DNA of 64,000 nucleotides from Gemmatimonadota bacterium (GTDB lineage Bacteria; Gemmatimonadota; Gemmatimonadetes; Gemmatimonadales; Gemmatimonadaceae), in NCBI GenBank assembly GCA_016871915.1, contig VHBP01000002.1, forward strand, positions 1-64,000. Direction: 5' to 3'. Below are positions 1 to 64,000 of the stretch, in pieces; the first letter of the stretch is position 1, and every line of letters starts with the position of its first letter. A program made the position numbers and the translations under genes. The notes beneath the pieces were generated by a model. That model worked only from the letters and a program-made list of their open reading frames with translations. It searched no databases and was not told the origin of the DNA.

Positions 1-582
1 CCCGGTGGCCGTGACGGTGGCCGTGGCGGGCGCGATGGTGGCCGCGGCGGCGCGCCGGGCCAGGAGCGCGAGGGGTCCGATCTCCTCGAGAACGTGATCG
101 CGATCAATCGCGTCGCGAAGGTCGTGAAGGGCGGCCGGCGCTTCTCCTTCAACGCGCTCGTGGCCGTCGGCGACGGGCAGGGGAAGGTAGGCGTGGCGAC
201 CGGGAAGGCGAACGAGGTGTCGGAGGCGGTCCGCAAGGCCGTCGACGGTGCGCGTCGCCGCATGGTGACCATCCCGATGACGGGGGCCACCATCCCCCAC
301 GAGATCGTGGGCAAGCACGGGGCCGGTGAGGTCCTGATGAAGCCCGCGGCGCCCGGTGCCGGCGTGATCGCCGGTGGCGCGGTCCGCGCGATCCTCGAGT
401 GCGCCGGGATCCACGACATCCTCACGAAGTCGCTGGGCTCGACCAATCCGCACAACATGGTCCTCGCCGCGCTCGACGGGTTGCAGCACCTGACGACGGT
501 GGAGCAGATCGCGCGCGAGCGCGGGGTCGAGGTGGCCTCGCTCCCGTACAAGTCCCGCGCCAAGTCGAAGGAGGTCGTGTAA
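1..582 (+). CDS. rpsE: 30S ribosomal protein S5, 5' end outside window, with Gly/Arg-rich N-terminal extension
   Basis: Frame 1 open from base 1; [29 protein letters not shown]...[29 protein letters not shown] is S5; followed by L30/L15/SecY. Confidence 0.97.
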
Positions 583-583
583 C

Positions 584-835
584 ATGCCGCGCACCTTCGT
601 CTGGCACCGCACGCGTGGGCCGAAGCACACCGAGCCGAACACGCTGACCTCCGGGAAGGTCCGGATCACGCAGGTCCGGTCCGGGATCGGACACAATCAG
701 AAGATGAACGACACCTTGCAGGCCCTTGGCCTGCGTCACCACCAGGCTTCGGTGGTGCATCAGGATTCGCCCGCGCTCCGTGGCATGATCAAGCGCGTCC
801 GGCACCTGGTGTCCGTCACGCCGGTGGAGGAATAA
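584..835 (+). CDS. rpmD: 50S ribosomal protein L30
   Basis: VRITQVRSGIGHNQKMNDTLQALGLRHHQASVVHQDSPALRGMIKRVRHLVSV; position between rpsE and rplO. Confidence 0.93.
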   Translation: MPRTFVWHRTRGPKHTEPNTLTSGKVRITQVRSGIGHNQKMNDTLQALGLRHHQASVVHQDSPALRGMIKRVRHLVSVTPVEE

Positions 836-839
836 CCGA

Positions 840-1301
840 ATGAGCGACGAGAAGATCACTCTCTCGACCCTGGCGCGGACGCCGGGGTCGCACCGGAACC
901 GGAAGCGCCTCGGGCGTGGCCCGGGCTCCGGCACCGGGAAGACGTCCGGTAAGGGCCACAAGGGCATCAAGGCGCGCGCGGGCCATCATGGCCCGGGCGG
1001 CAACAAGCCGCACTTCGAGGGCGGGCAGATGCCGCTCACGCGGCGCGTCCCGAAGCGTGGCTTCACCAACCCCTTCCGTGAGGCGGCCCAGGTGGTCGGC
1101 CTCGACGATCTCGCCCGCCTCACCGGCAGTGAGGTGACGGTCGAGACCCTCGCCGCCGTCGGGCTGGTGCGCGCCTCGGCGGGCCCGGTCAAGCTCCTCG
1201 CCAACGGCGAGATCGCTCGCGCGGTCACCGTCCGTGGCCTCAAGGTCAGCGCCACCGCGCGCGAGAAGGTCGTCGCGGCCGGCGGGACGGTCGAGGCCTA
1301 A
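840..1301 (+). CDS. rplO: 50S ribosomal protein L15
   Basis: KRLGRGPGSGTGKTSGKGHKGIKARAG...FEGGQMPLTRRVPKRGF motif; spc operon order. Confidence 0.97.
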   Translation: MSDEKITLSTLARTPGSHRNRKRLGRGPGSGTGKTSGKGHKGIKARAGHHGPGGNKPHFEGGQMPLTRRVPKRGFTNPFREAAQVVGLDDLARLTGSEVTVETLAAVGLVRASAGPVKLLANGEIARAVTVRGLKVSATAREKVVAAGGTVEA

Positions 1302-1304
1302 CCG

Positions 1305-2639
1305 ATGGCACAGGGGAACGCGCTCGGCGCGCTGGGCAACATCCGTAGCACGCCGGAGCTCTGGCAGAAAATCACCTTCACCTTCCTGATCCTGTTGGTC
1401 TACCGGGTCGGGTCGCATGTGACGGCGCCGGGCGTGGACGTGAACGCGATGATCGCGTTCTTCCAGCAGAACCAGGGCGGCGGGCTCCTCGGGCTCTACG
1501 ACCTCTTCGTCGGCGGGAACCTCTCTCGCTCGACGATCTTCGCCCTGGGCATCATGCCCTACATCTCGGCCAGCATCTTCATGCAGATCGGGGCGGCGGT
1601 GATCCCGACGCTCGACAAGATGCAGAAGGATGAGGAAGGCCGGAAGAAGATCACGCAGTGGACGCGCTACTTCACGGTCGCTTTGGCGGCGGTGCAGGCG
1701 TATGGCTATGCGCTCTTTACTGCGGGGGTCACCGGGGCGGTGGTGAACCCTGGGACGAGCTTCACCCTGCAGATGGTGCTCTTCCTGACCACGGGCGCGC
1801 TCTTCGTCATGTGGCTGGGTGAGCAGATCACGGAGCGCGGCCTCGGCAACGGCGCCTCGCTGCTGATCTTCTTCTCGATCGTCGAGCGGTTCATCCCGTC
1901 GATCGGGAGCGCCTTCGGCTTCGTGAGCACCGGGGCGGTCTCGCTCCTCTCGCTCCTCGCCATGACGGCGGTGATGATCGGTGTGGTGGCGGGGGTGGTC
2001 GCGATCACCCTCGCGGCACGCCGCATCGCCATCCAGATCCCGCAGCGCACGATGGCCAAGGGCCGTCAGCGCGAGGCGGCGAAGAACTTCATCCCGCTCC
2101 GCCTCAACTCGGCGGGCGTGATGCCGATCATCTTCGCGCAGTCACTGATCGTCGTCCCGGGCGCGATCGCGCAGTTCTCCGGGAACCAGGCGCTCGCGAA
2201 CGTCGCGGACTACCTCGCGCCGGGGACCTGGCTCTACTTCGTCCTCTCGGCTGTCCTGATCGTCTTCTTCACCTACTTCTACACCGCGATCATCTTCAAT
2301 CCGGCGGACGTGGCGGAGAACCTGAAGAAGCAGGGGGGTTTCATCCCGGGGATCAAGCCGGGCGCGAAGACCGCCGATCACATCCAGGACATCGTCACTC
2401 GGATCACCCTTCCTGGGGCGATCTTCCTGACCTTCATCGCCCTCCTCCCGATCTGGCTCGCGGACCTCTTCGCGGTGCCGTTCCAGTTCGGTGGGACCTC
2501 GCTCCTCATCGTGGTCGGCGTCGCGCTCGACACGATGGCGCAGGTGCAGCAGCATCTCCTGCTCCGGAAGTACGATGGATTCATGAAGAAGGGCCGGGTG
2601 CGCTTCCGTGGGCGGAATGCGGGCGTCGGCGGCTTCTGA
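1305..2639 (+). CDS. secY: Preprotein translocase subunit SecY
   Basis: Multi-TM protein with SecY motifs (GIMPYISASIFMQI, PLRLNSAGVMPIIFAQS); follows rplO. Confidence 0.97.
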   Translation: MAQGNALGALGNIRSTPELWQKITFTFLILLVYRVGSHVTAPGVDVNAMIAFFQQNQGGGLLGLYDLFVGGNLSRSTIFALGIMPYISASIFMQIGAAVIPTLDKMQKDEEGRKKITQWTRYFTVALAAVQAYGYALFTAGVTGAVVNPGTSFTLQMVLFLTTGALFVMWLGEQITERGLGNGASLLIFFSIVERFIPSIGSAFGFVSTGAVSLLSLLAMTAVMIGVVAGVVAITLAARRIAIQIPQRTMAKGRQREAAKNFIPLRLNSAGVMPIIFAQSLIVVPGAIAQFSGNQALANVADYLAPGTWLYFVLSAVLIVFFTYFYTAIIFNPADVAENLKKQGGFIPGIKPGAKTADHIQDIVTRITLPGAIFLTFIALLPIWLADLFAVPFQFGGTSLLIVVGVALDTMAQVQQHLLLRKYDGFMKKGRVRFRGRNAGVGGF

Positions 2640-2648
2640 GCCCCTGAG

Positions 2649-3287
2649 ATGATCGTCGTCCTGCTCGGCCCGCCGGGCGCTGGCAAGGGAACGCAGGGAG
2701 AGCGAATCGCCGCGGCCCTGGACGTTCCCAAGCTGGCGACCGGCGATGTGCTTCGGGCCGCAGTGAAGGCGGGGACGCGCCTCGGCCTCGAGGCCAAGGG
2801 GTATATGGATCGCGGGGACCTCGTCCCCGATACGGTGATCCTCGGCATCATCAAAGAAGCGCTCGCGCAGCCCGCGTACGCCGAGGGCGCGATCCTCGAT
2901 GGGGTGGTACGCACGGTGCCCCAGGCCGAGGGGCTTGCCGCGGCCACGAAGGAGCTCGGCACGCAGGTCGATGTGGTGCTGACCTTTGACATCGCGGACG
3001 ATGTGCTCGTGGAGCGCCTCTCCGGCCGCACCACCTGCGATCAGACGCAAAAGCCCTTCACCGGGCTGCAGCCGGGGACGCGCTGCCCCGATCAGTGCGG
3101 TGGCACCCTCGTGCGCCGCGCGGATGACGAGCCCGAGGCGATCCGCAACCGCCTCCGCGTGTACCAGGCGCAGACGGCGCCGGTGCTCGACTGGTATGTC
3201 GCCCACGGGGCGAATGTGCAGCGGATCGACGCCGTCGGCGCCTTCGACGCCGTCACGGCGCGAGCGCTCGCCGCCGTCGGCCGGTGA
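2649..3287 (+). CDS. adk: Adenylate kinase
   Basis: P-loop GPPGAGKGTQ, Cys-containing LID, ...DGVVRTVPQAEGL in the DGFPRT position; secY-adk-map order. Confidence 0.95.
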   Translation: MIVVLLGPPGAGKGTQGERIAAALDVPKLATGDVLRAAVKAGTRLGLEAKGYMDRGDLVPDTVILGIIKEALAQPAYAEGAILDGVVRTVPQAEGLAAATKELGTQVDVVLTFDIADDVLVERLSGRTTCDQTQKPFTGLQPGTRCPDQCGGTLVRRADDEPEAIRNRLRVYQAQTAPVLDWYVAHGANVQRIDAVGAFDAVTARALAAVGR

Positions 3288-4039
3288 TCCAACTCAAGAG
3301 TCCGCACGAGATCGAGACGATGGCGGCGGGCGGGCGGATCCTCGCCGCCACGCATTGCCACATCCGATCCGCCATCGCGCCCGGGATCACGACGCTCGAG
3401 ATCGACGCCCAGGTGGAGGCGTTCATCCGCTCTCACTCTGGTGCGACCCCCTCCTTCAAGGGGCTTTACGGCTTCCCGGCGTCGGCGTGCATCTCGATCA
3501 ATGACGAGATCGTGCATGGGATCCCTTCGCCACGACGGATCCTCGCCGCGGGGGACATCGTCACCGTCGACATCGGTGTGCACTTTGGTGGCTTCCACAC
3601 CGATTCGGCGTGGACCTACGCCGTGGGAGAGATCCTTCCCGAGACGCAGCGCCTCCTCGACGTGACGGAGCGCTCCCTCTACGCCGGGATCGAGGCGGCG
3701 CGCGTGGGGAATCACATCGGCGATATCGGGCACGCGGTGGAAGCGGTGGTGACGCGCGCGCGGTACACGGTGGTGCGCGACCTCGTCGGCCACGGGGTGG
3801 GGACGAGCATGCACGAGGAGCCGCAGGTCCCCAACCATGGCAAGCCGAAGCGCGGCGCCAAGCTGCAGGCGGGGATGACGATCGCGATCGAGCCGATGGT
3901 GAATGCGGGAGGCGCCGCGACGCGGACCCTCGCCGATAAGTGGACCATCGTCACGCTCGATGGCGCGCTCAGCGCCCACTTCGAGCACACGATCGCCATC
4001 ACGGCCGAGGGGCCGCGGATCCTCACGACGCTCGCGTAA
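3284..4039 (+). CDS. map: Type I methionine aminopeptidase
   Basis: INDEIVHGIPSPR, VDIGVHFGGFHTDSAWTY, GHGVGTSMHEEPQVPNHG motifs. Confidence 0.96.
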   Translation: MIQLKSPHEIETMAAGGRILAATHCHIRSAIAPGITTLEIDAQVEAFIRSHSGATPSFKGLYGFPASACISINDEIVHGIPSPRRILAAGDIVTVDIGVHFGGFHTDSAWTYAVGEILPETQRLLDVTERSLYAGIEAARVGNHIGDIGHAVEAVVTRARYTVVRDLVGHGVGTSMHEEPQVPNHGKPKRGAKLQAGMTIAIEPMVNAGGAATRTLADKWTIVTLDGALSAHFEHTIAITAEGPRILTTLA

Positions 4040-4050
4040 CCGAGCGTCGC

Positions 4051-5571
4051 TTACGCGAGCTGCCGCTCCACCGCCGCCGTGGCCCGCGCGGCATCGGCCG
4101 CACACCGCGCCACGAGTGCCTGCGCCTCCGCCGCGAGCGGCGCCCCTGCCGCGCGATCGGGCATCGCCACCACATTGATCCGCACGTTGTACGCCGCGCC
4201 GCGGCAGGCGGCCTCGGTCATCAGCGCCGCGACGCCGGCATCGCTCGCCGCATGGGTGTTCCCCTGCTCGGCGCAGGTGGCGGCGAGCGCGGCGACCTCG
4301 GCGCAGCAGCGCGCCGTCTCGAGCGGGGTCATCGCGGCGCCGACCAAGGCGGCCTGGATCGCGGCCTCACGCGCGGTCTGCTGCTCCGGCGTCTCCTTGG
4401 GGAGTTGATACGCCGCGCTCACGCTGGCGTAGGCCTGCGCATCCTCCACGCGAAGTTCGCCGAGGCGCCGCACGAGGGACGCCGCGCGAATCGCGATCTC
4501 CTTCATCTCGGCGTCGACGGCGGCGTACTTCTTCCTCCCGACGGTGAGCCCCGCGACCATCTGCGCGAGGGCGGCGCCGAGGGCACCGGCATGCGCGGCG
4601 ACGGAGCCACCACCGGGGACTGGCGCGCTCGAGGCGACCTCACCGACGAACCCGGCGAGCGAGACTCCACCAGAGGCGGCCGAACGCACCTGACGCTCGA
4701 GCACGAGGTCGGGGGTGTAGGTGCGCCAGCGGAGATGACGCGCTGCCGTCTCGAAGAGGGCACGCTCGGGGACGAGCCCCACCACCTCGCTCCACGTGGG
4801 CGTCACGCCGAGCGCCTCGGCCTCCATCCTCACCATCTCGTAGGCGCGGTGGAGCGGGGTCGCCTCGAGGTCGACGAGATTCATCGAGACCTGCGCCTGG
4901 CCATCGACCTCGAGACCGAGTCCCTTCACGCCTTTGAGTCCACCCGAGGAGCCACGCACCGCCTTGGCGACCGCTTTGGCGACGGCGAGGTTCTCCTTCC
5001 CGCCGAGGTAGACGTTGAAGGCGACGAGGAAGGGACGCGCCCCGATCACGGTCGCTCCCGCGGTGGGATGGATCGCGTTGGGGCCGAAGTCAGGGACGCG
5101 GGAGGGGTCGGTGCCGATCGCGGTCCTCGCCCCCTCGAACTCCCCACGCCGGATATCGGCGAGGTTCACGCGGTCGGGGCGTGCGGCGGCGCGCTCGTAG
5201 AGGAAGACCGGGATCGCGAGCTCCTTCCCGACACGCTCACCCAAGGTGCGCGCGAGGGCGATGCAATCCTCCATCGAGGTCCCCTCGAGGGGGATGAACG
5301 GGCAGACATCGGTGGCGCCGATGCGCGGGTGCTCGCCCTGATGCGTCGTCAGATCGATGAGCCTCGCGGCGGTCGCGATCCCAGCGAAGGCGGCATCGGC
5401 GGCCGAACCCACCGGGGCGACGAAGGTCACCACGGTGCGATTGTGCGAGGGATCGCTCGAGACATCGAGGACCACCGTGCCGGGGACGCCGGCGATCGAC
5501 TCACGGATGGCGGCGATGACCTCGGGGCGACGGCCCTCGGAGAAGTTGGGGACGCACTCGACGAAGGACAT
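4051..5571 (-). CDS. ftcD: Bifunctional glutamate formimidoyltransferase / formimidoyltetrahydrofolate cyclodeaminase
   Basis: MSFVECVPNFSEGRRPEVI... and C-terminal cyclodeaminase part (SSAPVPGGGSVAAHAGALGAALAQMVAGLT). Confidence 0.92.
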   Translation of the reverse strand: MSFVECVPNFSEGRRPEVIAAIRESIAGVPGTVVLDVSSDPSHNRTVVTFVAPVGSAADAAFAGIATAARLIDLTTHQGEHPRIGATDVCPFIPLEGTSMEDCIALARTLGERVGKELAIPVFLYERAAARPDRVNLADIRRGEFEGARTAIGTDPSRVPDFGPNAIHPTAGATVIGARPFLVAFNVYLGGKENLAVAKAVAKAVRGSSGGLKGVKGLGLEVDGQAQVSMNLVDLEATPLHRAYEMVRMEAEALGVTPTWSEVVGLVPERALFETAARHLRWRTYTPDLVLERQVRSAASGGVSLAGFVGEVASSAPVPGGGSVAAHAGALGAALAQMVAGLTVGRKKYAAVDAEMKEIAIRAASLVRRLGELRVEDAQAYASVSAAYQLPKETPEQQTAREAAIQAALVGAAMTPLETARCCAEVAALAATCAEQGNTHAASDAGVAALMTEAACRGAAYNVRINVVAMPDRAAGAPLAAEAQALVARCAADAARATAAVERQLA

Positions 5572-5577
5572 GCGGGA

Positions 5578-6423
5578 TCAGGCGGGAGGTGGGACGACGG
5601 GAGTGGGGGAGTGCAGGGGGTCGTGCAGCCGCTCACGCAGCCAAGGATGCATCACCGGATTCCCAGCGAGGATACTGCTCGGCTGCGTCGGATCCAGCGG
5701 TTCGCCATCGACGGTGGAGACGATCCCGCCCGCTTCGGTGACTAGGAGCATCCCGGCGGCGAAGTCCCATGGCGAGAGCCTCGTCTCCCAGTAGGCCTCG
5801 ACGCGGCCGGCAGCGACACTTGCGAGGTCGAGGCTCGCGGCGCCAGCGCGTCGCACATCGGGGACCCCCGAGATCACGCGGGCCAGCTGGAGCTGGTAGA
5901 GTGGGAGGTCGTGCGGGTCCTTGGCGGGAAACCCTGAGGCGATCAGGGCGCGCGGCGGGTCGGTGATGGTGGAGACGCGGCAGGGGCGGCCATCCACCAA
6001 GGCCCCGGCGCCGATGGTCGCGGTGAAGCGCTCGTTCCGCGGCACCTGGAGGACCACTGCGGCCACCGGATGGCCGTCCTCGAGCACGCCGATCGAGACC
6101 GCGTACTCGGGGAATCCGTGCAGGAAGTTCGTGGTCCCATCTAGGGGGTCGATCACGACGCAGAGCCCCCGGCGGGCCTCGGCCCCGGCGCTCGATGCCG
6201 ACTCCTCGGCGAGGATGGTGACGCCGGGAAGGGCGGGGCGGAGGAGCGCGAGGATCGCCGCCTCGGTACGGAGGTCGACCTCGGAGACGAAGTCCCCCGG
6301 TCCCTTGGATTGCCAATCGATCGTCCCGAGGCGACCTGCCCCCTCACGGATGATCGCGGCCCCTGCCTCGGCGGCCCGTGTGATCAGGTCGAGGAGCGCC
6401 CCGCGCTCCTGTTGAATGCCCAT
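5578..6423 (-). CDS. Inositol monophosphatase family protein
   Basis: VIDPLDGTTNFLHGFPEYAVSIGV and WDFAAGMLLVTEAGG motifs; start chosen at MGIQQERG. Confidence 0.92.
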   Translation of the reverse strand: MGIQQERGALLDLITRAAEAGAAIIREGAGRLGTIDWQSKGPGDFVSEVDLRTEAAILALLRPALPGVTILAEESASSAGAEARRGLCVVIDPLDGTTNFLHGFPEYAVSIGVLEDGHPVAAVVLQVPRNERFTATIGAGALVDGRPCRVSTITDPPRALIASGFPAKDPHDLPLYQLQLARVISGVPDVRRAGAASLDLASVAAGRVEAYWETRLSPWDFAAGMLLVTEAGGIVSTVDGEPLDPTQPSSILAGNPVMHPWLRERLHDPLHSPTPVVPPPA

Positions 6424-6446
6424 TGGTCGTCCCGTACCTTCCGGTG

Positions 6447-7430
6447 ATGCCACGCATCTTCAGCGGGATCCAGCCCTCGGGCGAGCTCCACATCGGCAAC
6501 TACCTGGGAGCGGTCAAGAACTGGGTCGCGCTGCAGCACGAGCAGGAGTCCTTCTTCTGCATCGTAAACTATCACGCCATCACCGTCCCTTACACGCCCG
6601 ACGAGCTCCGCCGCCGGACCCGGGAGATGGCGATCTCCCTGCTGGCCTCCGGGCTCGACCCGGCCAAGGCGACGGTCTTCGTCCAGTCTGATGTCCCGGA
6701 GCACACCGAGCTCGCCTGGGTCTTCAACACCATCACCCCGTTGGGCGAGCTCGAGCGGCAAGTCCAATTCAAGGACAAGTCAAGCAAGCAGGAGCAGGTG
6801 ATGGCGGGGCTGCTGAACTATCCGGTGCTTCAGGCGGCGGACATCCTCCTGTATCGCGCCGACATCGTCCCCGTGGGAGAGGATCAGGTGCAGCACCTCG
6901 AGCTCTCGCGCGTCGTCGCGCGGAACTGGAATGCGCGCTTCTCGCCGACCGAGCCGTACTTCCCCGAGCCGCAGCCGCGCCTCACCCCGGCGCGTCGTAT
7001 CGTCGGGCTCGATGGGCAGGGGAAGATGTCGAAGTCGCTCGGCAACACGATCAGCCTCCTCGATCCGCCGACCGTCGTGTGGGACAAGCTGCGCCCCGCT
7101 GTCACCGACGAGGCACGCCTCCGAAAGACCGACCCGGGTGAGCCGGAACGGTGCAAGACGATCTACCAGCTGCACCGGGCCTTCTCTCCAGCGGCGGTGG
7201 TGGCCGAGGTGGAGACTAAGTGTCGCAGCGCGCAGTGGGGATGCATCGAGTGCAAGAAGGTCCTGCACGAGCATCTCACGGCGGAGTTGGCCCCGATCCA
7301 GGCGCGGGCGGCCGCACTCGCGGCCGAGCCCGAGCGGGTGGATGCGCTCCTTGCTGACGGGGCGCAGCGCGCGCGCGCCGTCGCGCGCGAGACGATGACC
7401 ACGGTGCGCGACCGGATGGGACTCGCATGA
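6447..7430 (+). CDS. trpS: Tryptophanyl-tRNA synthetase
   Basis: MPRIFSGIQPSGELHIGNYLGAVKNW and GQGKMSKSLGN; start at 6447 rather than ORF-track 6423. Confidence 0.96.
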   Translation: MPRIFSGIQPSGELHIGNYLGAVKNWVALQHEQESFFCIVNYHAITVPYTPDELRRRTREMAISLLASGLDPAKATVFVQSDVPEHTELAWVFNTITPLGELERQVQFKDKSSKQEQVMAGLLNYPVLQAADILLYRADIVPVGEDQVQHLELSRVVARNWNARFSPTEPYFPEPQPRLTPARRIVGLDGQGKMSKSLGNTISLLDPPTVVWDKLRPAVTDEARLRKTDPGEPERCKTIYQLHRAFSPAAVVAEVETKCRSAQWGCIECKKVLHEHLTAELAPIQARAAALAAEPERVDALLADGAQRARAVARETMTTVRDRMGLA

Positions 7431-8305
7431 CCAAGACCCTCGGTGGGATCCTCGCCCCGGTCACCACGCCCTTCGTCGCGGGGAGCGAGGCACTCGATCT
7501 CGACGGCTTCGCGGCGAACCTCACGGCGCATCTCGCCGATGGGTTGGATGGGATCGTCGTGGCGGGTTCCACGGGTGAGGCGGCGTTGCTTACGGACGAA
7601 GAGCGCGCCTCACTCCTCTCGGTGGCGCGGGATCGGGTCCCGCGTGAGCGCTGGCTCGTGATGGGGACGGGCGCCGAGTCCACGAGGCAGTGCCTCTCGC
7701 GCTGCGTGCATGCCGCCTCCGCAGGCGCCGACGCCGTACTCGTCGTCGCACCGCACTATTACGCCAATGCGATGACGGTCGAGGCGCTCCGCGCGCACTA
7801 CCAGCGTGTGGCCGATGCGTCGCCCGTGCCGGTGATCCTCTACAATATCCCCAAGTACATGCACTTCGCGCTCAGCGCCGAATTCGTGGCGGAGATGGCG
7901 GCGCACCAGAACGTGATCGGGATCAAGGACAGCTCCGGCGAAGCCCAGATGCTCGCCGGTTTCCTCCAGGCACAGGGGGAGGGCTTCACCGTCCTCACGG
8001 GGAATGGTGCGGTCTTCCATGAGGCGCTCGTCTCAGGCGCTCGGGGTGGGATCCTCGCCGTCTCCACCTTCGCGGCGGCGCGCACGCGCGCCGTACTCGC
8101 GGCACATCGTGTTGGTGATGTGGCCGGTGGCGCCGCAGCGCAGGCCGCACTCAAGCCGCTCGCGCAGGTGATCGTGGGTCAGCTCGGCGTGCCGGGGGTG
8201 AAGTACGCGTTGGATGTCGTCGGCCGTGCCGGCGGAGTGCCACGCCTCCCGTTGCTCCCACTCGACGCCGAGGGACGGGCCTCGGTCGACGCCCTCCTCG
8301 CCTAG
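7427..8305 (+). CDS. dapA: 4-hydroxy-tetrahydrodipicolinate synthase family protein
   Basis: GILAPVTTPF..., VAGSTGEAALLTDEE, VILYNIPKYMHF, GIKDSSG motifs; may be another member of the DapA/NAL superfamily. Confidence 0.85.
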   Translation: MTKTLGGILAPVTTPFVAGSEALDLDGFAANLTAHLADGLDGIVVAGSTGEAALLTDEERASLLSVARDRVPRERWLVMGTGAESTRQCLSRCVHAASAGADAVLVVAPHYYANAMTVEALRAHYQRVADASPVPVILYNIPKYMHFALSAEFVAEMAAHQNVIGIKDSSGEAQMLAGFLQAQGEGFTVLTGNGAVFHEALVSGARGGILAVSTFAAARTRAVLAAHRVGDVAGGAAAQAALKPLAQVIVGQLGVPGVKYALDVVGRAGGVPRLPLLPLDAEGRASVDALLA

Positions 8306-8335
8306 CCCTCGCGTCTCGCGGGATCCCCCCTCCCG

Positions 8336-11300
8336 ATGACCGCGCCCCTGCAGCTTCGGACCTTCGGCGACTTCCTCCTCGAGCGCGTGCACGAGGACGG
8401 CACCACCGAGACGGTCTATCGCGCTGGAAAGCTGCTGGCCCTCCTCCTGCATCTCACCATCCGCGGTGAGACCCCGCAGCGTCGCGCCGAGCTCGCCGAT
8501 CTCTTCTGGGGGGATGAGGCACTGGACCGGGCCAGGGCCTCGCTCCGTCAGGCGATCGCTTCACTGCACCGCCTCTTGGGAGAGTCCGCGCTGATCGCCA
8601 CGCGGGAGACGGTGCAGTTGGCCCCCGGCGTGGTGGTCACCGACCGCGAGCGCTTCACGGACGCGGTGCGGCGTCGTGATGTCGACGCGGTGCTGACCCT
8701 CTATCGCGGCTCCTTCCTCGCGATGGAGCCACGCGTCGGTGTGGAGTTCGAGCGCTGGGTCGATGCGGAGCGGCGTCGGCTCCGGCGCAGCTATCTGCTG
8801 GTGATGGAGGGCGCGGTCTCAGAGGCGATGCAGGCGGGGGAGGTCACGCGTGCGACCGAGCTGGCCCGCGGGGTGCGCGCGGCCGAGCCGGAGGAGGCGG
8901 ATGGCGTCCGTCTGCTCTTCGATGCCCTTGGCGCCGGAGGGCGAAAATCCGACGCTCGGCGCGTGATCGAGGCCTTCGCCGATCAGATCGGGCAGACCGA
9001 GGAGGCGTTGCCGGCCGAATTGGTGCAGCGGCTCGAGCGGGTGCGAGAGGAGTGGGAACCGGCCGTGGGCGATGCGGAACGCCAGCTCGACGCGGCGGCT
9101 ATTGGTGGACTCGGTGCCGAGTTGGTGGGTCGCGATGCGATCCTCGTCGAGCTGATCGCGGCGGCGGAGCAGGCGCGGCTCGGTACCCCGCGTTCCATCG
9201 TGCTCGTGGGTGTCTCGGGATCAGGGAAGAGCCGGGTGCTCGATGAGTTCGATGCCCGTCTGCGGTTGCGCGGCGCGCGCACCGTGCGGGCGCGTTTCCT
9301 CCCGGCGATGCGCGCGGTCCCGTTCGCCGGCTTAGCGGAGCTCGTCCGCGCGCTCGCGGTCCTGCCGGGGGCTCTTGGGGTGAGTGCCGCGACCGCCGCG
9401 ACCGTGGTGGAGTTCCTCCCGGAGTTACGGAGTGAGTTCCCCGCGGCCGAGGTGCCCGCGCTTGGTGAGGTGGATCGGACGCGTCGGCGACAGGAGGCGC
9501 TCCTGGATCTCATCGCGGCGGTGGCGGAACGCCGTGCGATCTCCGTCCTCGTGGACGATGCGCAGTATGTGGATGCCCAGACCCTCGCCGTGTTGCGCGC
9601 GATCCCGCGACTCCGCGAGGTCCGTCTCCTGTTCGTGCTGGCGGCGTGGACCCCTCTTCTGGATGGGACTGATGGGGTCGAGGTCATCGACCTGCCGTCG
9701 TTGCCCGCCACGTCGATCCACGCGATGCTGGAGCGTCTCGCGCAGTGGACGGGAGCGGCGTGGGAGGACCCGTTCCTCGACCAGCTCACGGCGACCACGC
9801 GTGGGCTGCCGCAGTCGGTCCTGCAGATCGTTCGGGTCCTAGTGAGCGATGGGGTGCTGCGTACGGAGGGAGGGACCTGGTCCACGGAGGATCCCGAACG
9901 TCTGCTCACGCGGGTGAGCGAAGGGCCGTCCCTCGCCATCGATCTTGGCGCGCTCACCGATACCAGTCGCCTCCTTCTTCGTCTCCTCTCCGTGTGGGGA
10001 CGACCGTTCCCGGATCTGGCCCTCCGCGAGATCGCACGCGGCCTCTCCGTGGTCGCCACGGACGAGGCCTGTGATCTCGCGCTGGAGGGGCTTGAGTCAC
10101 GCGGACTCGTCGCCGCGCGCGCCGGGGTCTGGGCCCTTGCGCACGACTCGGTCGCCGCCGCGGTCCGAGCGTCCGATACTCCATCTGATCGCGAGGTGGT
10201 CCGCGGTGCGACCGTTCGCTGGTGGATCACGCAGTCGAGCGTGGATCTCCCGGCGTTGGAGCATCTCACCCTGCTCTGTGCGGAAGCTGACGACCTCCCA
10301 TTGGCGCAGGTCACGGTCTCCACGCTGACACGCAATCCGCGTTGGCGGCGTGTGCAGCGACTTTCGGCGGCACGCTTGGCGAATCGATTGGCGATCGCAG
10401 CGGGGCGCCCCGAGTGGGAGGGCGCGCTCTACACGAGTATGGGGTGGATCGCGCGTCGATCACGGGGAGAGCTCGCGTGGTACTCGGCCGTCGCCTCGCT
10501 AGGGGTTTCCGTGCTCCTCGCCGCCCTCGTCATGTTCTGGCCGCGGCTTCGGGTCGAGGTGGAGCCGCTCGGTGAAGCTCACATGTGGCAGCGTATCGGG
10601 TCCCTCCAAGTGCAGCCACGGGTCGGGATCTACGATGGATTCGGTCGTCGGTTGCGCATCGCTGGGCGGGTTCGAGCTACAGGTGTCGCTGGGACGCGCC
10701 TCGTTGGCGACACGATCCTCGATCTGAGCGATGGCCGCGCTCAGTTCCAGAAGCTAGCGCTGACGGAACTCGTTCCTGATACACGTCTCGGAGGCAGCGT
10801 TCCGGTCCCTCAGCGCATCCGGTTCCATGGGTCGGGACTGATCCTCGGCACTTCGAGCGTGGTGCACGGGATGGTCGGCCCCCTGCTCGCGGGGATGCGT
10901 ATCATCCGCGCAAGCATCAACGGGGAGGTGCTCGATTCCACGCTCGTCGCACGCGTGCCCGTCGGGACCCCGCTCCAGGTCGAGCTCACCTTCTCGTACA
11001 CCACGCCCAACACCACGGCGAATTATGTCGTCGGGGCGGGTCCCACCTGGCTCGATCCCAAGGCCTCGGTGATTCGCATCTCGGGGCTCCCGCGTCCGGT
11101 CATCGATGCGTGGCAGACGGTCGAGTTCGACATCCCCGCGTCGAGCCGGCCCGGGCACCACCATGTGCTGGTCCTGTTTCGCGCCGAGGATTCGGTGGAG
11201 CATCTTTTCTCAGCCACCAATTGGGCGGCGGGGCTCCCCGTTTGGGGAGACGGCAATGATCTGGCGAGCTCACTCTCCGAATCGGAGATCCAGGTCCTGC

Positions 11301-11476
11301 GCCGCGATGGGGTGTTCAAGTACGATCGATACCTCATGCGGAGATACGACACGCAGCAGGCTCAGGGCTCGCTCGGCGGCCTACGACTCGAACGATGGAT
11401 CCCGTCGGAAACCACGGAGGCCACGCCGATCATGGGCACCGCGATCGAGATCGATTTCTTCATTCGCGATCGCTGA
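8336..11476 (+). CDS. BTAD-type (SARP-like) regulator with STAND/AAA ATPase domain, one predicted TM helix and C-terminal extracytoplasmic domain
   Basis: N-term FGDFLLE...LADLFWGDEALDRARASLRQAIASLHRLLG (BTAD-like wHTH), Walker A LVGVSGSGKSR, hydrophobic WYSAVASLGVSVLLAALVMFW (~10477-10550), then ~310 aa beta-rich tail. Confidence 0.85.
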   Translation: MTAPLQLRTFGDFLLERVHEDGTTETVYRAGKLLALLLHLTIRGETPQRRAELADLFWGDEALDRARASLRQAIASLHRLLGESALIATRETVQLAPGVVVTDRERFTDAVRRRDVDAVLTLYRGSFLAMEPRVGVEFERWVDAERRRLRRSYLLVMEGAVSEAMQAGEVTRATELARGVRAAEPEEADGVRLLFDALGAGGRKSDARRVIEAFADQIGQTEEALPAELVQRLERVREEWEPAVGDAERQLDAAAIGGLGAELVGRDAILVELIAAAEQARLGTPRSIVLVGVSGSGKSRVLDEFDARLRLRGARTVRARFLPAMRAVPFAGLAELVRALAVLPGALGVSAATAATVVEFLPELRSEFPAAEVPALGEVDRTRRRQEALLDLIAAVAERRAISVLVDDAQYVDAQTLAVLRAIPRLREVRLLFVLAAWTPLLDGTDGVEVIDLPSLPATSIHAMLERLAQWTGAAWEDPFLDQLTATTRGLPQSVLQIVRVLVSDGVLRTEGGTWSTEDPERLLTRVSEGPSLAIDLGALTDTSRLLLRLLSVWGRPFPDLALREIARGLSVVATDEACDLALEGLESRGLVAARAGVWALAHDSVAAAVRASDTPSDREVVRGATVRWWITQSSVDLPALEHLTLLCAEADDLPLAQVTVSTLTRNPRWRRVQRLSAARLANRLAIAAGRPEWEGALYTSMGWIARRSRGELAWYSAVASLGVSVLLAALVMFWPRLRVEVEPLGEAHMWQRIGSLQVQPRVGIYDGFGRRLRIAGRVRATGVAGTRLVGDTILDLSDGRAQFQKLALTELVPDTRLGGSVPVPQRIRFHGSGLILGTSSVVHGMVGPLLAGMRIIRASINGEVLDSTLVARVPVGTPLQVELTFSYTTPNTTANYVVGAGPTWLDPKASVIRISGLPRPVIDAWQTVEFDIPASSRPGHHHVLVLFRAEDSVEHLFSATNWAAGLPVWGDGNDLASSLSESEIQVLRRDGVFKYDRYLMRRYDTQQAQGSLGGLRLERWIPSETTEATPIMGTAIEIDFFIRDR

Positions 11477-13039
11477 TTCCCAGGAAAGGAGGCCGTTCGG
11501 TCCGAGCTTGGCCAGGCGTTCGCGAAGCCCCTCCTCGGAGCCCCCGGGCGTCCACCCCACCGGCCGCTCGAGGAGGAGCCCTTCGCGAAGGAGCGTGGCG
11601 AGGAGGTGCAATATGCGGCGGGGGATCCCGTCGCTGGCCCTCTGGAGCCCATCGATCAGGGCATCACTCCAAGCGCTCTCGGGGAGGCGTGCGAGTTGAT
11701 CGACCATCTTGCGGACCCCCTCTCGGCGGAGCGGAGCCAGCACGATAGGGGCCGATGGGAGACGCGCGGGCACGGCGTCGGGCGGGGCCGACACGATCAC
11801 CACGAGCCCCCGAGGGCGCTGATCGTCGATGGCGCTTAGCACCGCGAGGAGTTCGCGGCTGTCATATCGATCCGCATCATCGATGAGGACATGGAGCGGA
11901 CCTTCCGCGGTAATCGCGACCGCGAGGTCCGCGAGCGCATCAGCGGCCTCACCACCCAGGGGATTCCGAGCGCCGAGTGGCAGTCGCTCAATGATGGGCG
12001 CGTAGCGAGGATCGAGCCCCGCCGCGCCGCGGAGTGCGCTCAGCGCCACCGCGAGATCACGGCAGAGCGAGGCTGAGAGCCCGGGGACTCCGTCCAGCGG
12101 CGTCAGCTGGACTACCCGAATACCTTGAGCGGTCGCGTGAGAGGCCAGTTCACGGAGGAGATGCGACCGACCGACGCCTGCGGGGCCGGTCACCCAGAGC
12201 GTCCCGCCTTCTGGTGGGACGCTGTCGAGGCGACGCCGAATCGTCCGGTGTGCCTCCTCGTGAAGGGAGGGTGGCCGAAGCCGTGGCGTCGCAGCGCCAG
12301 AGGTCATCCGCTGACGAAGCGTGGCGAGACGCGCTTCGTCAGCGGGGTCGACGGTGCTACCACGTCGCAGCGTGCGGAGCTCTTGGAAATGGCGTTCGAA
12401 GGCGGCCGCCTCTCCTTGGCGCGCATCGAGTTCCAGCTGGATCCAGAGCAGATCGATCGAGGTCGGGATGATGCGGCGGACGATTGGTACCGCCGAGTGA
12501 AGCATGGCGAGAACGGCCCCAGCCGCCTTCGGTGACCACGAGGCCCGGATCAACGCCTCGAGACGCAGGTCCAGTTGGTGGCGATAGCGCTGGAGCCAAT
12601 CCCGGAGCGCGGGTCCCGCTACGTCGAGGGAATGCCCGAAGGGGGTGGACATGATGTCCAGCGCTCCGGCCAGGTCCCCGCCATCGAGCCGTTGAGCGAC
12701 ATCGACCGCGTCGAGGGAGACCGGGAGTCGGAGGTAGAGGCGCCCGGCCCGATCCTCGAGCGAGTCCGCCCCAAGGGCTCGGCGCAGCCTGAAGAGGGCC
12801 TGCCGTAGGCTATTCGAGCCATTGGCGTCCGAGGTCTCTGGCCAAAGGAGGGTGCGTATGGTTGGGCGTGGGATCCCGGCCTCGCCGGCTAGCGCCAGAA
12901 GGACGAGGAGGACACCGGGCTTCTCACCGATCGGAATGGTGGCCTCTCGAGACCTGCGATGATCCAATCGTATGACTCTCAGCCCTGCGAAGGTCTCGAC
13001 ACGGATCGCACCATCTGGCGGCCCCTGGATGCTTTTCAT
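11381..13039 (-). CDS. BTAD-type regulator with AAA/STAND ATPase domain (no TM tail)
   Basis: LLVLLALAGEAGIPRPTIRTLLWPETSDANGSNSLRQALFRLRRALG; Walker A VTGPAGVGRS; convergent with and overlapping 8336..11476. Confidence 0.82.
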   Translation of the reverse strand: MKSIQGPPDGAIRVETFAGLRVIRLDHRRSREATIPIGEKPGVLLVLLALAGEAGIPRPTIRTLLWPETSDANGSNSLRQALFRLRRALGADSLEDRAGRLYLRLPVSLDAVDVAQRLDGGDLAGALDIMSTPFGHSLDVAGPALRDWLQRYRHQLDLRLEALIRASWSPKAAGAVLAMLHSAVPIVRRIIPTSIDLLWIQLELDARQGEAAAFERHFQELRTLRRGSTVDPADEARLATLRQRMTSGAATPRLRPPSLHEEAHRTIRRRLDSVPPEGGTLWVTGPAGVGRSHLLRELASHATAQGIRVVQLTPLDGVPGLSASLCRDLAVALSALRGAAGLDPRYAPIIERLPLGARNPLGGEAADALADLAVAITAEGPLHVLIDDADRYDSRELLAVLSAIDDQRPRGLVVIVSAPPDAVPARLPSAPIVLAPLRREGVRKMVDQLARLPESAWSDALIDGLQRASDGIPRRILHLLATLLREGLLLERPVGWTPGGSEEGLRERLAKLGPNGLLSWESAIANEEIDLDRGAHDRRGLRGFRRDPSFES

Positions 13040-13193
13040 GGGGCCAAATGTTATTTCGGTTCGTTATAGCTCCGTCAAAGTTATTTACTGGTAAGGTGTG
13101 GCCGCATTTTGACGAGGCAAGGCCACTTTATGTACGTATTTAAATGGCAGGTTTCATGCCGTTTTGTTCGTTGTGCGCGTAGGGGATGACCAT

Positions 13194-13199
13194 TAGATT
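13194..13199 (+). promoter_or_regulatory. Putative -10 (TAGATT) for purA with TTGTGC 17 nt upstream (13171-13176)
   Basis: TTGTGC-N17-TAGATTCCG; matches the recurrent motif seen before other genes in this window. Confidence 0.5.
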
Positions 13200-13204
13200 C
13201 CGCC

Positions 13205-13234
13205 AACGCCTCGGGTCCCCCGGGGCGTTTTTTT
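13205..13234 (+). terminator. Intrinsic-terminator-like hairpin with U-tract in purA leader
   Basis: AACGCCTCGGG-tcc-CCCGGGGCGTT (11-bp stem, one G.U) with a run of 7 T. Confidence 0.75.
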
Positions 13235-13266
13235 GTGCCCATCCCTCGCGCTCGGAGCCCCGCACG

Positions 13267-14550
13267 ATGTTCGACACCTCGACCCGTACCATCGTCATCG
13301 TTGGCGCACAGTGGGGGGACGAGGGGAAGGGGAAGCTGGTCGATGTCCTCGCCGAGCGCGCCGACTGGGTGGTCCGCTATCAGGGAGGGGCCAACGCGGG
13401 GCACACCGTTCATGTCGGTGACGAGTCCACCGTGCTCCATCAGGTCCCGAGCGGGATCCTGCACCCGGGGGTGCGGTGCGCCATCGGCAACGGTGTGGTG
13501 CTCGACCCTGAGGGGATGTTCGAGGAGGTCGATGGTCTGGTGGCGACGGGGGTCGATGTCGCGGGGCGGCTCTACCTCTCCGATCGCGCGCACCTCGTGA
13601 TGCCCTATCACAAGCTCGTGGACAAGGAGAGCGCGGCGAGCAAGGCGATTGGGACGACGGGGCGGGGGATCGGCCCGGCCTACGAGGACAAGGTCGCGCG
13701 GCGGGGGATCCGCGTGCTCGACCTTCGGCACCCCGCCCGCCTGCGCGTGCTGGTGGAACAAGGGACGGAGCATGCGAACCAGATCCTTTCCGGCTTCGGG
13801 TCGAACAAGCGCGCCGACGCCGCATTCACGTTGGCCGCGCTCGAGCGGATCGCGCCGCGATTGCTCGCCATCGCCGAGGATGTGGGGCTCGCGATCAGTC
13901 GGGCGCAGAAGCAGGGGGCGGCGGTGCTCCTCGAGGGGGCGCAGGGCTCGTTGCTCGATGTGGATCATGGGACCTATCCCTTCGTGACCTCGTCGAACAC
14001 CACGGCGGGAGGGGCGGCGGTCGGCGTCGGGATCTCGCCGCGCAGCATCGACGCGGCCCTGGGGGTGGTGAAGGCGTATACGACCCGCGTGGGCGCCGGC
14101 CCCCTCCCGACCGAATTCGACGCGGCGATGTCCCAGCAGGTGCGGACCCTTGGCAACGAGTTCGGGGCGACGACGGGGCGGCCGCGGCGCTGTGGGTGGT
14201 TCGATGCCGTCGTCGTGCGATACGCCGTGCGCGTGAACGGGCTCACGGGCCTCGCGATCACCAAGCTCGACGTCCTTGACACGCTGGAGCGGATCGGGCT
14301 GTGCGTCGGGTTTCGGGTCGGGGGCGAGGTGATGACCGAGTTCCCCGGCGACCTCGCCGACCTTGAAGGGATCGAGCCCGTGTACGAGTGGTTCGACGGG
14401 TGGGGCACGTCGACCGCCGAGGCGCGGTCGCTCGCCGATCTCCCGACGGCGGCCCGGGCGTACCTGGATCGGATCCAGGCGCTCGTGGAGTGCCCGGCAC
14501 AGTATGTGAGCGTCGGGACGCGTCGGGACCAGATCATCGGGCTCGTCTGA
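13267..14550 (+). CDS. purA: Adenylosuccinate synthetase
   Basis: IVIVGAQWGDEGKGKLVDVLAERADWVVRYQGGANAGHT; GRPRRCGWFDAVVVRYAVRVNG; start at 13267. Confidence 0.97.
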   Translation: MFDTSTRTIVIVGAQWGDEGKGKLVDVLAERADWVVRYQGGANAGHTVHVGDESTVLHQVPSGILHPGVRCAIGNGVVLDPEGMFEEVDGLVATGVDVAGRLYLSDRAHLVMPYHKLVDKESAASKAIGTTGRGIGPAYEDKVARRGIRVLDLRHPARLRVLVEQGTEHANQILSGFGSNKRADAAFTLAALERIAPRLLAIAEDVGLAISRAQKQGAAVLLEGAQGSLLDVDHGTYPFVTSSNTTAGGAAVGVGISPRSIDAALGVVKAYTTRVGAGPLPTEFDAAMSQQVRTLGNEFGATTGRPRRCGWFDAVVVRYAVRVNGLTGLAITKLDVLDTLERIGLCVGFRVGGEVMTEFPGDLADLEGIEPVYEWFDGWGTSTAEARSLADLPTAARAYLDRIQALVECPAQYVSVGTRRDQIIGLV

Positions 14551-14730
14551 CCGCTCCCGTCTGACCCGCCTGCGCGGGGCGCCCGGGGCGCCCGGGGGCC
14601 CGGGGGCTACCGCCGCCGAATGTGACCTGGGTCCTAATTGTCTCGTCCCCGAGGCGACTACCTTCCGTCTGTCGTCCTTTCTCGTCGGCCCCCTGGGTCG
14701 ACCGTCTCTCTCGCTCGCATCGAGGTTCGA

Positions 14731-15318
14731 ATGTCCCGGCGTCGTGCAATGTGGTTCGTCGCGGTGATCGTGACCGTCGCGGCCTGTGGTGGGTCCAAGG
14801 CCGCCAAGACCGCGCCCACCCCAGAGGAGCTGAACGCCGCCGCGCTCGGCGTGCCGACCTGGTTCATCAAGCCCCCGGTCGACTCGAACATCATCTATGC
14901 CCCGGTGACCGCGGTGTCGCGTGACATGCAGCTCGCGATCGACAAGGCGCAGTCCGATGGGCGCTTCGCCCTCGCGCAGCAGCTCGAGACCCGCTTCGAG
15001 GGCATGTCGAAGCGCTTCCAAGAGGAGACGGGCTCGGGCGCCGATGCGCAGATACTCGAGCAGTTCAGTGTGGCGTACAAGGGGATCGTGATGCAGACGG
15101 TGAACGGCTCGCGCATGGCGAAGCAGGAGATCCGCAACGAGGGGACGCAGTTCCGCGTCTTCGCCCTCATGGAGCTCCCGTCGGGGCCGGCGGCGGTCGC
15201 GTTGCAGCAGCGGATCCGGTCCAATGAGCAGCTCCTCTCGCGGATGCGGGCTACGCAGGCCTATGCGGAGCTCGACGCGCAGGTGAAGCGGTTCCAGGAG
15301 ACGCAGAAGCAGCCCTGA
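14731..15318 (+). CDS. Putative lipoprotein (LPP20-like)
   Basis: MSRRRAMWFVAVIVTVAACGGS lipobox; downstream of TACCTTCCG -10-like site. Confidence 0.65.
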   Translation: MSRRRAMWFVAVIVTVAACGGSKAAKTAPTPEELNAAALGVPTWFIKPPVDSNIIYAPVTAVSRDMQLAIDKAQSDGRFALAQQLETRFEGMSKRFQEETGSGADAQILEQFSVAYKGIVMQTVNGSRMAKQEIRNEGTQFRVFALMELPSGPAAVALQQRIRSNEQLLSRMRATQAYAELDAQVKRFQETQKQP

Positions 15319-15333
15319 GCCGCGGGGGGACGC

Positions 15334-15356
15334 GGGGCGGCGCTATGCGCCGCCCC
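15334..15356 (+). terminator. Perfect 10-bp GC hairpin after lipoprotein gene
   Basis: GGGGCGGCGC-TAT-GCGCCGCCCC; no U-tract, so terminator assignment is tentative. Confidence 0.5.
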
Positions 15357-15411
15357 CACGTGAGGGGAGCCGGGTCGGGTTAGATTCCGCTCGGCTCCCT
15401 TTCCCATCCCC

Positions 15412-16788
15412 ATGCCCCGCCCCGACGTCCTCGAGACCCTCGTCAGCCTCGCCAAACGGCGCGGCTTCATCTTCCAGTCCTCCGAGATCTACGGCGGCAC
15501 CGGATCCGTCTGGGACTACGGCCCATTAGGGGTCGAGCTCAAGAACAACGTCAAGGCGCGGTGGTGGAACGCGATGGTCCGCGAGCGCGACGACGTGGAG
15601 GGGCTCGACGCGGCGATCCTAATGCACCCCAAGGTCTGGGAGGCCTCGGGGCATGTGAGCGGCTTCTCGGATCCCTTAGTCGACTGCAAGGCATGCAAGG
15701 CGCGCTTCCGCGCCGACAAGCTCGGCGATGCGGTCTGCCCCAGAAAGCCCTCGAAGCAGCCGGGGGAGCACGCCGACTGTCAGCTCACCGAGCCGCGCCA
15801 GTTCAATCTGATGTTCAAGACCTTCATTGGGCCGGTGGAGGAGTCGGCCTCGGTGGTCTACCTGCGGCCCGAGACGGCGCAGGGGATCTTCGTGAACTTC
15901 CTGAACGTGCAGCAGGCCACGCGGCAGAAGGTGCCGTTCGGGATCGCGCAGATCGGGAAGGCGTTCCGCAACGAGATCACCCCAGGGAACTTCATCTTCC
16001 GTACGCGTGAGTTCGAGCAGATGGAGATGCAGTTCTTCGTCGAGCCGGGCACCGACATGGAGCACTTCGAGCGCTGGAAGCAGACCCGCCTCGAGTGGCA
16101 CCTCGGGCTCGGCCTCGATCGTGATCGCCTCGCGTTCCATCAGCACACCGACAAGGAACTGGCGCACTATGCGCGTGCGGCCTTCGACATCAACTTCGAC
16201 TTCGGCGGGACCCTCGGCTTCCAAGAGATCGAAGGGGTGCATAACCGATCCGACTTCGACCTGCGGCAGCATCAAGAATTCTCGTCCAAGAAGCTCGAGT
16301 ATGTGGATCAGGCGAACAACAAGCGCTACCTCCCCTATGTGATCGAGACCTCGGTCGGGGTCGATCGCGTCACCCTCGCGATCCTCGTGAACGCCTTGCG
16401 TGAGGAAGCGGTGGAGGGTGAACAGGAAGGCCGCACCGTGATGGGCTTCCACCCCGCGCTCGCCCCCATCAAGGCCGGCGTCTTTCCGCTCACCAAGAAG
16501 GATGGGCAGCCCGAGATGGCGGAGCGGCTCGCGTCGGCGCTGCGCAAGCGCTTCCCGGTCTTCTACGACGAGGCGGGGGCGATCGGCCGTCGCTACCGCC
16601 GGCAGGATGAGGCGGGGACGCCGTTCGGGATCACCATCGACAGCGACTCCACCGCGAACGACAGCGTGACGATCCGGTTCCGCGACGACATGGGACAGAT
16701 CCGCGTCGCGACGTCGCGGGTGGCCGAGGTGCTGGGACGCTATCTCGAGGCCGATCACGCGCGGGCCGACTCGCGCCTGGTGGAGTGA
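15412..16788 (+). CDS. glyS: Glycyl-tRNA synthetase (single-chain type)
   Basis: [77 protein letters not shown]. Confidence 0.96.
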
Positions 16789-16792
16789 ACGG

Positions 16793-18352
16793 GTGACCAT
16801 CGTGGGGGGCGAGTCGCGACCGGCAGCGGACAGGGAAGATGGCCGGCGCATCGATCTCTTGCGGAGGCGTGGGGAGGCGTTCCTGCAGGAGATCTCCGCC
16901 GAATATCACGCGGCGCACGCGGGGCATGCCGCCGAGGCGGCGCTACAGCCGATCTACGGGAGGCACGCGGCGGCCTTTGACGATGAGGCGCTGCAGTCGG
17001 CGGTCGCCCTGCTACAGCTCGCGGTGCCCGGGAGCGACGAATTCCGATCGGCGCGCTTTCTGGTAGATTGGCTCGTGGAATCGCGAGTGGGGCGGGCGCT
17101 CGCCCCCATCGAGGAAGTGGAGATCGCGTGGGAGTCGCAGGCGACGATCGTGGTGGCCGATGGGATCGAGGAGCCGTATCAGCGCTCGGCGATCACGATC
17201 GCCAATACCGGCGACACGACGGCGCGGCATGCGCTCGACGACGCCCGTGCGTCCCTCGTCGCCGCCGAGCTGGCGCCGCTCCGACGCGACCGCTTACAGC
17301 AGGAGCATGCGGTGGTGTCCGCCTTGGGGATCGCCCCGACCTACAACGCGACGTGGGAGATGATGAGTGGGATCCCCCTCGCCGCCCTCCGTGCGGAGTG
17401 TGAGGCCTTCCTGCGGGATACGCAGGCGATCTGGGATGACCTCTTCCCCTTCTACGTCGAGCGTGGTTTGGGGATGAATCCGGGCGATGTGACGCGGGCC
17501 GATCTGCTGGCCCTGATGCGGGCACCCGCCTATGACATCTTCTTCGCGCCCGATCGGATGGAGCGTGAGGTGCGGCGGCACGTGGTGGAGATGGGGATCA
17601 GTCCCGATGCCGATGGTCGGGTGCGCTTCGATACGACCGACCGTCCCGGGAAGCGTGCGCGTGCGTTCTGCGCCCCGGTGCAGATCCCCGATCTCGTGCA
17701 TCTGGTCTTGCGGCCCCATGGGGGGCAGAACGACTGGATGACGTTGCTGCACGAGCTCGGGCATGCCCTCCACTTCGGGTACATGGACCGCGCACTGCCC
17801 TTCGAATACCGCTGGCTCGGTGACCATTCGGTGACGGAGGGGTTCGCGATGCTCTTCGACCATCGCCTCAAGGACGCCGGCTGGTTGCGTCGGTACACCG
17901 GGCTCGGGCCGAGGGAGATCCCGAACTTCCTGCACAGTCAGGGATTCGAGGAGTTGCACTTCGTGCGGCGCTATGTGGCCAAACTCATCTACGAGACCGA
18001 GCTGCACACGGAGGGGGTGTCGTGGGACGCGCTGCCCGATCGGTACGTGGAGATCCTCACGGCTGCGACGGGGTTCCGCTATCAGCGGGCTGATGCCTTC
18101 GTCGACGTCGATCCACGCTACTACGCGGCGCGCTATCTGCGCGCGTGGCAGCTCCAGGCGGCGCTGGAGGAAGGACTGCGCGAGCGCTTCGATGCCGATT
18201 GGTGGCGCAATCCGAAGGCGGGGCCTTGGATGGTCGGCGAGCTCTTCCGACCTGGCCAGCGGGAGCTCGCGGACGAGCTGTCACTCCGTGTGGCCGATCG
18301 TGGGCTCTCATTCGCGCCGGTGATCGCTGGCGTGACGCGGATGTTGGGGTGA
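16793..18352 (+). CDS. HExxH metallopeptidase (M3-like gluzincin)
   Basis: LLHELGHALHFGYM zinc motif and downstream VTEGFAMLFDH; GTG start. Confidence 0.75.
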   Translation: MTIVGGESRPAADREDGRRIDLLRRRGEAFLQEISAEYHAAHAGHAAEAALQPIYGRHAAAFDDEALQSAVALLQLAVPGSDEFRSARFLVDWLVESRVGRALAPIEEVEIAWESQATIVVADGIEEPYQRSAITIANTGDTTARHALDDARASLVAAELAPLRRDRLQQEHAVVSALGIAPTYNATWEMMSGIPLAALRAECEAFLRDTQAIWDDLFPFYVERGLGMNPGDVTRADLLALMRAPAYDIFFAPDRMEREVRRHVVEMGISPDADGRVRFDTTDRPGKRARAFCAPVQIPDLVHLVLRPHGGQNDWMTLLHELGHALHFGYMDRALPFEYRWLGDHSVTEGFAMLFDHRLKDAGWLRRYTGLGPREIPNFLHSQGFEELHFVRRYVAKLIYETELHTEGVSWDALPDRYVEILTAATGFRYQRADAFVDVDPRYYAARYLRAWQLQAALEEGLRERFDADWWRNPKAGPWMVGELFRPGQRELADELSLRVADRGLSFAPVIAGVTRMLG

Positions 18353-18356
18353 GGGG

Positions 18357-19208
18357 ATGAGCACGGTCTATCTCAACGGCCGCTATGTCCCCGAGGCGGA
18401 GGCGCTCATCCCCGCGAACGATCGCGGCTTCATCTTCGGCGATGGGATCTACGAGGTGATGCGCGCCATCGAGGGGCGGCTCTTCGCGTGGGAGGGCCAT
18501 GCCGAGCGCTTGGCGAACGGGCTCGCGGGGTTGCGGATCGAGGCGGGGGCGCTCGCGTCGAGCGCGACGCTGCGTGCGGTGTGCGAGCGCCTCCTCACAG
18601 CGAATGCGCTCACCACCGGGGAGGCGACGATCTATCTCCAGGTGACGCGCGGGGCGGCGAAGCGCGTGCACGCCTTCCCGCCGCCGGGCACGGTGCCGAC
18701 GGTGTACGCGGTGCCCTCGCGCTTCGTGCCCGATCGCGCGATGCGTGCCAACGGGGCGACGGCCATCACCTATCCCGATCTCCGCTGGGCGCGCTGCGAC
18801 CTCAAGACGGTGAACCTCTTGGGGCCGGTGCTCGCGCGGCAGGCGGCGGCGGAGGCGGGGAGTTACGAGGCGATCCTGCATCGCGATGGTCTCGTCACCG
18901 AGGGCGCCGCCACCACGGTCTTCGTCGTGCAGGACGGCGTGCTGTGCACGACGCCGCTCTCGACCGCCGTGTTGCCGAGCATCACGCGGACGATCGTGCT
19001 CGAATGCGCTGGGGCGCTCGGCATCCCCGTGCGCGAGAGGGTGACCCCGCTCGCGACCATACCCTCGGTCGATGAGCTGATGGTCGCCGGGACGACCACC
19101 GACGTCCAACCGATCATCGCGCTCGACGGCCGGGCGATCGGCGATGGGCGTCCGGGTCCGGTGACGAGGCGCCTCCAGCAGGCCTTCACCCAGCGGCTCT
19201 ACGGCTGA
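18357..19208 (+). CDS. Class IV aminotransferase (D-amino-acid/branched-chain transaminase-like)
   Basis: VYLNGRYVPEAEALIPANDRGFIFGDGIYEVMRAIEGRLF; VTEGAATTVFVV. Confidence 0.85.
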   Translation: MSTVYLNGRYVPEAEALIPANDRGFIFGDGIYEVMRAIEGRLFAWEGHAERLANGLAGLRIEAGALASSATLRAVCERLLTANALTTGEATIYLQVTRGAAKRVHAFPPPGTVPTVYAVPSRFVPDRAMRANGATAITYPDLRWARCDLKTVNLLGPVLARQAAAEAGSYEAILHRDGLVTEGAATTVFVVQDGVLCTTPLSTAVLPSITRTIVLECAGALGIPVRERVTPLATIPSVDELMVAGTTTDVQPIIALDGRAIGDGRPGPVTRRLQQAFTQRLYG

Positions 19209-19810
19209 TGCGGCGGCAGCGGTGGCAGCGACCGGTCGAGGAGTCCACGCCCTGGCCAGAGGGAGCGGACGTCTCGCTCCTCCGTGACCTCACCCACGCT
19301 CTCGCGCAGGCCGAGCATCCGCGCGACGCGCTACAGTTCGCCCTCGATCGGCTCTGCCCGGCGGTCCACGCAAAGGTCGGGGCGGTCTTCCTCCTCGACC
19401 CCGTGGGGGAGGCGATGCAGCTGGCCGCCGCGCATGGCTGGCCGGCATCTGCTCGGCCCTGGCTCGGGGCCCTCCGCGTCGAGGTCGGGCGCGGGCCGAG
19501 CGGCGAGGCGGTGGCCGAGCGTCGGGTGATCGAGATCGCCGATGTATTGGGCGACCCGGCCTTGGCCGAGTGGCATCTGGTGGCCACCGAGCTTGGCTTC
19601 CATGCGCTGATGGCGGTCCCGCTCCTCACGCACGACGGGATCCACGGTGCGCTGACGGTGTACTTCCCGGACGCGGGGGCGGTCCCCGTGCGGACGCGCG
19701 CGTTGGTGCGGGCCAGCGCCGACCTGATGGCGGCGATGGTGGAGCGCGGGGCGCTCGCCGAGCGGCTGCGCCGGGCCGAGGCCGCTGTCGCCGGCATGGA
19801 CTCGCTCTAG
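19208..19810 (+). CDS. GAF-domain protein
   Basis: LCPAVHAKVGAVFLLDPVGEAMQLAAAHGWP...GRGPSGEAVAERRVIEIADVLGDPAL...ALMAVPLLTHDGIHGALTVYF. Confidence 0.75.
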   Translation: MRRQRWQRPVEESTPWPEGADVSLLRDLTHALAQAEHPRDALQFALDRLCPAVHAKVGAVFLLDPVGEAMQLAAAHGWPASARPWLGALRVEVGRGPSGEAVAERRVIEIADVLGDPALAEWHLVATELGFHALMAVPLLTHDGIHGALTVYFPDAGAVPVRTRALVRASADLMAAMVERGALAERLRRAEAAVAGMDSL

Positions 19811-19841
19811 ATTTCCGTCTTCCCCCTACCGACTTCTCCCG

Positions 19842-20153
19842 ATGCGACATCAACAGACCGGACGTACCCTTCAGCAGCAGCGCACGAGCCTGCCCCCCGC
19901 CGAGGTCTTGGCGTCGGCGAAGGAGTTCTTCTCTCGGCAGTCCGGGATCTACGCTGCCTTCCTCGAGAAGGAGGGGCCGACGTGGATGAGCCTGCGCGGG
20001 CAAGGGGGCGAGGAGATCGCCGTTGCCGCGACGTCGGAGGCGGATGGGAGCACCGCCGTGAGCGCCTCGTCGTACATGTTCGATGCACAGGTCGCACTCT
20101 TCCTCACCGGCTTGCCGCCGGCGGCCGATGCCGCGACGGGGGTGGTGTCGTGA
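19842..20153 (+). CDS. Conserved-looking small protein of unknown function
   Basis: 103-aa ORF preceded by TAGATTTCCG; stop overlaps GTG start of the next gene (GTGA). Confidence 0.65.
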   Translation: MRHQQTGRTLQQQRTSLPPAEVLASAKEFFSRQSGIYAAFLEKEGPTWMSLRGQGGEEIAVAATSEADGSTAVSASSYMFDAQVALFLTGLPPAADAATGVVS

Positions 20154-20473
20154 GCGGGACGGTGCTGGCGCTGCGGGCGCGGCCCGAGGTCCTCACCGTG
20201 GGTGCGAGCGGCGCCGAGACGCTCACGGTGCGCGTGCAGATGCCCGAGCTGTGGGACACGATCGCGGTGCGCTGTGCCGCTGACACCTCGGTGACGACGC
20301 TGAAACGCGCCGCCCTCGAGGCGTTCGGGCAGCAGCTCTATGCGCCGGTGGAGTATGTGATGAAGCTGCGTGGGCATGAGGTGCATCACGAGGAGGCGTC
20401 GGTGTGCGCCGTGGGCGCGCGCGAGGGCTCGACCTTCCTCCTGACCTTCCGGCACAAGCGGCCGGTCCGCTGA
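20150..20473 (+). CDS. Small beta-grasp / ubiquitin-like fold protein (predicted)
   Basis: TLTVRVQMPELWDTIAVRCAADTSVTTLKRAALEAF...EYVMKLRGHEVHHEEASVCAVGAREGSTFLLTFRHKRPVR follows the beta-beta-alpha-beta-beta ubiquitin pattern; GTG start. Confidence 0.6.
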   Translation: MSGTVLALRARPEVLTVGASGAETLTVRVQMPELWDTIAVRCAADTSVTTLKRAALEAFGQQLYAPVEYVMKLRGHEVHHEEASVCAVGAREGSTFLLTFRHKRPVR

Positions 20474-20495
20474 GCGAGCCACGCGAGGCTAGGGC

Positions 20496-21419
20496 GTGAG
20501 CCTCGCCTTCATCTCCCACGCTGATGTTGGGCGACACGACACCGGGTGGCATCACCCCGAGCATGTCGGTCGGATCCGCGCCATCACGAGCGCGCTGAAG
20601 TACCACCCCGAACTCTTCATGTCGCTCGAGCTCCTCGAGGGGCGCGCCGCGACCCCAGCAGAGCTCGCGCTCGCGCATGATCCGGCGTACGTGACGCGGG
20701 TGCGCACGCTCGCGGAGCAGGGCGGGGGACGGCTCGATGCCGACACCGTGGTGAGCGCGGGGAGTTGGGATGCGGGGACGGCGGGAGCGGGCTCGGTGCT
20801 CGAGGGGATGGCACGCGTGTTGGATGGCCGCTCGCGTCGCGCCTTCGCCGCGGTCAGGCCGCCGGGACATCATGCGTTGCGGGATCAGGGGATGGGATTC
20901 TGTCTCTTCGGGAACGTGGCGATCGCCGCGCAGGCCGCTCGACGGGCCGGGGTCGATCGCGTGTTGATCATCGATTGGGACGTGCATCATGGGAATGGGA
21001 CGCAGGCGTTGGTGGAGCATGATGCCGCAATCCGCTTCGTCTCGATGCACCAGTGGCCCTGGTATCCCGGGTCGGGGGCGGCGGAGGATCGCGGGCCGCA
21101 GGGTTCGGTGTGGAACGTGCCGATGGCGGCGGGGCTCGCGGCGGCGCGCTATCGTGAGGCGCTCCTCGGGGCGGTGGATGCGGCCACCGAGGGATGGCGC
21201 CCGGAGCTCGTCCTGATCTCCGCCGGCTTCGATTGTCTCGCGCGGGACCCGCTCGGCGGGTTCACCCTCGAGATCGACGATATCGCCGCGCTGACGCGTG
21301 AGGTGGTGACGCGGGCGGAGCGGTGGTGCGGGGGGCGGGTCGTGAGTGCGCTCGAGGGGGGCTATGCCCCGGAGCGGGTGGCGCAGGCGGTGGTCGCCCA
21401 CCTGACCGCGCTCCAGTAG
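20496..21419 (+). CDS. Histone deacetylase family (class II type) amidohydrolase
   Basis: AVRPPGHHALRDQGMGFCLFGNVAIAA, IIDWDVHHGNGTQ, ISAGFDCLARDPLGG. Confidence 0.92.
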   Translation: MSLAFISHADVGRHDTGWHHPEHVGRIRAITSALKYHPELFMSLELLEGRAATPAELALAHDPAYVTRVRTLAEQGGGRLDADTVVSAGSWDAGTAGAGSVLEGMARVLDGRSRRAFAAVRPPGHHALRDQGMGFCLFGNVAIAAQAARRAGVDRVLIIDWDVHHGNGTQALVEHDAAIRFVSMHQWPWYPGSGAAEDRGPQGSVWNVPMAAGLAAARYREALLGAVDAATEGWRPELVLISAGFDCLARDPLGGFTLEIDDIAALTREVVTRAERWCGGRVVSALEGGYAPERVAQAVVAHLTALQ

Positions 21420-21428
21420 CTTCGAGGC

Positions 21429-22523
21429 ATGGCACGCAAGCGCTCGCACCCCACGCCCCCGCGGCTCCGGCGCGGACGGGGCAACCGCTCGGCTCCCGTC
21501 GCGGCGGTGGAGCCGATGGTCCCCGTGGTTGCCGCCCCACCGACCGCCCCACGGTCATGGTATCGCGATGAGGGTGGGACGCTGCACCGCGATCTCGACC
21601 CGGAGCGCTTCTCGACGATCGTCGCCTCGGGCACGGGCACGCTCTGGGTCGACCTCGATCTGCGGAGCCCCGAGCAGCAGGCGTTGCTCACGACGGCATT
21701 CCGCTTCCATCCGCTCAGCGTGGAGGACACGACGTCGAGCGAGGGACGCGTCAAGCTCGAGGAGTTCCCGACCTATCTCCTCTGCGTGGTGCGGGGGGTT
21801 CTCTTCGTCGAGGAGACGCCCGATCAGTTCGACGTGGAGACCTTCAACCTCTGGTGCTTCCTCGGGCCGAACTATCTGGTGACGGCCCATGGGCCGCATG
21901 CCCCCGGGGTCGAGGCGGCGATGGATCGGCTCGCTCGCGCCCCTGAGCCACTCGCCAAAGGGGCGGGCCGCGTGTTGCACGATGTGCTTGATGCGACGGT
22001 CGATGCCTACTTCCCGATCCTCGAACAGGTCGACGCCTTCATCGATGGCCTCGAGGAGCGGGTCTTCGTGCGCTTCGAACAGGAGGCGCTGCGCGACATC
22101 TTCAGCGTCAAGCGGCTCGTCTTGCAGTTGCGTCGCCATGTGGGGCCGATGCGCGAGGTCTTCAACATCCTGCAGAATCGCCCGACGCCCTATCTTGCCG
22201 CGGAGACGCAGGTCTATTTCCGCGATGTGTACGATCATGTGATCCGGTTGACCGAGACGTTGGATAGCTACCGGGATCTCCTCTCGAGCACCCTCGACTC
22301 GTACCTCACGCAGGTCTCGAATCGGATGGGGGTGGTGACGAAGGGGCTCACCGTCGTCGCCACGTTGAGCGTGCCCTTCGTCGTGGTGAGCGGGATGTGG
22401 GGGATGAACTTCGTCTCGATCCCCCTGGCTGATCTGCCGAATGGCTTCTGGATCATGTTAGCGGTGCAGCTGGGCCTCGGTGGGGGACTCCTCTGGGTGT
22501 TGAATCGGCGCGGCCTGATCTAA
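21429..22523 (+). CDS. corA: CorA-type magnesium/cobalt transporter
   Basis: C-terminal two TM with YGMNF-like GMWGMNFVSIPL. Confidence 0.92.
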   Translation: MARKRSHPTPPRLRRGRGNRSAPVAAVEPMVPVVAAPPTAPRSWYRDEGGTLHRDLDPERFSTIVASGTGTLWVDLDLRSPEQQALLTTAFRFHPLSVEDTTSSEGRVKLEEFPTYLLCVVRGVLFVEETPDQFDVETFNLWCFLGPNYLVTAHGPHAPGVEAAMDRLARAPEPLAKGAGRVLHDVLDATVDAYFPILEQVDAFIDGLEERVFVRFEQEALRDIFSVKRLVLQLRRHVGPMREVFNILQNRPTPYLAAETQVYFRDVYDHVIRLTETLDSYRDLLSSTLDSYLTQVSNRMGVVTKGLTVVATLSVPFVVVSGMWGMNFVSIPLADLPNGFWIMLAVQLGLGGGLLWVLNRRGLI

Positions 22524-24785
22524 ATGGCGTCATCGCCGCACCTGATCGAGGTGGCGCTCCCGCTCCCGCTTCGCCAGACCTTCACCTATGCCAGTGATGC
22601 GCCGGTCGCTCCCGGGCATCGGGTCGTTGTCCCGGTGCGGAACAAGCGCGTCGTCGGGATCTGCGTGGGGCCGAGCGACGGGGTCGCACTTGCGGAGGTG
22701 ACACCGAAGGGGGTGCTCGCGATCCCCGATGCCGAGCCCGCGCTCCCGGCGGATCTCCTCGCCACCTGTCGGTGGATCGCGGACTACCATGTGGTCTCGC
22801 TCGGGCTCGTCTGCCGCGCGGCGCTCCCGGTGGCGCTCGGCCAAGCGGGGACCCCCGCGCCCCGCGGACGCACGGAGCGGGTGCTTGTGCTCGAGGGCAC
22901 GTTGCCGACGCTCCAATCGCGTGAGGCGGCGTTCCGACGGGCCCCACAACAGCGGCAGGCCTACGAGCTCCTGGAGTCCCTCGGGGGACGCGCGTCGGTC
23001 CCCCATCTCCTGCGACAACTCGGCTGCACCAGTGCCGTCGTCGACGGGCTCGTGCGCAAGGGATTCGCGCGGATCGAATCGGCCACGGTCTTCCGCGACC
23101 CCTTCGCCGCACGTGAAGGTGAACGTGCGCGCCCAGCCGTCGCCGCGCTGCGGCCGACGTCAGCGCAGCAGGCCGCGATCGATGCCATCGTCGCAGGGGA
23201 ACCGGGCGCGGCCTTCCTCCTGCATGGGATCACCGGGAGCGGGAAGACCCTCGTCTATCTCGAGGTGCTCGAGCAGGTGGTGCGCGTCGAGGGGCGGAGC
23301 GCGATCGTCCTCGTGCCGGAGATCGCCCTCACGCCGCAGACGGTGGAGCGGTTTCGTGCGCGCTTCGGCGATCTCGTCGCGGTGTTGCACTCTGGGCTCT
23401 CGGATGGGGAGCGACTCGACGCCTGGCGCGCGCTGCGCCGGGGCGAGAAGCGGATAGCCGTCGGTGCGCGCTCGGCGATCTTCGCTCCGCTCCCCGACCT
23501 CGGCGCGATCATCGTCGACGAGGAGCATGAGGCGAGCTACAAACAGGCGGAGGCGCCGCGGTATCACGCGCGTGAGGTCGCGCTGATCCACGCCCGTGAG
23601 GCCGGAGCGCGCTGCGTGCTCGGGAGCGCGACGCCGAGTCTCGAGAGTTGGCGCAATGCGCAGGAGGGGCGTCTCTCGTTGCTCTCGCTCCCTGCGCGGG
23701 TCGGTGGTGGGGCGCTCCCTGCGGTCCGTGTGGTCGATCTGCGGCAGGAGCTGAAGGTCTCGCTCCCTGACGAGCGGGCGCGGCGTCAGGTGCTCTCCGC
23801 GCCACTCGAGGCGGCGATCCGCGATCACGTCGCGCGCGGGGAGCAGGTGATTCTCCTCCTGAATCGCCGCGGCTATGCGCCGTTCGTGCAGTGCGCTGAG
23901 GGACATGTCGCGGTCTGTCCGCACTGCTCGATCTCGCTCACGTACCATCGGACGCCAGAGCGATTGGTCTGCCACTACTGCCAGCATCAGGAGGCAGCGG
24001 GACGCACCTGTGCCGATTGTGGTGGGGCGATGGAGCGGCAGCGTGGGCTCGGGACGCAGCAGGTGGAGCGGCTCCTCGCGGAGCGATTCCCGACGGCGCG
24101 AATCGCGCGCATGGATGCCGACACCACGAGCGGGAAGTGGGCGCACGCCGAGATCCTCGAGCGCGTGGGGCGCGGGGAGGTCGATGTCCTCTTGGGGACG
24201 CAGATGATCGCCAAAGGGCTCGACTTCGCGAGCGTGACGTTGGTCGGGGTGATCGATGCGGACGTCGGCTTGCATCTCCCCGACTTCCGAGCGAGCGAGC
24301 GGATCTTCCAGCTGTTGAGTCAGGTGGCGGGGCGCGCAGGGCGCGGGCCGAAGGGGGGCGAGGTGGTGATCCAGACGCGGACGCCGGGCCACCATGCGGT
24401 CCGCCATGCGGCCACGCACGACTTCCTGCGCTTCGCGGCAGAGGAGCTCTCGAACCGCGAGAGCCCGCCCTATCCGCCGACGCTCCGGCTCGCGAATCTG
24501 ATCGTGAGCGGGCTGGATGAGGTTTTGGTGGCGACCTTCGCGGGCGCGGTGGCTCGGTGGTGCGTGGCGGCGGAGGCGCGGTTCGCCCTGGGGGTCACCG
24601 TCCTCGGTCCGGCGCCCTGTCCGGTGGACCGGATCAAGACGCGCTGGCGCTGGCATGTGATCCTCAAGTCGGAGAAGGTCGCGCCGCTGACCCGGCTCCT
24701 GCGGGGGCTCGCCGATGGGCTCGAGGTCCCTGCCGCCGGGGGGCTCCGGCTCGCCATCGATCGCGACCCCGTCGCATTGCTGTAG
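22524..24785 (+). CDS. priA: Primosomal protein N' (replication restart helicase)
   Basis: HGITGSGKTLVYLE, VDEEHEASYKQ, zinc-binding Cys clusters CPHCSISLTYHRTPERLVCHYCQ...CADCGG, GTQMIAKGLDFASVTLVGV. Confidence 0.96.
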   Translation: MASSPHLIEVALPLPLRQTFTYASDAPVAPGHRVVVPVRNKRVVGICVGPSDGVALAEVTPKGVLAIPDAEPALPADLLATCRWIADYHVVSLGLVCRAALPVALGQAGTPAPRGRTERVLVLEGTLPTLQSREAAFRRAPQQRQAYELLESLGGRASVPHLLRQLGCTSAVVDGLVRKGFARIESATVFRDPFAAREGERARPAVAALRPTSAQQAAIDAIVAGEPGAAFLLHGITGSGKTLVYLEVLEQVVRVEGRSAIVLVPEIALTPQTVERFRARFGDLVAVLHSGLSDGERLDAWRALRRGEKRIAVGARSAIFAPLPDLGAIIVDEEHEASYKQAEAPRYHAREVALIHAREAGARCVLGSATPSLESWRNAQEGRLSLLSLPARVGGGALPAVRVVDLRQELKVSLPDERARRQVLSAPLEAAIRDHVARGEQVILLLNRRGYAPFVQCAEGHVAVCPHCSISLTYHRTPERLVCHYCQHQEAAGRTCADCGGAMERQRGLGTQQVERLLAERFPTARIARMDADTTSGKWAHAEILERVGRGEVDVLLGTQMIAKGLDFASVTLVGVIDADVGLHLPDFRASERIFQLLSQVAGRAGRGPKGGEVVIQTRTPGHHAVRHAATHDFLRFAAEELSNRESPPYPPTLRLANLIVSGLDEVLVATFAGAVARWCVAAEARFALGVTVLGPAPCPVDRIKTRWRWHVILKSEKVAPLTRLLRGLADGLEVPAAGGLRLAIDRDPVALL

Positions 24786-24812
24786 GGGGCGGCGCGGGGC
24801 GATCTTTCCCCG

Positions 24813-25217
24813 ATGGCACATGAGACCTTGGCCCTCGCCGCGGACGCCCGCGAGCGCTTCCTCCTCGCGATCGCCGATGTGGTCCCCGATGATCGGATTG
24901 CGGAGATCCATCTCTTCCCGCCGATCCGGCAGGGGCCGATTGAGACCGGGGTCGCGGTGATCGCGGCCACGCCGGAGGATCCGACGCAGGCGCGCCATGT
25001 GGTGTTCAGTGCGCGCTACCGTTGGACGCGAAAGGGACCGGATCGCGGGCGGTGGACGCACGAGGTGGTGGCGGAGGCCGATGCCCCGCTCGTGACGGTC
25101 GAGGCGGTGGTCGCCGGAGTGAAGGCGCGCGCCAACGAGGCCGCGCAGCCGGAGCGACTCGAGGGGGATGCGGTGCGGACCCTGCTGGCCGACGCGCGGT
25201 GTCGGACCGCGGCGTAG
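24813..25217 (+). CDS. Hypothetical protein
   Basis: 134-aa ORF between priA and fur, codon pattern consistent with coding. Confidence 0.6.
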   Translation: MAHETLALAADARERFLLAIADVVPDDRIAEIHLFPPIRQGPIETGVAVIAATPEDPTQARHVVFSARYRWTRKGPDRGRWTHEVVAEADAPLVTVEAVVAGVKARANEAAQPERLEGDAVRTLLADARCRTAA

Positions 25218-25669
25218 TCGAGCGGTTCGTCGCGTATCTCCGCGACCAGAATCTGCCGGTGACCGCACAGCGGCTCGCCATCGCGGAGGTGGTGCTCGGG
25301 TCGGATCGGCATCTCTCCGCGGAGGAGGTCGCGCAGGCGGTCGCGACGCGTGGGACGGCGGTGGGGACGGCGACAGTCTACCGGACGATCGATACCCTGC
25401 TCGAGAGTGGGCTCGTGGTGGAGCGCGACTTCGGGGAGGGGTTCCGACGGTTCGAGCCGGCGCGCGACATCCCGCACCATGAGCATCTGGTCTGTACGCA
25501 GTGTGGCCGGGTCGAGGAGTTCCGTGACGAGCGGTTGGAGCGGATGACGACGATCGTCGCCGAGTCGCGCGGTTTCGCCCGGCACCGGCATCGATTGGTG
25601 ATCCATGGGATCTGTGCGAGCTGTCAACGTGGGGCCGGTGGGTCGGCCCGCATCCGAGGGGACGCATGA
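25199..25669 (+). CDS. fur: Fur family transcriptional regulator
   Basis: VTAQRLAIAEVVLGSDRHLSAEEVAQAVATRGTAVGTATVYRTIDTLLESGLV; HHEHLVCTQCGRVEEF...CASC; GTG start at 25199. Confidence 0.9.
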   Translation: MSDRGVVERFVAYLRDQNLPVTAQRLAIAEVVLGSDRHLSAEEVAQAVATRGTAVGTATVYRTIDTLLESGLVVERDFGEGFRRFEPARDIPHHEHLVCTQCGRVEEFRDERLERMTTIVAESRGFARHRHRLVIHGICASCQRGAGGSARIRGDA

Positions 25670-26400
25670 GCGAGGGGATCTACGGACCGGCGGGACTCTT
25701 GGTGGCGTTCGGCGCGGGGTTGTTGAGCTTCCTCAGCCCCTGCGTGCTCCCGCTCGTGCCGAGCTACGTCACCTTCATCACCGGGATGTCGCTCGAGGAT
25801 CTGCAGCATTCGCGGCGCGAGGCGCTGCAGCACGCGGTGGTCTTCGTCATCGGGTTCTCGTTGATCTTCCTCGCGCTGGGGGCGGGGGCGACGATGTTCG
25901 GTCAGCTGATGCTCCGCTCACGCGAGGTGATCAGTCGCGTGGGGGGGGTGCTGATCATCCTCTTCGGGTTGTATCTCCTCGGCGTGTTGAACCTCGGACT
26001 CCTCGCGCGTGACACGCGAGTCCATCTGGCGAACAAGCCGCTCGGGTACTTCGGGACCCTGCTCGTCGGGATCGCCTTCGGGGCGGGGTGGTCACCGTGC
26101 ATCGGGCCGATCCTCGGCGCGATCATGACGATGGCGGCGAACGAGGCGGATCTGCAGCGTGGCCTCGTCCTGCTGGCGGCCTATTCGGTGGGGCTCGCGG
26201 TCCCGTTCCTCGCGGCGGCCCTCGCGGTGGACCGCTTCCTTGTGCTCTTCGCGAAGGTCCGGCACCGGATGATCTGGGTGAACCGCTTCGCCGGCGTGAT
26301 GCTCGTGAGCGTCGGCGTGCTCATGGTGACGAACCGCTTCACGATCCTCTCGACCTGGTTGCAGGCGCTCACGCCCGACTTCATCGCCAACCGGATCTGA
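25666..26400 (+). CDS. ccdA: Cytochrome c biogenesis protein CcdA family
   Basis: LLSFLSPCVLPLVPSYVTFITG; AFGAGWSPCIGPILG. Confidence 0.93.
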   Translation: MSEGIYGPAGLLVAFGAGLLSFLSPCVLPLVPSYVTFITGMSLEDLQHSRREALQHAVVFVIGFSLIFLALGAGATMFGQLMLRSREVISRVGGVLIILFGLYLLGVLNLGLLARDTRVHLANKPLGYFGTLLVGIAFGAGWSPCIGPILGAIMTMAANEADLQRGLVLLAAYSVGLAVPFLAAALAVDRFLVLFAKVRHRMIWVNRFAGVMLVSVGVLMVTNRFTILSTWLQALTPDFIANRI

Positions 26401-26406
26401 CCGGCG

Positions 26407-28170
26407 TCACGCCGCCTCGAGCGATTCCTCGAGGCGCTGGCGCTCCAAGAGCGCCGCGTAGCGTCCCCCCGCCGCGACGAGCTCGTCGTGACGGCCCTGC
26501 TCGACGATCCGGCCCTCGTCGAGGACGATGATCCACTGCGCCTCGCGCACCGCGGTGATCCGATGCGAGGCGACGATCGCCGTACGTCCAGCGAGCGCGG
26601 TGCGCAATTCGCGAAGGATCGCCGCCTCGGTCTGCGTGTCCACGGCGGCGAGCGCATCGTCGAGGATGACGACGTTCGGCCGCCTGGCGAGGGCCCGCGC
26701 GAGGGCGGCACGCTGCCGCTGCCCACCGGAGAGGTTCACGCCGCGCTCGCCGAGCATCGTCTGCTCGCCCTGCGGGAACCCCGCGATCGTCTCGGCGAGC
26801 TGGGCGACGCGCGTCGCCTCACGGACCGCGTCATCGTCCTCGGTCCCGAAATGGAGATTCTCGCGGATCGTCTCACTGAAGAGGAGACTCTCCTGCGGGA
26901 CGAAGCCGATCTCCGCGCGGAGCGTAGCGAGCGGGAGGTCGCGGAGGTCGATGCCATCGAGGCGGATGACGCCCGCTGTGGGATCAGCGAGGCGCGGGAG
27001 GAGCTCAAGCAGCGCGGACTTCCCGCTCCCCGTCGCACCCACCACACCGAGCGTCGTGCCAGCCAGGATGGTGAGGGTGATCTCGCGGAGGACGGTCCGG
27101 CCCATCGCGCCCGAAGCATCGGGATAGGCGAAGGAGACGCCATCGAAGGTGATCGTGCGGCCGGCGGTCGCGTGGGGCAAAACGGCGGCGACACGCGGCG
27201 CGACGGGATCGGTGATGGTCGGGTGCGCGTCGAGGATCGCCTCGATCCGCCCCCAGGAGGCCGCGCCGCGCTGGAAGAGATTCGTGACCCATCCCAGGGC
27301 GATCAGGGGCCAGGTGAGATTGCTCAGATAGAGTCCAAAGGCGACGAAGGTCCCTATGGTGAGCGCCCCCTCTAGGACCATCGCGCCGCCCACGCCGAGG
27401 ACGACGGCGGCGCCGAGCCCGGCGAGCAGGGTGAAGGCGGGATTCATCAGCCCATTGAGCCGCACGAGCGCCCGATTGCGATCGAGGTACTCCTCACTCA
27501 GCTCCGCGAACCGCGCGCGCTCGGCCTGTTCCTGCGCGTAGGCGCGGACGATGCGGATCCCGGCGAGATGTTCCTGGACGAGGGTTGTGAGATCACCGAA
27601 GGTCGATTGGACACGCTCGAAGCGATCGTGCGTCACCCTCCCGAGGCGGAACATCACGAGGGGGAGTAGGAGCATCGGGATCAGCGCGAGGCCCGTCAGG
27701 CGAGGGCTGATCGCGACCATGAACCCGAGGGCGAAGAGGCCACCGAAGATCGTGTTGGTCAGGTACATCACGGCGGGGCCCACCGCCATGCGGACGGCAG
27801 TCAGGTCGTTGGTCAGGCGCGCCATGATCTCGCCGGTGCGGGTCCGACCGAACCAGGCCCCATCGAGCGTGGTGAGTCGCGCGAAGAGCGCATCGCGGAG
27901 ATCGTTTTCGATCACGCGCGAGACCCCATTGAGGATCTCGCGCATGGTGAACCGGAAGACCGCCATGGTCAACGTGACCATGAGCATGAGGCCCGCGATC
28001 TCGAGGACGGGGACCCACGGCTCCGGTTGGCCGAGCCGGTCGATGGCGCGACGCAGCAGGGTGGGGATCAGGCTGAACAGCGCGGTGGAGACGGCGACGC
28101 TCGCGAGGCCCACGGTGAACCGCCACCGATAGGGGCGCGTCCATGGGAGGAGCCGCAGGAGCGACCGCAT
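26407..28170 (-). CDS. ABC transporter, fused permease/ATP-binding (exporter)
   Basis: TM domain followed by VGATGSGKSAL Walker A, LSGGQRQRAALARAL signature, VVILDDALAAVD. Confidence 0.92.
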   Translation of the reverse strand: MRSLLRLLPWTRPYRWRFTVGLASVAVSTALFSLIPTLLRRAIDRLGQPEPWVPVLEIAGLMLMVTLTMAVFRFTMREILNGVSRVIENDLRDALFARLTTLDGAWFGRTRTGEIMARLTNDLTAVRMAVGPAVMYLTNTIFGGLFALGFMVAISPRLTGLALIPMLLLPLVMFRLGRVTHDRFERVQSTFGDLTTLVQEHLAGIRIVRAYAQEQAERARFAELSEEYLDRNRALVRLNGLMNPAFTLLAGLGAAVVLGVGGAMVLEGALTIGTFVAFGLYLSNLTWPLIALGWVTNLFQRGAASWGRIEAILDAHPTITDPVAPRVAAVLPHATAGRTITFDGVSFAYPDASGAMGRTVLREITLTILAGTTLGVVGATGSGKSALLELLPRLADPTAGVIRLDGIDLRDLPLATLRAEIGFVPQESLLFSETIRENLHFGTEDDDAVREATRVAQLAETIAGFPQGEQTMLGERGVNLSGGQRQRAALARALARRPNVVILDDALAAVDTQTEAAILRELRTALAGRTAIVASHRITAVREAQWIIVLDEGRIVEQGRHDELVAAGGRYAALLERQRLEESLEAA

Positions 28171-28192
28171 CAGCGTAACCGGTGGCCCGGCG

Positions 28193-30013
28193 TCAGTAGC
28201 CCACCGCGAGACCGGAGCCGCGCGGCTCCTTCACGCCATGCCATCCCGTGGGGATCCGCAGGATCGCGTTCACGTTCGCGATCCCGTTCTGCAGGGCGAT
28301 GCTGTGTCCCATCGCCTTGAGTTGCGCGAGGGTGGCGTCGCTGAAGCCCTCGGATTCGAGACGGATCTGGTCGGGGAGCGATTGATGGTGCATGCGCGGC
28401 GCGCGCATCGCATCGGCGAGCGGCATCCCATTCTCGATCACGTTGAGGATCACCTGCGCGACCGCGGTGATGATGGTCGGGCCACCCGCGGCCCCGACGA
28501 CGAGGAGGACCTTCCCCTCGCGATCGAGCACGATCGTCGGGGACATCGCCGAGAGCATGCGCTTGCCCGGCTGGACGGCATTCGCCTCGCCCTGTACGAG
28601 CCCGAACATGTTCGGCGTGCCTGGTTGCGCGGCGAAGTCATCCATCTCGTTGTTCATGAAGAACCCGCCGCCCGGGATCCAGACCGCGGAGCCGTACCCG
28701 CCATTGATCGTCGTGGTTGTCGCGACGGCGTTCCCCGCCGCATCCACGACCGAGTAGTGCGTCGTGTGCTCTGGCTCGCGCACGGCGGGGGCGAAGCTCG
28801 GCGTCACCGAGGCGCGCCGGAGGTCGATCTGGGTCGCGAGGGTCCGCGCATAGGTCTTCGAGACCAGCTCCTCACGCGGCACGGCCACGAAATCGGCATC
28901 GGCGAGCTTGCTGTTGCGGTCCTGGAACGACCGACGGAAGGTCTCGGCCAGCAGATGGAGATAGGGCGCGCTCCCGAAGGGGGGAAGTGGGGCGAAGTGC
29001 TCGAGGATGTTGAATGACTCGGCCATCGTGATGCCGCCCGAGGAGGCCGGCGGCATCGTGATCAGCGTGTGGCCGCGATAGGTGGAGACGACGGCATCAC
29101 GCCACTTGGGCTCGTAGCGCCGGAGGTCCTCGTGCGTGATGATCCCGCCCCCACGCCGCATCTCCTCGACAAGCGCATCGGCCACCGGACCGGTGTAGAA
29201 GCCACGCGGTCCCTGTTCGGCGATGGCCTGCAGCGTGCGCGCGAGGTCGAGCTGCACGAGGCGACCGCCCGGGGCGATGGCCTCACCCTGGGGATAGAAG
29301 AGCGCGCAGCCCGCGAACCGACAGATGCGATCCTGCGCCCCACGGAGCGAACGGAAGAGCGCCGAGTCGACGAGGAAGCCATCGCGGGCGAGCCGGATGG
29401 CCGGCGTCATCACCTGCGCGAGCGACATCGTGCCATAGCGCTGGAGGGCGGCATCGAGGCCGGCGACGGCCCCCGGCACCCCGGAGGCGAGATGTCCGAG
29501 GACGCTCTGGTCGGTGAGCTTCCCGGTGGCGTCGACGAACATGTCCCGTGTGGCCGCGAGCGGCGCGACCTCACGGTAGTCGAGCGCGGCCGTCCGGCCA
29601 TCGGCCATGCGGATCGTCATGAAGCCACCTCCGCCGATGTTGCCTGCGAAGGGATACGTCACCGCGAGCGCGAACCCGACGGCGACGGCGGCATCGACGG
29701 CGTTGCCACCGGCGCGCAGGACCTCGAGTCCCGCCTCGCTCGCGAGGTCGGAGTTGCTCGCGACCATCGCGTCGGCACCGAAGGCCGCCTCGCGCGCCTC
29801 GGGGAAGCGCCATCCCGCGGCATAGGTGCCGGAGTAGCGCGCGTCGCCGGTCGGCACCGTAGCGGGCGATATGGCCCGGGGCGCCGGAGCGCCGCCTTCG
29901 GCTGGCGCCCGAGGCCCCTCCGCCGTGGTCGGGGTGACCGCTGGGCGCGTGGACGGCCGGCACGCCCAGACCGTCAGTGATCCAAGCAGCAGGACTTTTA
30001 TGGGATGGCGCAT
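28193..30013 (-). CDS. ggt: Gamma-glutamyltransferase, putative lipoprotein
   Basis: GGNAVDAAVAVGFALAVTYPFAGNIGGGGFMTIRMADG; TTHYSVVDAAGNAVATTTTING catalytic Thr; N-term MRHPIKVLLLGSLTVWAC. Confidence 0.93.
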   Translation of the reverse strand: MRHPIKVLLLGSLTVWACRPSTRPAVTPTTAEGPRAPAEGGAPAPRAISPATVPTGDARYSGTYAAGWRFPEAREAAFGADAMVASNSDLASEAGLEVLRAGGNAVDAAVAVGFALAVTYPFAGNIGGGGFMTIRMADGRTAALDYREVAPLAATRDMFVDATGKLTDQSVLGHLASGVPGAVAGLDAALQRYGTMSLAQVMTPAIRLARDGFLVDSALFRSLRGAQDRICRFAGCALFYPQGEAIAPGGRLVQLDLARTLQAIAEQGPRGFYTGPVADALVEEMRRGGGIITHEDLRRYEPKWRDAVVSTYRGHTLITMPPASSGGITMAESFNILEHFAPLPPFGSAPYLHLLAETFRRSFQDRNSKLADADFVAVPREELVSKTYARTLATQIDLRRASVTPSFAPAVREPEHTTHYSVVDAAGNAVATTTTINGGYGSAVWIPGGGFFMNNEMDDFAAQPGTPNMFGLVQGEANAVQPGKRMLSAMSPTIVLDREGKVLLVVGAAGGPTIITAVAQVILNVIENGMPLADAMRAPRMHHQSLPDQIRLESEGFSDATLAQLKAMGHSIALQNGIANVNAILRIPTGWHGVKEPRGSGLAVGY

Positions 30014-30035
30014 GGTGGTGGGATGGGGCGAGTGG

Positions 30036-30707
30036 TCAGCGATCGCCACCGAAGCGGTAGCGAAGCCCGAGGCGGGTGACGAACTGTCGTTGGGAGCGAC
30101 TCTGGCCAGCGGCGAGTCCCTCCGTGGGTCCCCACAGGGTCGCGTAGTCCTGCACGAGGGTCAATGAGGCCTTGGTGCCCAGAGAGAAGCCGATCCCGTA
30201 GCCGACGACGAGCGTGAATGCATTGCGCGCCGCGCGTTCGGCTGCGGTCAACCCTGCCGCGTCGTGATCGGCGGCCCACTGCGAGAGGCCCGCACCGAGT
30301 TCGACGATCTGGTGTGGCCCCATCTGCTCGAGCGTGCGGAAGGTGGCCAGGAGTTGGCGTAATTGGATGGTGCCGCTGGACCCGCTCGGCGTGAGCTCGC
30401 CGCGTCGGATGATGGGGACCTGCGCCGTGGAGGCGGCGAGACCGAGCGCTCCGCTGCGAAGCCCCACATCGACCATCACCCGATGCTGTGCCGCCTCCCC
30501 GAGGGACCAGATGGTCCTGGACTGCCCATCGACCCGTCCTTCCGTCTGGAGGAAGCCCGTGCTGATGGAGAGCGTGATCGGTCGACGCGCGGTCGAGGGG
30601 GATGGGACCTTGATGAGCTGCGCCTCACCGACCGAGGCGAGGCTGGCGCAGAGGAAGGGAAGGAGTGCGAGCTGACGCCGGTCGCGCCGGGTGCGAGGGA
30701 TGGCCAT
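30036..30707 (-). CDS. Hypothetical secreted / outer-membrane beta-barrel-like protein
   Basis: Signal-like N-terminus ending ...VGEAQ, alternating beta pattern, C-term LGLRYRFGGDR. Confidence 0.6.
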   Translation of the reverse strand: MAIPRTRRDRRQLALLPFLCASLASVGEAQLIKVPSPSTARRPITLSISTGFLQTEGRVDGQSRTIWSLGEAAQHRVMVDVGLRSGALGLAASTAQVPIIRRGELTPSGSSGTIQLRQLLATFRTLEQMGPHQIVELGAGLSQWAADHDAAGLTAAERAARNAFTLVVGYGIGFSLGTKASLTLVQDYATLWGPTEGLAAGQSRSQRQFVTRLGLRYRFGGDR

Positions 30708-30713
30708 GCTCGG

Positions 30714-30720
30714 TAACTTA
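30714..30720. promoter_or_regulatory. Symmetric bidirectional -10 (TAACTTA / TAAGTTA)
   Basis: 17-bp gap between the divergent ATGs at 30707(-) and 30725(+) contains TAACTT on + and TAAGTT on -. Confidence 0.55.
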
Positions 30721-30724
30721 CGGG

Positions 30725-31636
30725 ATGCTCGATCCTCGCGTCACGGAGCGCCGGAATCCCCGCAGCGCCGACATCGACCTCGCCTCGCCGCTGGAGATCG
30801 TCGACCTGATGGTGGCCGAGGACCGCGGGGTGGATGACGCGGTCGCGACGCAGCGGGAGCCGATCGCGCGGGCGATCGCGCTGGTGGAGGGCGCGTTCCG
30901 CGAGGGGCATCGGCTCTTCTACGTCGGGGCGGGGACGAGTGGGCGACTCGGCGTACTCGATGCCTCCGAGTGTCCGCCGACCTTCGGGAGCGATCCCGCG
31001 ATGGTGCAGGGGATCATCGCCGGGGGCCCCGCCGCGCTGCTGCGGGCGCAAGAGGGGGCGGAGGATCGCCCAGATGGCGCGCGCACCAATCTCGAGGCGG
31101 CCGGGGTCGCCCGAGGGGATGTCGTCGTCGGGATCGCGGCGAGTGGGACGACGCCCTACGTGCGCGCGGCGCTCGAATATGCGGCCTCGGTCGGGGCGAA
31201 GACAGTGATCCTCGCCTGCTCGCCGCCGGCGACCGCGCTCCTCGATCTGGTCGATATCGCGATCCTCCCCATCACCGGTCCCGAGGTGGTCACCGGCTCG
31301 ACCCGACTCAAGGCGGGGACCGCGACCAAGCTGGTGCTCAACATGCTCACCACCGGCGCGATGGTGCGGATCGGCAAGACGTACGGCAATCTCATGGTCG
31401 ACCTGCAGGCGACCAATGAGAAGCTGCGCGATCGATCGGAGCGTCTGATGATGATCACCTGTGGGCTCTCGCGTGAGGCGGCGCGGCAGGCCCTCGCCGC
31501 CGCTGATGGGCGCGTGAAGGTGGCGATCACCATGCAGAAGCTCGGCCTCTCGTCGGACGCAGCGCGCGCACGATTGGCTGAGGCGGGTGGGGTGATCCGG
31601 CGCGTCGTGCCGGATGCGCCGCCGCCGGTCGAATAG
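30725..31636 (+). CDS. murQ: N-acetylmuramic acid 6-phosphate etherase
   Basis: VTERRNPRSADIDLASPLEIVDLM; YVGAGTSGRLGVLDASECPPTFG; GPEVVTGSTRLKAGTATKLVLNMLTTGAMVRIGKTYGNLMVD. Confidence 0.96.
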   Translation: MLDPRVTERRNPRSADIDLASPLEIVDLMVAEDRGVDDAVATQREPIARAIALVEGAFREGHRLFYVGAGTSGRLGVLDASECPPTFGSDPAMVQGIIAGGPAALLRAQEGAEDRPDGARTNLEAAGVARGDVVVGIAASGTTPYVRAALEYAASVGAKTVILACSPPATALLDLVDIAILPITGPEVVTGSTRLKAGTATKLVLNMLTTGAMVRIGKTYGNLMVDLQATNEKLRDRSERLMMITCGLSREAARQALAAADGRVKVAITMQKLGLSSDAARARLAEAGGVIRRVVPDAPPPVE

Positions 31637-31643
31637 GGATCAG

Positions 31644-32783
31644 ATGACAGGGACCAGGGGACAGGTGCTCGTCGGTCTCATGTCGGGGACCTCGCTCGAC
31701 GGGATCACGGCGGCGGTGGTGCGTTTCACCGAGACCGAGGGACGCACGGCGGTCGAGCTTCTCGCGCAGGTGCAGCGGTCGTATGACGTACCCACGCGCG
31801 AGCGGCTCGCGGCGGCGTTGGTGGGTGCGACGCCGAGCGAGTACACGCGGCTCGACTTCGCGCTCGGTGGGTGGTTGGCTGATGCCGCGATCGCCGCGAT
31901 CGCCGAGGCCGGCGTCGCCCGCGACGAGATCGCGGCGATCGCCTCGCATGGCCACACCGTCTGGCACGAGCCGCCGCATGGGACCTGGCAGTTCGGGCAG
32001 CCGGCGGTGATCGCGGAACGGACCGGGATCCCGGTGATCGCCGACTTCCGTGTGCGTGATGTGGCGGCGGGCGGACAGGGCGCGCCGCTCGTCCCGCTCG
32101 CCGATGCCGCGCTCTTCTCCGACGATGCGAAGTGGCGGGTACTCCAGAACCTCGGTGGGATCGGGAATTGCACCGTGGTGCCGCCGCGTGGCGTGCTCGA
32201 GGGCGTCCGCGCCTTCGACACCGGCCCCGGCGTCGTGGTGCTCGACGGCGTCACGCGATTGCTTCGACCCGCGCTGCCCTATGACGTGGACGGCGCGCTC
32301 GCGAAGGCGGGACGTCCGATCGAATCGGTGCTCGAGGCGCTGCTGGCCGATCCCTGGTTCGAGGTGCCGCCACCGAAGAGCACGGGGCGCGAGCGGTACA
32401 CGCCGGCCGTCATTGCGTCGTTCATCGAGCGCTGTCGTGCGGCGCGCGGCGAGGTGCGGGATGCGGATGTGATAGCGACGGCGGCGTGGTTCACCGCGCG
32501 GAGCATCGAACGGGCCTTCGCGCGATTCATCCCCGAGCCGGTCGAGGAGGTCCTCCTCTCCGGCGGCGGAGTGCGGCATCCGGTCCTGTGCGAGGCGATC
32601 GCGATGGTGCTGAGCCCGCGACTGGTGCGGCCCTTCGACGCGATCTACTTCGATGGCGAGGCGAAGGAGGCGGTGGCCTTCGCCTACCTCGGGTGGTGTC
32701 ATCTCCGACGTCGCGTCGGGAACGTCCCGAGTGCCACCGGCGCGCACGGTCCTCGCGTGCTGGGTGCCTGGTATCCCGCATGA
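31644..32783 (+). CDS. anmK: Anhydro-N-acetylmuramic acid kinase
   Basis: VGLMSGTSLDGITAAVV; IASHGHTVWHEP; QNLGGIGNCT; SGGGVRHPVL. Confidence 0.95.
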   Translation: MTGTRGQVLVGLMSGTSLDGITAAVVRFTETEGRTAVELLAQVQRSYDVPTRERLAAALVGATPSEYTRLDFALGGWLADAAIAAIAEAGVARDEIAAIASHGHTVWHEPPHGTWQFGQPAVIAERTGIPVIADFRVRDVAAGGQGAPLVPLADAALFSDDAKWRVLQNLGGIGNCTVVPPRGVLEGVRAFDTGPGVVVLDGVTRLLRPALPYDVDGALAKAGRPIESVLEALLADPWFEVPPPKSTGRERYTPAVIASFIERCRAARGEVRDADVIATAAWFTARSIERAFARFIPEPVEEVLLSGGGVRHPVLCEAIAMVLSPRLVRPFDAIYFDGEAKEAVAFAYLGWCHLRRRVGNVPSATGAHGPRVLGAWYPA

Positions 32784-32806
32784 ACGTACCGCACGCGCGC
32801 TGATCC

Positions 32807-34165
32807 ATGCGTGCGCTGGGCGCCTACCTCGTCCCCGAACTCTGGTGGGACCCTCAGGCGGGGTTCTCGCACCTCGAGGCCCTGATCGATGATGCCTTCG
32901 AGCTCGGTGTGCAGGCCTTCCAGGTCCGTGGCGGTCCCGCCGCGGCCGTCCGAGCGCTGACCGACGATCTGCACCGACGGGCACCAGCGCCCCTGCTCAT
33001 CGCGATGGAGGCGTCCGCCGGCGTCGGGAGCTTAGTGCCGGAGATGACACCGCTCCCGCCACTCCGCGCCCTCGCCGCGCTCCGTGACCACGATGCCATC
33101 CGGCGTGCAGCTCACCTGACCGCACGCCAACTGCGAGCACTTGGCGTGAATTGGGCGCTCGCCCCGGTCGCCGACATCGCCCATGTGGGCACGGCACTCG
33201 ATCGCAGCGCGCGTTCCTTCGGTGAGGATCCCCAGCGTGTGGCGGAAGATGTCGTCACGTGGATCGATGCCTGTCAATCGCAGGGCGTCCTCGCCTGTTC
33301 GCGGCACTTCCCTGGGGCGGGGCGGGCGATCGTCGATCCCCAGCGGACCCCCGTGAGGATCGACACCGATGCCCGCATGCTCTGGGCCACCGATCTCGTG
33401 CCCTTTCGCGGGGCCTGTGACACCGGGGTTGCGAGCGTCCTCGTCGGCACCGGCTGCTATCCCGGACTCGATCGGCAGGGGATGGTTGCCGCCCACTCGC
33501 CGGGTCTGATCGGAGCGCTCCTGCGGGAGGAGCTCGCGTTCGATGGCCTCGTGGTGAGCGACCGCGCCGATGCGATGGCACTGGGTGGACCTGAGTGCGC
33601 GGTGCCTGCGACCGTCCATGCCGTGCGTGCCGGCTGCGATCTCGTCCTGGCGTCCGACGATCTCGGTGGCGCGGTCGAGGCGCTGGCGGTCGCCGTCGAT
33701 GCCGGGTCGATCACCGACGAGATGATCGAGGCCAGCGCAGAGCGCCGACGATTCTGGTCCGCATGGGCGGTCCCACGGGAGACCCGGGAGCCGACGCTCG
33801 ACGATCTGCTCTGGGCCCGACAGGTGGCCGATCTCCTCGTGCATCCCGTGCGCGGGTCGTGGAGCGGGGTCGGGGGCGCCGTGGGATCCGTGGTCGAGGT
33901 CGAGACGATCGTGCATGATCGCGATCGGGTATCACTCCTCCCCTTTGTCGCGACGTTGCAGGCGGCGGGTGTCGAGCTCCGCGTCCATCCGTCTCGCGAT
34001 GCGGTCGAGGGTGACGCGCTGGTGCTCGCCCTTGCCCCCTCGCGGCATGCCGTCGTCGTCTTTGGTCCCCCTGAGGTCGCGCGCACGGTATCTGGGACGC
34101 AGGTGTTCTGCGCCTGGAGCACGGACCGCGCGATGCAGGAAGGGGTGGCTCGGCGCCTGCTCTGA
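32807..34165 (+). CDS. Divergent glycoside hydrolase family 3 / NagZ-like protein
   Basis: LAPVADIAHVGTALDRSARSFGEDPQRVAEDV; SRHFPGAGRAIVDPQ; LREELAFDGLVVSDRADAMALGG. Confidence 0.8.
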   Translation: MRALGAYLVPELWWDPQAGFSHLEALIDDAFELGVQAFQVRGGPAAAVRALTDDLHRRAPAPLLIAMEASAGVGSLVPEMTPLPPLRALAALRDHDAIRRAAHLTARQLRALGVNWALAPVADIAHVGTALDRSARSFGEDPQRVAEDVVTWIDACQSQGVLACSRHFPGAGRAIVDPQRTPVRIDTDARMLWATDLVPFRGACDTGVASVLVGTGCYPGLDRQGMVAAHSPGLIGALLREELAFDGLVVSDRADAMALGGPECAVPATVHAVRAGCDLVLASDDLGGAVEALAVAVDAGSITDEMIEASAERRRFWSAWAVPRETREPTLDDLLWARQVADLLVHPVRGSWSGVGGAVGSVVEVETIVHDRDRVSLLPFVATLQAAGVELRVHPSRDAVEGDALVLALAPSRHAVVVFGPPEVARTVSGTQVFCAWSTDRAMQEGVARRLL

Positions 34166-34205
34166 CCGTGCGCCCCGCGGCCAACGCGCCGCGGCGAGGA
34201 GCGGG

Positions 34206-35606
34206 CTACCGCACCGTCCGGCGCGCGTCGGCGGGGAGCTGCGCGGCGAGTCGCGCCGATGGCACCGTGTAGACGATGCGGCCACCGCTCTCCCCTGCGG
34301 CACCGAACAACACGCCGATGACCAGACCACGGGCATCGAAGACGGGCGATCCGCTCGAGCCCTGGGCCGCGTAGGCGTCGAGCTGGATGTTCTCGGCCAA
34401 CGTCTTGCTCACGGTCCCGATGCCGAGGGTCGCGGCGGGACGCAGGGTGTTGATGCTCCCCTCCATCCCGGCGGTCGCGTTCCCGAGCGGGAAGCCGAGG
34501 ATCGCTACGGGATCCCCGAGTCGCACCTTGTCACTGTCGCGGGCGATCCCGCTGATGGTCGGGTAGGGGCCGGGTCGCGTGATGCGCAAGAAGGCGAGCT
34601 CGTCGGTCTCGCTGACCGACTCCACGGTCGCGAAGCGCCACTCCCCCTTGGTCCCTTCGAATACCACCGCAATCCGCTTGGCCACCTGGCCATTCGGCGG
34701 CTGCACGACATGCCGGTTGGTGACGATCAGTCCATCGGGGAGGAGATTGAACCCCGTGCCGGTCGCCGCTTCCCCGCTCTCAAGCTCCACGGCGACGAAG
34801 ACGACCGCCGCCTTGTTCGCCGCGAGGATCGCGCCATAGTCCGTCCGCGCGAAGGAGGCGGTCCGCTCCTGCGATGCGCGCAGTCGATCGGCGATGGATG
34901 AGACGTTCTCCCCGCGCTGCTGCGTGGAGCGCAGCTCTGCCGAAAGGCGGTCGATCTCAGCGCGCGCCTCCTGGATGGCTGCCGAACCGACCCCGGTCTG
35001 GGAGAGACGCGCGTCGAGGAGACGTGAGAGGGAGTCGTTGGTAGTGACGAGTGAGGCGAGAGCCGCTTGTCCGGCCCGCGCGGTCCGCATGGTGATCGCT
35101 AAGGCGACCGCACCCCCGCCCACCACCAGCACGACCAGGATGAGGACCAACCGACGGAGCGAGCTGGTCTCCTGACGGACCGCCTCGGCGATCCGCACCT
35201 CCGTGTTCTTCTTCGGGTGGGCGACCGTCGCGGGCTCCCCTCGGAGCGGTGTCGAGGAGCGTGTCTGTCGCATCTCGGGACGCGGTTCGCCGATGTCGAA
35301 GATCGTGATGCGGACCGAGGGGCCGTTGGCCCCGAACTCGATGGTGTCACCATCGTGGAGCAGGCGTGGCCCTGAGATCCGCTCGCCGTTCAGGATCGTT
35401 CCATTCGTGCTACCCAGATCGGTGAGGACGTAGCGACTTTCCTCGAGGCGGATCTCGGCGTGACGGGACGACGCGTCGCGGTCAAGCTCCGCGTGGAAGC
35501 GGAGATCGTTTTCTGGGTGTCGCCCGATACGGATCACCGCCTGAGTGAGCCGGACGCGCGTGCCGGAGTGGCTACCCCGACTGAAGTGGAACTCGATGCC
35601 GTTCAA
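34206..35606 (-). CDS. FHA domain - TM - coiled region - trypsin-like serine protease
   Basis: FHA: IRIGRHPENDLRF...SSRHAEIR...LTDLGSTNGTILNG; TM LVLILVVLVVGGGAVALAI; triad contexts VTNRHVV, ETDELAFLRI, AAQGSSGSPVF. Confidence 0.88.
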   Translation of the reverse strand: MNGIEFHFSRGSHSGTRVRLTQAVIRIGRHPENDLRFHAELDRDASSRHAEIRLEESRYVLTDLGSTNGTILNGERISGPRLLHDGDTIEFGANGPSVRITIFDIGEPRPEMRQTRSSTPLRGEPATVAHPKKNTEVRIAEAVRQETSSLRRLVLILVVLVVGGGAVALAITMRTARAGQAALASLVTTNDSLSRLLDARLSQTGVGSAAIQEARAEIDRLSAELRSTQQRGENVSSIADRLRASQERTASFARTDYGAILAANKAAVVFVAVELESGEAATGTGFNLLPDGLIVTNRHVVQPPNGQVAKRIAVVFEGTKGEWRFATVESVSETDELAFLRITRPGPYPTISGIARDSDKVRLGDPVAILGFPLGNATAGMEGSINTLRPAATLGIGTVSKTLAENIQLDAYAAQGSSGSPVFDARGLVIGVLFGAAGESGGRIVYTVPSARLAAQLPADARRTVR

Positions 35607-36748
35607 CTGAGGAGGATCCCCAAGGCGACGAAGATGAGGACAAGCACCGCGAAGACCGTGAGGGACGGAGCCAGGGATGGGTCTGGCGAAGCGGCCGGGC
35701 GCTTGGCGGCCGGCCGCGCGGCGACCTTCGTCTGCGGGACCAGTTCGCCCTTCGCCTCCGCCTCTCCCCTCACGTGGGCTGCCGTGGTGGCGGAGTCGAT
35801 CGCGGTGCGGTCGATCTGGATCGTCGCCCGATCCTCCGGGGGACCCGTGTAGACCTGATGACGCGGGACCTCCGCGAGGGTCGGCGGCAGGCCGGCGCCG
35901 TCGAGGCGGGCCACGATCACGGTGATGTTGTCGGGCCCTCCGGTGGCATTCGCGCGATCGACCAGCGCATCACACCCCGTCTCGAGGGTAGGGGTCGAGC
36001 TGAGGAGCGTGGCGATTTCGGGGCCTCGCACTTGGCCTGAGAGACCATCGGAGCAGACCACCAGCAGATCACCCCGTTGCACGCGTTGCACAGTGAGATC
36101 GACCTTGACGCGCGCTTCGGGGCCCAACGCCTGCAAGATGATGTTACGTCGCTCGGAGACCTCGGCCTCCTCTGGCGTGAGCTCTCCAGCGTCGACGAGC
36201 CGCTGCATGAGCGACTGATCCTTGGAGATCTGGGTGGCAACGCCGCGACGGACGAGATAGGCGCGTGAATCGCCCACCTGGCAGAGATAAAGCGTATCGC
36301 CGAAGAATCCGGCCAGGGTCACCGTGGTCCCCATCCCCTTCGTATCGGGGTTGGAGGTGGCGTGCGCGTGAATCCGCTGATTGGCGCGTTCGGTGGCCTG
36401 GCGCAGCGTCTGCGCGAAGTGATCGGGATCCGTAGCTGCGGTGTCCCCCCACTGCGTCTGGACCTCCTCGAGGATCACGGCCGTGGCCATCTGACTGGCG
36501 AGCTCTCCCGCGGCCGCGCCGCCCATGCCATCGGCGACGATGAAGAGCGCCCCGCGTGCTCCCATGGGGCGCGGCGGCCAGACCAGCCGCTCTCGCTCCT
36601 CCGTCACCGCCCGCGCGACCGCGGCGGAGAGATCGGCGACCAGGAAGGCATCCTCGTTGTGCTCACGTCGGCGCCCCACATCGGTGCGGCCGACCACCTC
36701 GATCGAGACGGTCCCGGCCGTGACTGGGGTGGTCACGGATTGTCGCAT
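35603..36748 (-). CDS. PP2C-family Ser/Thr protein phosphatase
   Basis: RREHNEDAFLV; FIVADGMGGAAAGELAS; CQVGDSRAYLVR; VCSDGLSGQV; GGPDNITVIVA; C-terminal TM. Confidence 0.94.
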   Translation of the reverse strand: MRQSVTTPVTAGTVSIEVVGRTDVGRRREHNEDAFLVADLSAAVARAVTEERERLVWPPRPMGARGALFIVADGMGGAAAGELASQMATAVILEEVQTQWGDTAATDPDHFAQTLRQATERANQRIHAHATSNPDTKGMGTTVTLAGFFGDTLYLCQVGDSRAYLVRRGVATQISKDQSLMQRLVDAGELTPEEAEVSERRNIILQALGPEARVKVDLTVQRVQRGDLLVVCSDGLSGQVRGPEIATLLSSTPTLETGCDALVDRANATGGPDNITVIVARLDGAGLPPTLAEVPRHQVYTGPPEDRATIQIDRTAIDSATTAAHVRGEAEAKGELVPQTKVAARPAAKRPAASPDPSLAPSLTVFAVLVLIFVALGILLS

Positions 36749-38514
36749 CCGAAGAGCTCAATCGCGCGTGTCGCGAGGTTGATGCGGGGCCGCTCGTTGT
36801 GCAACGCCCGCACCTGGCGCGCGGCGCGACAGACCCCGACCTCATCCTCGAGTTTGGTATAGGCGAGCATCTGCACGTAATACGATTCGGCGAGCGCATT
36901 GCCGGCGAGGGAGCCTTGGATCTGTTGGAGATCGCCGAGGACGCGCCGCGCGGTGGAGGGAGTCGCGGCGCTGGCCTGGACCTCGCGGAGCCACCCCTCC
37001 AGCTGCGTCATCGGACTCGGAGCGGCCGATGCCGGCGCGCTGGGGGTCGGGGCCGGATTCGCGGGGCCAGTGGTCGGACTCACGGCGGGGGCGGTCCTCG
37101 TCCCAGCCGTCGGCGCCGCCGTCGTCGGCGCGGGGGTCGGGGTCGCCGTGCGCGAGGGGCCAGCCGGGGTCGACGTTGGGGTCGCGCCCGTACCAGCCCC
37201 GGGCCGAGGGTTCGACATCAACTGCGTCGAACCATTCGGTGTGGGGAGCGTCGTCGGCGCCGCGGTCGTGCTCTCCGCTGCCGCGAGTGATGCGGGCGGC
37301 GTGCTCGTCACCGTCGCTCCGGCGCCGCCGCCGATCAGTCCCATCTTCCAGGCGACGACCGCGATGGCGAGCGCCGCACCCACCCCGCCGAGGGCGAGGG
37401 GGGTCTTGCTCTTGGGCGCGGGGGCCACGGTGGTGGTCGTGCCGCCGCTCGCCGCGGCACGGCCCCCGACGCGGGTGGGGGGCATCGGGGGACGCGCCGC
37501 GACCGTCGCGGGGGCGCTCATGACCACCGTGCCGGCCTCGTCGGTGGGATGCGCAGGCATCGCGGCGAGCGCGCTCGCGAGCTCCCGTCCGAACTGTGCG
37601 GCACTCTGATAGCGGTCTTTGGCGTCGCGGGCGAGGGCGAGGTCGAGCGTCGCTTGCACCGCCTCGGGCCAGGCGACGTCGGGTCGGACCTCCGCGAGGG
37701 CGCGCGGCATGTCGGTGAGGCGCATGATCATCGCTTCCTGCGCCGAGGTCGCGGAGAACGGGAGGGCCCCGGTGAGACAGTTGAAGGCGACGAGCCCGAG
37801 CGCGTAGATGTCGGAGCGCCCGTCGAGCTTGTCCCCGGCGAGCTGTTCGGGGCTCATGTACTCCGGCGTGCCGACGACCATCCCGGTCTTGGTTACATTC
37901 TGCGCCTCGCTCGTGCTCGCCTTCGCGATGCCGAAGTCCACCACTTTCACGAGGTCCGACCCGTCGCGATTCTTCGCGACCATGATGTTGTCGGGCTTCA
38001 GGTCACGGTGGACGATCCCGGCGTCGTGCGCGATCTGGAGCGCGTCGGCGGTCTGGTGGATGATGCTCGCGGCGCGGGCGGGTTGGAGGGGGCCACCCTT
38101 CTCGATGATATCAGTGAGCGCCGACCCCTCAATGAACTCCATCGCGAGGTAGATCATCCCGTCGGGGGTCTCTCCGAAATCGTAGATGCCACAGATGTTC
38201 GGGTGGCTGAGGCGCGAGGCGTTGGAGGCCTCGCGATTGAAGCGCGCCACGGCGTCCGGGTCGGTGTTCATCCCCGGGTTCATCACCTTGAGCGCGCTCT
38301 TGCGTCCCATCTTCACATGCTCGGCGAGGTAGACGGTGCCCATCCCTCCGGCGCCGAGCTTCTTCAGGATGTGATAGCGATCGGCGACGACGGAGCCGAG
38401 GAGGTCAGTCTGGTTGGCGGCGGCGCGCAATGCGGTGCCGTCGCGCGGGCAGAAGCGCTCGGAGAGGGGATACTCGGTGCCGCAGGTGGGGCAGATCTTC
38501 TGATTCTCGCTCAC
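36733..38514 (-). CDS. Ser/Thr protein kinase with N-terminal zinc ribbon and Pro/Thr/Ala-rich C-terminal region
   Basis: CPTCGTEYPLSERFCPRDG; LGAGGMGTVYLAEH; IVHRDLKPDNIMV; VDFGIAKA; TPEYMSPEQL; TM LALGGVGAALAIAVVAWKMGLI; GTG start at 38514. Confidence 0.93.
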   Translation of the reverse strand: MSENQKICPTCGTEYPLSERFCPRDGTALRAAANQTDLLGSVVADRYHILKKLGAGGMGTVYLAEHVKMGRKSALKVMNPGMNTDPDAVARFNREASNASRLSHPNICGIYDFGETPDGMIYLAMEFIEGSALTDIIEKGGPLQPARAASIIHQTADALQIAHDAGIVHRDLKPDNIMVAKNRDGSDLVKVVDFGIAKASTSEAQNVTKTGMVVGTPEYMSPEQLAGDKLDGRSDIYALGLVAFNCLTGALPFSATSAQEAMIMRLTDMPRALAEVRPDVAWPEAVQATLDLALARDAKDRYQSAAQFGRELASALAAMPAHPTDEAGTVVMSAPATVAARPPMPPTRVGGRAAASGGTTTTVAPAPKSKTPLALGGVGAALAIAVVAWKMGLIGGGAGATVTSTPPASLAAAESTTAAPTTLPTPNGSTQLMSNPRPGAGTGATPTSTPAGPSRTATPTPAPTTAAPTAGTRTAPAVSPTTGPANPAPTPSAPASAAPSPMTQLEGWLREVQASAATPSTARRVLGDLQQIQGSLAGNALAESYYVQMLAYTKLEDEVGVCRAARQVRALHNERPRINLATRAIELFGCDNP

Positions 38515-38658
38515 CGGTTCCTCGATGGCCACTCGCGTGGGGTGGGGCGTCGGTCGCTGAACGCCGAGCACCGAAGGGTGCACGACGGTACCTGCCGAAT
38601 ATACGGGCCCGTGGAGGGGGGCGGGAGTATTTTGGGGGGTCTCAGGCGAGGAGGCTGG

Positions 38659-39060
38659 ATGCGAGAGGAGTCGATCGGTACGCTGCAGATCGCGGCAGGG
38701 GCGTGGGTGCATGCGAGTGCGGTCGTCGTCGGCGATGTGATTCTGCAGGACGATGTGAGTGTCTGGCCGACGGCGGTGCTGCGCAGGGGTCGTGATCGCA
38801 TCGTGATCCTTAAGGCGGGCGATGCGCAGGATGTGGCGGAGTTGCACGCCGATCCCGGTTTCTCGTGCACGATCGGAGCGCGCGTGACGATCGGGTAAGG
38901 AGCCGTGGTGCCTGGCGCGACGGTCGAGGATTGGGGTTGAGGGCTCAGGTGATAGGCGTTGGGGGTAGCGGGGCACGCGGATCGGAGCAAGGACTGGCGC
39001 CGGTGACGACATCGGGGTACACTCCCCGTCCCGCGCTGGCGCCGGATGTTCGGTGTCGAG
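38659..39060 (+). pseudogene. Decayed gamma-class carbonic anhydrase-like (left-handed beta helix) gene
   Basis: GAWVHASAVVVGDVILQDDVSVWPTAVLRRGRDRIVI...DVAELHADPGFSCTIGARVTIG then in-frame TAA, then GAVVPGATVEDWG; AQVIGVGGSGARG resumes in another frame. Confidence 0.75.
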
Positions 39061-39274
39061 GTGGGAGGTCGCTAAGTGATTGTGAATCAGGTGCTTGCCG
39101 GTCGCAGCGCTGTCGAGGTTCTAGTGCTGTTCGGGTGTCGCGAAGATGCAGGAAGGAGGCGACACCGGGATGGTCGTGGAAAACTCTGGGCGCCTGGCCG
39201 TTTCGTGATATCTCGTTCGTAAGTCCTTCTCTTGATGGGGTTTGCCACGTGCTTGCGCGGCTTCACGAGTCGCG

Positions 39275-39280
39275 TAGCTT
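39275..39280 (+). promoter_or_regulatory. Putative nrdJ -10 (TAGCTT) with TTGCGC at 39253-39258
   Basis: TTGCGC-N16-TAGCTT, 43 nt before ATG 39324. Confidence 0.45.
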
Positions 39281-39323
39281 GGCCCGCCTCGTCCCCTCGC
39301 CACCCTTTGTTGGAGATGTAGCA

Positions 39324-41807
39324 ATGGCTCTTCCGGTGACCCCCCCAGCGACCCCCGCGACTCTGTCTCAGAACGCGCGTACCGTTCTCGACAAGCGCTA
39401 TCTGGTGAAGGACAAGTCCGGGAAGTCGGTGGAGACGCCGGAGGACATGTTCTGGCGCGTCGCGACGACCGTCGCAGAGCCGGAGCGTCGCTATGGCGCC
39501 ACGGAGAAGCAGGTGGAGAAGGTCGCGCGTCATTTCTATGAACTGATGACGCAGCGTCGCTTCGAGCCGAACTCGCCGACGCTCATGAACGCCGGCCGTC
39601 CGCTCGGGCAACTCTCGGCCTGCTTCGTGCTCCCCGTCGACGACGCGCTGTCCAATGGGCACAGTGGCATCTATGACACCCTCCGCTCGATGGCGCTCAT
39701 CCACCAGAGCGGCGGCGGCACCGGCTTCTCCTTCTCGCGGATCCGCGCGAAGGGGTCGATGGTGCGCTCGACCACCGGCGTCGCCAGCGGCCCGGTCTCG
39801 TTCATGCAGCTCTACGACGCGTCGACCGACGCGGTGAAGCAGGGGGGGACGCGCCGCGGCGCGAACATGGGGATCCTCCGGATCGATCACCCCGACGTGA
39901 TGGAGTTCATCACGTGCAAGGAGGACCTGACCAAGATCACGAACTTCAACATCTCGGTCGCCATCACCTCGAAGTTCATGGAGGCCCTCAAGGCGGGGGC
40001 ATCCTATGACATCATCGATCCCATCTCCAAGGCGGTCGTCGGCCAGCTCGACGCCCGTCAGGTGTGGGACAAGATGATCGAGGGGGCGTGGCGCACCGGT
40101 GAGCCGGGCGTCTTCTTCATCGACGAGGCCAACCGCTACAACCCCGTTCCGCACCTCGGCGCCTACGAGGCGACTAACCCGTGCGGCGAGCAGCCCCTTC
40201 TCGCGTACGATGTCTGTAACCTCGGCTCGATCAACGTCGGTTACTATGTGGTCGATGGTGAGATGGATTGGAAGTCCTTCGCGAAGGACATCCACCTCTC
40301 GACGCGGATGCTCGACAACATCATCGATGCGAACAAGTACCCGCTCCCGGAGATCGATGCGCTCGCGAAGCGGATCCGTCGCATCGGGCTCGGCGTGATG
40401 GGCTTCGCCGACGCGCTCATCCGCCTCGGCATCCAGTACGACAGCCCCGAGGGGGTCGAGTTCGGCCGCAAGGTCATGGAGTTCGTCGACGTCGAGGGGA
40501 AGAAGGAGTCGGCGCGGTTGGCCGAGGAGCGTGGCGCCTTCCCGGAGTGGGAGCGCTCGATCTGGGGCCCCGACGCGACCTGCGCGCGTGACGAGGCGGG
40601 GCAGCGCATCCGCCCCGAGATGAAGCTCCGCAACTGCAACGTCACCACCGTCGCCCCGACCGGGACGATCTCGATCATCGCCGGCTGCTCGTCGGGCTTG
40701 GAGCCCCTCTTCGCCGTCGCCTTCATGCGCAATCAGGCCGGCGTCATGATGCCGGACGTGAACGAGGACTTCGTCGCGATCGCAAAGCAGGAGGGGTGGT
40801 ACTCCGATGCCCTCATGGAGCGCATCGCCAAGACGGGCTCGGTGCAGCAGTCCGAGGTGCCGGCCAAGTGGCAGCGCGTCTTCGCGACGGCGAACAACAT
40901 CACGCCAGAGTGGCACATCCGCATGCAGGCGGCGTTCCAGGATCACTGTGACTCCGCCATCTCCAAGACGACGAACTTCGCGCACACCGCGACTCGTGAG
41001 GATGTGCGTGCGATCTACGAGCTCGCCTACGAGATGAAGTGCAAGGGCGTCACCGTGTACCGCGACGGCTCGCGTGACGGTCAGGTGCTCTCGACCGGTG
41101 CCACCGCAGACGCCGCCGCCAAGCGCGACGGGGCTAAGGAAGATGCGGCCGCCAAGCGTGAGCTCGCCGAGCTCAAGGGCCAGCTCGCTGAGGTCACCAG
41201 CGACAACGATCGTCTGAAGAAGCTCCTGTTCGATGCGGAGGCGGAGAACCTCCAGCGCCGCCAGAAGCGCTCGCGCCCCGACATCCTCCGCTCGACGGCG
41301 ATCCGCAAGGAGACGCCGCTCGGCATGATGTTCGTGCACATCACCGAGGACGATAAGGGCCAGCCGTTCGAGGTCTTCATCAACCTTGGCAAGGCGGGTG
41401 GCTCGGCGATGGCCGACGCCGAGGCGGTGGGGCGGTTGATCTCGCTCGCGCTGCGCTCGGGGATCTCGATCCAGCAGGTGCACCGTCAGCTTCGTGGCAT
41501 CTCGTCGGATCGTGCAGTGGGCCTTGGCCCGAGCAAGGTCCTCTCGATGCCGGACGCGATCGGGCTCGCGCTCGAGGATTGGATGCGCTCCAAGCAGGGG
41601 GTCCAGCAGGAGCTCCTCGCCGGCGCCGCGCCGCAGGTCACGTCGGCCCCGGCCCCGGTCGTCACCGTCGGTGGCGCGCAGATGCAGTTCGACGCGGTGA
41701 ATGGCGGCGACGCCTTCATCGGCACCTGCCCGGACTGTGGAAGCCAGCTCGAGTTCGCGGAAGGGTGCGTGAAGTGCCACGTCTGCGGCTTCTCTGAGTG
41801 CGGCTGA
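39324..41807 (+). CDS. nrdJ: Adenosylcobalamin-dependent (class II) ribonucleoside-diphosphate reductase
   Basis: FEPNSPTLMNAGRPLGQLSACFVLPVDD; GGTGFSFSRIR; TNPCGEQPLLAYDVCNLGSIN; C-term CPDCGSQLEFAEGCVKCHVCGFSECG. Confidence 0.95.
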   Translation: MALPVTPPATPATLSQNARTVLDKRYLVKDKSGKSVETPEDMFWRVATTVAEPERRYGATEKQVEKVARHFYELMTQRRFEPNSPTLMNAGRPLGQLSACFVLPVDDALSNGHSGIYDTLRSMALIHQSGGGTGFSFSRIRAKGSMVRSTTGVASGPVSFMQLYDASTDAVKQGGTRRGANMGILRIDHPDVMEFITCKEDLTKITNFNISVAITSKFMEALKAGASYDIIDPISKAVVGQLDARQVWDKMIEGAWRTGEPGVFFIDEANRYNPVPHLGAYEATNPCGEQPLLAYDVCNLGSINVGYYVVDGEMDWKSFAKDIHLSTRMLDNIIDANKYPLPEIDALAKRIRRIGLGVMGFADALIRLGIQYDSPEGVEFGRKVMEFVDVEGKKESARLAEERGAFPEWERSIWGPDATCARDEAGQRIRPEMKLRNCNVTTVAPTGTISIIAGCSSGLEPLFAVAFMRNQAGVMMPDVNEDFVAIAKQEGWYSDALMERIAKTGSVQQSEVPAKWQRVFATANNITPEWHIRMQAAFQDHCDSAISKTTNFAHTATREDVRAIYELAYEMKCKGVTVYRDGSRDGQVLSTGATADAAAKRDGAKEDAAAKRELAELKGQLAEVTSDNDRLKKLLFDAEAENLQRRQKRSRPDILRSTAIRKETPLGMMFVHITEDDKGQPFEVFINLGKAGGSAMADAEAVGRLISLALRSGISIQQVHRQLRGISSDRAVGLGPSKVLSMPDAIGLALEDWMRSKQGVQQELLAGAAPQVTSAPAPVVTVGGAQMQFDAVNGGDAFIGTCPDCGSQLEFAEGCVKCHVCGFSECG

Positions 41808-42448
41808 TCCTCGGGACCACGACGGCCGCCCTCGCCTGGGCGGCCCTGGTCCTGCAGATCGGGCTGAACCTTTCGAGTGGGGTGGATCCGTTCGGGAACC
41901 CCCGGACGCCCTGGATGTCGATGGTCGATCTCTTCGGCTACTTCACGATCCTCACCAACCTGCTCGTCGCGTTGGTCATCACGATTCCCGCGGTCGCGCC
42001 CAAGAGCGTGGCCGCGGGTTTCTTTTCGAATCTCCGTACCACCTGGACCGCGGCGGCGGCGATCGTCGTCGTCGGGATCGCCTACCATGTGCTCCTGAGT
42101 GCGCAGTACAACCCCGCGGGGCTCGGGGCATGGACCGATCTTGCCTTCCATTATCTCGTTCCGACGCTCTTCGCGGTGTACTGGGTGACCACGGCGGAAG
42201 TGGGCGGGGCGAGGTTCCTCCCGCAGATCGGGGTGCTGAGCCTCTATCCGTTCGCCTATTTCGTCTATGTAATCGGGCGGGGTGAGGTGCTGGGCACCTA
42301 CCCGTATTTCTTCGTGGATGTCAGGACCTTGGGGTTGCTCAGCGCGCTGAAGAATGCCCTCGGGATCCTCGTCTTCTATCTGTTCGTGGCATGGGTGCTG
42401 GCGCTTCTCGCTGGATGGGTCTCGAGGAGGCGCACCTCGCGCGCCTGA
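41798..42448 (+). CDS. Multi-pass membrane protein (Pr6Pr-like)
   Basis: GTG start overlaps nrdJ stop; six hydrophobic segments, FGYFTILTNLLVAL, WTDLAFHYLVPTLFAVYW. Confidence 0.75.
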   Translation: MRLILGTTTAALAWAALVLQIGLNLSSGVDPFGNPRTPWMSMVDLFGYFTILTNLLVALVITIPAVAPKSVAAGFFSNLRTTWTAAAAIVVVGIAYHVLLSAQYNPAGLGAWTDLAFHYLVPTLFAVYWVTTAEVGGARFLPQIGVLSLYPFAYFVYVIGRGEVLGTYPYFFVDVRTLGLLSALKNALGILVFYLFVAWVLALLAGWVSRRRTSRA

Positions 42449-42500
42449 GGTCGCGGCGGTGATTCGTACTGGGTGGCGCGCGATCGGTGATGGAGAATCA

Positions 42501-42531
42501 GGGGGATGCTGGCATCGTGCTGGCGTCCCCC
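42501..42531 (+). terminator. Hairpin GGGGGATGC...GCGTCCCCC
   Basis: 9-bp stem with one wobble, no long U tract. Confidence 0.35.
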
Positions 42532-42553
42532 TTCATGCTGTTCCGATCGGCAC

Positions 42554-42588
42554 TTGACTCATCATGATGAGGTGTTTATACTCATGTT
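42554..42588 (+). promoter_or_regulatory. vapBC promoter/operator: TTGACT-N17-TATACT-N6-ATG with 14-bp palindrome CTCATCATGATGAG (42558-42571)
   Basis: Read directly from sequence; palindrome overlaps the end of the -35 and lies in the spacer. Confidence 0.8.
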
Positions 42589-42846
42589 ATGACACAGCGA
42601 CTGCAGGTCCTCCTCGAGGACGCCGAATTCGACGAGATCCGTGCCATCGCACGCCGACACCGGATGACGGTGGCGGAGTGGGTGCGCCAGGCCATGCGCC
42701 TCGCCCGCCGGGACGAGCCCGCGGTGGAGTCGACGCGCAAGCTCGCGATGGTGCGGGAGTCCGTGCGAGGCGCCTATCCCACCGCCCCGATCGACGCGAT
42801 GCTCGCGGAGATCGAGCGCGGGCGTGCGGGAGACCTTGGCGCGTGA
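42589..42846 (+). CDS. vapB: VapB-like antitoxin (ribbon-helix-helix type)
   Basis: MTQRLQVLLEDAEFDEIRAIARRHRMTVAEWVRQAMRLAR; paired with PIN protein. Confidence 0.82.
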   Translation: MTQRLQVLLEDAEFDEIRAIARRHRMTVAEWVRQAMRLARRDEPAVESTRKLAMVRESVRGAYPTAPIDAMLAEIERGRAGDLGA

Positions 42847-43238
42847 TCTTTCTCGATTCGAACATCCCGATGTACCTCATCGGCGCGCCGCATCCGAATA
42901 AGGAGGCGGCGCGTGTGGCGCTTGAGCGGTGCATCCAGCGCGGAGAGCGGATCGTGACGAGCGCCGAGGTGCTCCAGGAGATCCTCCACCGGTATCGCGG
43001 GATCGATCGGTCGGATGCCATCCAGCCCGCCTTCGATGCCTTGCTCGGCGTGGTGGACGAGGTCTACCCGGTCGAGTTGGCGGATGTGCAGCGCGCGAAG
43101 GAGATCGTGCTGGGCGCTGGCCGTCTCTCGTCGCGCGACGCGTTACATGCGGCGGTGATGGAGCGGCGGGAGGTCCGGCGGATCATGAGCTTCGACGCAG
43201 GATTCGACGCGCTCGCGTGGGTGGAGCGGGTGTACTGA
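42843..43238 (+). CDS. vapC: PIN-domain ribonuclease toxin, VapC-like
   Basis: IFLDSNIPMYLIG; TSAEVLQEILHRY; LSSRDALHAAVM; SFDAGFDAL acidic residues; GTG start overlapping vapB stop. Confidence 0.88.
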   Translation: MIFLDSNIPMYLIGAPHPNKEAARVALERCIQRGERIVTSAEVLQEILHRYRGIDRSDAIQPAFDALLGVVDEVYPVELADVQRAKEIVLGAGRLSSRDALHAAVMERREVRRIMSFDAGFDALAWVERVY

Positions 43239-43285
43239 AGGGATGCGTCGAGCGTGCGCCGAGTCGCGGCGCCGAGTGCGCTGAC

Positions 43286-44290
43286 CTAATAGCCCCGCAC
43301 GAGATCGATCGCCCACCGAGGGCGTTCCCCGCGCTCGATCGTCGTCAGACATTCCAGAAACCCATCCGCCGCGCCTGCGATGGTCGTCGGGCCTGAGCAG
43401 TGCGGGGAGATCGTCACGCGGGGATGGGTCCAGAGCGGGGAATCCGACGGGAGCGGCTCGGTCTGGAAGACATCCAGTGCCGCAGCGCGGAGCCAGCCGC
43501 GGTCCAGCGCTTCAGGGATCGCGGATTCCTCCACCACGGCGCCACGCCCTGCATTGAGCAGCATCGCCCCTTGGCAACGGGAGAGCACGTCACGCGAGAG
43601 GAGCCCGCGAGTCGCTGGGGTGTCGGGGAGGACGGCGATGATCCAGTCGACATCACCCACGAGGGATAGGAGCTGCGGTGGAGTGTGCACCGCGTGGAAG
43701 CATTCGGGATCACTGGTCACCTGCACGCGCTCACGGCCACCCGTCATCGCACCCGAGACATTCCCCGTTCGCGAGACGCCGATGACTCGCACGCCGAGTG
43801 CGGTCAGCGCACGGGCGATCGCTGAACCGATCTCCCCGGTGCCGAGGATCAACGCCGTGCGACCGGCGATGCGGCTCGGGGTAAGGGAGGCCCACTGGCG
43901 TTCACGTTGTGCCGCGGCGAGCGCCCCGAGCTGCTGCGCCTCGGCGAGGATCCGCGCCACCGCCCACTCGGCGATCGCCGGACCGAAGCGCTCCGGGGAG
44001 CGGGTCAGGAGGGTAGCGGGCGCCAGCGCGTCGGGGGCGAGCCAGGGATCGACGCCGGCCCCGGTGGAGTGCACCCAGCGCACGCCCCCCATGGTCGCGA
44101 CGGGCGGTCGACGGAACCCCACGTAGCACTCGGACCAGGCGAGGTCCGCGTCGGTGACCTGCGGGTGCAGGATCGCGCGGAGCTCAAGGTCGGGGCGCGC
44201 GGTGGCGATGCGCGCGGCGACCGTGGCGGCGTCTGACGCCCCGACGAGGATGCGCCGCGGTGGGGTGGGGAGGGGGGGCGAAGTGGCCAT
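43286..44290 (-). CDS. D-2-hydroxyacid dehydrogenase family protein
   Basis: ALILGTGEIGSAIARALTALGVRVIGVSRT; LNAGRGAVVEESAI; LDVFQTEPLPSDSPLWTHPRVTISPH. Confidence 0.9.
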   Translation of the reverse strand: MATSPPLPTPPRRILVGASDAATVAARIATARPDLELRAILHPQVTDADLAWSECYVGFRRPPVATMGGVRWVHSTGAGVDPWLAPDALAPATLLTRSPERFGPAIAEWAVARILAEAQQLGALAAAQRERQWASLTPSRIAGRTALILGTGEIGSAIARALTALGVRVIGVSRTGNVSGAMTGGRERVQVTSDPECFHAVHTPPQLLSLVGDVDWIIAVLPDTPATRGLLSRDVLSRCQGAMLLNAGRGAVVEESAIPEALDRGWLRAAALDVFQTEPLPSDSPLWTHPRVTISPHCSGPTTIAGAADGFLECLTTIERGERPRWAIDLVRGY

Positions 44291-44348
44291 GCTGGTTGGA
44301 GAAAGGTGGCGGAGCCATGGATATTCCGGCATCCCCACCTCTCCCGGA

Positions 44349-45833
44349 GTGGCCGTGAAGAAGATCCTGCTCGTCCTCGTAGTCGGTGTCGTGGCGCTCG
44401 GTGCGGTCCTCGTGAGCAATGCCATGCGCCTCCCGGCACCGCCCGCTGCCGTCGGCGAGGTGGAGGCGATCGCCATCGATGCGGAGCAGGCCGCGAGTCG
44501 CCTCGCGCGGTCGGTGCGCCTTGCGACCGTCTCGTACGCCTCGGGGGCGCCGATCGACACGGCGGCCTTCCGTGCCTTCCACGCGCTGGTGGCCACGGAG
44601 TTCCCGCGCCTGCACGCCACACTGCAGCGTGAGCTGATCGGTGGATTGAGTCTCCTCTACACCTGGCCGGGGAGCGACTCGTCGAAGGCGCCGGTAGTGT
44701 TGATGGGACACATGGACGTGGTACCGGTGCCGGAGGCGAATCTCGCCGAGTGGACGCATCCGCCGTTCGGTGGGGTGATCGCCGACGGGTATGTGTGGGG
44801 GCGTGGGACGCTCGACGACAAGACGACGGTGCTCGCGACGCTCGAGGCGGTGGAGCGCCTGATCGAGTCGGGATATGTCCCCCCGCGAACGGTCTATCTG
44901 ATGTTCGGTCACGATGAGGAGAACGGCGGCCGGTTCGGTGCGCGTGCGATCGTCGACACCTTGGTCGCGCGGGGGGTGAAGCCGGCGCTCGTGGTGGACG
45001 AGGGCGGGTTCCTCGCGAGCGGGGTGATCCCTGGGGTGCAGGGGCGCGCGGCGATCGTCGGGATCGCGGAGAAGGGGTATGTCTCCTTCCGTCTGACCGC
45101 GTCGGCGAATGGGGGGCATTCGTCGATGCCGCCCTCGCGCACCGCGGTGGGGGCGCTGAGCCGCGCGGTGATGGCGTTGGAGGCCAATCCCTTCCCGGCG
45201 TCGATCGAGGGGCCGACACGTGGGATGCTGGAGGCGATGGCGCCCTATGCGTCGTTCGGACAGCGAGTGGCGCTGGCGAATCTCTGGTTGACCGCGCCGG
45301 TAGTCGAGCGCGCGATGCTCGGGAGTCCGCTGGGCGCGGCACTGCTGCGCACCACGACGGCTCCGGCGATGCTCGAGGCTGGGGTGAAGGACAATGTCCT
45401 GCCGCCGGTGGCGCAGGCGATCGTCAACTTCCGTATCCGACCGGGGGAGACGCACGAGAGCGTGCTCACGCGGGTGCGGGAAATCGTGAACGACACGCTC
45501 ATCACGATTGATTACATGGATAGCGTGCGGGTGAACCCCTCGCCGGTGTCGTCGGTGGATTCCCCCGCCTATGCCTTGGTGGCATCGACCATCCGCTCCC
45601 TGGTTCCTGCGGAGCCGCTTCCCGTGCTGCCGTACCTCGTGATGGGCGGTACCGATGCCAAGTACTGGGGCGCGCACACCGACAAGGCGTTCCGCTTCCT
45701 CCCGGTGCCACTCGGCGAGGGGGATCAGGCGCGGATCCACGGCGTCAACGAGCGGATCCGCGTCGAGGACTATGGCGTCGCCGTGCGCTTCTTCACCCGG
45801 CTGCTCCGTGGGATCAATCAGTTGCCAGAGTGA
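44349..45833 (+). CDS. M20 family metallopeptidase (membrane-anchored)
   Basis: VLMGHMDVVPVPEANLAEWTHPPFGGVIADGYVWGRGTLDDK; FGHDEENGGRFGA; N-terminal TM. Confidence 0.9.
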   Translation: MAVKKILLVLVVGVVALGAVLVSNAMRLPAPPAAVGEVEAIAIDAEQAASRLARSVRLATVSYASGAPIDTAAFRAFHALVATEFPRLHATLQRELIGGLSLLYTWPGSDSSKAPVVLMGHMDVVPVPEANLAEWTHPPFGGVIADGYVWGRGTLDDKTTVLATLEAVERLIESGYVPPRTVYLMFGHDEENGGRFGARAIVDTLVARGVKPALVVDEGGFLASGVIPGVQGRAAIVGIAEKGYVSFRLTASANGGHSSMPPSRTAVGALSRAVMALEANPFPASIEGPTRGMLEAMAPYASFGQRVALANLWLTAPVVERAMLGSPLGAALLRTTTAPAMLEAGVKDNVLPPVAQAIVNFRIRPGETHESVLTRVREIVNDTLITIDYMDSVRVNPSPVSSVDSPAYALVASTIRSLVPAEPLPVLPYLVMGGTDAKYWGAHTDKAFRFLPVPLGEGDQARIHGVNERIRVEDYGVAVRFFTRLLRGINQLPE

Positions 45834-45892
45834 GGTGCGCTCGACGAGCCGCTGACCGGAACCTTTCTCCCCACTCGGGGAATTCATCCTCT

Positions 45893-46318
45893 ATGACCAT
45901 GACTCTGCGTCGCATCATCCTGACCGTCGCGCTCCTCTGGGGCGCTCCCCTCGCCGCGCAGACCGCGGCTACCCCGAAGCCTGAGATCTTCCTTCGCGTC
46001 CCGCAGGATGGCGCGGTGGTCCCGGCGACCTTCGAGGTGGTCTTCGGGCTGCGCAACTACGGTATCGCGCCGGCGGGGGTGAAGCTCTCCAATACCGGAC
46101 ACTTCCACATCCTGATCGACCGTGAGGCGCCGGCGATCGGTGAGGTGATTCCTGCCGACCCCTCCCACCGGCACTACGGAGCGGGGCAGATCGAGACCCA
46201 GCTTACCCTCGCGCCGGGGAAGCACACCTTGCGCGTGGTGCTCGGGGATGCCGACCACCGCGTGATCAGCCGCGAACTGATCAGCGCGCCGATCACCATC
46301 ACGGTTCGCGCGCCGTAA
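45893..46318 (+). CDS. DUF4399-like secreted protein
   Basis: Signal peptide ...WGAPLAAQ; GHFHILID...PADPSHRHYGAGQIETQLTLAPGKHTLRVVLGDADH. Confidence 0.75.
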   Translation: MTMTLRRIILTVALLWGAPLAAQTAATPKPEIFLRVPQDGAVVPATFEVVFGLRNYGIAPAGVKLSNTGHFHILIDREAPAIGEVIPADPSHRHYGAGQIETQLTLAPGKHTLRVVLGDADHRVISRELISAPITITVRAP

Positions 46319-46379
46319 CGCACGAGCGGCGCGTCACGATCATGACGCGCCGCTCGGTCACCTGCTGAGTGTTACGTGC

Positions 46380-47567
46380 TCAGCGACGGGAGGCGGGTTC
46401 CAGGCGCATGAGCGCGGGGCTCCCCCCCTTTCTCGTCTCGAAGACGAGATAGAGGAACCCATCGGGGCCCTGCCGCACGTCGCGGATGCGGCCGCGGTCC
46501 TGCACCAGGTTCTCCACCTCCTTGACCGTCGTCCCATCGAGCGCGACGCGCGTGAGACGCTCGCCCACCAAGCCGCCGACGAAGAGCTGCCCCCGCCACT
46601 GCGGGAACTTGTCTCCCGTGTAGATGGCGAGCCCGGAGATGCCGATGGAGGGGACCCAGACGTTGATCGGCGATTCCATCCCGGCGCGCGCCGTCCCGAC
46701 ATGGATCGCGCTGCCGGTGCGGTAGTTCACGCCGAAGCCGATGACGGGCCAGCCGTAGTTCTTACCGGCCTGCACGAGGTTGAGCTCATCGCCGCCCTGC
46801 GGGCCATGCTCATCGGCCCAGAGCTGGTTCGTGGTGGGATGCACCGCGAGTCCCTGCACGTTGCGATGCCCATAGCTCCAGATCTGCGGCAGGGCACCCG
46901 GGGTGTTCAGGAAGGGATTGTCCGCCGGGATGCGGCCGTCGTCATGGAGTCGGACGATCTTCCCGTGGTGCGTCCCGAGATTTTGCGCCGGATGCTTGAG
47001 GAGCGAGTCGATCGGGCCCGCTGGCATCACCTGTCGGTCGCCGAGCGAGATGAAGAGATAGCCATCGCGATCGAAGGCGAGACGGGAGCCGTAGTGGCCC
47101 ATGCCGCGTGACCACTTCTGCGCCTCGAAGATCTCCGTCACCTGCGTGAGGCGATCGTTCTCGAAGCGTGCGCGGATCACCGCCGTCGTGCTCTGGTTCC
47201 CTTCGGCGTTGGGCTTGGAGTAGCTCAGATAGACGAAGCGATTCTCGGCGAACTTGGGATGGGCGACGACATCGAGCAGGCCGCCCTGCCCACCGACGCG
47301 GATCGGCGGGAGCCCCGGCACGGTGTCGGGGAGCAGCTTCCCCTTCCGGATGACGCGGAGTTGGCCCATACGCTGCGTGACGAGCAGATCGCCACCCGGG
47401 AGGAAGGCGACCGACCAGGGACTCGCCAGCCCATCGGCGACGAGGGTGAGCCGGACGTCATGATGCTGGGTCCGAAGGGTCTCCTGAGCCGTGGTGGTGG
47501 CACAGGGGAGGAGAAGGGCCAGGAGGCCGAGGCGGAGGGCGCGAGGGGCGCAGGTGGGCATGGACAT
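46380..47567 (-). CDS. PQQ-dependent sugar dehydrogenase (glucose/sorbosone dehydrogenase family), secreted
   Basis: LASPWSVAFLPGGDLLVTQR; GQGGLLDVVAHPKFAENRFVYLSYS; YGHRNVQGLAVHPTTNQLWADEHGPQGGDELNLV. Confidence 0.9.
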   Translation of the reverse strand: MSMPTCAPRALRLGLLALLLPCATTTAQETLRTQHHDVRLTLVADGLASPWSVAFLPGGDLLVTQRMGQLRVIRKGKLLPDTVPGLPPIRVGGQGGLLDVVAHPKFAENRFVYLSYSKPNAEGNQSTTAVIRARFENDRLTQVTEIFEAQKWSRGMGHYGSRLAFDRDGYLFISLGDRQVMPAGPIDSLLKHPAQNLGTHHGKIVRLHDDGRIPADNPFLNTPGALPQIWSYGHRNVQGLAVHPTTNQLWADEHGPQGGDELNLVQAGKNYGWPVIGFGVNYRTGSAIHVGTARAGMESPINVWVPSIGISGLAIYTGDKFPQWRGQLFVGGLVGERLTRVALDGTTVKEVENLVQDRGRIRDVRQGPDGFLYLVFETRKGGSPALMRLEPASRR

Positions 47568-47573
47568 ACCCGA

Positions 47574-47583
47574 AAGGTACATT
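47574..47583. promoter_or_regulatory. Overlapping divergent -10s (TACCTT on -, TACATT on +)
   Basis: Each is exactly 6 nt from the divergent ATGs at 47567(-) and 47590(+). Confidence 0.55.
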
Positions 47584-47589
47584 CGACCC

Positions 47590-48105
47590 ATGTACAAGAG
47601 CGTCGACGAGATGCTGCACGACGGATGGGGAGGCGCCATCGTCTGTGTCGGGGCGGGGGTCATCATCTTCACCTTCGTCCGCTTGCTCGGAGGGGTTCGG
47701 GTGGGGGCCATCCCGATGGCCGTCGGGCTCTTCGCCGCCGGTGCCATGGGGCGCGTGATCCAGCGGGCGGTCGTGCAGGGGGCGGGGAAGGCGGCGGAGG
47801 CGGTCGTGAACCCCTCCGGGAAGACCACGCCCTACGTCCCCACCTTCTCGCACATTGAGACCTTGGTGATCCGCGGGGACCTCGCGGGCGCCGAGCAGGA
47901 GAGGCTCGAGGAGGAGATGCGAGCCCCGGAACATCCGCAGGTGGTCATGCGGATCGCCGAGTTCTATCTGCGCACCAAGGGTGACCGGGTCACGGCCCTT
48001 TCGTATTACGAGCGGCTCGTCGCGCTGCCCACGGTGGGAGCCGAGCTCACGGGGTACGCGCGCCGGAAGATCGAGGAACTGCGGTCCGTGGCCGATCGGG
48101 GGTGA
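47590..48105 (+). CDS. Hypothetical membrane protein with helical (TPR-like) C-terminal part
   Basis: TM AIVCVGAGVIIFTFVRLL...; ETLVIRGDLAGAEQERLEEEMRAPEHPQVVMRIAEFYLRTKGDRVTALSYYERLV. Confidence 0.7.
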   Translation: MYKSVDEMLHDGWGGAIVCVGAGVIIFTFVRLLGGVRVGAIPMAVGLFAAGAMGRVIQRAVVQGAGKAAEAVVNPSGKTTPYVPTFSHIETLVIRGDLAGAEQERLEEEMRAPEHPQVVMRIAEFYLRTKGDRVTALSYYERLVALPTVGAELTGYARRKIEELRSVADRG

Positions 48106-48709
48106 CCGTCGCGACGCGGCGCCGGTCGTCGCGTTCGCGCCCACGATCATCATCCCGCCGCTCCCGCCCGCGGTCGATATAGATCGGGCGCTCGACGATC
48201 GTCCGCGTCCAAGGCCAGAAGGTCCACGGACGCACATGGACGATGGGCGGCGCATGGACGATCACCGGGGGCGGCGCGAAGACGGGGTTCGGCACGATGA
48301 TCGTCGGCTGCTGCACCACGACCGGCGCGGGCTGCAAGATCACGGTCGGTGGCGTCACCACCGACGGAGGCGGCTGTACCACGGGCGCCGGGGCGGGCAT
48401 CGGCGAGAGCACGGGGACGGTGACGACGGCGACCCGACGCTGGTTCTCTATCGCGGCACGCACGTCACCCGGTTGCTGTCGATAGGCGCGCCCCATGGCG
48501 ATGGCCCACGCCGGCCGCTCGGCGAGGAGTCGAAGCACCTGCTCCAGCGCCTCGTCCGAAAGCTGGGCGATGGGACGAGTGAGATCGTCGATCTCGCGGA
48601 CGGTGAGGAGCTCGGCGGCGGTCGGTTGTTGCGCGACGAGCGGGAGTGGGGCGACGGCGAGGAGGGCGGCGGCGACAGCCCGGCGGGTGGACCCGAGGAG
48701 GGTGGTCAT
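48047..48709 (-). CDS. Secreted Pro/Val-rich protein with basic C-terminus
   Basis: Signal peptide ...LAVAPLPLVAQQ; repeats of PPxVI/VVQPP; overlaps 47590..48105 convergently by 59 bp. Confidence 0.6.
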   Translation of the reverse strand: MTTLLGSTRRAVAAALLAVAPLPLVAQQPTAAELLTVREIDDLTRPIAQLSDEALEQVLRLLAERPAWAIAMGRAYRQQPGDVRAAIENQRRVAVVTVPVLSPMPAPAPVVQPPPSVVTPPTVILQPAPVVVQQPTIIVPNPVFAPPPVIVHAPPIVHVRPWTFWPWTRTIVERPIYIDRGRERRDDDRGRERDDRRRVATVTPDRPRTAVPRSSGARTP

Positions 48710-48775
48710 GCGCTCTCGTACCATCTGGGTCGTGCAGGGTTCCCTCACACGGCCCTGCTGCTACGCCGCCGGACC

Positions 48776-49702
48776 TCAGCGCACGTAGGTCAGCCAGCCG
48801 TGCGTATCGTCGGTGCGGCCGTTCACGACGTCGAGGAAGCGGGCCTGGATCGCCTTGGTGACCGGGCCGGGCTTCCCCGCGCCAACGGGGAGGCGGTCGA
48901 CGCTGCGGATCGGCGTGACCTCGCTCGCCGTGCCGCAGACGAAGACCTCTTGGCAGGTATACAGTGACTCGCGGGTGAGCGGCTGCACCGCGACCTCGAT
49001 CCCAAGGTCCTTCGCGATGGCGATCACCGCGCTCCGGGTGATGCCTGGGAGCAAGGTGCCGTCGACCGGTGGGGTGTAGAGGCGACCCTCATCGACGACG
49101 AAGACGTTCTGGCCCGACCCTTCGGAGAGCATGCCATCCGGCCCGAGGGCGATCGCCTCATCGAAGCCGTTGCGGAGCGCCTCCATCTTGATGAGCTGTC
49201 CACTCAGGTAATTGCCGGCGATCTTCGCCGCCGCCGGGATGGTGTTGGGGGCGACGCGGTGCCAGGTGGAGATACAGGCATCGACGCCGTGCTCGAGCGC
49301 GGCGTCGCCGAGGTAGGCGCCCCAGGGCCAGCAGGGGAGATAGGTCTCGATCGGGCTATCGAAGGGGACCATCCCCGCGGCGCCGTAGCCGCGGATCACC
49401 ATCGGCCGGATGTAACAGGCCTCGAGCGCATTCTTAGCGACGAGGGCTCGGCATCCCTCGACGAGTTGATCGATGGTCCACGGGGGATCCATGCGGTAGA
49501 TCTTGCAGGAGTCGAGGAAGCGCTTGAGGTGCTCGCGCAGTCGGAAGATCGCGGGGCCCTTCGGCGTGGCGTAGCAGCGGATCCCCTCGAAGACGGCGGA
49601 GCCGAACTGCACGGAGTGCGCGAGGAGGTGCACCTGCGCGTCCTGCCAGCGGATGAAGGATCCGTCACGCCAGATCCAATCGGTCTCGGTGATCTTCGCC
49701 AT
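48776..49702 (-). CDS. ilvE: Branched-chain amino acid aminotransferase
   Basis: WRDGSFIRWQDAQVHLLAHSVQFGSAVFEGIRCY; NYLSGQLIKMEALRNGFDEAIALG; VCGTASEVTPIRSVD. Confidence 0.95.
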   Translation of the reverse strand: MAKITETDWIWRDGSFIRWQDAQVHLLAHSVQFGSAVFEGIRCYATPKGPAIFRLREHLKRFLDSCKIYRMDPPWTIDQLVEGCRALVAKNALEACYIRPMVIRGYGAAGMVPFDSPIETYLPCWPWGAYLGDAALEHGVDACISTWHRVAPNTIPAAAKIAGNYLSGQLIKMEALRNGFDEAIALGPDGMLSEGSGQNVFVVDEGRLYTPPVDGTLLPGITRSAVIAIAKDLGIEVAVQPLTRESLYTCQEVFVCGTASEVTPIRSVDRLPVGAGKPGPVTKAIQARFLDVVNGRTDDTHGWLTYVR

Positions 49703-49746
49703 GGACAGCTCGGGGAGTCAGAAGGGGGATCGTACGGAGGCGCCGG

Positions 49747-51156
49747 TCAGACGCCGGGGCCGGCGGAGAGCTTCCGCACGAGTCGGTACATGAACTCGAG
49801 TCCATCATAGAACGCCCGCGCCTCGGCTCGCTCGTTCATCCCGTGCGCGTTCGGCGTGTCATAGAAGAGTCCCGAGACGCCGTACACGGGGATACCGGCG
49901 ACCCGGAGGAAGCGCCCGTCGGTGGCACCGGTGCTCATCGTCGGGACCACGGGGATCCCCGGGAAGAGCTCGGTGCTCGCCTCCTCGATCGTGCGGAGGA
50001 GTTCGGGGGTGAGGGGCGATGGCGGGCTGTCCTCTGCCGCGCGCTCGATGAGGATCTTCACCCCCGTGTCCGCGATGGTGCGTGCGAGCTGCGCGCGCAC
50101 CTGCTCGGTGGTCTCATCCGGCAGGATGCGGCAATTGATGGTGGCGCGCGCCCGCTGCGGCAACGCATTCATCGCGTGGCCCCCTTCGAGCATCGTCGCC
50201 ACGCAGCTGGTGCGGAGCCGCGAGTTGTTGGCCGGATCGCGCGAGATGAGACGCGCGGCGTCGGCGTCCTTCTCGTTCGCGACGATTCGCGTCATCGCAC
50301 GGCCGACCTCACCGCCAGAGATCGTCGCCTGTCGCCGGAAGTACTCGCGCGTGACGGCGTTGAGGCGCACAGGGAACTGGTACTTGCCCACACGGTCGAG
50401 CGCGATGGCGAGCTGATAGATCGCGTTGTCGGGGCGGGGCTGCGAGCTATGGCCGCCGGTGTTCGTCGTCTCGAGGATGAAGTTGGCGACCTTCTTCTCG
50501 CTCGCCTGCACCTCGTTGGCGATGCGCCGTCCATTCTCCACGCGGCCACCGCCCCCTTCGTTCAGAGCGTACTCGGCGGCGAGGAGTTCGGGCCGATTCT
50601 TGAGAATCCAGTCGACCCCATTGGCGGGACCGCCCTCTTCGTCTGCCGTCAGCGCGACGATGAGGTCGCGATCGGGGACGATCCCCTCGGCTTTCATGCG
50701 GAGGAGGATCGTGAGGTGGATCGCCCCCTCGTCCTTGTCATCGGCGACGCCGCGGCCGTAGAAGTTCCCGTCCTTCTCGATGAACTGGAAGGGTGGGAGG
50801 GTCCAGTCGGCGGGGTTCGCCTCGACGACATCGATGTGCGAGAGGAGGAGGATCGGCTTGCGGGCGGTGTTTCGCCCCCGGAAGCGCACGATCAGGTTCC
50901 CCTTGCGCGGGGCGTTCTCCACGACGACCACATCCTCGCTCGGGAAGCCGGCGGCGCGCATGTGCTTCGCCATCGCCTCCGCGGCGGTGACGCTGTTCCC
51001 GGTGGTCAGCGTCGTGTTGATCTCCACCAGTTCCTTCAGGAGGTCGCGCGCCTGCCGCTCCCAGAGGGAGAGGGGGCGGTCCTGGGCGGAGAGGAGGGCG
51101 GGGGCGAGCAGGAGGGCGGCGAGGAGGCCGCGGCGGAGGGGGGCGAATAGGCGCAT
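49747..51156 (-). CDS. M20 family peptidase, secreted
   Basis: LLLSHIDVVEANPADWTLPPFQFIEKDGNFYGRGVADDKDEGA; ALTADEEGGPANG; signal peptide. Confidence 0.92.
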   Translation of the reverse strand: MRLFAPLRRGLLAALLLAPALLSAQDRPLSLWERQARDLLKELVEINTTLTTGNSVTAAEAMAKHMRAAGFPSEDVVVVENAPRKGNLIVRFRGRNTARKPILLLSHIDVVEANPADWTLPPFQFIEKDGNFYGRGVADDKDEGAIHLTILLRMKAEGIVPDRDLIVALTADEEGGPANGVDWILKNRPELLAAEYALNEGGGGRVENGRRIANEVQASEKKVANFILETTNTGGHSSQPRPDNAIYQLAIALDRVGKYQFPVRLNAVTREYFRRQATISGGEVGRAMTRIVANEKDADAARLISRDPANNSRLRTSCVATMLEGGHAMNALPQRARATINCRILPDETTEQVRAQLARTIADTGVKILIERAAEDSPPSPLTPELLRTIEEASTELFPGIPVVPTMSTGATDGRFLRVAGIPVYGVSGLFYDTPNAHGMNERAEARAFYDGLEFMYRLVRKLSAGPGV

Positions 51157-51218
51157 GCCGTGAAGTTCGCCCCGGCGGGGGGTGGGGGCAACGCCTCTCC
51201 CGAGCGGGACGGCCTCGA

Positions 51219-51247
51219 TTGACATAGGGGGAGGGGGTACCTAGGCT
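51219..51247 (+). promoter_or_regulatory. csoR promoter TTGACA-N17-TAGGCT with G-tract pseudo-repeat TAGGGGGAGGGGGTA in the spacer
   Basis: Read directly; spacer is 51225-51241. Confidence 0.6.
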
Positions 51248-51280
51248 CTCTCCCGTGACCCCACACCTTGGGAGCGTGCG

Positions 51281-51628
51281 ATGACCGGAAGAACCAAGAA
51301 GGATCCCTCGGCCTGTGCCTGTGGGACGCATGCCCCCGCGGGGCGTGCCGCCGTCGCCGTGGACGCCGAAGTGAAGGCGCGGAACCTCACGCGGCTCCGG
51401 CGGATCGAGGGGCAGATCCGCGGGCTGCACCGGATGGTGGAGGAGGATCGGTACTGCGCCGACGTCATGACGCAGATCGCCTCGGTGCAAGAGGCGTTAC
51501 GCGGAGTGAGCCGTGAGCTCATGCGGAACCACCTGCGTCACTGCGCGGCGACCGCGGTGCGCGCCGGCGGAGAGACCGCCGACGCGATGTACGACGAGTT
51601 GCTCGATCTCATGTATCAGCGGCGCTAA
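51281..51628 (+). CDS. CsoR/RcnR-family metal-sensing repressor
   Basis: NLTRLRRIEGQIRGLHRMVEEDRYCADVMTQIASVQEALRGVSRELMRNHLRHCA (C-H-C ligands). Confidence 0.92.
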   Translation: MTGRTKKDPSACACGTHAPAGRAAVAVDAEVKARNLTRLRRIEGQIRGLHRMVEEDRYCADVMTQIASVQEALRGVSRELMRNHLRHCAATAVRAGGETADAMYDELLDLMYQRR

Positions 51629-51661
51629 GCGCGCCGCCGGCCGCGGTCCGTCGGTGACGCC

Positions 51662-53407
51662 TCAGGGTGTGATGAACTTCCACTGCGCGCGGTACTCGCG
51701 CGTCAGCGGGGTGTTCGTGAGCCGTGCCCGCACCATCTCGATCGGCATCCGCCCACCCTGCATGATCGCGTCGTGGAAGGCGCGGTTCGTCATCCGCCCC
51801 GACTGGACGAGCTCCTGGTGCAGCGCGCGGATCTGGAGGCCGCCGAGCATGTAGGCCGCCTGATAGAGCGGGGAGTAGGTGCCGTTGAAGGAGCGGCGGA
51901 CCTCGGCCTCGGCATTCGCCCGCTCATGGCCGACGCGATTCACGAGGAGATCGACCGCCTCCTGTGGCGTCATCTGGCCGAGGTGGACCTTGAGCGAGAA
52001 GATGATTCGCGCGAGGCGATGCGAGCGCCAGAAGAGGAAGCCCATCCGGTTTTCGGGTGACTTGGGGAAATCCAGATCCCAGAGGAGCATCTCCCAGTAG
52101 AGCGCCCACCCCTCGGTCCAGAAGGGGGTGCTGAAGGCGCTGCGATGCGGGTGATAGCGGCTCGCCATGAATCCCTGCAGATGGTGCCCCGGGATCAGCT
52201 CATGGTGCACCGTCGCGGAGGAGAAGTGCGGGTTGTTCCCGCGCATGCTCATCAGCTTATCCTCGTGCGCCATCGAATCGGTGGGATAGGAGACCTGGAT
52301 CACCTCGCCGCCGAGGAAGAAGGGGGAGACGAGTTGCTGGCGGGGGGAAAGCATCTCCATTCGCCAGATCTCCTCCGCGAGGGGGGGGACGGTGATGAGG
52401 TCCTTCGCTTTGAGGAAGGCGATCGCCTCTTCGGCGAGGTCCTTGATCAGTGCAGGCTGTTCGCCCGCGGGGGCGTACTTCCGCTTCACCGCCTCGAGGG
52501 CGGCGCGCCAGTCATCGCCGAACCTCATCTCGCGTGCGGCGCGGCGCTGTTCCTGTTCGATCCATTTGAATTCGCGCTCCGCGAGGGCGATGAGCTGTGC
52601 GGGCTCATACGCGATCATCTCGGCGCGCAGGTCCTCCGCCAGGCCCGCGGCGCCGATTGGGTCGCCGATGATCGGCTCCTCCTCCCCCGCCTTCTGTCCG
52701 ACGATGACCTCGCGGATCGCGGTCTGATAGCGGGTCATCGCCGCGGTCACGCGCTTGTACGGATCCTCGGTCCACCAGGTGAAGAGGGGGTGATAGCCAG
52801 AATAGAAGCGGTGCCAGTCGCGGAGGGTGCGTTGCAGGTCATCGAGGTAGGCGACGGTGCGGAGCCCGACGATCCGCTCGGGGCGGGTGATCGTGGCGTT
52901 GGCGCGGGCCCGAACGACGCGGGTCAGACTGTCGATCTCCTTGGCCATGGCGGCGAGGGTCGCGCCACTCGACTGCGGGTCGATCGGGTTGAACCGGTGT
53001 CGCGCCTCCTCAAATTCCGTGATGATCGGTGCGAAGGGGACGTAGGCCCCCATATCCTTAGCGAGCCGCTCCTCACGGGTGAGGCGATCGAGTTCTGCGG
53101 TGAGCCGCGTGTTGAGTAGCACGTAGTCGATGCGCCCCTCTTGCCCGAGCCGGTCGAAGTCGATGCGGGCGAGTCGGCCCTGCCACTCTTTCTGAAACAA
53201 ACGGAAGCGCTCGCGCCGCGCCGCCGAGTAGTCGACGGTCCATCGCCGGTGGAGCGCGGCGAGGTCGGTGGTGTAGAGCGACACCGTGTCGCGGAGCTCG
53301 CTCTGGGCGGTGGCGGAGGGCCCCTGGCTCGAGGCGGTGGTCGGGGTCGTCGCCGATACCGTGACGGCGAGGAGGATGATCGGAGCCCAACGGGGAAGCG
53401 GCATCAT
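51662..53407 (-). CDS. DUF885-family secreted metallopeptidase-like protein
   Basis: VHHELIPGHHLQGFMASRY; TEGWALYWEMLLWDL; signal peptide. Confidence 0.9.
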   Translation of the reverse strand: MMPLPRWAPIILLAVTVSATTPTTASSQGPSATAQSELRDTVSLYTTDLAALHRRWTVDYSAARRERFRLFQKEWQGRLARIDFDRLGQEGRIDYVLLNTRLTAELDRLTREERLAKDMGAYVPFAPIITEFEEARHRFNPIDPQSSGATLAAMAKEIDSLTRVVRARANATITRPERIVGLRTVAYLDDLQRTLRDWHRFYSGYHPLFTWWTEDPYKRVTAAMTRYQTAIREVIVGQKAGEEEPIIGDPIGAAGLAEDLRAEMIAYEPAQLIALAEREFKWIEQEQRRAAREMRFGDDWRAALEAVKRKYAPAGEQPALIKDLAEEAIAFLKAKDLITVPPLAEEIWRMEMLSPRQQLVSPFFLGGEVIQVSYPTDSMAHEDKLMSMRGNNPHFSSATVHHELIPGHHLQGFMASRYHPHRSAFSTPFWTEGWALYWEMLLWDLDFPKSPENRMGFLFWRSHRLARIIFSLKVHLGQMTPQEAVDLLVNRVGHERANAEAEVRRSFNGTYSPLYQAAYMLGGLQIRALHQELVQSGRMTNRAFHDAIMQGGRMPIEMVRARLTNTPLTREYRAQWKFITP

Positions 53408-53829
53408 CAGCGCGATCCTGTGCGAGAGGCGGAGGGGAGGGAGTCGATGCGGATGGCGGCGAGTGCCGCGGAGTCCGCCGGGAGCGGGGTGGTGCCTGCG
53501 GGCATGCGGAATTGCTTCAGGAGATAGGCGACGGCGACCCGATATTCATCGTCCGTGAGGGATCCGGGATCGAGCTGCGGCATCTCGCGGCGGACGTAGC
53601 CGTAGAGGTCGGCGAGTGGGCGTCCGAACCATTTTGTGGTGGTCGCGGGGGTCACCAGCGCCCCGGGAAGGTGGCACGACTGACAGACGTCCTTCCACAA
53701 CGCTTCGCCCTCCGCGGCCTGTGCCGCGGTGTAGACGCCGTCCTTCGTGGTGCGCGGGGGCTCATCGCGCACGGCGCGTGCCCCGAGGAGGGCGGGGAGG
53801 ATCAGGAGCAGAGCAATCCGTCGTGGCAT
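53407..53829 (-). CDS. c-type cytochrome
   Basis: EALWKDVCQSCHLPGA (CxxCH) and distal Met ligand MPAG; signal peptide. Confidence 0.88.
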   Translation of the reverse strand: MPRRIALLLILPALLGARAVRDEPPRTTKDGVYTAAQAAEGEALWKDVCQSCHLPGALVTPATTTKWFGRPLADLYGYVRREMPQLDPGSLTDDEYRVAVAYLLKQFRMPAGTTPLPADSAALAAIRIDSLPSASRTGSR

Positions 53830-53934
53830 CAGGGCGGGGTCAGGGACGGGGGGAAGGTCGCGCCATTCGCGCGCCGAGGCCAGCGGGGTAGAATTGAGGC
53901 AACGTTGCTTCCGACCCCATCCCCACCTCTCCCA

Positions 53935-56004
53935 ATGTCCCCACGCTTCGTTCGGTCCCTCCTCGCGCTCCTCGTCCTCTCGACGGCGACCCACGCACAG
54001 GATCGTCTCCGGACGATGCCGGGCTACGAGCGCTACGCCGCGATGGCGCCCAAGCTCGCGTCGAGCGTCAAGTCTGGCGCCATCACCCCGCAGTGGGCAG
54101 ACGACGGGAGTTCGTTCGAGTTCACGCGCGACGGCAAGCGCTTCCGCTACACCGTGGCGACCAAGGCGGTCAGTGAGGCAGGGCCGTTGAACGGCGGAGC
54201 CAGCATGGGGGCCCGCCGGATGAATGCGCCGGCGCGCGGACGCCAGTACACCGAGGCGTGGACCGCGGATTCGGCGATGAAGGCCGTCTATCGTGAGAAC
54301 AACCTCTTCATCTCGGCGCGCGATGGCTCCGGTGAGCGCCAGCTCACCACGGACGGGAGCAAGGAGCGGCGCATCAAGTACGGTACCGCGAGCTGGGTAT
54401 ACGGGGAGGAACTCGATCAGGTCACCGCGATGTGGTGGTCGCCGAACGGGAAGCAGCTCGCCTACTATCGGTTCGATGAGAACCCGGTGAAGGACTACTG
54501 GCTTCAGATGGACCAGACGGCGGTACAGGGCGCGGTGATGATCGAGGCCTATCCCAAGGCGGGGACGCAGAACCCGATCGTCGACCTCTTTGTCTTCGAC
54601 CAGGTGACGGGAAAGACTGTGCGTATCGACGCACGCGATAGGAAGCCGCTGACCGACGAGGTCGTCGGGCACTATGTGTACGGGATCACCTGGAGCCCGG
54701 ATGGCAGCGAGATCCTGCTCCGGCGCACCAACCGTCGACAGAACGTCATGGAGTTCGCGGCCTGTTCCCCAACGACCGGCGCCTGCCGCGTACTCGTACG
54801 TGAGGAGTGGCTCGCGAGCTGGACGGAGAATTCCCCGACCATCCGGTGGCTCGCCGACGGGGAGCGCTTCATCTGGGAGTCGGAGCGCACCGGCTTCAAG
54901 AACTACTACCTCTACGACCTGTCCGGGAAGCTCATCGCCCCGCTCACACAGCACCCCTTCGAGGTGGCGGGAATCGTGAAGGTGGACGAGGAGGCGAAGC
55001 AGCTGTGGTACTATGCGCGCAGCGGCGACAACTTCATGAAGCTGCAGCTCCATCGCGTTGGGCTCGATGGGAAGGGAGATCGTCGCCTCACCGATCCCGC
55101 CTTCAACCATACCGTCACGGTCGCACCGAATGGCCGCCACCTCGTCGACGTCGCGCAGAGCCATGCGATCGCGCCGGTGACGCGCGTGCTCGACGCCTCG
55201 GGGAAGGTGGTCGCGACCGTTGCCGAGAGCGACCTTACGGCGTTCACCGCCGCTGGGTTCCGCGCGCCGGAGATGTTCACCTACACCGCGGCGGACGGCA
55301 CGACCCCGCTTTACGGGATGCTGCACAAGCCGTCGAACTTCGACCCGTCCAAGCGCTATCCGGTGCTCTTCTCGGTCTACGCCGGGCCGGCGACCAACGG
55401 CGCGCGCGAGGTCTTCGGCCCGCCGATGGCGTGGACGGAGATGGGCTTCCTCGTCGTGACGCTCGACACCCGCAGTGCGGCGGGCCGCGGCAAGAAGGCG
55501 CTCGATGCGATCTACGAGAAGCTCGGCGAGGTGGAGATCGACGACCTCGCGGCCGCCTCACGCCACCTGGGCAAGCTCCCCTTCGTCGATGGGCAGCGCG
55601 TCGGGATCTTCGGCACCTCGTACGGCGGCTATGCCTCGGCGCTCGCGCTCCTGCGGCACCCGGATGCCTTCCATGCCGCATCGGCCTCCTCGTCGGTGAC
55701 GAGCTGGCATCACTACGACACGATCTACACCGAGCGGTACATGTACACCCCGCAGTCGAACCCCGAGGGCTACAAGAAGGGGAACGCGATGGAGTACGCG
55801 GCGAACCTGCGCGGCCGGCTCATGATCTTCTACGGCACCGCCGATGACAACGTGCATCCCAATAACTCGATGCAGTTGATCCAGGCGCTCCAGCGGGCCG
55901 GAAAGAGCTTCGAGGTGCAGGTCGGCCCCGACGTGGGGCACGCCAGCATCAATCAGCAGCGGATGATGGAGTTCTTCATTCAGTCGCTCGTCCTCGAGCG
56001 GTAA
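53935..56004 (+). CDS. S9 family (dipeptidyl peptidase IV-like) serine peptidase
   Basis: N-terminal propeller, FGTSYGGYASALALLRHPDAFHAASASSSVTSWHHYDTIYTERYM, GTADDNVHPNNSMQLIQAL, VGPDVGHAS. Confidence 0.94.
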   Translation: MSPRFVRSLLALLVLSTATHAQDRLRTMPGYERYAAMAPKLASSVKSGAITPQWADDGSSFEFTRDGKRFRYTVATKAVSEAGPLNGGASMGARRMNAPARGRQYTEAWTADSAMKAVYRENNLFISARDGSGERQLTTDGSKERRIKYGTASWVYGEELDQVTAMWWSPNGKQLAYYRFDENPVKDYWLQMDQTAVQGAVMIEAYPKAGTQNPIVDLFVFDQVTGKTVRIDARDRKPLTDEVVGHYVYGITWSPDGSEILLRRTNRRQNVMEFAACSPTTGACRVLVREEWLASWTENSPTIRWLADGERFIWESERTGFKNYYLYDLSGKLIAPLTQHPFEVAGIVKVDEEAKQLWYYARSGDNFMKLQLHRVGLDGKGDRRLTDPAFNHTVTVAPNGRHLVDVAQSHAIAPVTRVLDASGKVVATVAESDLTAFTAAGFRAPEMFTYTAADGTTPLYGMLHKPSNFDPSKRYPVLFSVYAGPATNGAREVFGPPMAWTEMGFLVVTLDTRSAAGRGKKALDAIYEKLGEVEIDDLAAASRHLGKLPFVDGQRVGIFGTSYGGYASALALLRHPDAFHAASASSSVTSWHHYDTIYTERYMYTPQSNPEGYKKGNAMEYAANLRGRLMIFYGTADDNVHPNNSMQLIQALQRAGKSFEVQVGPDVGHASINQQRMMEFFIQSLVLER

Positions 56005-57197
56005 CGCGCAAGCCACTCGGCGCTCCACGAGGAGAAGCGATCCTCGCGGAGCGCCGTTCGTGCGTCCGCCATCAGCTGGATCAGGTGGGTCACGTTGTGG
56101 AGCGCGAGGAGCCGGAGGCCAAGCATCTCGCCTGCGGCGAAGAGGTGCCGCAGATAGGCGCGATCGTAACGCGTGCAGGCTGGGCAGGGGCATCCCTCCA
56201 CCAACGGTCGCCGATCGGTGCGATGCGCCGCCCGCTTGATCTGGACCGTGCCGCCGTGCGAGAAGAAGGTCCCGTGCCGGCCCATCCGGGTCGGGGCGAC
56301 GCAGTCGAAGAGATCGACGCCGCGCGCCACCGCCTCCACGAGATCATCGGGATGCCCGACGCCCATCAGGTAGCGCGGACGTTCGCGCGGAAGTTCGCTG
56401 TCGCAGACCTCGAGGGTCGCGAGCATCGAGGGCTTCGGCTCGCCGACGGAGAGCCCGCCGATCGCGATCGCCTCCCAATCCCCGGTCTGCAGGATCCCAC
56501 GCGCGGAGGCGCGACGGAGTTCGGCGTGCACCCCACCTTGGACGATCGGGAGGAGGAGCTGCGGGGGCGGCGCGAGGTCGCTGACCGGGTCATGCATCGC
56601 GAGCGGGGGCGCGCCCAGCGGGGCCTCGAGGTGCGTGATCGGTGCGCGCCCTTCCTGGGAGATGCGATCGAACTCGATGCGACAGCGCTCCAACCAACGT
56701 AGGCTGCGCTCCATCGCGGCGCGTGAGGCATCGACATCCGACCGCCCCTCGATCAACTCGTCGAGCTGCATGATGCAGTCGGCGCCGAGGTTCCGCTCGA
56801 TGCGCATCACCGCTTCCGGCGTGTAATCGTGGAGTGAGCCGTCGAGCGGAGAGCGGAAGGTGATCCCTTTCTCACTCACGGTGCGGAGTTGCGCGAGCGA
56901 GAAGACCTGAAACCCTCCGGAATCGGTGAGCATCGGCCCTTCCCACCGCGTGAAGGCGTGGAGTCCGCCGAGTGCGCGCACCATCTCGTCGCCGGGACGC
57001 AGATAGAGATGGAAGGCGTTGGAGAGGATCATCCGCCCGCCGGCGGTGGCGACCTCATCGACGCTCAGTCCCTTGATAGTGCCGTGGGTCCCCACCGGCA
57101 TGAAGGCCGGGGTCTCCACCGGTCCATGCGGTGTGGTGAAGTGGCCGAGTCGAGCGGCGCCGGCGGGATGACTGGTCGAGAAGGCGAAGGCGGTCAC
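55980..57197 (-). CDS. tgt: tRNA-guanine (queuine) transglycosylase
   Basis: ETPAFMPVGTHGTIKGLSVDEV; MLTDSGGFQVFSL; RYLMGVGHPDDLVEAV; CPCPACTRYDRAYLRHL. Confidence 0.96.
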   Translation of the reverse strand: MTAFAFSTSHPAGAARLGHFTTPHGPVETPAFMPVGTHGTIKGLSVDEVATAGGRMILSNAFHLYLRPGDEMVRALGGLHAFTRWEGPMLTDSGGFQVFSLAQLRTVSEKGITFRSPLDGSLHDYTPEAVMRIERNLGADCIMQLDELIEGRSDVDASRAAMERSLRWLERCRIEFDRISQEGRAPITHLEAPLGAPPLAMHDPVSDLAPPPQLLLPIVQGGVHAELRRASARGILQTGDWEAIAIGGLSVGEPKPSMLATLEVCDSELPRERPRYLMGVGHPDDLVEAVARGVDLFDCVAPTRMGRHGTFFSHGGTVQIKRAAHRTDRRPLVEGCPCPACTRYDRAYLRHLFAAGEMLGLRLLALHNVTHLIQLMADARTALREDRFSSWSAEWLARYRSRTSD

Positions 57198-57206
57198 ACC
57201 GGAAAG

Positions 57207-58139
57207 CTACCGACTCCCGACGCGCGACATCACCGAGTCGACGATGGCCTGTAGGATCTGCGGCCGGCTACCGAGCATGTGCGGGCCGTCGATCCAGATC
57301 TGCTCCTTCGGGGCCTGTGCCGCGTCCCAGAGCGCTTGCACGGCGGCCGGTGGGATCCGCTCGTCCTGTGTGGCGTTGAGCATCACGACGGGACGTGGGG
57401 CGACCCGGTCGATCCAATGCTCGGGCGCGAAGCGAGGACCCGAGACGAGCAGCGTCCCGAGGGCGGCGAGGGGGACGCGGAACAACGCGTTCGGGACATC
57501 ACGACGAAGGCCGGACTCGATCATCAGGTACGGACGCCCGCCCCCGTGCGCGATCCAGAGACGGGTGACGCGGGAATCCCGCGCGGCGGCGATCGTCGCG
57601 AAGGGGGCGCCAAAGCTCGCCCCCATCAGCTCCATCCGCGCGGGGTCCACCTCAGGGTCGCGTCGCAGGTAGTCGAGCACGAGGGTGACCGCGGGCGGGG
57701 TGGCGTAGAAGGCGCGCCGGATCGCGGGGACCTGGGCGAGGACGGCGAGTCCCTTGGCCTTGAGGTCGCCATCGAACGGATAGTCGATCGCGGCGACGAT
57801 GGTGCCGCGCGTATCGGCGAGGAGTTTCGCTGCGCCGCGACCGCGCTCGGCGCCACCGAGGATGAGGAAGGCGGGGCGGGGCGAGGTGGTGGAGGCGATC
57901 GGTCGGCGCACCGCGAGGGTGACGATGAGCCCCGTATCGTTGGTGAGTCGGATGACCGATTCCCGATGGCCGTCGCCCTCCACGGATTCGAGCGTATCGA
58001 CCTGAGTCAGGGCGCCAGTGTGGGCGTCGAAGACCGGTTCGGGATCCCGCAGGAGCCAGAGGACGAGCGCACCGATCGCCGCGACCTCGAGCAGGGCGAT
58101 CCCGAGTAGTGTGTGGTGAGCGAGAGCACCGCGTCGCAT
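57207..58139 (-). CDS. Alpha/beta hydrolase-like protein
   Basis: ELMGASFGAPFATIAA nucleophile elbow-like motif (G-A-S-F-G); VMLNATQDERIPPAAV; N-terminal TM. Confidence 0.75.
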   Translation of the reverse strand: MRRGALAHHTLLGIALLEVAAIGALVLWLLRDPEPVFDAHTGALTQVDTLESVEGDGHRESVIRLTNDTGLIVTLAVRRPIASTTSPRPAFLILGGAERGRGAAKLLADTRGTIVAAIDYPFDGDLKAKGLAVLAQVPAIRRAFYATPPAVTLVLDYLRRDPEVDPARMELMGASFGAPFATIAAARDSRVTRLWIAHGGGRPYLMIESGLRRDVPNALFRVPLAALGTLLVSGPRFAPEHWIDRVAPRPVVMLNATQDERIPPAAVQALWDAAQAPKEQIWIDGPHMLGSRPQILQAIVDSVMSRVGSR

Positions 58140-58186
58140 GGGGGAAGGTTAGCGCGTGGGGATGGGGGGTCGTATAGCTTTCCGGC

Positions 58187-59362
58187 GTGACTGCGACCGT
58201 ACTACCCCCCGAGGCGTCGCGGCGGATCCTCCCCGCGCTCGCCACCTCGACGGCCCCCGATGTCTGGGTCCATCGCTTCGACGACCACACCCACGGCTGG
58301 ACCCTCGCCGTGGCGACGCACGCCGCGCCGGGCTCTGGCAAGCTCTCCCTCGGCGGATTCCGTATCGCCCCGGATGAGCGCATGCGCTCCGAGGGGTTCA
58401 CCCCCGAGCGCGAGGCGATCGCCCTCGCGATGGGGATGGAGGAGAAGGTCCGCTGGTCGCGCCTGCTCGGAGTGGGTGGGCCGCTTGCCAAACGGGACCT
58501 CTCGCGGATCGTCGGCGGGAAGTGCGTGCTCGCGCCGACCCCAGATGCGCGAGTGGGACAGCCCAACGATCGGGCCCTCCTCGACTTCGCCATCGCGGGG
58601 TTCCAAGCGATCGAGCGCGAGTCAGGGATCTTCCTCGTGACGGGCCAGGACCTCGGACATGGGATGCTCCACGATGGGTCGAGCAGCTCGCTCGCCTATC
58701 TCAATGCGCGGTATCGTGGGAGCGTCGTCGCCGATACGTCGGGGCCCACCGCCGAGGGGAATGTGCAGGTCCTACTCGGGATGTTGCGCGCCGCCGAGGT
58801 GCCAGTCGCGCAGGCGACCGTCCTGCTAATCGGGTGTGGGAACATCGGGATACACATGGTGGAGCGGTTGCGTCCGATGGGGGTGACGTTGCTCGTCTGC
58901 GAGTCGCGCCCTGAGCGGCGGGTGGAGCTCGCCGCGCTGGGGATCCGTGCGGTGGGGCCAGAGGGGAAGCTCGCGCTGTTGGCCGAGCCAGTCGATGCGG
59001 TGGTGGTGAATGGCGCGGGGGGCTCGCTCGATGCGGCGACGATCGCGGCCTGTGTGGCGAACCCGCGCCTGCAGGTGATCTGCGGGAGTGAGAACCTCGC
59101 GATGCCCGATCCCGCCGGAACCGACGCGCTCCGACGTGGGCGGAAGTCCTCGTGCCCGACCGAACTCGGCGGGATGATGGGGTATCTCACCGCGGTCGAG
59201 GAGTATCTCGCCAAGGCGGATGGGATGCCGTTCGACGTGGCGACGGTGATGCACGCGGCCGCGGCGCTGGAGCCCGCGGCGTACGAGGCGACGGCGCGTC
59301 AGCGCGCGGGCGGGTTCGCGGAGACGTTCGAGCAGGTGGTGGAGGGGATGACGCGCGGCTGA
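58187..59362 (+). CDS. Divergent Glu/Leu/Phe/Val dehydrogenase family protein
   Basis: LSLGGFRIAPDERM, VGGKCVLAPTPD, VTGQDLGHG, LLIGCGNIGIHMVERL, ICGSENLAMPDPAG; GTG start. Confidence 0.75.
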   Translation: MTATVLPPEASRRILPALATSTAPDVWVHRFDDHTHGWTLAVATHAAPGSGKLSLGGFRIAPDERMRSEGFTPEREAIALAMGMEEKVRWSRLLGVGGPLAKRDLSRIVGGKCVLAPTPDARVGQPNDRALLDFAIAGFQAIERESGIFLVTGQDLGHGMLHDGSSSSLAYLNARYRGSVVADTSGPTAEGNVQVLLGMLRAAEVPVAQATVLLIGCGNIGIHMVERLRPMGVTLLVCESRPERRVELAALGIRAVGPEGKLALLAEPVDAVVVNGAGGSLDAATIAACVANPRLQVICGSENLAMPDPAGTDALRRGRKSSCPTELGGMMGYLTAVEEYLAKADGMPFDVATVMHAAAALEPAAYEATARQRAGGFAETFEQVVEGMTRG

Positions 59363-59384
59363 GCGTCATCCCCCGCGAAGCCAC

Positions 59385-61913
59385 TCAGGGCGCGTTGCCG
59401 GTGAAGAAGTAGAGGATGCCGCCGTAGGACGCCATCACGGCGCGCGTCCCATCGTCAGAGACACGGACGAACCAGACCTCCGGGTCCGCGGCACCGGCAC
59501 GGGCCTTCCAGGCCCCGGCGACCTGGGTCGCGAAGGAGGCGCGGCCAAGTCGGACGTTGCCGTTCGCATCGAAGACGAAAATCTGTCCACCGCCGCTCCC
59601 GCCCCCGCGCGTCCCTGCACTGATGCTCTTCCCGTCCGGTGTGATGTGCACAGTGCGCTGCCCTCCATCCATCGGGGGATTGAGTGGCACCCCAGTCGCC
59701 GGACGCTTCCACGCGAGCGTGGCTGCGGTGGAGGAGAGATCGTACAGGCGCAGGTCGCTGCCTTGGGTCCCGACCACGGCCCGTGAGGCATCGGCGGTGA
59801 GATCCACCCAGTAGATGCGGCTCGCGACATCCTGTGTGCTCCGCGTCCAGGTGGTGCTCGCCGGGTTCGTCCGAACGTAGTAATGGAGACGTCCCGCCCA
59901 ATCGCCGGCGATGATGCGATTCCCGTCGCTGGAGATGGCGAGGGAGCGGAGTTCCCCATTCTCCGCGGTGGTCGGGATCGTGTCCCACAGCACGCGGGTG
60001 CGCGACGTCAGATCGTAGACGGCGACGATGGAGAGTTGGCGCCCGCTGATCTCTTGCCGTCCGCCGTACGCGAGCCAGCGTCCCCCTGAGGCGAAGTCCA
60101 TCGCGCGCGTCTGAGTGAGGGTGCTGTCCACGAAGACCGGGTCGAGCGGAGATGCCGCGTCAAGGTCCAGCAAGACGAAGCGCTGACCTCCGGTGCCGGC
60201 CCACCGTCCATCATCGGAGATGGCGACGCCCCGCACCTGGGTGTTGCCGGTGAGCGGGCGTCCTCGATTGCGCAGCGCCGTCCCCTGAAAGACATAGACC
60301 TGCTCATCGTCGGAGCCGACGACCGTCCGCGCTCCGTCCGGTGTCATCGCGACGGCCCAGGTCGCGCCACCGACATCGTGTCGGGCAAGCACCGTCCCGG
60401 TGAAGTCGGTGAAGAGGAGCTCTCGGGTCGTGGAGGTCCCATCGACATTCGGTCCCACGGCGATACGAGAGAGGTCGCGCGACGCGGCGCCCATGAAGAG
60501 GCCCTGCGTCGCCGTGACGAGACTGTCGCGCAGGGTGAGCGAGGTACTGGGCGCTGCAACCGAAACGCTGGCGGTTCCAAGTTGACCTTCGCTGATCGCG
60601 CCGACGGAGGACGTCCCGGCGGCGACCGCGGTCACCACGCCCGTTGATGATACGCGCACTTTGGTGCTGTCACCGGATAGCCAGGTGATAGTGCGCCCGG
60701 TGAGGGTGACGCCGGCGGCATCGGTGAGGGTGGCGGTCAGCTGGCGCGTCTCCCCGATCGTGAGGGTGAGCGGCGTGGGGGTGACCACGACGCGCGCGAC
60801 CGGGACCGGCGAGACGGTGACGCTCGCGGTCGCGCTCTTCCCATCGACACTCGCGGTGATGCGCGTCTCGCCGGCGGTGGCGGCGCGCACGAGTTGGGCG
60901 GTGACGAGGCCGGCGGCGTCCACCTTGGCGATCGTCGTGTCCTGACTGGTCCACGTCACCTTGCGTCCCGTGAGCGCCGCGCCTGCCCCGTCGCGCGGGG
61001 TCGCCGTCAGCTGACCGGTGGCTCCGCTGGCCAGCGTGAGGGTCGCCGGCGTCACGCTCACCTGCGCGGCAGTCGGATCGGGGGCTGGTTCCGATGGGCC
61101 ACCGCCGCACGCCACCGCGGAGAGTGCAATCAACGCTAGGGCGATGCGGGAGCGGAACTTCGCCAGCGCGTCCTTCGTGAACTCCGAGAGCACCATCCGA
61201 CCGCTCATCGCGGCGCGCTGGCTCATCTCGGCCTCCCATCCCTCGGTCCCGCGCCAGAAGATCCGCTTCATCTCGCGCATCGCCTCCGGGTTCGCTGCTG
61301 CGAGGCGCGTCGCATGGGCCGCGACCGCCGCGTCGAGTGCGGCCTCATCGTCCACGAGCATCGAATAGAGCCCGTGCCGCTCGCACCACTCGGCGTCGTG
61401 CCAATCGGCGTGCACGCCCAGGTTCATGAAGCGGGCGAGTCCGAGCTTCCGCTCGATCACCACGCCGACGACGAAGGGGCCGATGCCCACTTGGAGCTCG
61501 CTCAACTTGGCGCGCGCGCTCCGCACAGCGATGGAGTAGTCACTTGCGGCGATCAGCCCCAGCGCGCCCCCGGCGGCCTGCCCCTGCACCCGGGTCAGGA
61601 CGAACTTCGGGGCCTCGACCATCGCACGGATCACCTGCGAGAAGCCGGAGAAGAAGCGCTGGCCCTCCTCGGCAGTGGCGACCGCGAGGAACTCGTCGAA
61701 GGAGGCGCCGGCGCAGAAGGTCGAGCTCCCGGTGCTCCGGAGGACGATCACCCGGGCGGCGGGGTCCGCGCCGGCGGTGCGGATCGCCCGCGCCAGCTCG
61801 ACGAGGAGGGCCGAGGGAAGGGAGTTCCCCTTGGGGTGGGCGAACTCGACGGTGGCGATCCCGTCGGCGGTGCGGGTCTGGACGGTTCCGGCGGAGAGGG
61901 CAGCGTCGGACAT
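59385..61913 (-). CDS. Fusion ORF: N-terminal enoyl-CoA hydratase/isomerase (crotonase, ~253 aa) joined to lipoprotein signal + two BIG2-like repeats + WD40-like propeller
   Basis: Crotonase: VEFAHPKGNSLPSALLVELARAI...FCAGASFDEFL...QGQAAGGALGLIAASDYSIA; junction ALAKF|RSRIALALIALSAVACGGG; then VSVTPATLTLASGATGQLTATPRD / VVVTPTPLTLTIGETRQLTATLTD repeats. Confidence 0.85.
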   Translation of the reverse strand: MSDAALSAGTVQTRTADGIATVEFAHPKGNSLPSALLVELARAIRTAGADPAARVIVLRSTGSSTFCAGASFDEFLAVATAEEGQRFFSGFSQVIRAMVEAPKFVLTRVQGQAAGGALGLIAASDYSIAVRSARAKLSELQVGIGPFVVGVVIERKLGLARFMNLGVHADWHDAEWCERHGLYSMLVDDEAALDAAVAAHATRLAAANPEAMREMKRIFWRGTEGWEAEMSQRAAMSGRMVLSEFTKDALAKFRSRIALALIALSAVACGGGPSEPAPDPTAAQVSVTPATLTLASGATGQLTATPRDGAGAALTGRKVTWTSQDTTIAKVDAAGLVTAQLVRAATAGETRITASVDGKSATASVTVSPVPVARVVVTPTPLTLTIGETRQLTATLTDAAGVTLTGRTITWLSGDSTKVRVSSTGVVTAVAAGTSSVGAISEGQLGTASVSVAAPSTSLTLRDSLVTATQGLFMGAASRDLSRIAVGPNVDGTSTTRELLFTDFTGTVLARHDVGGATWAVAMTPDGARTVVGSDDEQVYVFQGTALRNRGRPLTGNTQVRGVAISDDGRWAGTGGQRFVLLDLDAASPLDPVFVDSTLTQTRAMDFASGGRWLAYGGRQEISGRQLSIVAVYDLTSRTRVLWDTIPTTAENGELRSLAISSDGNRIIAGDWAGRLHYYVRTNPASTTWTRSTQDVASRIYWVDLTADASRAVVGTQGSDLRLYDLSSTAATLAWKRPATGVPLNPPMDGGQRTVHITPDGKSISAGTRGGGSGGGQIFVFDANGNVRLGRASFATQVAGAWKARAGAADPEVWFVRVSDDGTRAVMASYGGILYFFTGNAP

Positions 61914-61955
61914 GGATTGGACCTGACGAGAGGGGTGCGGCGGGGAGAGGCCGAT

Positions 61956-61975
61956 GGCTACCCTGCGCGGTAGCC
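61956..61975. promoter_or_regulatory. Inverted repeat GGCTACC-ctgcgc-GGTAGCC in the crotonase/paaA divergent intergenic region
   Basis: Perfect 7-bp arms just upstream of TATAGTTTATTACAT-ATG of paaA. Confidence 0.6.
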
Positions 61976-61995
61976 GGCTCTATAGTTTATTACAT

Positions 61996-62964
61996 ATGAC
62001 CACAACCATCCGCCAGCTCCCCGCGGACGACCCGGCTCAGGTCGCCGCCTTCGAGGCCCTCATCGCGGCCGGGGAGAGCATCGAGCCCAAGGACTGGATG
62101 CCGGCCCGCTACCGGTCGCAGCTCACGCGCATGATGTCCCAGCACGCCCATTCCGAGGTCGTCGGGATGCTCCCGGAGGGGAACTGGATCACCCGCGCCC
62201 CCTCGCTGCGTCGCAAGCAGTCGCTGATCGCGAAGGTGCAGGACGAGGCGGGGCATGGGCTCTACATCTACTGTGGGACCGAGACCCTCGGTGTCGATCG
62301 CTTCGATCTCTTCAACCAGCTCCTCGACGGGACGGCGAAGTATTCGAGCATCTTCAACTATCCGACGCTCTCGTGGGCCGACATGGGCGTCATCGGGTGG
62401 CTCGTCGACGGCGCCGCGATCGTGAATCAGACGGTGCTCGCGAAGACCTCGTACGGGCCCTATGCGCGCGCGATGGTGCGCATCTGCAAGGAAGAGAACT
62501 TCCATAAGCGGCAGGGCTACGAGATCTGCACCGTGCTCGCCAATGGGACGCCGGCGCAGCGGGCGATGCTGCAGGATGCCGTCGATCGCTTCTGGTGGCC
62601 CTCGCTCATGATGTTCGGGCCGTCGGACACCAATTCGCTGAACAGCGGGGAACTCCTCCGCTGGAAGGTGAAGCGGAAGACCAACGACGAGCTCCGTCAG
62701 CGCTTCGTGAACCTCACCATCCCGCAGGCGCAGGCGCTCGGGATCACGGTGCCCGATCCGGATCTGCGCTTCGATCCCGAGACCAAGAACTGGGTCTTCG
62801 GCGAGATCGATTGGTCGGAGTTCCAGCAGGTGATCTCGGGGAACGGACCGTGCAATCGCGAGCGGCTCGAGGCGCGCCGCAAGGCCCATGACGATGGCCA
62901 GTGGGTGCGCGAGGCGGCCTCGGCCCATGCGGCGAAGCGCGCCCGGAAGACCGAGGCGGCGTGA
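61996..62964 (+). CDS. paaA: 1,2-phenylacetyl-CoA epoxidase subunit PaaA
   Basis: [63 protein letters not shown]. Confidence 0.96.
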
Positions 62965-63269
62965 TGGCGGAGCCCACCGGTCCCACCGACAGCCACTGGC
63001 CCCTCTGGGAGGTCTTCACCCAGGGAAACGTCGGGGAACCGTTCGAGCATGCGGGGAGCCTCCACGCCACCGATGCGGAGCACGCGCTCCAGAACGCCCG
63101 TGACGTCTATGCGCGGCGCGGTGAGGCGATGAATCTCTGGGTCGTCCCGTCGACCGCGATCACGGCCTCGGCGCCGAGTGATGCGGGGCCGTTCTTCGAC
63201 CCTGGGAACGACAAGGCGTACCGGCATCCGCAGTTCTACAAGGCGCCGCGCGGCATCCGTGTCTTCTGA
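62964..63269 (+). CDS. paaB: 1,2-phenylacetyl-CoA epoxidase subunit PaaB
   Basis: WPLWEVFTQGNVGEPFEHAGSLHATDAEHALQNARDVYARRGEAMNLWVVPS. Confidence 0.95.
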   Translation: MAEPTGPTDSHWPLWEVFTQGNVGEPFEHAGSLHATDAEHALQNARDVYARRGEAMNLWVVPSTAITASAPSDAGPFFDPGNDKAYRHPQFYKAPRGIRVF

Positions 63270-64000
63270 TGGCGAGTGCGCATGACGCCGACGATGTCGG
63301 CATCGCGGCGGGCGAGGCCAAGGCGGGAGATCGTCCGGTCGCGGGGCCATCGCGTGGTCCGCGTCTCGGGGCGCCGCTCGTCGAGTATCTGCTCCGGCTC
63401 GGTGACGATCGGCTGATCCTCGGGCATCGCCTCTCCGAGTGGTGCGGGCATGGGCCGATCCTCGAGGAGGACATCGCGCTCTCGAACTTCGCGCTCGATC
63501 TGATCGGGCAGGCGGCGTCGATCCTCCGCCTTGCTGGCGAGGTCGAGGGGGCGGGCCGCGACGAAGATGCGCTCGCCTACTTCCGAGATGGGGTGCAGTA
63601 CCGCAATTGCCTCCTCGTCGAACAGCCGCGCGGGGACTTCGGCGACACGATCGTGCGCCAATTCCTCTTCGATGCGTACAGTGTCCTCCTCTGGGAGGCG
63701 CTCTTGGGGGCGCCACATGCGGGGCTCGCGGCGATCGCGGCCAAGGCGATCAAGGAAGATCGCTATCACCTGCGGCACTCCAGTGAGTGGGTCGTTCGCC
63801 TCGGCGACGGCACCGAAGAGAGCCATGTGCGGGTGCAGGGGTCGCTGGATCGGCTCTGGCGCTACACCGGTGAGCTCTTCGAGGCCGATGCGATCGATCA
63901 GGGGGTCGCGGGGGAGGGGATCGTCGTCGATCATCGCGCGCTGAAGGCGCGCTGGGATCAGCTCGTCGATGAGGTGCTCGATCGTGCGACGTTGGTCCGG
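63269..64000 (+). CDS. paaC: 1,2-phenylacetyl-CoA epoxidase subunit PaaC, 3' end outside window
   Basis: Not in the ORF track because it runs off the window; manual translation from ATG 63269: LVEYLLRLGDDRLILGHRLSEWCGHGPILEEDIALSNFALDLIGQAASIL...EDRYHLRHSSEWVVRLGDGTEESHVRVQ. Confidence 0.93.
   Translation, partial: MASAHDADDVGIAAGEAKAGDRPVAGPSRGPRLGAPLVEYLLRLGDDRLILGHRLSEWCGHGPILEEDIALSNFALDLIGQAASILRLAGEVEGAGRDEDALAYFRDGVQYRNCLLVEQPRGDFGDTIVRQFLFDAYSVLLWEALLGAPHAGLAAIAAKAIKEDRYHLRHSSEWVVRLGDGTEESHVRVQGSLDRLWRYTGELFEADAIDQGVAGEGIVVDHRALKARWDQLVDEVLDRATLVR

Follow-up and report, generated by a model that had tools for sequence, protein, structure and literature searches.

The trpS locus and similar sites in the window

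The window, by which we mean the whole stretch of 64,000 nucleotides that was analyzed, is contig 2 of a Gemmatimonadota MAG (2.07 Mb in 120 contigs, 98.75% complete, ~68% GC). Near its left end, trpS (6447..7430, plus strand; PF00579, E 9.8e-72) begins at ATG 6447 (MPRIFSGIQPSG). It lies back to back with an inositol monophosphatase gene (5578..6423, minus strand; PF00459, E 4.9e-60), whose start is 23 bp from that of trpS. The trpS sequence shares 95% identity with its counterpart in another Gemmatimonadetes MAG; Gemmatimonadaceae MAGs come next. Between the two starts is a putative -10 element, TACCTT (6435..6440, plus strand), which ends 6 nt before the trpS ATG. As an earlier note on this DNA had pointed out, TTGAAT (6412..6417, plus strand) lies 17 nt upstream of it as a candidate -35. 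Because the start-to-start gap is only 23 bp, this -35 falls inside the monophosphatase gene. A search of the window for Rfam families and tRNAs found none.

The arrangement upstream of trpS is conserved. Among 53 Gemmatimonadota trpS loci, with the window included, TAnnTT is found at -12 in 43, and TAnnnT occurs within -15 to -11 in 51. When similar upstream regions were dropped, 30 of 32 loci retained the -10, and the bases that flank it vary among relatives. Of 30 non-redundant orthologues, 20 have a TTG at this same distance, 17 nt upstream of the -10. Furthermore, in three loci (L046, L050, and L056) the trpS start codon is a few codons upstream, and the -10 is displaced along with it. 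The conserved N terminus of TrpS, MxRIFSGIQPSG, starts at the equivalent of ATG 6447 in nearly all relatives, so that a leader would have no space, and our expectation-maximization (EM) start model predicts that trpS is leaderless (P = 0.99). A symmetric -10 dyad shared with the monophosphatase gene was considered and rejected, since the minus strand reads TACGGG, in which the sixth base is not T, and in some relatives GGAG takes its place.

The earlier note had presented trpS as the clearest case of a window-wide architecture in which a TAnnTT-like hexamer precedes the start codon by six bases. All eight of the sites that it quoted are present, and the gap between hexamer and start codon is exactly 6 nt in each. 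They include TATACT upstream of vapB (42577..42582, plus strand; ATG 42589), TAGCTT upstream of corA (21417..21422, plus strand; ATG 21429), and TAGCTT upstream of tgt (57204..57209, minus strand; GTG 57197; P = 1.00). They also include a divergent pair separated by 47 bp, with TAACCT (58146..58151, minus strand) ahead of ATG 58139 and TAGCTT (58175..58180, plus strand) ahead of GTG 58187. A further candidate is TAGTTT (61983..61988, plus strand), 7 nt before ATG 61996 (P = 0.87 in the EM model). Some of the gene labels did not survive comparison with Pfam: there was no match for the "TPR-like" gene at 47590 or for the "alpha/beta hydrolase" gene at 58139 on the minus strand, and the "GLFV dehydrogenase" at 58187 has only a sub-threshold NAD-binding match. 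"Window-wide" was likewise an overstatement. Confidently leaderless genes, as called in silico, number about 10 in the window and make up ~14% of genes genome-wide, and they are outnumbered by genes with a Shine-Dalgarno (SD) sequence. The anti-SD is intact: a 16S gene of the same genome has GGATCACCTCCTT at its 3' end.

At corA and tgt, the TAG of the hexamer also serves the upstream gene as its stop codon. Where same-strand neighbors have a TAA or TAG stop 11 to 13 nt before the next start, the TT is correctly placed in 5 of 13 cases, compared with 3 of 40 for stops elsewhere (Fisher p 0.016). This excess is suggestive only.

Genome-wide enrichment, consensus, and phylogenetic spread

We counted the element across the whole genome in an annotation-free manner. 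TANNTT-N6-ATG (TANNTTNNNNNNATG) had 82 matches, while the reversed pattern had 13 (Poisson p ~1e-37), which is an enrichment at exactly 6 nt before the start. In a scan of spacer lengths over 862 kb of the genome, there was a peak at 6, with 34 matches for ATG and 14 for GTG, compared to ~3-4 at long spacers (10-20). No such peak was found in the same 862 kb for TTnnTA or for CTG and ACG codons. When gene starts were called from coding potential only, and thus blind to the motif, TAnnTT was found at -14 to -11 in 38 of 278 operon-first genes, where permuted patterns had a median of 2; for TAnnnT, the corresponding values were 49 of 278 and 10. A hexamer in which three or four bases are fixed turns up often, and a chance juxtaposition in a genome poor in T and A might be suspected. 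Yet, the permuted, reversed, and shuffled controls were several-fold to ~20-fold lower, and this explanation, which we consider negligible, is already refuted by the whole-genome count together with the conservation at trpS.

The EM start model, in which genes were assigned to leaderless, SD, or no-signal classes, gave a similar picture. The probability of being leaderless exceeded 0.8 in 91 of 652 genes (~14%), a fraction that is blurred by mis-calls because start codons were called in silico, compared to 12 to 19 genes (~2.5%) with shuffled upstream regions. Among first genes, 58 of 293 were called leaderless at this threshold, compared to 5 to 14 with shuffled upstream regions. Spacers of 6 nt and 7 nt accounted for 47% and 23%, respectively. 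Given that starts are predicted in silico, an argument can be made that the -10 is real but that the mRNAs carry short leaders, with the true start codons lying downstream. We regard this as improbable. There is no room for a leader at trpS, and the fact that a spacer of 6 peaks for ATG and GTG, but not for CTG or ACG, indicates that it is the start codon that the motif follows. The motif-blind caller, for its part, misplaced the starts of trpS, corA, and the 47567 gene.

Alternatively, TAnnTT-N6 could be a translational or codon-context signal, that is, a non-SD motif for ribosome binding. The motif does occupy the position of an SD, mostly where an SD is missing. However, it favors operon-first genes; with motif-blind starts, operon-internal genes mostly have SD cores at the position where operon-first genes have TAnnTT. 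Nor would a ribosome-binding motif account for the -35 TTG 17 nt upstream in trpS orthologues, or for the match in both -10 consensus and position to leaderless promoters that have been tested in Deinococcus (PMC12340547). We therefore view this alternative as very improbable. The notion of widespread leaderless initiation, which the earlier note had put forward, is strongly supported as a prediction by the genome-wide enrichment at a fixed position, by the contrast of operon-first with operon-internal genes, and by conservation across species.

The consensus of the element is TAkCTTYC (k, G or T; Y, C or T). At position five of the hexamer, 72 to 83% of sites have a T, and the base directly after the hexamer is A in only 1 of 82 sites (1% versus 20% in the background). 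The earlier note had also proposed that the -10 is extended downstream by TCCG or TTCCG. An extension does exist as a preference for YC after TAnnTT (51 of 82 sites versus a background of 25%, p 1e-12), but not as CCG, which directly follows the hexamer in 6 of 82 sites and is not enriched (p 0.12); TCCG is slightly enriched, with 4 of 82. Among the same 82 sites, G precedes the ATG in 51% and A does so in only 2%, compared to background values of 31% and 10%. A strong genome-wide -35 was also considered and rejected: although trpS has one, the sites taken genome-wide have a weak -35.

The signal has a narrow phylogenetic distribution. In four genomes of the genus, forward and control counts were 82/13, 92/33, 75/8, and 86/23. 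The ratio of forward to control fell to ~1-5 in other genera of the family and ~1-3 in most remaining members of the order, and did not exceed ~1 in most of the class's other families or in most genomes from outside the class. In outgroup loci (Myxococcota, Deltaproteobacteria, and others) run through the same pipeline, no TAnnTT peak was found. By these sequence counts, the genus has a strong leaderless signal and the family a weaker one, while other families of the class have none.

Putative symmetric -10 dyads between divergent genes

TAnnTT is half of a near-palindrome, so a single symmetric -10 (TAAnTTA or AAnnTAnnTT) could serve two outward-facing leaderless genes. Two loci in the window have this layout. 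The genes at 47567 and 47590, which the earlier note listed separately, form one divergent pair with a single symmetric -10. On the minus side is a glucose/sorbosone dehydrogenase gene (46380..47567; PF07995, E 1.4e-127), which is predicted to be leaderless, and on the plus side is an open reading frame (47590..48105) for a membrane-like protein of 171 amino acids with no Pfam match. The 22-bp intergenic region (47568-47589) consists of ACCCGA, the dyad AAGGTACATT (47574..47583), and CGACCC. The dyad reads as TAnnTT on both strands with the central TA in common, giving TACATT toward 47590 and TACCTT toward 47567, each 6 nt from its start. A dyad, AATGTACCTT, also precedes the orthologous dehydrogenase gene in another genome (G028, L152).

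At the second locus, a conserved gene of 223 amino acids with a hydrophobic N terminus and no Pfam match (30036..30707, minus strand) is divergent from a SIS-domain (MurNAc-6-P etherase-like) gene (30725..31636, plus strand; PF22645/PF13580; P = 0.98), and both are predicted to be leaderless. Their 17-bp intergenic region (30708-30724) is GCTCGG-TAACTTA-CGGG, in which the palindrome TAACTTA (30714..30720) contains two hexamers that overlap by five bases. The gene pair is kept in 17 of 17 genomes of the genus. In 15 of these, which are all of those that could be anchored, CAY-N6-TAAnTTA lies beside the minus gene with invariant spacing, and these 15 are orthologues rather than independent examples. 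TAAGTTA is also present in the remaining two (L143 and L145), where the minus start was not anchored. The SIS gene start is 4 to 6 nt past the heptamer in 7 of the 17 genomes and ~45 to 120 nt away in the other 10, where the gene begins with GTG behind a leader that is rich in pyrimidines and has no SD. Thus, TAAnTTA (L134-L150) stays fixed relative to the minus gene while the SIS gene start shifts. These 10 genomes lend the short-leader explanation some support at this locus. The seventh base of the heptamer, A, belongs to the element on the opposite strand. Ordinary sites almost never have it (1 of 82), so its conservation, although among orthologues that are not independent, suggests that both strands are under selection.

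We asked how often such dyads occur elsewhere. The 22-bp pattern, CATN6AANNTANNTTN6ATG, was found in 10 of 298 Gemmatimonadota genomes, compared to 1 for the reversed pattern. It was concentrated in the genus of the window, with 5 of 12 genomes versus 5 of 286 elsewhere (Fisher p 1e-5). Long open reading frames flank the dyad on both sides in 7 of the 10 genomes, namely, all five of the genus and two others, and the flanking genes include what we take, from their appearance, to be a leucyl-tRNA synthetase and an aminotransferase. The other three matches (L128-L130) have no convincing pairs of flanking open reading frames. In another family of the order, a leucyl-tRNA synthetase-like gene and a divergent membrane protein gene share a 22-bp symmetric, putatively leaderless dyad (L122, G109:C1:262076-262103). 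The 17-bp pattern with TAAnTTA and fixed 5/5 spacing had three further matches in the genus, at two gene pairs, and one for the reversed control. Counts of dyads are small, amounting to ~7 distinct gene pairs in 17 genomes. The gaps between divergent genes are 17, 18, 21, 22, and then at least 34 bp, which hints, in small numbers, at an excess of gaps of exactly 17 or 22 bp.

Divergent genes with a perfect palindrome between them are a classic setting for operators. For the dyads, TAAnTTA could be the binding site of a regulator rather than two fused -10s, given that it has the classic operator layout and is retained even where the SIS gene starts far off. Nevertheless, the palindrome is exactly two TAnnTT hexamers overlapping by five bases, its 6-nt distance to the minus start codon is constant in 15 genomes, and the layout recurs with unrelated flanks at other gene pairs. 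We consider the operator unlikely, although an operator and a double promoter at one dyad are not mutually exclusive. The reading that we lean toward is that, in some divergent pairs of the Gemmatimonadaceae, a lone symmetric -10 dyad makes up nearly the whole intergenic region, that both genes may be leaderless, and that the orientation of the polymerase may pick which mRNA is made; one side could be converted to leadered expression with the dyad kept.

A putative -10 variant adjoining the start codon

Taken together, the observation that prompted this analysis is confirmed and lies far above chance, and its interpretation is partly supported. Our preferred explanation, to which we assign a probability of roughly 0.9, is that a housekeeping-sigma -10 (TAkCTTYC) adjoins the start codon and gives rise to leaderless mRNAs, and that back-to-back leaderless genes may share one symmetric -10. 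With such a promoter, the +1 would coincide with the first nucleotide of the start codon. The element would drive about one-sixth to one-fifth of operon-first genes along with some operon-internal genes, for which an upstream TAG or TAA stop could supply the TA, while most other genes would be translated with an SD and the intact anti-SD. At the dyads, the symmetric -10 would constitute most of a 17- to 22-bp intergenic region, and the orientation of RNA polymerase would decide which leaderless mRNA is made. From sequence we infer the +1 at the start codon, the use of the housekeeping sigma factor, the translation of leaderless mRNAs, and the firing of dyads in both directions.

Actinobacteria and Deinococcus-Thermus are known to have leaderless genes preceded by a TAnnnT box at ~12 bp (PMC3160421), and -10-adjacent leaderless promoters have been tested experimentally in Deinococcus (PMC12340547). 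The element described here shares with this class a -10 situated ~6-7 nt before the start and enriched genome-wide, a preference for the first genes of transcription units that lack an SD, and conservation across orthologues, as seen for trpS and the SIS-gene pair. The likeness to Deinococcus-Thermus, where TANNNT is found ~6-7 bp before the open reading frame, extends to position, spacing, and -10-like sequence, as well as to a coexisting SD class and a high-GC genome (PMC12340547, PMC3160421). There are also differences. The fifth position is T in TAkCTTYC, whereas the commonest form in Deinococcus is TACACT, and the leaderless share is ~14% compared to ~30-46% in Deinococcus-Thermus. In the TA-led genes of Actinobacteria, the middle positions are uninformative (Zheng et al. 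2011, PMC3160421), whereas here the T at position five and the YC after the hexamer are informative. The -7 element of Bacteroidetes is TAnnTTTG; its TAnnTT core is alike, but TG follows there and YC here (51 of 82), so that the TTTG ending is not found.

The dyads have a counterpart in the bidirectional promoters of Escherichia coli (Warman/Grainger, PMC12825309), which also share a symmetric -10. There, 18 bp is the commonest distance between divergent start sites, and 10 and 23 bp are also common (Warman et al. 2026, PMC12825309). With the start codon as a proxy for the transcription start site, the two dyads of the window have distances of 18 bp (30707/30725) and 23 bp (47567/47590), so that overlapping -10s on both strands occur at two of the distances preferred in E. 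coli. Unlike in E. coli, both start sites would fall on start codons and both mRNAs would be leaderless, with the result that the promoter core would be nearly the entire intergenic region. To our knowledge, a layout in which leaderless genes share a symmetric -10 dyad is an undescribed variant.

In the papers that we searched, we found no account of leaderless initiation in Gemmatimonadota, although the domain-wide supplementary scan of Zhong 2025 may include the phylum. The main text of Zheng et al. (2011, PMC3160421) does not mention Gemmatimonas, and one leaderless genome there is "unclassified." Since -10-adjacent leaderless promoters are known from Actinobacteria and Deinococcus-Thermus, what seems new here is the phylum and its own -10 variant. 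Bacterial leaderless initiation has been documented mainly in those two groups. The finding has a practical side as well, in that gene finders that are blind to the motif misplace starts in such genomes, as happened for trpS, corA, and the 47567 gene. If the shared leaderless dyads are real, few promoters serving two genes could be smaller. More generally, a signal that is gained or lost within one phylum would offer a natural system for the switch between leaderless and SD-led expression, for which trpS and the SIS-gene locus provide aligned before-and-after examples.
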